The notes beneath the pieces are model-generated. The model worked only from the letters and a program-made list of their open reading frames with translations. It made no database searches and was not told the origin of the DNA. Below are positions 1-32,649 of a DNA stretch of 32,649 nucleotides, piece after piece. Where the stretch lies: assembly GCA_903926385.1 (NCBI GenBank), contig CAIYIS010000060.1, positions 1 to 32,649 on the forward strand, written 5' to 3'. The stretch is from an uncultured Bacteroidota bacterium. GTDB lineage: Bacteria; Bacteroidota; Bacteroidia; 2-12-FULL-35-15. Numbering within the stretch: position 1 is the first letter of the stretch; every line of letters starts with the position of its first letter. The translations under genes were made by a program, and so were the position numbers.

Positions 1-1
1 T

Positions 2-2740
2 AAAGCAGATGCTGCATTGGCTGCAAAAGATTTGAAAGCCGCAAAAGCAGGATATACCGAAGCATTGGGTTTGAAACCAAATGAAAAATATCCGAAGGAT
101 AAGCTGGCCGAAGTGGATAAGCTACTAGCTGCCGAAATGGGTGCGAAAGAGCTGACCGAAAAATACAATGCTGCTATTGCAAAAGCAGATGCTGCCTTGG
201 CTGCTAAAGATTACACTGGAGCAAAAGGAAACTATAACGATGCGTTAGGATTTAAACCGGCAGAGGCTTACCCTAAAGATAAGTTGGCTGAGATTAATAA
301 AATACTGGCTGACATGGCTGCCGAAAAAGACCGTAACGAAAAGTACGCTGCTGCTATTGCTAAAGCTGATGTAGCTTTGGGAGCTAAGTCGTATGCCGCT
401 GCAAAAGGAAGTTATAGCGAAGCTTTGGGATTAAAACCAAACGAACAATATCCGAAAGATAAGATATCCGAAATAGATGCAATTCTGGCAAAACAGTTGT
501 CGGATAAACAACTTCAGGATAACTACAACAATGCCATTGCTAAAGCAGACAAAGCTCTTGCTGCAAAAGATTATGCAACTGCTAAAAGTGGATACACTGA
601 TGCTTTGGGTTTAAAACCAACTGAGCAATATCCGAAAGATAAACTGGCCGAAGTAGATAAGTTGTTGTCTGCTGAAATGAGCGCGAAACAACTGGAAGAA
701 AATTATAAAGCCGCTATTGGCAGAGGTGATGCTGCTTTGGCTTCTAAAGATTATACTGCTGCAAAAGCCGGTTATAACGAAGCATTGGGTTTAAAGCCAA
801 ATGAAAAATATCCGAAAGATAAACTTGCTGAAGTGGATAAGCTGATAGCTGCCGAAATGGGCGCAAAAGAATTAGCTGAAAAATACAACGCAGCAATTGC
901 TAAAGCAGATGGAGCAATGGGAGCAAAAGATTATACCACTGCTAAGGCAAGTTATAACGATGCATTAGGCTTTAAGCCAGTAGAGGCCTATCCTAAGGAT
1001 AAGATAGCTGAGATTAACAAAATACTTGGTGATTTGGCTGCAGAAAAAGATCGTAATGAAAAATATACTGCCGCGATTGCTAAGGCTGATGCTGCCCTTG
1101 CCCTGAAATCGTATGGTGCTGCAAAAGGAAGTTATAGCGAAGCTTTGGGATTAAAACCAAACGAACAATATCCGAAAGATAAGATATCCGAAATAGATGC
1201 AATTCTGGCAAAACAGTTGTCGGATAAACAACTTCAGGATAACTACAACAATGCTATTGCCAAAGCCGACAAAGCAATGACTGTAAAAGATTATGCAACT
1301 GCAAAAGCAGGGTATACTGATGCATTGGGTTTAAAACCGAATGAGCAATATCCTAAAGATAAACTAGCCGAAGTGGAAGCATTGATGGCAAAAGCACAAC
1401 AGGAAAAGGAAATTAACGACAGATACATAGCTGCTATTGCTAAAGCAGATGGTTTCTTCACAGCACAGGAATATCAAAATGCAAAAGCGGAATACAATAA
1501 TGCGCTTGGTATAAAAGCTACAGAACAATATCCAAAAAACAGAATTGCTGAAATTGAACGATTGCTGCTGGCCATTGCTGCTAAAGAAAAAGCCGAGAAA
1601 GAATTGACAGAGAAATACAATGCTATGATAGCAAAAGCAGATAATGCCTTTGGTGCAAAGGCTTATCCGGAAGCAAAGGGGTATTATAATCAGGCATTGG
1701 CTATGAAACCGGCAGAACAATATCCAAAAGACAAAATAGCTGAAATAGATGCTTTGGTAGCAAAAGAATTAAAGGATAGAAAAAATGGGGAGTTGTATAA
1801 ATCTGCTATTGCAAGAGGAGATGCCGCATTATCTACAAAAGATTATATAAATGCTAAAGCGGACTATTCTGCTGCTGCTGGTTACAAACCAGATGAACAA
1901 TATCCGAAAACTAAGTTAGCCGAAATAGATGCAATTTTGGACAAGGAGCAAAAAGCAAGACAACTGGAAGAAGATTATAAAAAAGCCATTGTTAATGGGG
2001 ATATGAATTTTGGTGCAAAAGATTATGAAGGTGCCAAAACAGCCTATACACAAGCTTCGAATCTAAAACCAAATGACAAATATCCGAAAGAGCAATTGGT
2101 AAAAGTGGAAAAATTGATTTCGGATTTGAACAGAGAGAAACAACTGAAAGAAAAATATGCTGCTGCTATAACTAAGGCTGATGATGCATTTATGAGTAAG
2201 GATTATACCAATGCTATTGCCTCTTATAAAGAAGCGCAAACTTACAGACCAATTGAAATGTATCCTACAACACGTTTAGCGGATATCCAGCGAATAATCG
2301 ATGATCAGGCTCGAGTAAAAGAACGAGACACAAAATACAATACCGCTTTAGCTATTGCAGATAAATTATACAATGCTAAAGATTATCAAAAAGCAAGAGG
2401 AGCCTATTCTGACGCTTTACTTATTAAATCTTCTGAGCAGTATCCTAAAGAAAGAATGGCTGCAATTGATGAATTACTAAGAAAAACTAACAAGACTGTG
2501 GTGAGTGCGCCAGTGGTAAAAAGAGAAGAAAATAAAAACGACTTAGCTCAGAAATATCCGGAAGGTTTAACAGAAGAGTATGCAACCGAATTAAATGCAT
2601 CACTTGTTAAACGAATAGTTGTAAAAGGAAATGAAGGCCATTTGTATATTCAGAAAACTACAAAGTTTGGTCCTATTTACTGGACAAGAGACGGAGTGCC
2701 TATCACAGAAGTAGAGTACATTAAAAATACAGAGCAATAA
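2..2740 (+). CDS. TPR-like 60-aa repeat protein, 3' part (5' end outside window)
   Basis: The frame is open to the left edge of the window, so the start lies outside; the first visible in-frame TTG (17) sits inside a repeat and is not a start. At least 14 units of about 60 aa follow, each with a TPR-like helical pair (consensus around AIAKADAALAAKDYxxAK and YxxALGLKPxEQYPKDKLAEI) and a charged linker helix. The protein is very rich in Ala, Lys and Glu. Units 1-4 and 5-8 form a higher-order duplication with a period of exactly 720 nt. The last ~60 residues are non-repetitive and probably a small C-terminal domain (contains YIQKTTKFGPIYWTRDG). TPR-type repeats usually act as protein-protein scaffolds; the partner is unknown. 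A beta-barrel gene follows after 21 nt, so the two are probably co-transcribed and envelope-related (inference). Confidence 0.85.
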   Translation, partial: KADAALAAKDLKAAKAGYTEALGLKPNEKYPKDKLAEVDKLLAAEMGAKELTEKYNAAIAKADAALAAKDYTGAKGNYNDALGFKPAEAYPKDKLAEINKILADMAAEKDRNEKYAAAIAKADVALGAKSYAAAKGSYSEALGLKPNEQYPKDKISEIDAILAKQLSDKQLQDNYNNAIAKADKALAAKDYATAKSGYTDALGLKPTEQYPKDKLAEVDKLLSAEMSAKQLEENYKAAIGRGDAALASKDYTAAKAGYNEALGLKPNEKYPKDKLAEVDKLIAAEMGAKELAEKYNAAIAKADGAMGAKDYTTAKASYNDALGFKPVEAYPKDKIAEINKILGDLAAEKDRNEKYTAAIAKADAALALKSYGAAKGSYSEALGLKPNEQYPKDKISEIDAILAKQLSDKQLQDNYNNAIAKADKAMTVKDYATAKAGYTDALGLKPNEQYPKDKLAEVEALMAKAQQEKEINDRYIAAIAKADGFFTAQEYQNAKAEYNNALGIKATEQYPKNRIAEIERLLLAIAAKEKAEKELTEKYNAMIAKADNAFGAKAYPEAKGYYNQALAMKPAEQYPKDKIAEIDALVAKELKDRKNGELYKSAIARGDAALSTKDYINAKADYSAAAGYKPDEQYPKTKLAEIDAILDKEQKARQLEEDYKKAIVNGDMNFGAKDYEGAKTAYTQASNLKPNDKYPKEQLVKVEKLISDLNREKQLKEKYAAAITKADDAFMSKDYTNAIASYKEAQTYRPIEMYPTTRLADIQRIIDDQARVKERDTKYNTALAIADKLYNAKDYQKARGAYSDALLIKSSEQYPKERMAAIDELLRKTNKTVVSAPVVKREENKNDLAQKYPEGLTEEYATELNASLVKRIVVKGNEGHLYIQKTTKFGPIYWTRDGVPITEVEYIKNTEQ
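74..2500 (+). repeat. 180-nt tandem coding repeats with a 720-nt higher-order duplication
   Basis: The KPxEQYPKDK block recurs 14 times at about 180-nt spacing. Four consecutive units (about 1-720) are repeated directly afterwards (about 721-1440). Within them, bases 398-534 are identical to 1118-1254 (137 nt without a mismatch), offset by exactly 720. Units after about 1440 are more divergent, so the duplication is the most recent event. Confidence 0.9.
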
Positions 2741-2761
2741 TTTAGACATACATCCATTCTA

Positions 2762-3424
2762 ATGTTTATTAAAATCTATTTCAAAGCACTAATATCATTA
2801 TTAGTGCTTTGTTTTTTCTCGAAAATCAGTTCTTCTCAAACAGTATACTCCACCAAAGAATATTGTTCATTTGGTTTTGTTGGTTCAATGACTAGTTCGG
2901 ATATTTATAAAGACACAATAAACTATGAATCAGGAATTGGAATTGGCGCAGGAGGTTGTTTTACATTAACACTTTCAGACAAATCGAATGTAGGAATTGA
3001 AGTTGTGGATATTGTTAAAACTATAAAAAGAAGTCACCCAATTCAAAAGTATTATTTCAATTTTGTAGACATCCCTCTATACTATCAATACAAATTAAGT
3101 GAAAAAGTGAAATTTAATATTGGACTTCAATATTCTGTTTTTGCAGCATCCAAATTCGATACTTTATCACAGGAATCTACTTCAGGCGTAAAATTTGCAC
3201 CATTAAAAACGAATGTTACCAACGATATTGGAATTTTAGGAGGAGTTGAATTCGGGTTTCTGAACAATTGGTTCATAAGTGGTAGATATACCATGTCTTT
3301 AACACCGTTCACAAATAAAAACACCCCTTATTTCGGGGTGTTTCAATTATCATTAAAATGTGTCGTTTTCAAAGGACACAAACAAATATTCCATAAAAAA
3401 GGAAATGGTGATCCTCTTTTTTAA
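2762..3424 (+). CDS. Outer-membrane beta-barrel protein (PorT/opacity-like)
   Basis: 220 aa. An N-terminal hydrophobic signal peptide (about residues 8-25, ending SSSQ) is followed by alternating-hydrophobicity strands typical of small eight-stranded barrels: IGIGAGGCFTLTLSDKSNVGIEV, FNFVDIPLYYQYKL, KFNIGLQYSVF and a final YFGVFQLSLKC strand. The phrase VDIPLYYQYKL resembles the 'IPLLLKY' strand of Bacteroidota outer membrane beta-barrel (PorT-type) proteins. It starts 21 nt after the TPR gene and is probably in its operon. The stop codon overlaps by 4 nt the stop of the convergent DUF6580 gene. A perfect 9-bp GC-rich hairpin lies inside its last codons (3319-3343). The function is not known; the barrel assignment rests on pattern, not on a diagnostic motif. 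Confidence 0.75.
   Translation: MFIKIYFKALISLLVLCFFSKISSSQTVYSTKEYCSFGFVGSMTSSDIYKDTINYESGIGIGAGGCFTLTLSDKSNVGIEVVDIVKTIKRSHPIQKYYFNFVDIPLYYQYKLSEKVKFNIGLQYSVFAASKFDTLSQESTSGVKFAPLKTNVTNDIGILGGVEFGFLNNWFISGRYTMSLTPFTNKNTPYFGVFQLSLKCVVFKGHKQIFHKKGNGDPLF
3319..3343. terminator. Hairpin inside the 3' end of the barrel gene; possible terminator
   Basis: AAACACCCC (3319-3327) pairs perfectly with GGGGTGTTT (3335-3343) around a 7-nt loop. It lies about 80 nt before the overlapping convergent stop codons at 3421-3424, leaving no intergenic space for a normal terminator. It lacks a long T run on either side, so termination is an inference. Confidence 0.45.
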
Positions 3425-3960
3425 ATTTTTACCAATGAAGGAATTCTGCGTTGAGCAAAGTAAAAAGCACCAAACATAATTCCGTTAAAAAATAAATCTC
3501 CGGCTAAAGTTGGTCCGAAAAAAGGAATACCCATTACATAAGTAGTACCTAATCCCGCTGCACCTGCCTGAAATCCATTGGATGCCCAGTAACCAAAATT
3601 GGTTAACAGAAAAAATAACACAGAGGAAATAACAGACGCTGCCGCAACCGAAAGAATTGATACTTTAGAACGTACCATCAAACCAGTGATTGAAGTTAAT
3701 ACAAAACCTATGTAAACATAAACCATTGTGCTGTGGTATCCCGCACCGGTTAAAAATTGTAAACCCACATCACTCAAAACCATTGCCAGCAAAGGAATAA
3801 CAAAGGCCAATCTTTTGTCCGAAAAGTAAACTCCACCGAATAATGCCATTGCAGCTATTGGTGTAAAGTTAGGAATATGCGGAAACAAGCGACTTGCTGC
3901 TGCTAATAATATAGCGGAAGTAACAAAAACGAAACGAGGTGTAACTAATTTTAATCTCAT
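3421..3960 (-). CDS. DUF6580-family putative membrane transport protein
   Basis: 179 aa, mostly hydrophobic, with about five to six membrane segments. The N-terminal signature PHIPNFTPIAAMALFGGVYF and the later GYWASNGF and FFGPTLAGDLFFNGIMFGAFYF blocks match the DUF6580 family, whose layout is reminiscent of ECF-transporter S components. The substrate is unknown. The start ATG at 3960 is supported by a -7 box (minus-strand TACATTTG at 3981-3988). It stands alone, converging on the barrel gene with stop codons overlapping on the palindrome TTAA. Confidence 0.8.
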   Translation of the reverse strand: MRLKLVTPRFVFVTSAILLAAASRLFPHIPNFTPIAAMALFGGVYFSDKRLAFVIPLLAMVLSDVGLQFLTGAGYHSTMVYVYIGFVLTSITGLMVRSKVSILSVAAASVISSVLFFLLTNFGYWASNGFQAGAAGLGTTYVMGIPFFGPTLAGDLFFNGIMFGAFYFAQRRIPSLVKI

Positions 3961-3980
3961 ATTTTTTAAATTTTTCGTAG

Positions 3981-3988
3981 CAAATGTA
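3981..3988 (-). promoter_or_regulatory. TAnnTTTG -7 promoter box for the DUF6580 gene
   Basis: The minus strand reads TACATTTG, an exact match to the Bacteroidota -7 consensus. The predicted transcript start would be about 10-15 nt upstream of the ATG. No clear -33 element is seen. Confidence 0.5.
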
Positions 3989-4017
3989 AGTTATTTTTTG
4001 AATGATTTTTATAAATT

Positions 4018-5646
4018 TTATGTCTGAATTATCCCCACATTGTATTGTTTGGTAATTGGCGAATTATTAGCCATTTCAACACCCATCGAAATCCATTTGC
4101 GGGTGTCGGTAGGATTGATAATTGCATCTACCCACAAACGCGATGCTGCATAATAAGGTGAAGTTTGGCTATCGTACCGGTCTTTTATTTTATTAAACAA
4201 TTCCGCTTCTTTCTCCGGGGTTATTTCTTCTCCTTTGGCTTTAAGGGAAGCAATTTCTATTTGTACCAACACTTTTGCCGCCTGAGCTCCTCCCATTACT
4301 GCAATCTGAGCCGTTGGCCATCCAACTATTAATCGAGGGTCGTAGGCTTTTCCGCACATGGCATAATTTCCGGCTCCGTATGAATTACCGATAACCACGG
4401 TAAATTTAGGGACTACCGAATTACTCATGGCATTTACCATTTTCGCTCCGTCCTTTATAATACCTCCGTGTTCGGAACGAGATCCCACCATAAATCCGGT
4501 TACATCCTGCAGAAACAAAAGAGGAATTTTTTTCTGATTACAATTCATAATAAAGCGGGCTGCTTTATCGGCACTGTCGCTATAAATAACACCACCAAAC
4601 TGCATTTCTCCTTTTTTGCTTTTCACCACCTTTCGTTGATTGGCCACTATTCCTATGCTCCATCCATCAACACGTGCAAGTCCGCAAATAATACTTTGTC
4701 CGTATCCTTCTTTGTATTCTTCAAAATCAGAATTATCTACCAATCGGTAAATAACCTCGTGCATATCATATTGCTTATCTCTTGCATCTGGAATGATTCC
4801 AAGAATATCTTTTTCGTCTTTTGCGGGTTTAACACCTTCGATACGGTTAAAACCGGCTTTATCAAAACTGCCTACCTTACTCATTATATTACGAATACGG
4901 GTTAAACAATCCTGATCGTCTTTACATTTATAATCGGTAACACCCGATATTTCGCAATGTGTAGTAGCTCCTCCCAATGTTTCGTTGTCGATGGTTTCGC
5001 CAATAGCAGCTTTAACCAGATATGAACCGGCTAAAAATATACTTCCGCTTTTATCAACTATCATGGCTTCATCACTCATAATAGGAAGGTAAGCGCCTCC
5101 GGCAACACAACTTCCCATTACAGCAGAAATTTGCAAAATGCCCATTCCGCTGAGTCTTGCATTGTTTCTGAAAATGCGGCCGAAGTGTTCTTTGTCCGGA
5201 AATATTTCATCTTGCAATGGTAAATAAACTCCTGCACTGTCCACCAAATAAATAATTGGCAAACGATTTTCCATTGCAATTTCCTGTGCACGTAAATTCT
5301 TTTTTCCCGTTATCGGAAACCAAGCACCTGCTTTTACTGTAGCATCATTTGCCACAATAATACATTGCACCTTGCTTACATAGCCTATTACTACTATAGT
5401 TCCTCCTGCAGGGCAACCACCATGGTCAGGATACATGCCGTCTCCTGCAAATGCGCCTATTTCTATTGTATCTGTCCCTTTATCTGTTAAAAATGCAATG
5501 CGTTCGCGAGCGGTTAATTTTCCCTGCTCATGCATTTTGTCTATTCTTCCTTTTCCCCCTCCCAGATAAATTTTCTCCAGCTTCTTTTCCATTGAGGAAA
5601 TGAGCAACTTCATTTTATCTTCGTTCTTATTAAATTCAATATCCAT
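4018..5646 (-). CDS. Acyl-CoA carboxylase carboxyltransferase (beta) subunit, methylcrotonyl-CoA carboxylase type
   Basis: 542 aa, the usual size for biotin-dependent acyl-CoA carboxylase beta subunits. It transfers carboxyl from biotin to an acyl-CoA. The N-terminal half carries GKLTARERI (42-50), GCPAGGT (77-83), VDSAGVYLPLQDEIFP (135-150) followed by HFGRIF, and GSCVAGGAYLP (178-188). The C-terminal half has DVTGFMVGS (381-389), HGGIIKDGAKMV and NSYGAGNYAMCGKAYDPR (421-438). The DEIFPDKEHFGRIF stretch and the overall pattern are closer to MCC beta (leucine degradation) than to PCC beta. The biotin-carrying alpha subunit is not adjacent, which is common in Bacteroidota. The gene is monocistronic with its own promoter. 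Enzyme class is certain; acyl substrate is inferred. Confidence 0.9.
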   Translation of the reverse strand: MDIEFNKNEDKMKLLISSMEKKLEKIYLGGGKGRIDKMHEQGKLTARERIAFLTDKGTDTIEIGAFAGDGMYPDHGGCPAGGTIVVIGYVSKVQCIIVANDATVKAGAWFPITGKKNLRAQEIAMENRLPIIYLVDSAGVYLPLQDEIFPDKEHFGRIFRNNARLSGMGILQISAVMGSCVAGGAYLPIMSDEAMIVDKSGSIFLAGSYLVKAAIGETIDNETLGGATTHCEISGVTDYKCKDDQDCLTRIRNIMSKVGSFDKAGFNRIEGVKPAKDEKDILGIIPDARDKQYDMHEVIYRLVDNSDFEEYKEGYGQSIICGLARVDGWSIGIVANQRKVVKSKKGEMQFGGVIYSDSADKAARFIMNCNQKKIPLLFLQDVTGFMVGSRSEHGGIIKDGAKMVNAMSNSVVPKFTVVIGNSYGAGNYAMCGKAYDPRLIVGWPTAQIAVMGGAQAAKVLVQIEIASLKAKGEEITPEKEAELFNKIKDRYDSQTSPYYAASRLWVDAIINPTDTRKWISMGVEMANNSPITKQYNVGIIQT

Positions 5647-5696
5647 AACTGTTTTTTCGATTTCGATGTTTGGTATTTGCTTTTTCTAAAAGCCGT

Positions 5697-5731
5697 CAAA
5701 GATAATAACAAAATGTATCTGATAATTCAAA
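5697..5731 (-). promoter_or_regulatory. Promoter of the acyl-CoA carboxylase gene (-33 TTTG / -7 TATCTTTG)
   Basis: On the minus strand an exact TAnnTTTG box (TATCTTTG, 5697-5704) lies 23 nt downstream of a TTTG (5728-5731), within the spacing known for Bacteroidota sigma-ABfr promoters. The implied leader is about 45 nt. Confidence 0.5.
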
Positions 5732-5762
5732 TTAAAAATCTTTGGGTGCTTGTTGATATGAA

Positions 5763-6356
5763 TCATATATAATCGAGAGCACGTGGGCCCTGATTAAATA
5801 GTAAATCAATAACACTTAGGTTAGGGATAAACCCGAATCGTGTTTCGAAAACCTGATTATAAGGGCGGCCTGTTGTATTACTTTCCTTACTTGATAATAA
5901 GTCGGCTCTTCTGAAATCTACTGTCTCTGTTAGTGTTGCTTTGTATTCCTGTGTAAAAATGTATTTCTTTTTTATTTTGAGCAAACTCATCAATAATTGC
6001 TGCATCTCCTCATTCAAATCAATGAGGTACTCAAATTTTTTTTGATGGTAGTATGGATTAAAATCATCTTCATAGTATTCAAAAAAAGGAGAACGTCTGT
6101 AAGCTGATTCTAATGAACGCCAATGCAGGTGCTGCCAGTTATAGTCATATGAAATTTTAACCTCTTTCATTGTTTGCTTGTGATTTCGTTTTACAAGTGG
6201 AATACTTAATGTCTGAATACCATTAGGAGAGTATATTTCGCAACGACTACGACAGGTTTGCTTTTCAAAGTTTTCAAAATGTTCTATCCATATCGTTTCA
6301 AAATCTATTAGCATCTGAAAATATGCAATCGGAGCTAAATAGGCCGATGGAAGCAT
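5763..6356 (-). CDS. WbqC-like family protein
   Basis: The conserved core begins at MLPSAYLAPIAYF (ATG at 6356), giving 197 aa, and contains HFENFEKQTCRSRCEIYSPNGI, LSIPLVKR, WQHLHWRSLESAYRRSPFFEYYEDDF and the terminal FGFIPNLSVIDLLFNQGP. These are hallmarks of WbqC proteins, often linked to surface polysaccharide or glycolipid biosynthesis, with chemistry undefined. The frame stays open upstream: ATG at 6425 adds 23 aa that include SPSGRGEGRGG, a low-complexity peptide encoded by an intergenic-repeat-like G-rich tract. The longest frame (6542) overlaps lepB and is unlikely. The 6356 ATG is preceded by a purine-rich GGGGAGGGGAGGA. It lies directly downstream of lepB, a neighbour arrangement common in Bacteroidota. 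Family call is confident; the start is uncertain between 6356 and 6425. Confidence 0.85.
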   Translation of the reverse strand: MLPSAYLAPIAYFQMLIDFETIWIEHFENFEKQTCRSRCEIYSPNGIQTLSIPLVKRNHKQTMKEVKISYDYNWQHLHWRSLESAYRRSPFFEYYEDDFNPYYHQKKFEYLIDLNEEMQQLLMSLLKIKKKYIFTQEYKATLTETVDFRRADLLSSKESNTTGRPYNQVFETRFGFIPNLSVIDLLFNQGPRALDYI

Positions 6357-6393
6357 TCCTCCCCTCCCCTCCCCTCTTCCTGAAGGAGAATGG
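6357..6393 (-). repeat. G/A-rich REP-like insertion at the WbqC 5' end
   Basis: On the minus strand TCTCCTTCAGGAAGAGGGG, continued by GAGGGGAGGGGAGG, resembles the dispersed 'CTCCTTCAGGAGAGGG' intergenic repeat of many Bacteroidota. It translates as SPSGRGEGRGG in the WbqC frame. Repeat status is from memory of such elements, not from a second copy in this window. Confidence 0.4.
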
Positions 6394-6483
6394 ATACCTT
6401 GAGCAAAGTTTGGATTAATGATCATTTTTTCTTTTGTTTTTATTTCACACCTTTTCATACATGTGAAGCAAATCCTGATTAAA

Positions 6484-7539
6484 TTACGGTATGTTTTTAA
6501 ACCAACGGTCGCTTCGTATAGTTGTTTTATTCGTCTTGTCAATAGAAAGAATTACCGCTACAGCTTTTCCCACTATATGGTCTTCCGGCACAAATCCCCA
6601 AAAGCGAGAATCGGTAGAGTTATGCCTATTGTCGCCCATCATAAAATAATAATTCATTTTAAATTTATAACTTGTACAATATTTATGATTGATAAAAACG
6701 GAATCGTTACTTATTTTCAATTCATTTTTTTCGTAAACATTTATTATACGTTCGTAGAGTGGAAGATTTTCAATGTTTACTTTAACAGAATCGCCAGCTT
6801 TTGGAATATATACCGGGCCCCAGAAATCAACATTCCACAAGAAATTTTCGCTTGCAGGGAAAACATAGTCACTGAAATTCCCTTTTTTCTCAAGCAGAGG
6901 TTTAATATTAGTAACATTCGGGAGCTTCTTCATTTTTAATGCAGCATCAAGAGTGAGATTTAACCAGAACTCACCTTTGTTGTGCATTTTTCCGCCTTCA
7001 CTTATGCCCGCTTTTACTATAGCATCGGAATCAATAGTGTCTTTATCACATTTTACACGATAATTAAATTGCAGGTTTTGGGGCACGTCATTGTATTTAT
7101 TATTTATATATACTTGACCGTCTTTTAATTCAAGAGTGTCACCTGCTAGTCCCACACATCGTTTCACATAGTATGTTCGCTGGTCTACCGGAAAATCCTG
7201 CTCCATGGGATAATTAAAAACTACTACATCATTATGTTTTACAGATGGTGCTCCAAACATTCGCATATAGGGTAGCTCAATCCAGTCTGAATACGATTTG
7301 GTGTTTTCTGTAAAAGGCAAGCGTTGGTGAACAAATGGGAAGGAAAGAAGAGTATTAGGTATTCGTGGGCCGTAGCTCACTTTACTTACTAAAATATAAT
7401 CTCCAGTCATCAAAGATTTTTCCATGGATGCAGAAGGAATGGTGAACGCTTCGAGGAAAAACCCTCGAATTAATAAAATAGTCAACAGTGCAAACACCAC
7501 AGCCTTTATCCATTCTTTTATTACCGATTTCTTTTTCAA
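6484..7539 (-). CDS. lepB: Signal peptidase I
   Basis: 351 aa inner-membrane serine protease that removes Sec signal peptides. A single N-terminal membrane segment (about 10-28) precedes box [12 protein letters not shown], with the catalytic Ser38 (the Ser before Met). Box [17 protein letters not shown], supplies general-base Lys126. Box [19 protein letters not shown], is near residues 297-314, followed by [13 protein letters not shown] long insert separates boxes D and E, as usual in Bacteroidota LepB and much longer than in Bacillus SipS. wbqC follows downstream on the same strand. The start ATG at 7539 gives a short basic N-terminus before the membrane segment. Confidence 0.96.
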
Positions 7540-7556
7540 TATTTTTTTTTGAAATG

Positions 7557-7564
7557 CAAATATG
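7557..7564 (-). promoter_or_regulatory. Possible -7 box for lepB
   Basis: Minus-strand CATATTTG differs from TAnnTTTG at one position and lies 17 nt before the lepB ATG. No -33 motif is clear, so this is tentative. Confidence 0.3.
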
Positions 7565-7699
7565 CAATTTTTAAAAATAGCTTTTCAGATAATCACTTAT
7601 TAGTTATTAGTTCTCAATTGTTAGTTTCCTTTATTAAACCTACCTTTAATAAGATTTAAAACCATGTATATAGTCATAGTTTTATTACTACAAGTGATT

Positions 7700-7707
7700 T
7701 ACCTTTG
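7700..7707 (+). promoter_or_regulatory. TAnnTTTG -7 box for the cytochrome c peroxidase gene
   Basis: TACCTTTG is an exact match to the consensus, 24 nt before the ATG at 7732, giving an expected leader of under 20 nt. No -33 TTTG is evident. Confidence 0.5.
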
Positions 7708-7731
7708 TAGCAATTCTAAAACCAAATCAGT

Positions 7732-8793
7732 ATGAAAAAAATAATTTATTCTTCATTTATTGCCTGTGTGTTACTAGCTGCATGCGGTAATCCGGGCATA
7801 GAAAACAATAACCCTGCAGCCGATGCTATCAAACAGGCAGACAAAGAACTTCTGACAAAAGCTCAGGGTATTTTTCAACCATTGGCTGCTCGTGTTGACA
7901 ATCCTGACAATCCGATTACAGACGACAAAGTGAAGTTGGGTAAAATTCTATACTACGACACTCGCTTGAGCAATACCGGAAACAATAGCTGTAACACATG
8001 CCATAATCTGGCTACTTATGGAGTAGATAATATGCCTACATCTAAAGGTGATGCAGGTAAAAACGGTGAAAGGAACTCTCCTACCGTGTTCAATGCTGCA
8101 TTTAATGTGGTTCAGTTTTGGGACGGACGCGCAAAAGATGTAGAAGAACAAGCTGGCGGACCAATTCTTAATCCTGTTGAAATGGCCATTCCTTCGAAAG
8201 AGTTTTTAGAAAAAAGGCTCAGAGGAGTTAAAGAGTACACCGAAATGTTTAAAACAGTATTCCCTGACGACAAACAGCCCATCACTTTTCAAAACGTTTC
8301 GAAAGCAATTGCTGCCTTCGAACGAACACTAGTAACTCCTGCCCCTTTTGACTCTTATTTAAAAGGTGATTTAACTGCATTGAGTGATGAACAGAAATTA
8401 GGTTTGCGAATCTTTATCCAAACAGGTTGCACTCAATGCCACATGGGTTCTGGTGTGGGTGGTTCCTTGCTTCAAAAGTTTGGTTTGTATGCCGATTACC
8501 GAACACTTACACACAGCACCACTAATGACGAAGGAAAGAAAAAACAAACGAATGATGTTAGCGATAAGGATGTGTTCAAAGCTTCTTCTCTTCGTAATGT
8601 TGCAAAAACCTTTCCGTATCTGCATGATGGAAGTGTGCGCGATTTGAATCAGGTGGTTACCATTATGTCAAAAGCTCAACTTAACAAAGATTTGTCTGAT
8701 GCCGAGGTTACGCCAATTGTTGCTTTCTTAAATTCGCTTACAGGCACCATTGCTGACGATGTTAAAACACCTCCAACGATAGAAAAGAAATAA
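7732..8793 (+). CDS. Di-heme cytochrome c peroxidase (MauG/CcpA family) lipoprotein
   Basis: 353 aa. The N-terminus has a lipobox (LLAACGN) with lipidation Cys18, so the protein is predicted to be membrane-anchored and periplasm-facing. Two c-type heme sites are visible: CNTCH (87-91) in the N-terminal domain and CTQCH (233-237) in the C-terminal domain. The family blocks LGKILYYDTRLS, RNSPTVFNAAFN, FWDGRAKDVEEQAGGPI, NPVEM and FPYLHDGSV are all present. Such enzymes reduce hydrogen peroxide with electrons from small cytochromes, although some MauG relatives oxidise other substrates. It is transcribed alone, with its own -7 box and a downstream terminator. Confidence 0.95.
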   Translation: MKKIIYSSFIACVLLAACGNPGIENNNPAADAIKQADKELLTKAQGIFQPLAARVDNPDNPITDDKVKLGKILYYDTRLSNTGNNSCNTCHNLATYGVDNMPTSKGDAGKNGERNSPTVFNAAFNVVQFWDGRAKDVEEQAGGPILNPVEMAIPSKEFLEKRLRGVKEYTEMFKTVFPDDKQPITFQNVSKAIAAFERTLVTPAPFDSYLKGDLTALSDEQKLGLRIFIQTGCTQCHMGSGVGGSLLQKFGLYADYRTLTHSTTNDEGKKKQTNDVSDKDVFKASSLRNVAKTFPYLHDGSVRDLNQVVTIMSKAQLNKDLSDAEVTPIVAFLNSLTGTIADDVKTPPTIEKK

Positions 8794-8888
8794 GTTCAGT
8801 AGTTAATTGAGGTGAGTAAAGTAATTAAGTCATTTTATCAAAACCAAATCTAACTACTAACTTTTCACTTCAAATTGTCTGAATTTAA

Positions 8889-8928
8889 GGGAAACAAAGG
8901 GGTAATTCCTACTTTTGTTTTCCTTTTT
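8889..8928 (+). terminator. Terminator after the peroxidase gene
   Basis: GGAAACAAA pairs with TTTGTTTTCC (one bulged base) around a 12-15-nt loop, followed by a T-rich tail CTTTTTCTTTTC. It lies about 100 nt after the stop. Confidence 0.5.
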
Positions 8929-8984
8929 CTTTTCTTATTTCATCTCTTTTTTTTCTGACTACCTGCTTCAGTCAAATTATTACT

Positions 8985-8992
8985 TATCTTTA
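8985..8992 (+). promoter_or_regulatory. Weak -7-like box upstream of the BNR T9SS protein
   Basis: TATCTTTA matches TAnnTTTG except at the last base, 26 nt before ATG 9019. Tentative. Confidence 0.25.
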
Positions 8993-9018
8993 TACCAAAT
9001 TAAATTAAGTTCTAATTG

Positions 9019-11712
9019 ATGAAAAATAAAAAAGCTACAATGGTTACATTGCTATTAGCAATCGCCACTACATTTACCTATGCGCAGACATTCAAAAAAC
9101 ACAAATCTGACGAACAGCCCGGTTTAAAACAATTACAACTTCAGTTTGACGAGTGGGCTTCTCACACCGATTTAAAAAACACCAAGCATTGGAAGTATTT
9201 CAAACGTTGGGAACACGAAATGGAAATGCACACCGATGGACAGGGACGAATGGGCGCCCCTGCTATTTATATTAATGAAGCGGTAAACTCGGCTAATGAG
9301 AAATTGACACATCAGCATGAAAAGTTTATCAATTCAGCTTGGACACCTGTTGGACCAAACACATTGCCCGGAAACGAAACAGGGTATATGCAAAACGGTA
9401 TAGGACGTATAAATTGTATAGCTTTTCATCCCACCAATCCTAGTACCTATTTTGTAGGAGTGGCACAGGGCGGTGTTTGGAAAACCACCAATAACGGTGT
9501 AAGCTGGACTCCTCTTACCGACAACCTTCCGATAGACCGTATTTCTGACATCAGCATCGACCCGAACAATCCTAACACCATGTATATTTCCGTTTGCGAT
9601 TTCGAGTACATTGATGTAGCTCTAAATTTGGATGGCCGAAAAAGACATACTCATTACGGACTTGGTGTTTATAAAACCACAGATGGTGGCCTTACCTGGA
9701 ATCCTACTGGACTTACCTTTCAATTAACCAATGGCGATGCTTCATTAATAAGAAAAATATTGGTTAATCCCGCCAACTCCAATCAGGTGGTGGCTTGCGG
9801 AGTGAGCGGTATGTACACATCTGCTAATGGTGGTGCCACATGGACACATTCTCTCGATTCTCTTTTTTGGGATTTGGTCCAAGACCCTACTAATCCAAGT
9901 ACTTTATACGCCACCACAGGCTGGTTACAATATCAAAACATTGGTTCAGTTGGAATTTATAAATCCATCGACTTTGGAAATACCTGGACTATGCTGAACA
10001 CAGGTATTGCATCCACAGGAGTTATTCAACGTATAAAACTTGCTATCGCTCCTTCCGACCATAATTACATTTATGCAATGACAGTAGGCATGGACGAAGG
10101 ATCTGCAGGTATTTACAAATCTGCCAACGCTGGTCTTACCTGGACTTATATCAATCCGGGAGTTAACATGCTGGAAGGTGGAGATGGTACTGCAGCCGGA
10201 GGCCAAGGAACCTACGACCTTGGTTTTAGTGTAAAGATTGATGATAAAAACACAGTGTATGTTGGAGGTGTAAATATATGGGGCTCTACAGATGGTGCTC
10301 AAACATTCAATCCGGTTAGTCACTGGACTCTTCAGTATGGCCCTACTTTGCACGGTGATATTCATTTTCTGGAAACTCAACCGTTAACCGGAAATATTTT
10401 TGTATGCAGTGATGGTGGCTTATATCGCACCACTGCTGTTACTCCCGAAACATGGAATGATGCCAACGGTGGTATTCCTTGGCCAACACAATGGACTACT
10501 ATCAGTAATGGCATGAGCATAACTTCATTTTACCGTGTGTCCAGTTCTCGAAACACCACAGACCGCTTATCGGCAGGTGCTCAGGATAACGCTACATTCT
10601 ATTATGATGGTGCAGCTTGGAACACTATTTTTGGAGGTGATGGAATGGATAATTACTGCGACCCTATTAATAATAACATGGTAATCGGCTCTTCTCAGTA
10701 TGGTAATTTTTATGTGTCAAATGATGGAGGGCTCTCAACTGTTGGAGCCAATGTAAATGTCAATGGCGAAGCCGGAGAATGGGTTTCGCCTATAGTTGCC
10801 GATTATAACAATCCCGGAACTATTTATGCCGGACTTACCAATGTGGTTAAATCTACAGATGGAGGCTACAGTTGGAATGCCCTTACTCCAATGCCTGTAA
10901 ATTCTATACACGATAACGAAATGAGTGCCCTCGCTGTGGGATACAACAATACCAATGTTATTTACGGTTCGCGCAGAATTCGCTACGAGTATAGTTCTCC
11001 ATCCACCATTTATGTTTCGCAAAACGGTGGTAATTCATGGACAGATATCACTGCCGGGTTGCCCGATACATTGTACATTACAAGCATTGATGTGAATCAA
11101 AACAATGCTAATGTGGCTTATATTGCTTTGGCTGGTTTCAGTGCTGGTAACAAGGTTTATAAAACCACCAATGCCGGTGCTACCTGGCAAAATATTTCTT
11201 ACAACTTGCCAAACGTTCCGGTTAATTGCATCAAAACAGTGCCTGTTTACGGAGATTTGATGGTTGCTACCGATTTAGGTGTATATGTTTTTAACTCTCA
11301 AACCAACACATGGGTGAGTAATAGCACTGGTTTACCTAATGTTATTATCTCCGATATCGATTTCAATCCGGTACTAAATAAAATTTATATTTCCACTTTC
11401 GGAAGAGGTATTTGGCAAAACACATTATCATCTGTAGTTACCAATATTCACAGCAACGATAATGTTGAAATAGGTGCGGAACTTTATCCTTCGCCTAACG
11501 ATGGAAGTTTTACCCTGCACTTCAGCGATACCGAAGCCAAAAACGAAAGCATACATCTCGATATAATCGACATCATGGGACGAATCGCCTTTTCAACCGA
11601 CCTTACAGGACAAACTACATACACTGAAAAGATGGACCTTAACCCCGGAATGTATTTTGCTAAACTTCGAAGCAAAACACTCAATGGAGTTAAAAGTTTT
11701 ATAGTAAAATAA
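9019..11712 (+). CDS. T9SS type A sorted, BNR/Asp-box repeat (sortilin/VPS10-like propeller) exoprotein
   Basis: 897 aa from the ATG at 9019 (an in-frame TTG lies one codon earlier). A signal peptide ends near residue 24 (FTYAQ). About ten Asp-box repeats of the type SxDxGxTW or TTNNGVSW follow, for example WKTTNNGVSW, YKTTDGGLTW, VKSTDGGYSW, VSQNGGNSW and YKTTNAGATW. They usually come after phrases like DPNNPNTMYI, the pattern of beta-propellers of the sortilin/BNR type. The last ~75 residues, ELYPSPNDGSFTLHF to GVKSFIVK, form a type A T9SS sorting domain, so the protein is exported across the outer membrane and anchored or released. No glycosidase catalytic residues can be assigned; substrate is unknown. 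Confidence 0.9.
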   Translation: MKNKKATMVTLLLAIATTFTYAQTFKKHKSDEQPGLKQLQLQFDEWASHTDLKNTKHWKYFKRWEHEMEMHTDGQGRMGAPAIYINEAVNSANEKLTHQHEKFINSAWTPVGPNTLPGNETGYMQNGIGRINCIAFHPTNPSTYFVGVAQGGVWKTTNNGVSWTPLTDNLPIDRISDISIDPNNPNTMYISVCDFEYIDVALNLDGRKRHTHYGLGVYKTTDGGLTWNPTGLTFQLTNGDASLIRKILVNPANSNQVVACGVSGMYTSANGGATWTHSLDSLFWDLVQDPTNPSTLYATTGWLQYQNIGSVGIYKSIDFGNTWTMLNTGIASTGVIQRIKLAIAPSDHNYIYAMTVGMDEGSAGIYKSANAGLTWTYINPGVNMLEGGDGTAAGGQGTYDLGFSVKIDDKNTVYVGGVNIWGSTDGAQTFNPVSHWTLQYGPTLHGDIHFLETQPLTGNIFVCSDGGLYRTTAVTPETWNDANGGIPWPTQWTTISNGMSITSFYRVSSSRNTTDRLSAGAQDNATFYYDGAAWNTIFGGDGMDNYCDPINNNMVIGSSQYGNFYVSNDGGLSTVGANVNVNGEAGEWVSPIVADYNNPGTIYAGLTNVVKSTDGGYSWNALTPMPVNSIHDNEMSALAVGYNNTNVIYGSRRIRYEYSSPSTIYVSQNGGNSWTDITAGLPDTLYITSIDVNQNNANVAYIALAGFSAGNKVYKTTNAGATWQNISYNLPNVPVNCIKTVPVYGDLMVATDLGVYVFNSQTNTWVSNSTGLPNVIISDIDFNPVLNKIYISTFGRGIWQNTLSSVVTNIHSNDNVEIGAELYPSPNDGSFTLHFSDTEAKNESIHLDIIDIMGRIAFSTDLTGQTTYTEKMDLNPGMYFAKLRSKTLNGVKSFIVK

Positions 11713-11762
11713 ATTCAGCCCTTTTGCTTCGCATCAATAACAAAACAAAGTAGATTAAGGAC

Positions 11763-11805
11763 AAAAAAAAGAAAGAACGGTAATTACCGTTCTTTCCTTT
11801 TTTTT
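11763..11805. terminator. Bidirectional terminator (26-bp perfect palindrome)
   Basis: GAAAGAACGGTAA (11771-11783) is followed immediately by its reverse complement (11784-11796). Eight A residues precede it and eight T residues follow after one C. It sits between two convergent genes and can serve both strands. Confidence 0.9.
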
Positions 11806-11841
11806 ATTTGCGAAGAGCTCTGTTTAAAACCTCAAATGAAC

Positions 11842-12762
11842 CTAAAGTTTTTCCATTAAAACCTTATACAGCTTCACCATCGAATCTATATCCGATTTAA
11901 AAACCTTTTCGTCCGGAGTATGCACATGGTCTTCGGGAGCACCCACAAAACACCAGTCCCATGGATTTTCAGACATCTGCAATTCTTTTGCATCACTTCC
12001 TCCGCTTCCTTCCACTTCCATCTGAAAAGGCTCTTTCGATTTTTTAGCAATGGCTATTATTTTATCCAGATACGACCTGCGCGGAACCAAACTATCGCGC
12101 AACGATACCACCACACCTTTGCCATGAGGCACTCCCGGTGTAACCCATGTTATGTCGCTTATCAGCGCTTGTTTCACTTTGTATTTATCATAAATAAATT
12201 TTTGAAGATACGATACACTTCCTCCTCCGTGCTCTTCCCAGCAAGAGAACACAATAATACCATCCTTCAATGTTTCGGCAAGTTTAAGCGCATTCCATAC
12301 ACCCAGTCTATTGTCCATGTAGCAGCATTGCACATACTCTTTCGTTTCTCTCCAGTCGGGTTTAAACGTAAGCTGAGTGCCTCGTTCCAGCTCTCGCTTA
12401 AATTTATAAGTAATGTTATTTTCTTTATCCACCACCAGCTTACAGTCTATTTTTCCCTTGGCATCATTTCCAGTCAGTTCAAAACCATCCACTGTTCTCG
12501 GACCGCCTATCTTCACTAGTTCGTTACCATATCTCACCGTAAAACCAATGCTGTCCATGTGAGCAAACACAGCTGTTCTGGGCTTGCCAAACACCAGCAC
12601 TATACAATCCTGAAAACCATCACCCGCAAATATCTTGGGTTTATGTTTCCATTGCTTTTTGTTTTTGTCAATGTACTTCAGTACAAAGTCCGTCATTGGC
12701 GCTTCACTCCCCGATGGAGCATGAATAGCACACATTTCTTTTAATAATTTCATTTCGTTCAA
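11842..12762 (-). CDS. M42-like zinc aminopeptidase / M20-M42 metallopeptidase
   Basis: 306 aa. The putative dinuclear metal ligands of the MH clan are all present in order: His68 in AHMDSIGF, Asp150 in CYMDNRLG, catalytic-base Glu176 and ligand Glu177 in WEEHGG, Asp203 in SDITW, and His281 in DHVHTPDE. GSGGSDAKELQ (252-262) matches the 'G.. TDA' substrate-loop region of M42 peptidases. Expected role: cytoplasmic aminopeptidase, often a tetrahedral dodecamer in the family. It is somewhat shorter than typical M42 enzymes (about 340-360 aa), so a divergent subgroup is possible. It begins 14 nt after the yigZ stop and is probably co-transcribed with it. Confidence 0.88.
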   Translation of the reverse strand: MNEMKLLKEMCAIHAPSGSEAPMTDFVLKYIDKNKKQWKHKPKIFAGDGFQDCIVLVFGKPRTAVFAHMDSIGFTVRYGNELVKIGGPRTVDGFELTGNDAKGKIDCKLVVDKENNITYKFKRELERGTQLTFKPDWRETKEYVQCCYMDNRLGVWNALKLAETLKDGIIVFSCWEEHGGGSVSYLQKFIYDKYKVKQALISDITWVTPGVPHGKGVVVSLRDSLVPRRSYLDKIIAIAKKSKEPFQMEVEGSGGSDAKELQMSENPWDWCFVGAPEDHVHTPDEKVFKSDIDSMVKLYKVLMEKL

Positions 12763-12776
12763 TTTTATGTATTAGG

Positions 12777-13388
12777 TTATTTTATTAGTTCAGTTATAAT
12801 CACACCATGCATTTTTTTAAACATCTCCACCGCCCTTTGTGCATGGCTTCTGCGCACTTCAAAGGTAAGCAGGCAGTCAGTAGCATACTCCTGACTCACT
12901 ATTTTCAACTCTTCATCCTTTATCACCTTCATCACATCATTCATCAGCAAGTACTCAAACCCCACACAATACTGCTCCGTAACAAACTTTTCAATAATCC
13001 TCGCATTCCCCAGCGTGTCGGCAGCCGCCTGTTTGTAGGCTGTAATAAGCCCACTCACCCCCAGCAATGTCCCCCCAAAATAACGTACCACCACTACTAG
13101 CACATCTGTCAAATCTTTGCTTTGTATCTGACCCAGTATAGGTTTACCAGCCGTACTGCTTGGTTCACCATCATCATTGGCTCTGTAGGTTTGTTTATCG
13201 GCCCCTAGTCGGTACGCATAGCAGTGGTGCCTTGCGCTGTGATGCTCCTTTCTGAGCATCGCCAAATGCCTTTTTACATCCTCCTCACTCTTCACCCCAA
13301 AAGCATACCCTATAAACTTGCTTCCTTTATCCTTATACAAGCCCTCACACGGTTCAGCAATGGTGTAATAATTATCCTCAAATAACAT
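12777..13388 (-). CDS. yigZ: YigZ/IMPACT family protein (UPF0029)
   Basis: 203 aa from the ATG at 13388. The N-terminal IMPACT domain shows KGSKFIGYAF, HHSARHHCYAYRLG, the signature NDDGEPSSTAGKPIL, and VVVVRYFGGTLLGVSGLITAYKQAA. A DUF1949-like C-terminal half follows. IMPACT proteins are linked to translational or nutrient control in eukaryotes; the bacterial role is poorly defined. The frame also permits ATG 13403, but a consensus -7 box covers the stretch between the two starts, so 13388 is preferred. First gene of a probable two-gene operon with the M42-like peptidase. Confidence 0.93.
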   Translation of the reverse strand: MLFEDNYYTIAEPCEGLYKDKGSKFIGYAFGVKSEEDVKRHLAMLRKEHHSARHHCYAYRLGADKQTYRANDDGEPSSTAGKPILGQIQSKDLTDVLVVVVRYFGGTLLGVSGLITAYKQAAADTLGNARIIEKFVTEQYCVGFEYLLMNDVMKVIKDEELKIVSQEYATDCLLTFEVRRSHAQRAVEMFKKMHGVIITELIK

Positions 13389-13392
13389 AGCA

Positions 13393-13422
13393 CAAAAGTA
13401 CATATTTTATTTACCTGCCAAA
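13393..13422 (-). promoter_or_regulatory. Promoter of yigZ-M42 operon (-33 TTTG, 18 nt, -7 TACTTTTG)
   Basis: Both Bacteroidota promoter elements occur on the minus strand: TTTG at 13419-13422 and TACTTTTG at 13393-13400, separated by 18 nt. The -7 box ends 4 nt before ATG 13388, so the transcript would be leaderless or nearly so. Confidence 0.5.
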
Positions 13423-13467
13423 GTTCAAAGCACTTTAGTTTAAAGTTAGAAGGTACAAAGTTTCAAG

Positions 13468-13489
13468 TTGTCATTGCGAGCGCAGTGAA
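13468..13489. repeat. Dispersed intergenic repeat TTGTCATTGCGAGCG, copy 1
   Basis: The 15-nt core is shared exactly with 31971-31985 in this window. The two copies diverge right after the core. It lies in a non-coding gap. Confidence 0.6.
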
Positions 13490-13530
13490 TAAATCTTTAT
13501 AGGGCAATTGTACAATAAGGCAGTAGGCAT

Positions 13531-13563
13531 AAAAAAAACTCCGAACATTTCTGCCCGGAGTTT
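13531..13563 (-). terminator. Terminator of the SDR gene (repeated hairpin, copy 1)
   Basis: AAACTCCG (13536-13543) pairs with CGGAGTTT (13556-13563) around a 12-nt loop; on the minus strand it ends in a T run. It lies 25 nt after the stop of the SDR gene. The loop core AACATTTCTGC is identical to that of the hairpin at 32183-32212. Confidence 0.85.
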
Positions 13564-13588
13564 CAAAGTTATCTGTTCGGCTTTTATT

Positions 13589-14221
13589 CTATTTTTCAGA
13601 TATAGCAATGTACTCTTTTAATTCAGTTTGGTTTTCTGCTTGTTTTATTAAAAAGTCAGCTACGTCAGCTCTATTAATTCCGCCTATATTAATTCCTTTG
13701 AACAATTTGTTTTCAACACGATATTTCTCTGTCAATTCCTTGTCTAATAACCTTCCTGGCCTCACAACTGTCCAATTTAGATTTGAATTAGTGATAATTT
13801 CTTCCATTTTAGCTTTGTCAGCATAAACGTCTTTTAAAAAGTATTTTAAAAACATCTTTATAAGCCAAGAAACATAATTCTTACTTTCTCCAGCACCAAA
13901 TCCTGTGACAAAAATAAATGGGATATCTATTTTGTTCTCCCTATGTATTTCCGAAATTAATTTTGCAAAATCTGAAAAAAGGGTAGTAGCTTTCATATTC
14001 TTACCAGTCCCCAATGTTACAATTAGCGCATCTGCGTTTTGGATAGAATTTATAATGTCAGCTTTATTAGTTGCATCACCAAGTATCATATTTAACGATT
14101 TTTTCTCCTCTATTTCTATTTCAGTTCGAGAAAGGGTTGTTATCTTATGATTTCTATTTAATCCTCTTTTTACTGTTTCTAATCCTATTCCAGCCGAGGC
14201 GCCTATTATTGTTATATTCAT
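13589..14221 (-). CDS. NAD(P)-binding atypical SDR (NmrA/SDR_a5-like) protein
   Basis: 210 aa Rossmann-fold protein. The dinucleotide-binding glycine motif GASAGIG is at residues 7-13, preceded by strand MNITII. TLSRTEI follows the second strand, ALIVTLGTG the fourth, and PFIFVTGFGAGES and NWTVVRPGRLLDKE the later ones. The latter (VRPGRL) is typical of the NAD(P)H-binding/NmrA-like group that includes biliverdin-reductase-B-like proteins. No Tyr-x3-Lys catalytic pair in the classical SDR spacing is obvious, and the substrate is unknown. It is flanked by its own terminator and by the repeat island upstream, and appears more AT-rich than its neighbours, possibly an acquired gene (inference). 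Confidence 0.85.
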   Translation of the reverse strand: MNITIIGASAGIGLETVKRGLNRNHKITTLSRTEIEIEEKKSLNMILGDATNKADIINSIQNADALIVTLGTGKNMKATTLFSDFAKLISEIHRENKIDIPFIFVTGFGAGESKNYVSWLIKMFLKYFLKDVYADKAKMEEIITNSNLNWTVVRPGRLLDKELTEKYRVENKLFKGINIGGINRADVADFLIKQAENQTELKEYIAISEK

Positions 14222-14353
14222 TTTGTTTTCTAATTTATTTCGATTTTGAGCTGCCGATATCGTTTGAAAGATTTATGAAGTAAAAAAAAGGGGACGGCAA
14301 ATGTGCCAAAGCATATTTGAGCGAGATTGTGCGGTGGCAGCTCGTCTCTTTAG
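14222..14353. other. Non-coding flank of the repeat element
   Basis: No gene seen. It contains an 8-bp inverted pair GAGCTGCC (14248-14255) / GGCAGCTC (14336-14343). A small GGCA-AATG-TGCC hairpin (14296-14307) lies beside an A/T run that reads as CCCCTTTTTTTT on the minus strand, a possible weak terminator. Confidence 0.4.
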
Positions 14354-14432
14354 CCCCCGTAGGTGCGAAGCTGAAGCTTTGAAAAGTGCGCAAGAGCTTC
14401 GTGACATAATAATTTGGTAAGTTGTACTTACC
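14354..14432 (+). repeat. Left inverted-repeat arm
   Basis: Begins CCCCCGTAGGTGCGAAGC and ends GGTAAGTTGTACTTACC. Pairs with 15040-15117. Confidence 0.85.
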
Positions 14433-14545
14433 TGTAATAAAATTCATATTCTTCTGTTTATTAAATTTCACCTTTGCAGGTGTTTCCTCACCTGCAAACC
14501 GAACCCGCTTAATTTCTTTTACAAATATACACTATTATAATACAC

Positions 14546-14578
14546 AAAAAAAAATCCCACTCATTGCTGAGCGGGATT
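14546..14578 (-). terminator. Terminator of the decayed 21-bp-repeat ORF
   Basis: AATCCC and CTC (14553-14562) pair with GAG and GGGATT (14569-14578) with one internal mismatch. Nine A residues at 14546-14554 read as a T run on the minus strand. It lies about 40 nt after the stop at 14620. Confidence 0.75.
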
Positions 14579-14619
14579 GTTGTTTAATACAATTCCAAAA
14601 ATTTCCTGCAGCTTCATCA

Positions 14620-14904
14620 TCATCGCTTGGGTCTGTGAGGTAAATCGAATTCCTTTTTTTCTGCTTCCAAGAGTTTATTTGCTGCTTCGAAGCAACTCCA
14701 TAAAAATTCAAAATTGCTTTTTACTGCTTCGAAGAGCTTATTTGCTGCATCGAAGCAGCTCCAAACAAGTTCGAAGCAGTTATTTGCTTCTTCCAAGAGC
14801 TTATTTGCTACATCGAAGCAGTTCCAAGCGTGTTCGAAGCAGTTATTTGCTTCATCGAAGCAGCTAAAATCAAGATGGAAGTAATTTGTACAAATTCGAA
14901 GCAG
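14620..14904 (-). pseudogene. Decayed heptad-repeat ORF (no start codon, frameshifted 5' part)
   Basis: The minus strand is open for about 94 codons and encodes successive 7-aa units such as NCFDVAN, KLLEEAN, NCFELVW, SCFDAAN, KLFEAVK, SNFEFLW, SCFEAAN and KLLEAEK, ending at TGA 14620. There is no ATG in this frame. The repeats continue upstream (14905-14955: GVWSCFDVAKNCFEE) but in another frame and with a TAG. The DNA repeat spacing drops from 21 to 20 bp between 14877 and 14897, which explains the frame change. The hydrophobic pattern (C/L-F at 2-3, A/V at 6) fits an amphipathic heptad helix. A terminator lies just downstream, so an expressed protein probably once existed. I do not recognise a family. 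Confidence 0.5.
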
Positions 14905-14950
14905 TTAATCTACTCTTCGAAGCAGTTCTTAGCAACATCGAAGCAGCTCC
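14661..14950. repeat. Degenerate 21-bp tandem array, about 14 units (TTCGAAGCAG core)
   Basis: The CGAAG core or its variants starts at 14667, 14688, 14709, 14730, 14751, 14772, 14793, 14814, 14835, 14856 and 14877 (exactly 21 bp each), then 14897 (20 bp), 14918 and 14939. A stronger 63-bp (3 x 21) super-period is visible between about 14724 and 14849. Confidence 0.9.
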
Positions 14951-15001
14951 AAACTCCTTTGTTTTCGCTTTATTCTGCTTAACATTTGAATGCGGGTAAT
15001 T

Positions 15002-15032
15002 AAAAAGCCCTCAGCTGCACTTCCCAGCTGAG
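15002..15032 (-). terminator. Second minus-strand terminator inside the element
   Basis: CTCAGCTG (15010-15017) pairs perfectly with CAGCTGAG (15025-15032) around 7 nt. On the minus strand it is followed by GGGCTTTTTAATTA. No gene is visible immediately upstream of it, so what it terminates is unclear. Confidence 0.6.
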
Positions 15033-15039
15033 TTATTTA

Positions 15040-15117
15040 GGTAAGTACAACTTACCAAATTATTATGTCACGAAGCCACAGCGCACTTACAACGCTTCAG
15101 CTTCGCGCCTACGGGGG
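15040..15117 (-). repeat. Right inverted-repeat arm
   Basis: Reverse complement of 14354-14432 with one gap and a few mismatches; starts with the palindrome shared by both arms. Confidence 0.85.
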
Positions 15118-15250
15118 TATTTCTTTGATTATTTTTAGTGTTATGTAGGGTGACGAGAGGCATCTAATGATTGACATCAGCGAAACACATTAGCGGTTGC
15201 TTCACTTCGTTTCGGAGGTATTTGGATTAATGTTCAGGGGTCAGGAACTA
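15118..15250. other. Gene-free spacer between the IR element and the second array
   Basis: No ORF with family resemblance, hairpin terminator or promoter box is convincing here. Confidence 0.4.
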
Positions 15251-15376
15251 TCGTTCACAAATTGTGGACAGTCGTTCACAAATTGTGGACAGTCGTTTAC
15301 AAGTTGTGGACAGTCGTTTACAAGTTGTGGACAGTCGTTCACAAATTGTGGACAGTCGTTCACAAGTTGTGGACAG
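15251..15376. repeat. Six 21-bp tandem units, each a dyad (iteron-like)
   Basis: Units start at 15251, 15272, 15293, 15314, 15335 and 15356. Each contains the near-perfect palindrome GTTYACAARTTGTGGAC, and units differ at only two positions. Spacing equals about two helical turns. The 21-bp period keeps several frames open (a 94-codon plus-strand ORF at 15197-15481 reads FTNCGQS repeats), but no frame has features of a real gene. Confidence 0.92.
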
Positions 15377-15745
15377 TCGTCCGAGCACCTCAGATTCTTG
15401 ACCGGAAAGCTGAAAAGGCAATCGGAATCTCTCGGTCATCTAATTAAATATTCATTTCATATAAACAAAATTATTATTTAAATACCAGTGTGTTATAGAC
15501 AATCTGTACCATCTCCAAATTAAGGCACTATCCTATTTTTCATTCTAAAATTCACTCTCCTTAATTCGTAAATTCCTACTGTCACCCTGAGCTAGTCGAA
15601 GGGCGTATTTCGTAAAGTCAATCCCAAATCTGTGAATCTGTGGCTAACCTCCCCCTCCTCTCAATTTGAAATCTGAAATCCCAAACCCCTTCCCTTCCCC
15701 AAAAAATATTTTTTAACAACCTTTTTAAGCATTGTTATTAATTAA
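15377..15745. other. Gene-free intergenic stretch upstream of glmM with dispersed-repeat remnants
   Basis: Includes GTCACCCTGAGCTAGTCGAA (15581-15600, continuing GGGC), a sequence widespread between genes in many bacteria, and AATCTGTGAATCTGTGGC (15626-15643), another commonly seen intergenic phrase. Pyrimidine-rich runs follow. No gene is seen. Confidence 0.45.
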
Positions 15746-15778
15746 TTGAAGGTGGTAATCACCTAAAACCTATATTTG
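15746..15778 (+). promoter_or_regulatory. glmM promoter with embedded dyad GGTGGTAATCACC
   Basis: An exact -7 box TATATTTG (15771-15778) lies 22 nt after TTG (15746-15748). Between them is the inverted repeat GGTG-GTAAT-CACC (15751-15763), placed where a repressor could block RNA polymerase. The leader would be about 75 nt. Confidence 0.5.
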
Positions 15779-15860
15779 CACTCCTAAAAAAAGAAAAACA
15801 AGCATTCCGACAGCCCAAAAGCCATGCGGAAACAGACCATACATATTTACAAAAAACAAA

Positions 15861-17294
15861 ATGTCATTAATTAAATCAATTTCGGGAATAAGAGGAACCA
15901 TAGGAGGCAAACCAGGCGAAGGACTTAGCCCAATGGATGTAGTAAAATTCACCTCGGCTTACGCCACTTTTATCAAACAAAATTCGAAAAACAAACGCAT
16001 CAAAATAGTGATAGGCCGCGATGCCCGCATTTCTGGCAATATGATGAACAACCTCGTTATCGGTACCCTTCAGGGTATGGGTGCCGACATTGTCGACATT
16101 GGCCTTAGCACCACACCTACGGTAGAAATAGCCGTAACCGATGAAAAAGCTGACGGAGGCATTATACTTACTGCCAGCCACAACCCCAAACAATGGAACG
16201 CACTTAAATTACTCAACGAAAGAGGAGAATTTTTAAGCGAAAAAGACGGTGCCGATGTGTTGGAAATAGCCGAAAAAGAAAACTTCATCTATGCCGATGT
16301 CAATTCGCTGGGCAAAGTAACACTCAACGATACCTACTTTAAAAAACATATTGATAAAATTCTGGCCTTGCCTTATATTGATGTGGCCGCCATTAGCGCT
16401 GCCAAATTCAAAATAGTAATCGATTGTGTAAATTCCACCGGAGGTATTATCATACCTCAATTGCTCGAAGCACTGGGAGTAGAAAAAGTAGTAAAACTAT
16501 ACTGCGACCCAACAGGAGAGTTTCCTCACAATCCCGAACCATTGCCCGAAAACCTTAGAGACATAGCCAAAACAGTAAAAAAAGAAAATGCCAGTTTAGG
16601 CATCGTTGTCGACCCCGATGTAGACCGACTTGCCTTGGTTTGCGAAGATGGCGAAATGTTTGGCGAAGAATACACACTTGTAGCATGTGCCGATTATGTG
16701 TTGAGCAAACGCACACCGGCTCAAAAAGCAGAAGGCATCAACGGAAATACCGTTTCTAACCTTTCGTCTACTCGCGCTCTCCGCGATGTTACCGAAAAAA
16801 GAGGAGGCAGTTATTCAGCTTCGGCAGTAGGCGAAGTAAATGTGGTAAAAATGATGAAAGAAACCAAAGCCATTATTGGTGGCGAAGGCAACGGTGGGGT
16901 TATTCTGCCCGAACTGCATTATGGCCGCGATGCCATGGTGGGCATTGCCCTGTTTTTATCTCACCTTGCCAAATACGGCAAGAGCTGTTCCATGTTGCGT
17001 TCCACTTTTCCCGATTATCATATTTCTAAAAACAAAATAGAACTCACCAACGAAATTGATGTAGACCGCATATTGATTGACATCAAAGAAAAATACAAGA
17101 AACAACCTGTAAATACAGTTGACGGAGTGAAAATAGAATTTGATAAAGAATGGGTTCACCTGCGTAAATCCAACACCGAGCCTATTATCAGAATTTATTC
17201 GGAAAGCGAAAGCGAAACCACAGCCGACAATCTGGCTAAAAAGATAATGGCCGACATCAGAGATTGTATCAAAAAACAACAAGTAACCACTTAA
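15861..17294 (+). CDS. glmM: Phosphoglucosamine mutase (alpha-D-phosphohexomutase family)
   Basis: 477 aa cytoplasmic enzyme predicted to interconvert glucosamine-6-phosphate and glucosamine-1-phosphate for UDP-GlcNAc, peptidoglycan and LPS synthesis. SGIRGTIGG lies at the N-terminus. The phosphoserine loop TASHNP has the catalytic Ser106. The Mg loop DPDVDR spans 251-256. The sugar-binding loop is GGEGNGG (340-346), which differs from the classical GEQSGH of GlmM and the GEESG of PMM/PGM. The phosphate-binding loop RKSNTEP is at 435-441. The Bacteroidota group with this loop is annotated GlmM, but phosphomannomutase or phosphoglucomutase activity cannot be excluded. A terminator separates it from the next gene. 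Confidence 0.9.
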   Translation: MSLIKSISGIRGTIGGKPGEGLSPMDVVKFTSAYATFIKQNSKNKRIKIVIGRDARISGNMMNNLVIGTLQGMGADIVDIGLSTTPTVEIAVTDEKADGGIILTASHNPKQWNALKLLNERGEFLSEKDGADVLEIAEKENFIYADVNSLGKVTLNDTYFKKHIDKILALPYIDVAAISAAKFKIVIDCVNSTGGIIIPQLLEALGVEKVVKLYCDPTGEFPHNPEPLPENLRDIAKTVKKENASLGIVVDPDVDRLALVCEDGEMFGEEYTLVACADYVLSKRTPAQKAEGINGNTVSNLSSTRALRDVTEKRGGSYSASAVGEVNVVKMMKETKAIIGGEGNGGVILPELHYGRDAMVGIALFLSHLAKYGKSCSMLRSTFPDYHISKNKIELTNEIDVDRILIDIKEKYKKQPVNTVDGVKIEFDKEWVHLRKSNTEPIIRIYSESESETTADNLAKKIMADIRDCIKKQQVTT

Positions 17295-17301
17295 CCAAAC
17301 C

Positions 17302-17346
17302 ATTCCCTGCTATAGCTCATGAGCCCATATCAGGGAATTTTTATTT
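17302..17346 (+). terminator. Terminator after glmM
   Basis: ATTCCCTG (17302-17309) pairs with CAGGGAAT (17331-17338), followed by TTTTTATTT. The loop itself contains the palindrome GCTCATGAGC. Confidence 0.75.
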
Positions 17347-17375
17347 AGATAAACCACCAACAACCAACCAAACCT

Positions 17376-18497
17376 ATGAAAGTTTATTTCGACAACGCAG
17401 CTACCACCGCCCTCGACCCGGAAGTGTTAGAAGCCATGTTACCTTACATGACGGAGCATTACGGCAATCCTTCGTCCATTCACGCATTCGGACGAAAAAC
17501 CAGAGCAGCCATCGAAGCCGCCCGCAAGTCGGTAGCCAAGTCGTTAAATGTTTCTCCTTCCGAAATTTTCTTTACTTCAGGAGGCACCGAAGCCGATAAT
17601 ATGGCCATTCAGTGCAGTATTCACGATTTAGGAATTACTCACGCCATCACTTCCCGCATCGAACATCATGCGGTACTGCATACCCTCGAAGAACTCGAAC
17701 ACGAAGGGAAAGTAAAAGTAAGTTATGTAAATCTTACTGCTAACGGACATGTAGATTTGCAGCATCTGGAAGAGTTATTAAAAACCAATCCTCCTTCTCT
17801 CGTTTCGTTGATGCATGCCAACAACGAAATCGGAAATTTACTTCCGTTAAAAGAAGTAGGCGAATTATGCGAAACATACGGAGCCCTGTTTCATTCCGAC
17901 ACGGTTCAAACCATAGGCCATTACGCCATGGATTTACAGAAAATAAACATCCATTTCTTAGCCTGCGGTGCCCATAAGTTTCACGGACCAAAAGGAGTTG
18001 GATTTATTTACATCAATGCCAAAGTAAAAATAAAACCTATTATTTTCGGAGGTTCTCAAGAGCGCAACATGCGTGCCGGCACCGAGAATTTATATGGAAT
18101 AATCGGTTTGGCAACGGCTCTCGAAATAGCCTTACGCGACCTCGAAAAACATCAGAACCATATTACCGACTTAAAAACCTATATGGTGGAACAGCTAAAG
18201 GCAAACATTAAAGGAGTAGAGTTTAATGGCTCCTGTTTAACCAAAAGCTTGTACACAGTGCTTAGCGTAAGCTTCCCTCCTACCGAAAACTCAGAAATGT
18301 TTTTATTCAATCTCGATATTGCAGGTATTGCCGCTTCAGGAGGGAGCGCATGCACCAGCGGAAGTTCTAAAGGTTCGCATGTTTTATCCGCCATCGGTGG
18401 CGATACCTCTCGCCCTTCCGTTCGGTTTTCGTTTTGCAAACACTCCACCAAGGAGGAAGTGGATTATACGGTTGCCAAACTAAAAGAGTTGTTTTAA
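17376..18497 (+). CDS. Cysteine desulfurase (PLP-dependent, NifS/IscS-like)
   Basis: 373 aa class V aminotransferase-fold enzyme that removes sulfur from L-cysteine for Fe-S clusters or tRNA thiolation. It starts with the standard VYFDNAATT. Other motifs are YGNPSSIHAFGR (29-40), FTSGGTEADN, the PLP-stacking His98 in RIEHHAV, the cofactor-binding HSDTVQ (Asp175, Gln178), the Schiff-base Lys201 in GAHKFHGPKG, RAGTEN, and the sulfur-carrying Cys326 in SGGSACTSGS. The Cys loop is the short, serine-containing type. No iscU or suf gene is adjacent, so the pathway partner is unclear. Confidence 0.95.
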   Translation: MKVYFDNAATTALDPEVLEAMLPYMTEHYGNPSSIHAFGRKTRAAIEAARKSVAKSLNVSPSEIFFTSGGTEADNMAIQCSIHDLGITHAITSRIEHHAVLHTLEELEHEGKVKVSYVNLTANGHVDLQHLEELLKTNPPSLVSLMHANNEIGNLLPLKEVGELCETYGALFHSDTVQTIGHYAMDLQKINIHFLACGAHKFHGPKGVGFIYINAKVKIKPIIFGGSQERNMRAGTENLYGIIGLATALEIALRDLEKHQNHITDLKTYMVEQLKANIKGVEFNGSCLTKSLYTVLSVSFPPTENSEMFLFNLDIAGIAASGGSACTSGSSKGSHVLSAIGGDTSRPSVRFSFCKHSTKEEVDYTVAKLKELF

Positions 18498-18612
18498 CCA
18501 ATTTAAAGCCCAACAGAAATTCGTAACCCACTGACAAATTTATTTGTTAAAATACTAACATCTGCTATTATTTTAATAAATTGCGGCAAATTTCAACCAA
18601 TTCATTAAACAA

Positions 18613-21600
18613 ATGAAAAGAACAAAAACACTCGCATTCAGCATTATTGTTGCATTCTGTTTATTTTTTATAAATAATTCGAGCGCACAAACCTCAAAAA
18701 ATCAAAATCACACAGCGTCAGATCAGCAACTATTAAAAGGGTTTAATGAACAAGCTGTTATTAACGAACTAAAAGCAAAGGGGATTCCTGAAACAGAATT
18801 TCCTGGCATCTTAAGATTACGTAAAACCAATTATCTTTTAAAAATTAAAGGATTGAAACAGAAATCAGTTTTGCCCGGTAATCCTCCTCAAACAGGCCCT
18901 TGTATTAATTCAGGGTTTGAGGACACCACGTTTACGAACTGGTCTGCTGCAACGGGTTTGTGCTCATTCCTTCCTACTACCTGGACTTCTGGTCTAGTAT
19001 CAAATGGATTAAATGCCCTTTCGAGTGACCCTCTATCTCGTCACACTATTTTGACCAATACAACAGGATTCGACCCCAACGCTATAAATTCCGGAACCGG
19101 ATTACCTGAAATACCATTAACTGCACCGGGAGGAGGTGGAGTGTCCGTGCGATTAGGTAATTCTAACATCGGTGCAGAAACAGAAAAATTAGATTACCAG
19201 ATTACAGTTACTCCACTTAATACTTCGTTTACCTATCAATACGCGGTGGTCCTAGAATTCCTTTCATCTCACGATAGTGCAACCCAACCGAGATTTGACA
19301 TTCGAATACTTGACCAGTTCGGAAATCAAATAGTTGGCAACTGCGGAATATATGCCGTTGAAGGTCTTGGTGCATCAACCGATACTACTTTTCATTGGTT
19401 TAATCCAAATTCTATTTCATTTACAGGAGGATGGTATAAAAAGTGGACCACAGTTGGTATTGATTTAACTCCTTATATCGGCTCAACAGTTACTATTGAA
19501 TTTCAAACTTCAGATTGCACAGCCACAGGCCATTTTGGTTATGCTTATATTGATGCTTCATGTTCACAATTGCAAGCAAATGTTGCCTTCTGTCCGTCAG
19601 ATACTGTACTTATGCTAACTGCACCGGGCGGATACAACGGCTATCAATGGTATGACAATAACAACCTCGCTATTCCATCAAATTTGGGAGGAACAAACGA
19701 TACACTTTGGATTCATAATCCGGTTATGGGTCAAGTTTACACTGTAAGTATGCTTTCTGCTGCTGGTTGTGGAACTTCTCTTTCAGCAACATTGCAGTAC
19801 ACCAATATTTCTATCGCAAATCATTCCTCAAATATTTCCTGTTTTGGCTTATCTGATGGGATGGCCTATGTAACAACAACAGGAGCTAACCCTCCATTTA
19901 CCTACGTTTGGCATGACATTACAACCGGAGGTAATGTTGTAGGCACTAATAACGACAGTTTAATAAATGCCCCTCCAGGATTATATTACGTTTCTGTATC
20001 CTCCAATGGTGGTTGCGCTGGCAACTCAGATACAATTAATATCCAGCAACCAACTCAGCTGCCAGACACTTTAGCCACTTCAATCGTGTATATTTGTCCA
20101 AATGATACGCTGACAATTTTGATAGCACCTCCAGGATCAACTTCATACCAATGGTTTGACCAAACTAACTTACCAATAAGTTCAATACTTGGTGGAAAAA
20201 ATGATTCATTATGGGTTCATAATCCAATTGTTGGACAAGTTTACTATTGTTCTTTAGACTGTCCTCATTGGTTTGCAGACACTATTAAGTTGAAAAATAA
20301 TCTAAATGTTTTGGATTATCCTACTAATATTTCATGCCCAGGCCTGTCTGACGGAATGATTTATGTTACAACACCTGGAACTTTACCTCCAATGACATAT
20401 GTATGGACAAATGGTTCCGGGACAATTGTTGGAAGTAACAATGATACATTATTTAGTTTGCCTTTTGGATATTATTCTGTTAACATTACATCATTTGGTG
20501 GTTGCGTTGGTCACATTGACAGTATACAACTCACACAACCGATAACAGACACTTTAGCTCCTGCTATGGTATTAATATGCCCCAACGACACGTTAGTACT
20601 TATGGTCGCTCCCTCAGGATCTTCTGCTTACCAGTGGTATGATCAAGCTAACAATCCTATTAGCTCCAACCTTGGAGGAATAAATGATTCTATTTGGATT
20701 CATAATCCAATTGTTGGACAAGTTTACTATTGCTCTTTAGAATGTCCACATTGGTTTGCAGATTCAATTAAACTTAAAAATAGTCTCAATATTCTAGACT
20801 ATCCTACAAACATTTCATGTTTCGGAGTTTCAGATGGAATGATTTATGTAACCACCCCAGGCACGTCTCCTCCTATAACTTATGTTTGGACCAACAGTTC
20901 CGGAGGCATAATAGGTAGTAACAACGACACTTTATCGAACTTGCCTCCTGGATACTATTCGTTAAATATTACCTCTGCTGGTGGTTGTGTTGGACACGTT
21001 GACAGCATACAACTAACACAACCAACCGCATTACCCGATACATTGGCAGCGGCAATGGTTTTTGTTTGCCCTAACGACACTACCGCAACTTTAACTGCCA
21101 CAGCAGGAGCGTTGAGTTATCAGTGGTTTGATCAGTCCAACCAACCCATAAGTTTGGCTCTTGGAGGTAAAAATAGCACCATTCAAATTCATAATCCTGT
21201 TGCCGGACAAACCTATTATTGTGCAATAGATTGCCCTCACTGGTGTTCTGTAACATTACAATCCAATAATATTCAAGTAAATCAAAGCCCGGTTACCAAT
21301 GTGACGTGTTTTGGTTTTAACAATGGTTCAGCTTCCGTCAGTACATCAGGCCCAGCACCAGGACCTTACTTCTATTCATGGATTAACGCAACTACAGGAG
21401 CAATCGTAAACTCTTCCTCTAGTTATAATAACGCTTATGCAGGTACTTATTATGTAAATGTGCATACTTATGGAGGATGTTCTAAAACAGATACAATAGT
21501 TATCACTCAGCCACCAAATCCAACTGATTCTACTAAATTGACCACTACCTTTTGTATGGAAGATAAAGATATTGTATTACGTTTACCTGCTGGTTTAGGT

Positions 21601-22098
21601 TATTATCAGTGGTATGCCGGCACAGATACTTCTGCAACAGCAATGGTGCTTTCCACTAATGATACTTTATTAATTAGCGACCCTGTTGTGGGCAGTGTAT
21701 ACACAATTGTAATTAATCCGGGAGGAGCAACATGTCCTTATACGATAAGTTACAACTTACAATATTCGCCTCCTCCTAATTTACCTAGTTACATTATTAC
21801 AGCAAATACATTTACACCTGACGGTGACAATATTAATGACAAATTTGATGTTAGTATTGACCCGCTTACACATAATACATTTGCTTATGTAAAAGATTTC
21901 CACATCGAAATTTATAACAGATGGGGTAAAAAGGTTTTTGAGTCGAATGATGTGCATGCACAATGGGATGGAAAAATTAATGGAAGTTCTGCTGATGAAG
22001 GGGTATATTATTGGATGGCTTCATATACATCATTATGTACTCCAGGTGGGGAACCGCATGAAAGCACTGGTTTTGTTGAGCTCTTCAAAAAGAAATAA
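18613..22098 (+). CDS. T9SS type B (CHU_C) surface protein with Ig-like/SprB repeats
   Basis: 1161 aa. A signal peptide ends near residue 26 (NSSAQ). An N-terminal module (about 95-320; CINSGFEDTTFTNW and ending FGYAYIDASC) looks like a jelly-roll or carbohydrate-binding domain. Then come four pairs of an Ig-like unit (CPNDTLxL, YQWYD, LWIHNPxxGQVYYCS) and a SprB-type unit (NISCFGxSDGMIYVTTxG to LPPGYYSVNITSxGGCVG), followed by a fifth Ig-like unit. The last ~90 residues, ITANTFTPDGDNINDKFDV, IEIYNRWGKKVFES, WDGKINGSSADEGVYYW, are the gliding-motility/CHU_C domain that directs T9SS export and surface attachment. SprB repeats occur in gliding adhesins, so an adhesin role is likely but inferred. 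A terminator follows. Confidence 0.93.
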   Translation: MKRTKTLAFSIIVAFCLFFINNSSAQTSKNQNHTASDQQLLKGFNEQAVINELKAKGIPETEFPGILRLRKTNYLLKIKGLKQKSVLPGNPPQTGPCINSGFEDTTFTNWSAATGLCSFLPTTWTSGLVSNGLNALSSDPLSRHTILTNTTGFDPNAINSGTGLPEIPLTAPGGGGVSVRLGNSNIGAETEKLDYQITVTPLNTSFTYQYAVVLEFLSSHDSATQPRFDIRILDQFGNQIVGNCGIYAVEGLGASTDTTFHWFNPNSISFTGGWYKKWTTVGIDLTPYIGSTVTIEFQTSDCTATGHFGYAYIDASCSQLQANVAFCPSDTVLMLTAPGGYNGYQWYDNNNLAIPSNLGGTNDTLWIHNPVMGQVYTVSMLSAAGCGTSLSATLQYTNISIANHSSNISCFGLSDGMAYVTTTGANPPFTYVWHDITTGGNVVGTNNDSLINAPPGLYYVSVSSNGGCAGNSDTINIQQPTQLPDTLATSIVYICPNDTLTILIAPPGSTSYQWFDQTNLPISSILGGKNDSLWVHNPIVGQVYYCSLDCPHWFADTIKLKNNLNVLDYPTNISCPGLSDGMIYVTTPGTLPPMTYVWTNGSGTIVGSNNDTLFSLPFGYYSVNITSFGGCVGHIDSIQLTQPITDTLAPAMVLICPNDTLVLMVAPSGSSAYQWYDQANNPISSNLGGINDSIWIHNPIVGQVYYCSLECPHWFADSIKLKNSLNILDYPTNISCFGVSDGMIYVTTPGTSPPITYVWTNSSGGIIGSNNDTLSNLPPGYYSLNITSAGGCVGHVDSIQLTQPTALPDTLAAAMVFVCPNDTTATLTATAGALSYQWFDQSNQPISLALGGKNSTIQIHNPVAGQTYYCAIDCPHWCSVTLQSNNIQVNQSPVTNVTCFGFNNGSASVSTSGPAPGPYFYSWINATTGAIVNSSSSYNNAYAGTYYVNVHTYGGCSKTDTIVITQPPNPTDSTKLTTTFCMEDKDIVLRLPAGLGYYQWYAGTDTSATAMVLSTNDTLLISDPVVGSVYTIVINPGGATCPYTISYNLQYSPPPNLPSYIITANTFTPDGDNINDKFDVSIDPLTHNTFAYVKDFHIEIYNRWGKKVFESNDVHAQWDGKINGSSADEGVYYWMASYTSLCTPGGEPHESTGFVELFKKK
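20090..21290 (+). repeat. ~483-nt coding repeats (Ig-like + SprB pair) in the surface protein
   Basis: Neighbouring units are offset by 483 nt (161 aa). The 29 nt at 20221-20249 are identical to those at 20704-20732, the most similar stretch between copies; other parts have diverged to about 75-80%. Confidence 0.8.
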
Positions 22099-22114
22099 AA
22101 CAATACCTTTTAAG

Positions 22115-22150
22115 AAACGACCCCTCAATTAGTTTTGTGGGGTCGTTTTT
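22115..22150 (+). terminator. Terminator after the surface protein gene
   Basis: AAACGACCCC (22115-22124) pairs perfectly with GGGGTCGTTT (22139-22148) and ends in a T run. Confidence 0.9.
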
Positions 22151-22235
22151 ATTTAATTTTCTAATAACTTTGCATTACTGCAAGACTCCTGCTTCAAAGT
22201 TAATTTCTTTTACAAATATTTATAAAATAATTTTT

Positions 22236-22250
22236 AGACCTTTGTGGTCT
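22236..22250 (+). promoter_or_regulatory. Dyad AGACC-TTTGT-GGTCT just before the Nramp start codon
   Basis: A perfect 5-bp inverted repeat ends 4 nt before ATG 22255. It overlaps a near-consensus -7 box (GACCTTTG). It could be an operator or a small leader hairpin; no regulator gene is adjacent. Confidence 0.35.
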
Positions 22251-22254
22251 CAAA

Positions 22255-24132
22255 ATGAAAAACAGTACAGAAAAATCTTTATCCGAAGTACACTCCAGTA
22301 TTGACACTACCGGCAAATCTGGTTTCTGGAAAAAGCTATTTGCCTTTGTTGGGCCTGCATATCTCATTTCTGTGGGATATATGGATCCAGGCAATTGGGC
22401 TACAGACATTGCAGGAGGAAGTAAGTTCGGCTATGCCTTGTTATGGGTGCTCGTAATGAGTAACCTGATGGCTCTGTTACTCCAAAGTCTTTCATCAAAA
22501 TTAGGATTGGTAAGAGGTTTAGATTTGGCACAGGCATCACGCGTTACTTATCATCCCGCTGTTAACTTTTTCAATTGGTTGCTTGCCGAGATAGCAATAG
22601 CAGCCTGCGATTTGGCCGAAGTTCTTGGAATGGCCATTGGCTTGCAATTACTCTTTCATTTACCCTTGTTAATTGGGGTTTCCATAACTGTGCTGGATAC
22701 CTTATTAATACTGGTGCTTCAGAAACATGGTATTCGAAAGATGGAAGCTTTTATTCTCGCTTTGATAGCAACCATTGGTTTTGCTTTTATTGCTGAAATT
22801 ATTTTTGCTAAACCTGATGCAAAAGAACTTTTCAAAGGTTTCATCCCTACTATTCCAAACAGCGATGGATTATACATAGCAATTGGAATTATCGGTGCTA
22901 CAGTGATGCCACACAATCTTTACCTTCATTCATCCTTGGTTCAAACTCGAAAAATAAATCGTACTACACAAGGAATAAAAGAGGCTATAAAGTTTAATTT
23001 TATTGACACCGCTATTGCGCTCAATCTTGCATTGTTCGTGAATGCAGCCATTCTGATACTTGCTGCAGCAACCTTTTTTACAACCGGGCATAACGAAGTG
23101 TCGGAAATAAAAGATGCTCATCGATTACTGAACGATATTTTAGGAACAGGTTTTGCCCCCGTTTTGTTTGCTATTGCACTTATAGCTGCCGGACAGAGTT
23201 CGACATTAACAGGTACTTTGTCAGGTCAAATTGTAATGGAAGGTTATCTTAATCTTCGAATTCAACCTTGGTTGAGAAGGTTAATTACCCGATTGATTGC
23301 TATCATCCCAGCGTTTCTGGTTATTTTTTTTCTTGGTGAAGGTGCAACAGGACAATTACTGATTTTAAGTCAGGTTATTTTAAGTTTACAACTTGGATTT
23401 GCTGTTATTCCATTAATACATTTAACATCTGATAAAAAATTAATGGGAGAATTTGTAAACAAAATGTGGGTTCAAGTTCTCGCCTGGTTAGTTGCCGCTA
23501 TTATTGTCATATTAAATGGTAAATTGGTGATTGAAACTGTAGCAGATTTTATTTCAAAGTCAGAACACCCACTTGTTATTTATTTCACAGTGGTTCCTCT
23601 TGTAATAGGTGCCGGATTGCTTTTATTATATATAACCCTTATGCCGATTATTAAAAACGCAAAAGAAAAAGAAAACAGGGTACCTGATGGAGTACCTGAA
23701 GATTTAAAAATTTCTGTAACTCAACAATACAAACGCATTGCAATTACCGTTGATTTCAGCAAGAGCGATAGTAAAGCCATTAGTAATGCCGTTTCTCAGG
23801 GTGGCATTAATGCTGAGTACATCTTAATTCATATTGTAGAGACGGCAGGAGCTCGATTAATGAACAATGAAATTGATGACCTTGAAACTATTTCGGATAA
23901 AAACAATATGGAAAAATATAAGGCTGATTTAACTTCGAAAGGATTGAAAGTTGAAACATGTCTTGGATTCGGTAATCCGAAAAGAAGTATACCAGAAATT
24001 GTTAATAATAAACAATGCGACTTATTGGTTATGGGAGCGCACGGACATAGAGGGTTTAAAGATATTATTTTCGGAACCACTTTAGATGCAGTGAGGCATG
24101 GTGTTAAAGTTCCTGTTTTAATTGTAAAATAA
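22255..24132 (+). CDS. Nramp-family divalent metal transporter fused to a C-terminal UspA domain
   Basis: 625 aa. Residues about 25-460 form an Nramp (MntH-like) H+-coupled Mn/Fe transporter of about 11 membrane helices. The TM1 metal-binding motif is DPGN (44-47; Asp44 and Asn47) and the TM6 motif is GATVMPH (214-220; Ala215 and Met218). Residues about 482-625 form a universal stress protein domain starting KRIAITVDFS, with the ATP-binding loop G594-x2-G597-x9-G607-T608 and a terminal VPVLIVK strand. Stand-alone MntH is about 400-440 aa, so the extra domain accounts for the length; I recall such fusions in Bacteroidota. The ATP-binding loop suggests nucleotide sensing of transport (inference). 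Mn versus Fe preference cannot be told. Confidence 0.93.
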   Translation: MKNSTEKSLSEVHSSIDTTGKSGFWKKLFAFVGPAYLISVGYMDPGNWATDIAGGSKFGYALLWVLVMSNLMALLLQSLSSKLGLVRGLDLAQASRVTYHPAVNFFNWLLAEIAIAACDLAEVLGMAIGLQLLFHLPLLIGVSITVLDTLLILVLQKHGIRKMEAFILALIATIGFAFIAEIIFAKPDAKELFKGFIPTIPNSDGLYIAIGIIGATVMPHNLYLHSSLVQTRKINRTTQGIKEAIKFNFIDTAIALNLALFVNAAILILAAATFFTTGHNEVSEIKDAHRLLNDILGTGFAPVLFAIALIAAGQSSTLTGTLSGQIVMEGYLNLRIQPWLRRLITRLIAIIPAFLVIFFLGEGATGQLLILSQVILSLQLGFAVIPLIHLTSDKKLMGEFVNKMWVQVLAWLVAAIIVILNGKLVIETVADFISKSEHPLVIYFTVVPLVIGAGLLLLYITLMPIIKNAKEKENRVPDGVPEDLKISVTQQYKRIAITVDFSKSDSKAISNAVSQGGINAEYILIHIVETAGARLMNNEIDDLETISDKNNMEKYKADLTSKGLKVETCLGFGNPKRSIPEIVNNKQCDLLVMGAHGHRGFKDIIFGTTLDAVRHGVKVPVLIVK

Positions 24133-24194
24133 AAAGAGCAAAATCCAATTCTATTATTTGTTATAAAAATAAACGATATTAAAATTAAGACACA

Positions 24195-24650
24195 TTGGCC
24201 GATACATCAAATACAATAAATATTAAAAACAAAAAGGCATCATTTGAATATGCTTTTATAGATAATTACACGGCAGGAATTCAATTAACCGGAACAGAAA
24301 TAAAATCTATTCGAGAAGGGAAAGCCAATATTAATGATGCGTTTTGCGTTTTCAACAATTATGAATTACATGTAAGAAATATGCATATTTCCCATTACTT
24401 TAATGGCACCTATAATAATGTAGAAGAAAAAAGAGACAGAAAACTGTTACTAAACAAACATGAACTCAATAAGCTTCAAGGAAAATTAAAAGATCAGGGT
24501 CTTACCATTATTCCTTTGCGCTTATACATAAACGAAAAGGGATATGCAAAACTTGAAATAGCATTAGCAAAAGGGAAAAAGAACTATGATAAGAGGGAGG
24601 ATATAAAGAAACGCGATACCGAGCGCGAAATAAGCAGAAGAATGAAGTAA
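24195..24650 (+). CDS. smpB: SsrA-binding protein SmpB
   Basis: 151 aa, the usual length. It binds tmRNA and brings it to stalled ribosomes for trans-translation. Motifs: [70 protein letters not shown], and the C-terminal [23 protein letters not shown] tail that enters the mRNA channel. The start must be TTG 24195: an in-frame stop (TAA) lies 7 nt upstream and no ATG occurs before the conserved core. It shares a bidirectional terminator with the convergent HU gene. The tmRNA gene itself is not in the window. Confidence 0.97.
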
Positions 24651-24680
24651 TGGTATTTCTTGTCAAAAAACAGAACATAA

Positions 24681-24718
24681 AAAAATCCGCCTTTGAATTG
24701 AATCAAAGGCGGATTTTT
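24681..24718. terminator. Bidirectional terminator between smpB and the HU gene
   Basis: A 16-bp perfect stem, AAAAATCCGCCTTTGA (24681-24696) with its complement at 24703-24718, and a 6-nt loop; U tracts form on both strands. Confidence 0.95.
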
Positions 24719-24735
24719 AGTTCAATTAACAAATA

Positions 24736-25011
24736 CTATTTGTTAACTGTTTTTGCTAGATCAGCACCTGCTTTAAATTTAGCAACTTTTTTAGCTGCAA
24801 TTTTAATAGCTTTTCCAGTTTGAGGATTACGTCCTGTTCTTGCAGCTCTTTTAGAAACTGAGAAAGATCCGAAACCAACTAATGCAACTCTGTCTCCTTT
24901 TTTAAGAGCTTTTGAAGTTGCATTAACAAATGCTTCTAATGCTCTTGTAGCATCTGCTTTTGTTAACTTTGATTCTGATGCGATAGCATCTACTAGTTGT
25001 GATTTGTTCAT
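24736..25011 (-). CDS. HU-family nucleoid DNA-binding protein
   Basis: 91 aa, the usual HU length. It bends and compacts DNA as a dimer. Motifs: [11 protein letters not shown] start, [67 protein letters not shown]. The DNA-intercalating arm contains the hallmark GRNPQTG. The Lys-rich sequence is typical of the DNABII family. Monocistronic; no clear TAnnTTTG box is found in the 240-nt upstream gap. Confidence 0.97.
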
Positions 25012-25253
25012 GATGATTTTGTTTTTAGTTAATACTGTAATTAATTATCACCACGAATTTAGAAGATTATGAATATATTATCCAAATAATTAGTCAAAAA
25101 TCTGCACTTTTTGTTTATAATTCGCCCTTTTGTTAATAACTTCATTGTAATTTCTTGCAAATATTGAATCGATTTCAACCTCCTGTCAGGCAACAAAAAA
25201 ACGTGATCAGTGGTAAATTGGAGATCATTCTTAATTTGTTTAATGAAATTTCG

Positions 25254-25952
25254 TTAGGTATCTTCAATTGGCTTGTATGAATAAATAATGGTGAGTACCC
25301 CTTCCGAATAAGCATTACTTATTTTATATTTATTTTTTCGTTTTGATGGGTGTGGCTTTAGCGCTTTTATTTGTGCGGGAATCCATTTAGCTTCTATTAA
25401 TTCATTAAAAGCATTTTTTGTTCTTACATGAGAAACGTCTTGCTTAAATTCTTTCGCATTAAATGTGTTAGTCAGATAAATTATTTCACTAATAGTATCC
25501 AATTTACTTAAGTCATAAAAACTAACATCCCCTTTATTCGTAACAAAAACAAGAAATCTAACCGTATCTGTTTCCAGTTGTCTCATTTTTATATCTTTTG
25601 TAAAATGGTTTGTTTTAAAAAATGCAGTATAATCAAAAGGAAGATTAGAAGTGCTTACGGGGCGGGCATCTGTTACTATCATCCTATCACTTACAGAGGC
25701 TCTGAACCGCTGAATACGCATAACGTAATCTCTATAACTAAGCGAATTTTGCGGATTATCATAATACACATAAAAATTTGTGAATGCCTTTATGTATGTT
25801 GAATCTTTTGGTTTAGAAATTTTAAAAGTATTGTGCTTTTTAATTGAATCGTTTTGAGAAAACATTGAATGAACTGAAAGTACAGCCAATGCAGAGGTTA
25901 AGAGAACATGAAATAAAAATCTAACACCAGACCGATCGAGCATAGAAACCAA
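25254..25952 (-). CDS. Secreted protein of unknown function, last gene of the ECF-sigma operon
   Basis: 232 aa. Residues about 8-32 form a signal peptide (ending HSMFSQ), so it is exported. The mature part is beta-rich and Lys-rich with no family I recognise. It contains DNPQNSLSYRDYVMRIQRFRASVSDRMI, EAKWIPAQIKALKPHPSKRKNK and a terminal GVLTIIYSYKP. The phrase EAKWIPAQIKALKPHP and a terminal strand are reminiscent of TonB-box or cell-envelope partner proteins, but this is not a firm assignment. Its start is 1 nt after the stop of the FGE-like gene, so the genes are translationally close. ATG 25943 is an alternative start. Confidence 0.8.
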   Translation of the reverse strand: MVSMLDRSGVRFLFHVLLTSALAVLSVHSMFSQNDSIKKHNTFKISKPKDSTYIKAFTNFYVYYDNPQNSLSYRDYVMRIQRFRASVSDRMIVTDARPVSTSNLPFDYTAFFKTNHFTKDIKMRQLETDTVRFLVFVTNKGDVSFYDLSKLDTISEIIYLTNTFNAKEFKQDVSHVRTKNAFNELIEAKWIPAQIKALKPHPSKRKNKYKISNAYSEGVLTIIYSYKPIEDT

Positions 25953-25953
25953 A

Positions 25954-26796
25954 TTAATTACTTTGGTAATTGCAAGTACGAACTATTCTAAAGCCAATAC
26001 AACCTGATGAAGAATTCTCATCCAACAGCATTCGTTCATTATCCTTCAGTTCTTTTTTCCATGACGAACCCTTTATTATTTTACTTCCATTCTGCTTACC
26101 CGATGAAGACGTCCATTCAGAAACATTAGCATTCATATTATACAATCCGAGTTTGTTTTTATTACCCGATTTCACTTCAGTTATTTCATCTTTTGGCTTA
26201 GTCACTTCATCTTTCCATTGCTGTTTAACATAGCACCATTCCTCTTCAACCGGCAAACGATAATCATTGAAGTAGTATCCTCGTTTTTTTAAAAACTCCT
26301 TGTTCTCCTTATTTGTCCTCCAGATGCAATAGTACTTCGCATTTAATTGTGAAACTCCAACTACAGGATAATTATCAAATTTATTATCTGTGAAATAATT
26401 TTTGTACAAATTATATTTATCCACTTTGCCTTTATACTCATTAGCCAAGGCTAATGTATCAATTATATTTTTTATCAAATCTTTGTTAAGCGTATGTTCT
26501 ATAATTCGAGTTTTAGTTTCCGAATTGTAATTTATCCAAAAGATAGTATCATTTAAATGGGCAGACAAATAATTGGTAAACTCTCGGTATTCTTTATTTG
26601 TAATTTCATTACTCATCCAAAATGCCTGAACAGACCTAATTTGAGTAGACGTATCTGTTTTAAATTCGAAGCTACCCATTGGCACCATTACCATATCTTT
26701 TGCTAGAGGTTTATCATGTTTTAATGGTTGAGAAAAAACAGGATGAATGAAAAACAAATAAAATAAAAGTATGTTGGTTGATTTCATTATAAACAA
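25954..26796 (-). CDS. Exported FGE/SUMF1-like (GldK/GldJ-type) protein with degenerate active site
   Basis: 280 aa with an N-terminal signal peptide (ending PVFSQ). The remainder follows the formylglycine-generating-enzyme (SUMF1) fold order: MVMVPMGSFEF, VQAFWMSNEITNKEYREF, YPVVGVSQLNAKYYCIW, YRLPVEEEWCYV, LGLYNMNANVSEWTSS, IIKGSSWKK, and GCIGFRIVR at the end. The Cys-x4-Cys segment that holds the copper-binding cysteines in active FGE is missing: between GSSWKK and IGFR only one Cys (in GCIGFR) remains. It is therefore probably a structural relative, like the gliding-motility proteins GldJ and GldK. Translation may start at ATG 26796 or 26787. The gap to the upstream gene is only 2 nt. Confidence 0.85.
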   Translation of the reverse strand: MFIMKSTNILLFYLFFIHPVFSQPLKHDKPLAKDMVMVPMGSFEFKTDTSTQIRSVQAFWMSNEITNKEYREFTNYLSAHLNDTIFWINYNSETKTRIIEHTLNKDLIKNIIDTLALANEYKGKVDKYNLYKNYFTDNKFDNYPVVGVSQLNAKYYCIWRTNKENKEFLKKRGYYFNDYRLPVEEEWCYVKQQWKDEVTKPKDEITEVKSGNKNKLGLYNMNANVSEWTSSSGKQNGSKIIKGSSWKKELKDNERMLLDENSSSGCIGFRIVRTCNYQSN

Positions 26797-26798
26797 AA

Positions 26799-28517
26799 TT
26801 AAAGTTTAAAGTAATCTTTTAATCCTTCCACAGAAGTAAACTTCTCCCCTACTCTATTCATCTTTACAACCATTTCGCCCGATGTGCTTTTCATTTCATT
26901 AAACTGTTCGGGTTTTAACCAATACATTACTCCATTTTCTACTGTCCAAAGTATATTGGTTGATTCAGGGTTATACGAGAACGCAGATACAGGATTTTTG
27001 TAATAAGTAAACAATCCATTTCTGGCTTTATCCACCAGATATATTTCGTAGCAAAGCAATGGAACGTTTTTTTCATTTACAAGTTTAGCATTACTCAAAG
27101 CCCCCTGAGGATAGCTTTTCGCGCAATCCAAATTATAAATTCCAAAACCACTAACAGTAAACATTCGAATTGCCTTTTCTTGATTATCCATTTGTTTAAA
27201 TTGATTTGCTTCCTGCTCTTTCCACTGGCGTACTTGATCTTCCTGTTGTTTTTTTGCGAAAGCAACCATTTGTTTATATCCTTCTTCTATTTGCTTTTCC
27301 TGTTGTTTCCGAATTTCTAGTTCCTCATTATATCGGCTAAGTAAATAGTCATAATCTGATTTTGCGGTTTCGAAATCCTTGCCTTCATATACAGGATATA
27401 CAACGAATTCGTATTTTTTTAATCCTTTTTTTAAAGTCAACAAATAATTTTCTCCTTTCTTTGTTCCTACTTTCAAACTCGCGTCATCCCAGGTGATATC
27501 ATATAATGACGAATTAAAATTCTTGTTCTCATCTCCCACTTCAAACAGCACGCCTTTGTAAATAGCCAATTCTTGAAACTCCTTTTGGTCAACGGAAATA
27601 TTAAATGTGTATTTTGTTTTTTGTGATTGTTTGGGTTTAACCGGAACTCTATTTGAAACCAGCAATTCATTTATTTTCTTTTCTTTTTCAACCACTATCT
27701 TTGTTATATAATTGGATGTTGAATCAACTATTCGCTTTTGTTGTTTGGTTAGTGGTTTCTCATTTCTTTGCATTCTGTCGGCTTTGGCTTCATCCTTCAT
27801 GTCATTCGCCACTTTATCCTTGCCCAAACATGACCAGTTGTTATGCAATGTATCCAAATTGTACAGATTATACTCATTACCTTTATAATTGGATGCCATC
27901 TCCACATTAATGGATTTACCAGTTGCCATTTTTATCGGTTCACCATTTTGATAAGCCAGCATCTCCATCATTCCTGCCGATTCAAATTGATATTTAACAC
28001 CGGCACTATCGTAGGTCATCGGAATGCCGGAAACAAAGAAATCAACCGCATCATGAAATTCACGATAACGTAATTCAATTTCCCCTTTCAATAAATTTCC
28101 GTTCTTATCAGAAAAAGCATTTTTGGGAATGATAAGTTTACTTCCTGTTTTAAATTCGAGAGCACCTCCTTTTTGAGCATCTACTTTAAAAACGGTGTAC
28201 TCCACATTTATCCCTTTCAGAGGAGGATGAACACAAGGTTTGCTCTGTTCTTTCTTATAAAAATCGGCTAACAAGTTAGCATCCGTTTCAACCATTGGCT
28301 GGTCGGAAACAGGCTTAGGTTGATTATGATTTTGAAGCAAAACTACCGAAGTAACCACAGCAACTGTAACTGCAACAAGAGAAGATAAAAAGAATGGTTT
28401 TTTGAAGAATGGTTTGCCGCTACCTTTGAACTGTTTTATTACTGAGTCAAAATCTTTTTTTCCGGCAATTTCCTCCGAAGATATCTCCGGACGATTTACA
28501 TTAACTTTTCGTTTCAT
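26799..28517 (-). CDS. Single-pass membrane protein downstream of an ECF sigma factor; possible anti-sigma-like regulator
   Basis: 572 aa. Residues 1-42 are hydrophilic and basic, followed by one membrane segment (about 43-62) and a large extracytoplasmic part, the type II topology of many anti-sigma factors. Residues ~115-170 contain GGALEFKTGSKLIIPKNAFSDKNGNLLKGEIELRYREF, a ZU5-like beta module seen in Bacteroidota envelope proteins. A Gln/Glu/Lys-rich coiled coil follows (about 395-455). The anti-sigma role is inferred from position and topology: no recognisable anti-sigma domain (RskA, zinc ZAS) is present in the 42-aa cytoplasmic part. It lies 50 nt downstream of the sigma gene and 2 nt upstream of the FGE-like gene. 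Confidence 0.85.
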   Translation of the reverse strand: MKRKVNVNRPEISSEEIAGKKDFDSVIKQFKGSGKPFFKKPFFLSSLVAVTVAVVTSVVLLQNHNQPKPVSDQPMVETDANLLADFYKKEQSKPCVHPPLKGINVEYTVFKVDAQKGGALEFKTGSKLIIPKNAFSDKNGNLLKGEIELRYREFHDAVDFFVSGIPMTYDSAGVKYQFESAGMMEMLAYQNGEPIKMATGKSINVEMASNYKGNEYNLYNLDTLHNNWSCLGKDKVANDMKDEAKADRMQRNEKPLTKQQKRIVDSTSNYITKIVVEKEKKINELLVSNRVPVKPKQSQKTKYTFNISVDQKEFQELAIYKGVLFEVGDENKNFNSSLYDITWDDASLKVGTKKGENYLLTLKKGLKKYEFVVYPVYEGKDFETAKSDYDYLLSRYNEELEIRKQQEKQIEEGYKQMVAFAKKQQEDQVRQWKEQEANQFKQMDNQEKAIRMFTVSGFGIYNLDCAKSYPQGALSNAKLVNEKNVPLLCYEIYLVDKARNGLFTYYKNPVSAFSYNPESTNILWTVENGVMYWLKPEQFNEMKSTSGEMVVKMNRVGEKFTSVEGLKDYFKL

Positions 28518-28567
28518 TTTGTATAACTATTTTTTCATGCATTTTCATTTACTAAATTTCTCTACCT

Positions 28568-29131
28568 TTAAATTACCTTTCTTAACTTATCGAGTATTCT
28601 GTATGTTTTCACCTTAGCGTTGTTCTCTGTAATATCTAAAATTTCACCAATTTGTTTGAACGAACGCTTTTCGAAAAAACGCATTTCTATTAACTGAAGT
28701 TCGTCTTCTTCCAACTGTTCAGCAATTATGGTTACTATTTTATCATGATACAGCTCTATTCTGGTTTCCTGAATTTCATCCATTATGTCATGAACAGAAA
28801 CAGTATCTATGTTTACAGTTCGTTTTTCTTTTTCTTTTCTGAACACATCGTTCAATTCGTTTGAGGCAATTCTGAAAAGCCAGGAAGAAAAAGGTACTCC
28901 GCGATATTCATACTTAGATAGATTATTTAATGCAATCAGAAAAACTTGTTGAGTAATGTCCATCGCCTGTTCTTTATCATCCAGTCTGCGGTATGAAAAT
29001 CTAAATATCGCTTCAAAATATTTATCGTATATTGGTTTAAACAGTTCAGGATTCTTTTTGGCAGCCTCAATCCTGCCATATTCCTTGCTTAATTCAGTTT
29101 CTGTTTGATGATATTTTGAGGATTCTATCAT
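28568..29131 (-). CDS. ECF-type RNA polymerase sigma-70 factor
   Basis: 187 aa from the ATG at 29131 (a longer frame to 29182 exists but would run through the promoter). Sigma region 2: FKPIYDKYFEAIFRFSYRRLDDKEQAMDITQQVFLIALNNLSKYEYRGVPFSSWLFRIASNELNDVFRK, with the DITQQVF and FSSWLFRIA blocks of ECF sigmas. Sigma region 4: LEEDELQLIEMRFFEKRSFKQIGEILDITENNAKVKTYRILDKLRK, the -35-binding helix-turn-helix. No regions 1 or 3 occur, as expected for ECF. Its minus-strand -7 box TAAATTTG is at 29161-29168. First gene of a four-gene envelope operon. Confidence 0.93.
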   Translation of the reverse strand: MIESSKYHQTETELSKEYGRIEAAKKNPELFKPIYDKYFEAIFRFSYRRLDDKEQAMDITQQVFLIALNNLSKYEYRGVPFSSWLFRIASNELNDVFRKEKEKRTVNIDTVSVHDIMDEIQETRIELYHDKIVTIIAEQLEEDELQLIEMRFFEKRSFKQIGEILDITENNAKVKTYRILDKLRKVI

Positions 29132-29160
29132 AATATTTACTGCGATTTTAATGTATAACT

Positions 29161-29168
29161 CAAATTTA
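29161..29168 (-). promoter_or_regulatory. -7 box of the ECF-sigma operon
   Basis: Minus-strand TAAATTTG matches TAnnTTTG exactly, 29 nt before ATG 29131. It lies inside the longest possible reading frame, which argues for the shorter start. No -33 box is seen. Confidence 0.45.
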
Positions 29169-29351
29169 GAAAAAAGATACATAAAAAATTAAATTATTTC
29201 TAAATCTAAAAACTCCATAAAGATACAATGGATTTTAAAACCTCTTGGTTTAACTTTTCAATGATGTGTGGTTGATAAAATTATTGTGTACCCCTTTTCT
29301 CTCTTATTTTGTAAATAAAACTATAATTTTCTCTTATTTTATTTAATACAT

Positions 29352-29359
29352 TATATTTG
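29352..29359 (+). promoter_or_regulatory. -7 box of the YfhO gene
   Basis: TATATTTG is an exact consensus match, 21 nt before ATG 29381. It overlaps the upstream in-frame TTG (29357), so that TTG cannot be the start. Confidence 0.5.
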
Positions 29360-29380
29360 CCCCTTAAATCTTTAATAAAT

Positions 29381-31894
29381 ATGAAAAACATTAATTTAAA
29401 AGCGGTATTACCTATCATTGCAGGAATTGTAATTTTTATTGCACTTACGTTTGGTTATTTTACACCCCTTACCAAAGGAAAGGTAATAGTTCAGAGCGAT
29501 ATGGTTCAGAACAAAGGAATGGCAAAAGAAGTGAACGATTTTCGCGAAAAATACAATTCGGAGCCATTGTGGACTAATTCAATGTTTGGGGGTATGCCCG
29601 CTTATCAAATAGCCATTCGTTATCCGGCCAATTTGGTAACTCCTCTCCGCAACGTATTTATGCTTTGGTTTCCTACCCCTGCCAATATGGTATTTTCGTA
29701 CATGCTCGGATTTTTCATTCTGCTTCTTGTGCTTAAGGTCGATAAATGGCTGAGCATAATCGGCTCCATTGGCTTTGGGTTTTCGGCATTTTTCTTCATC
29801 ATTATTGATGCCGGACACAATACTCAGGCATTGGCTATAGGTTATATGGCTCCAGTGTTTGCCGGTGTAATATTAGTATGCAGGGGCAAATACCTTCTGG
29901 GAGCAGCAGTTACAGGCTTGTTTATGGCTCTTGAATTATTGTGTAACCATCCTCAGATAGCCTATTACCTCGTATTATTTTTAATGATTTATGTAATTTT
30001 TGAATGGGTGGCTCGCATTAAACAGAAGCAATACATGGATATTGTAAAGAGTCTGGCCATTTTTATCATTGTCGGAATTCTTGCTGTGGGATGTAATATC
30101 ACCAATTTGTGGAACACGTATGAGTATGCCAAAACTACCATTCGAGGGCCTTCTGAGCTTACTGCCGCTTCAGGAAAAGAAAAATCAAATCAAACTTCGG
30201 GATTGGATATTGACTATGCAACTCAATGGAGCATGGGTAAATCGGAAACAATGACGCTTATGATTCCCGGTTTTAAAGGCCGTTCGTCTAGTATCGGACT
30301 TACCGAAAATAAAACTGTGATGAAAGAATTGCAGGGAATGAATCCGGAGATTGCTAAAAATATTGCCAAACAAGGACAGTACTGGGGCGACCAGCCATTC
30401 ACCACATCGCCTTATTCCGGTGCTATTATCGTTTTCCTTTTTGTACTTGGATTATTTATTGTTCAGGGACGAATGAAATGGGCGCTGTTAGTGATAACTA
30501 TTTTTTCGATTACACTCTCCTGGGGAAGCAATATGATGTGGCTTACCGAATTTTTCTTTAACCATTTTCCAGGGTATAACAAATTCAGAGCGGTATCTAT
30601 GATTCTTGTTTTGGCCGAAGTAGCTATTCCTATTTTAGCGGTGTTAACACTCGACAAAATACTTAAAACACCTGATTTGTTTAAGCAAAAAGTAACACTG
30701 GCATTTATAAAGAAAGAAATTTCTGTACAAAATGTTTTCTTCATTTCGTTTGCATTAACAGGTGGTCTTTCTCTGCTTTATTATCTGATGCCGGGCGCAC
30801 TTACGGATTTCTTCTCTGCCAGAGAAAACTCTCAGATTACCCAGTTTAACGAAGCTACCGATGCGTTACAAAAAGTAAGAGAAATTATTTTTAAAGGCGA
30901 AGCCATTCGCAGCTTTATGTTTATTACTCTTTCTGCTGTTGCCATCTGGGTTTATAGTAAAGGCATTATTAATAAAAACATATTAATTCCGGCACTTGGT
31001 TTACTTATTCTTTTCGACTTAGCAATGGTCGATAAATCGTATTTGAATGATAAAAACTTCAGTTCAAAAAAAGAAGCGCTTAACCCATACCCTGCCACCA
31101 CAGCCGATTTGGCCATTCTGGAAGATAAAGACCCCGATTATCGTGTTTTAAATATTGGTGTAAATACGTTTAACGAAGCCAGCACTTCGTATTATCATAA
31201 GTCCATTGGTGGTTATCATGCTGCCAAACTCAGAAGGTATCAGGAGTTAATAGATGCTCACATTCAAAACAGCATTCAGGATATTATTACAACTTTAAAA
31301 ACTACCCCTACCGATTCGGCTATTCGCAACACTTTTGCTCGTCAGGGTGTTTTGAATATGCTTAATATGCGTTATCTGATTTATAATGTAGAAGCACCTC
31401 CCATTCAAAATCGTTATGCTTTGGGCAATGCATGGTTTGTGAACGAAATTAAATTGGTGAAAAATGCAGATGAAGAATTAGAAGCTATCGGAAAAGTAAA
31501 TCCTCGCACTACCATTGTGGTTGACGAAAGATACAAAACCGAAGTGGATGGTTTTTCGCCTAAACAAGATGCCTCAGCTACCATTAAACTTACCGATTAC
31601 AAAGCAAACGATTTGACTTATGAGGCCAATGCATCTTCCGAACAATTAGCAGTGTTCTCCGAAATATATTACAAAGACGGATGGAATGCTTATGTGGATG
31701 GGCAGTTAAAACCACACTTCTCTGCCGACTGGGTATTACGTGCTATGAGAGTGCCGGCCGGTAAACATACTATTGAGTTCAAATTCGAACCTACCCGTTA
31801 TTTTACAGCCGAAAAAATATCGCTTGCTTCCTGCTTATTGCTCTTCGGATTTATCGGAGGCTCCATATTTATGGTCTTTAAAAAGAAACAATAA
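29381..31894 (+). CDS. YfhO-family polytopic membrane protein (GT-C-like)
   Basis: 837 aa with about 12 membrane segments in the first ~560 residues and a C-terminal, mostly beta extracytoplasmic domain. The N-terminal VQSDMVQNKGMAKEVNDFREKYNSEPLWTNSMFGGMPAYQI block, with an acidic residue after the first membrane helix, and HNTQALAIGYMAPVFAGVIL are typical of YfhO proteins. Members are GT-C type and linked to envelope glycosylation in some Firmicutes; the sugar or acceptor is unknown here. The C-terminus ending FFTAEKISLASCLLLFGFIGGSIFMVFKKKQ has a last membrane helix. It is monocistronic and divergent from the sigma operon, with a strong terminator at 31917. Confidence 0.92.
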   Translation: MKNINLKAVLPIIAGIVIFIALTFGYFTPLTKGKVIVQSDMVQNKGMAKEVNDFREKYNSEPLWTNSMFGGMPAYQIAIRYPANLVTPLRNVFMLWFPTPANMVFSYMLGFFILLLVLKVDKWLSIIGSIGFGFSAFFFIIIDAGHNTQALAIGYMAPVFAGVILVCRGKYLLGAAVTGLFMALELLCNHPQIAYYLVLFLMIYVIFEWVARIKQKQYMDIVKSLAIFIIVGILAVGCNITNLWNTYEYAKTTIRGPSELTAASGKEKSNQTSGLDIDYATQWSMGKSETMTLMIPGFKGRSSSIGLTENKTVMKELQGMNPEIAKNIAKQGQYWGDQPFTTSPYSGAIIVFLFVLGLFIVQGRMKWALLVITIFSITLSWGSNMMWLTEFFFNHFPGYNKFRAVSMILVLAEVAIPILAVLTLDKILKTPDLFKQKVTLAFIKKEISVQNVFFISFALTGGLSLLYYLMPGALTDFFSARENSQITQFNEATDALQKVREIIFKGEAIRSFMFITLSAVAIWVYSKGIINKNILIPALGLLILFDLAMVDKSYLNDKNFSSKKEALNPYPATTADLAILEDKDPDYRVLNIGVNTFNEASTSYYHKSIGGYHAAKLRRYQELIDAHIQNSIQDIITTLKTTPTDSAIRNTFARQGVLNMLNMRYLIYNVEAPPIQNRYALGNAWFVNEIKLVKNADEELEAIGKVNPRTTIVVDERYKTEVDGFSPKQDASATIKLTDYKANDLTYEANASSEQLAVFSEIYYKDGWNAYVDGQLKPHFSADWVLRAMRVPAGKHTIEFKFEPTRYFTAEKISLASCLLLFGFIGGSIFMVFKKKQ

Positions 31895-31916
31895 TAATTA
31901 AGAATCCATTTCCAAT

Positions 31917-31953
31917 AAAAAGCCCCGAACAGGTTTGTTCGGGGCTTTTTTTT
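31917..31953 (+). terminator. Terminator after the YfhO gene
   Basis: A 14-bp stem AAAAAGCCCCGAAC (31917-31930) pairs with 31937-31950 around a 6-nt loop, ending in T8. Confidence 0.95.
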
Positions 31954-31970
31954 GGGTTTCAGTTTTCAGG

Positions 31971-32000
31971 TTGTCATTGCGAGCGTAACGAAGCAATCTC
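31971..32000. repeat. Dispersed intergenic repeat TTGTCATTGCGAGCG, copy 2
   Basis: The core is identical to that at 13468-13482; here it continues as TAACGAAGCAATCTC, the common longer form of this repeat in other genomes (from memory). Confidence 0.65.
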
Positions 32001-32180
32001 ATATCCCATATCTCACATCTCAATACTAATTAGGGCACCATCATTATCTCTTTTCGTATTCCTCTCTCCCGTTATCCGTTCCAAGTCCGCCCCCGCTTAT
32101 GCCTGCACACTTCGGGCTTTCCACTTCTATCGGGTGCAGTTAGTCAGCGCCTCTTTCTTTGTTACCTTTAAGTAAGCACA
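32001..32180. other. Gene-free stretch with a GC-rich block
   Basis: No ORF is supported. Bases 32067-32151 are much richer in G and C than the surroundings and include CGGGCTTTCCACTTCTATCG, a sequence of the type often found as an intergenic repeat. No second copy occurs in this window. Confidence 0.4.
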
Positions 32181-32212
32181 AAAAAACTCCGAACATTTCT
32201 GCTCGGAGTTTT
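32181..32212 (-). terminator. Terminator of the right-edge T9SS gene (repeated hairpin, copy 2)
   Basis: AAAACTCCG (32183-32191) pairs perfectly with CGGAGTTTT (32204-32212) and is followed by a T run on the minus strand. It lies 22 nt after the stop at 32235. The loop is the same as that of the hairpin at 13536-13563 except for one base. Confidence 0.9.
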
Positions 32213-32234
32213 CATTTATAATTTATAATTTCGT

Positions 32235-32648
32235 TTACTCAAACACTATCTTTCCACTATACACCTTATTTTTATTGCCAAGGGTTACATTATATATCCC
32301 TGTTGCTTGTGCTTCTATATTTATTTTTACTTTTTCTTGGTCTACTTGCACAGGTTGTTGTTGTATAAGTTTACCATTGCTATCATATATATTTAATACC
32401 AAGTTTTGCTCATGTAGTAAATCTTGAGGCACTGTTATATTGCATATGCCTTTGTTGGGGTTGGCATAAATAGTTAAGGTGTTATTAGTGCTTCCGCTTA
32501 GCATTTTTTCATCTAGCTTTGTTATTTCAGCACATTTGGCAGTAAAAATATCACCTGTGTAACCATTGCTATTTCCATAACGAGTAAAAGTAGTACTGCC
32601 AATAGTAACTGTATTGCTTGAAAATGTACCTGTAACCCAAAACGAATT
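32235..32648 (-). CDS. T9SS type A sorted protein, C-terminal part (start beyond window)
   Basis: The frame is open to the right edge, so only the last 137 codons are present; the ATG at 32504 is internal. The last ~75 residues, IYANPNKGICNITVP, LNIYDSNGKLIQQQPV, ATGIYNVTLGNKNKVYSGKIVFE, form a T9SS type A sorting domain that targets the protein across the outer membrane. The preceding residues FWVTGTFSSNTVTIGSTTF and GYTGDIFTAKC look like the last SBBP-type beta-propeller repeat (pattern VTGxFS...TxG...DIFxAKY), so it is probably a large secreted propeller protein. Transcription ends at the repeated terminator hairpin at 32183-32212. Confidence 0.85.
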   Translation of the reverse strand, partial: NSFWVTGTFSSNTVTIGSTTFTRYGNSNGYTGDIFTAKCAEITKLDEKMLSGSTNNTLTIYANPNKGICNITVPQDLLHEQNLVLNIYDSNGKLIQQQPVQVDQEKVKINIEAQATGIYNVTLGNKNKVYSGKIVFE

Positions 32649-32649
32649 A

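Follow-up and report, generated by a model that had tools for sequence, protein, structure and literature searches.

A probable mosaic of REP/RAYT repeats around a 21-bp-period array between divergent SDR and glmM genes of a Bacteroidota bacterium

The window analyzed here is a 32,649-nucleotide stretch of DNA that forms contig C60 of an uncultured Bacteroidota bacterium, whose genome (G000) has 4.27 Mb in 85 contigs. Within it, we studied a 764-bp segment (14354-15117) in the region between an SDR gene (minus strand) and glmM (plus strand), upstream of both genes. The segment is bounded by two inverted arms, arm 1 at 14354-14433 (minus strand) and arm 2 at 15039-15117 (plus strand). We found two blocks of inverted match between them, 14384-14433 against 15039-15088 (50 nt, 92%) and 14354-14384 against 15087-15117 (31 nt, 90%), and an alignment across the arm gave 91% identity. 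Each arm has its own 17-bp palindrome, located at 14416-14432 in arm 1 and at 15040-15056 in arm 2. Within the window, this palindrome and the 24-nt outer motif CCCCCGTAGGYGCGAAGCTGAAGC are both confined to the two arms, while dinucleotide shuffles gave expectations of 0.08 and 0.00, respectively. Single-strand folding of both arms also beats shuffles (z -2.8 and -4.3). Hence, the sequence-only reading of this DNA was right that the inverted arms are real and that each can fold and carries its own palindrome. An Rfam scan of the window returned zero matches. Just outside arm 1, the stretch 14280-14353 contains GGCAAATGTGCC...GCATATTTGAGC, a possible hairpin scoring modestly above shuffles (z -1.66).

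To locate related sequences, we searched the genome with 786 bp around the segment and found 58 matches, which cover the arms and a second module (approximately 14471-14585). The array that lies between the arms gave no match outside the window in this search. When arm 1 alone was used as the query, 13 places in the genome were recovered at 81-100% identity; five are at transposase genes or their remnants, the other eight at different sites. At C81:157-878, two inverted arms (157-230 and 800-878) flank the gene of a transposase, RAYT-1 (P0001, C81:256-786), an open frame of 177 aa. This protein scored 94.5 bits against the NCBIfam model NF047646 for REP-associated tyrosine transposases (cut-off 80; the genome search gave 94 bits at C81). 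It also passed the cut-off of Pfam Y1_Tnp, and residues 59-61 form an HIH motif. Its match to the solved TnpArep chain 4er8 was weak. Partial or broken copies of the RAYT-1 gene, each with an arm, are present on C1, C9, and C42. Arm 1 is 95% identical to the right end of the C81 element; arm 2 is 96% identical to the same end and 97% identical to the copies on C41 and C6. A GTAG tag stands at the foot of an imperfect palindrome, GTAGG(C/T)GCGAAGC...GCTTCGTGAC, in 13 aligned arms with few base changes. Each arm of the window thus consists of a GTAG-tagged REP hairpin and its 17-bp palindrome.

The layout of arm, gene, and inverted arm is repeated in a species of the same genus (G013, contig C337, arms at 987-1061 and 1661-1732). 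Inverted flanking repeats scored above all shuffles at 10 of the 14 RAYT loci examined (C81 and G013:C337 included), and many flanking repeats at RAYT loci are built alike, with a hairpin carrying a GTAG-like tag and, after it, a palindrome of the GTAAG..CTTAC type. Arm-like dispersed copies also occur in G001, G011, G013, G014, G019, G021, and G030 (same class). Across the relatives, the presence of a close RAYT-1 gene and that of arms do not correspond one to one. Because several of the RAYT and arm copies found are located at the ends of contigs, the assembly probably lacks some of them. Judged by their sequence, the arms are dispersed copies of the end repeat of a RAYT-1 element and fit the known REP/RAYT (REPtron/TIRtron) kind. 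They had been linked to mobile DNA from the letters of the segment, and as dispersed repeats associated with a transposase they uphold that link. The segment had also been placed in no recognized class, which no longer holds for the arms with a cognate RAYT flanked by inverted arms at C81. An apparently unclassified element thus becomes an instance of a REP/RAYT system.

Inside arm 1, an inner flank (14434-14472, minus strand) is shared with C28, C36, and C41, and by eye its final portion looks like the RAYT-1 gene at its 3' end. Next to it lies the second module, which consists of a terminator, a TAnnTTTG motif, and a hairpin. It occurs at 14471-14585 of the window and at more than 20 other loci of the genome, usually just upstream of a same-strand gene. 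In the window, all three parts are on the minus strand: an intrinsic-terminator-like hairpin (14553-14578), a putative Bacteroidota-type promoter motif TAnnTTTG pointing to the SDR gene (14522-14550), and the hairpin TTTGCAGGTG-N6-CACCTGCAAA (14473-14498). An exact search of the genome recovered the pattern of the last hairpin 22 times and the reversed control pattern not once. We named it REP-B because its copies adjoin a second RAYT gene, RAYT-2 (C1:1-411, minus strand; C34:35449 onward). RAYT-2 at C1 scored 69.3 bits against NF047646, as a partial match at a contig end; the RAYT-2 matches are below the curated cut-off, and both copies are cut by contig ends.

The TAnnTTTG motif was found by script 29-45 nt before the REP-B hairpin in 13 of the 22 copies, and by eye in a 14th, although the copies are homologous and the spacing of motif and hairpin is therefore not independent evidence. 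At most REP-B copies, a same-strand open frame begins within approximately 260 bp downstream. Taken as sequence features, these observations suggest that the dispersed module may act as a mobile promoter. Its repeats may rewire expression, given the Bacteroidota-type promoter motif and the usual site just upstream of a gene. By eye, an open frame starting MEKTRYINSRSFAGEKTPAKASFLQ encloses the hairpin of several REP-B copies (L046:1402-1500; L053 and L054 near 140-260); this frame is possibly a small leader peptide.

REPtrons and TIRtrons have been described as GTAG-tagged REPs with RAYT genes, in which the REP is joined to another stem-loop (Di Nocera 2013, PMC3733652). The present elements resemble them in having a RAYT gene between inverted GTAG-tagged hairpins and dispersed single copies. 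As in the TIRs of Pseudomonas, the REP is joined to a second stem-loop, whereas the second palindrome here (GTAAGTTGTACTTAC) differs from theirs (PMC3733652). That survey reported GTAG repeats in Proteobacteria, Cyanobacteria, Chloroflexi, and the PVC superphylum, and not in Bacteroidetes; the host in our study belongs to Bacteroidota, in which GTAG-tagged RAYT ends are now documented. The TnpAREP subclass 2.6, or RAYT group 5, is found mostly in Bacteroidetes and has atypical flanking structures with dispersed copies (PMC6006769). Our host and the atypical flanking secondary structures copied elsewhere in its genome are similar in these respects. In a comparison by motifs, NHIH and YIHNNP of RAYT-2 fit the published NH[LIV]H and YIH[QN]NP of this subclass (PMC6006769), while SHIH and YIHDNP of RAYT-1 are each one residue off.

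Two arms that face each other could be the ends of one element. The sequence-only reading had offered a non-autonomous mobile element carrying a repeat-peptide gene, of which the link to mobile DNA stands; the single unit and the peptide gene are not supported. A single unit would be a REPIN- or MITE-like element whose two arms are recognized by RAYT-1, which would move everything between them, including the minisatellite. The arms indeed face each other like the ends of a REPtron, a cognate RAYT is present in the genome, and C8 carries a true short element with two facing ends, as does G014:C1 a comparable pair. Facing-end pairs such as these show that small non-autonomous derivatives form here. 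Topologically, one unit is possible, given that a REPtron or REPIN would have its two ends placed in this way. REPINs have been described as two inverted REPs close together, for which movement by a RAYT acting in trans is proposed (Bertels and Rainey 2011, PMC3116915). The arms are similar as two inverted REPs near each other; they are different in standing approximately 600 bp apart around unrelated DNA and in a single copy (PMC3116915).

The distribution of the pieces argues against a single unit. The genome search found no second copy of the whole 764-bp assembly, and a comparison with plasmid and phage collections gave no match. Several copies sharing both ends and interior, as a REPIN or MITE of 764 bp would have, were not encountered; only the arms and the module at 14471-14585 recur, and the interior array is unique. 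The aligned arms split into left ends (C81, C42) and right ends, and both arms of the window are of the right-end type. They belong to two subfamilies: arm 2 has a one-base deletion in common with C84 and C8, while arm 1 lacks it and shares its form with the RAYT right ends and with C28, C36, C41, and C6. Furthermore, the inner flank of arm 1 recurs over approximately 130-150 bp at C41 (93%), C28 (85%), and C36 (87%), and genome searches found no second arm on these three contigs. The inner neighbors of the right ends differ as well, with REP-B at C28, C36, C41, and arm 1, another repeat at C6 and C84, and a terminator at arm 2. Because of the arm subfamilies, the recurrence of the arm 1 flank without arm 2, and the differing inner neighbors, independent insertion is the more economical explanation, with the caveat that the subfamily argument depends on few positions of 79 bp. 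We consider the 764 bp to be a mosaic of independent insertions rather than one non-autonomous element with a probability of roughly 0.78; that RAYT-1 moved the segment as one unit appears unlikely. In the 29 relatives examined, the SDR gene was never found beside glmM, and no orthologous empty site was found. On its inner side, the RAYT-1 right end directly adjoins CGGCAAGATGCCGGTTAAAC...ACGGGGTA, a third palindromic repeat with dispersed copies, at C6 (L049, 3236-3300) and C84 (L055).

Another explanation for the facing arms, also offered by the sequence-only reading, is a segment that inverts by recombination between the arms. It would be a phase switch, since after inversion the promoter module inside it would no longer point at the SDR gene. 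The inverted repeats of approximately 79 bp, with an exact inner part of 33-34 bp, and the promoter motif inside the segment are compatible with this. However, the flip reading gained no positive support; a Pfam scan of ten of the window's proteins revealed no recombinase, and the arms are already explained as ordinary dispersed repeats. We regard such a switch as very improbable, although rare RecA-mediated inversion between the arms may occur.

The interior of the segment is occupied by a diverged array with a 21-bp period at 14657-14954, without a copy elsewhere in the genome. Its periods are 21, 42, and 63, and the lag-21 identity between neighboring units is 0.53. No frame is open across the array, contrary to its earlier description as coding. 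Of the terminator-bounded repeat ORF proposed at this place, the ORF is not supported; terminator-like hairpins are present at 14578-14553 (minus strand) and, beside arm 2, at 15032-15010. The array could also be seen as the remains of a heptad-repeat peptide gene with its own terminators, with the arms being incidental. A period of 21 is a multiple of 3, the hairpins lie on both sides, and some other arrays do contain open frames. Against this, there is no open frame in the array itself, the open frames counted over 18 arrays of this genome (14) hardly differ from the 12.8 +/- 1.6 obtained after permuting the unit columns, and some arrays drift to periods 41 or 62. Such a gene remnant therefore has very little chance of being the correct explanation. 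We rejected the array as a gene on its lack of an open frame and on the lack of an excess of open frames over column permutation in the sampled arrays. Similar C-terminal peptides readable in the arrays of C57, C7, and C42 were set aside, since their DNA flanks are homologous. BrickBuilt, a MITE of P. gingivalis with a 23-nt minisatellite, recurs 19 times as a unit (PMC4596501). The region studied here is similar in its Bacteroidota host, its intergenic position, and its tandem array beside repeat ends and promoter sequences. Unlike BrickBuilt, its period is 21, and array and arms never recur together, the array being without a second copy.

Taken together, the best reading of the region is an old minisatellite, lying between divergent genes, around which copies and debris of two REP/RAYT systems accumulated. 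RAYT-1, whose gene lies elsewhere in the genome, is an HUH-type REP-associated tyrosine transposase; it presumably recognizes the GTAG-tagged hairpin on single-stranded DNA and would be able to move such ends in trans. Most probably, two right-end copies inserted as separate events, facing in opposite directions, on the two sides of a 21-bp minisatellite that was already there. Arm 1 would have arrived with, or beside, the second dispersed module, which comprises the terminator, the promoter motif, and the REP-B hairpin linked to RAYT-2. The promoter of this module, if active, would drive the SDR gene. What the arms are, their transposase, their dispersed copies, and the occurrence of the pieces apart from each other are shown by the sequence, while trans-mobilization, the order of events, and promoter activity are inferred. 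The mosaic illustrates how a single promoter region can collect a minisatellite together with repeats from two RAYT families.

Separate from the arms, and more open, is the question raised by the many 21-bp arrays, namely how bacteria make minisatellites. In a 400-kb sample of the genome, 19 of 32 tandem arrays had a smallest period of 21 or 42. In 200-kb samples, the smallest period was 21 for 10 of 26 arrays in G014, 2 of 11 in G009, 1 of 11 in G010, and 1 of 4 in G040; the samples come as unbroken stretches from one or two contigs, which makes these densities rough. A survey of prokaryotic satellites found that few bacteria exceed 4 per Mb by its method, which is not comparable with the present scan (PMC6749651). 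Our search of the literature on 21-bp bacterial arrays turned up only general tandem-repeat papers, BrickBuilt, and Borg tandem repeats.

Further tests were carried out on 18 arrays, 16 from the 400-kb sample and two in the window. Their units are mostly unrelated, with L143 and L148 having unit and flanks in common, and are slightly more self-complementary than permuted units (mean z 0.94, standard error 0.26). Two of the 18 overlap a frame of at least 120 aa. Of the other sixteen, eight lie between divergent, five between tandem, and two between convergent genes; the position of the remaining one could not be assigned. Besides the drift mentioned above, a period of 103 was seen in some arrays elsewhere. 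A general link between arrays and REP modules was rejected on the unbiased sample, in which only 1 of the 16 arrays outside the window is near a tested REP module.

We tentatively suggest, at less than even odds, that a process in this lineage creates or keeps many 21-bp (or 42-bp) arrays, which are mostly intergenic, non-coding, and slightly self-complementary, most with their own unit and often between divergent genes. They would form a lineage-specific minisatellite class dictated by the helical repeat of DNA (two turns), perhaps as binding arrays or transcribed repeat RNAs, and some would lie in dispersed elements of varying unit number. One such element includes a second 21-bp array of the window, located outside the arms at 15251-15380. 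The element, with the array unit TCGTTCACAAATTGTGGACAG, is present at 15205-15460 of the window with approximately 6 units and is duplicated at G000:C19:2905-3262 (L218) with approximately 11 units, and its flanks are conserved.
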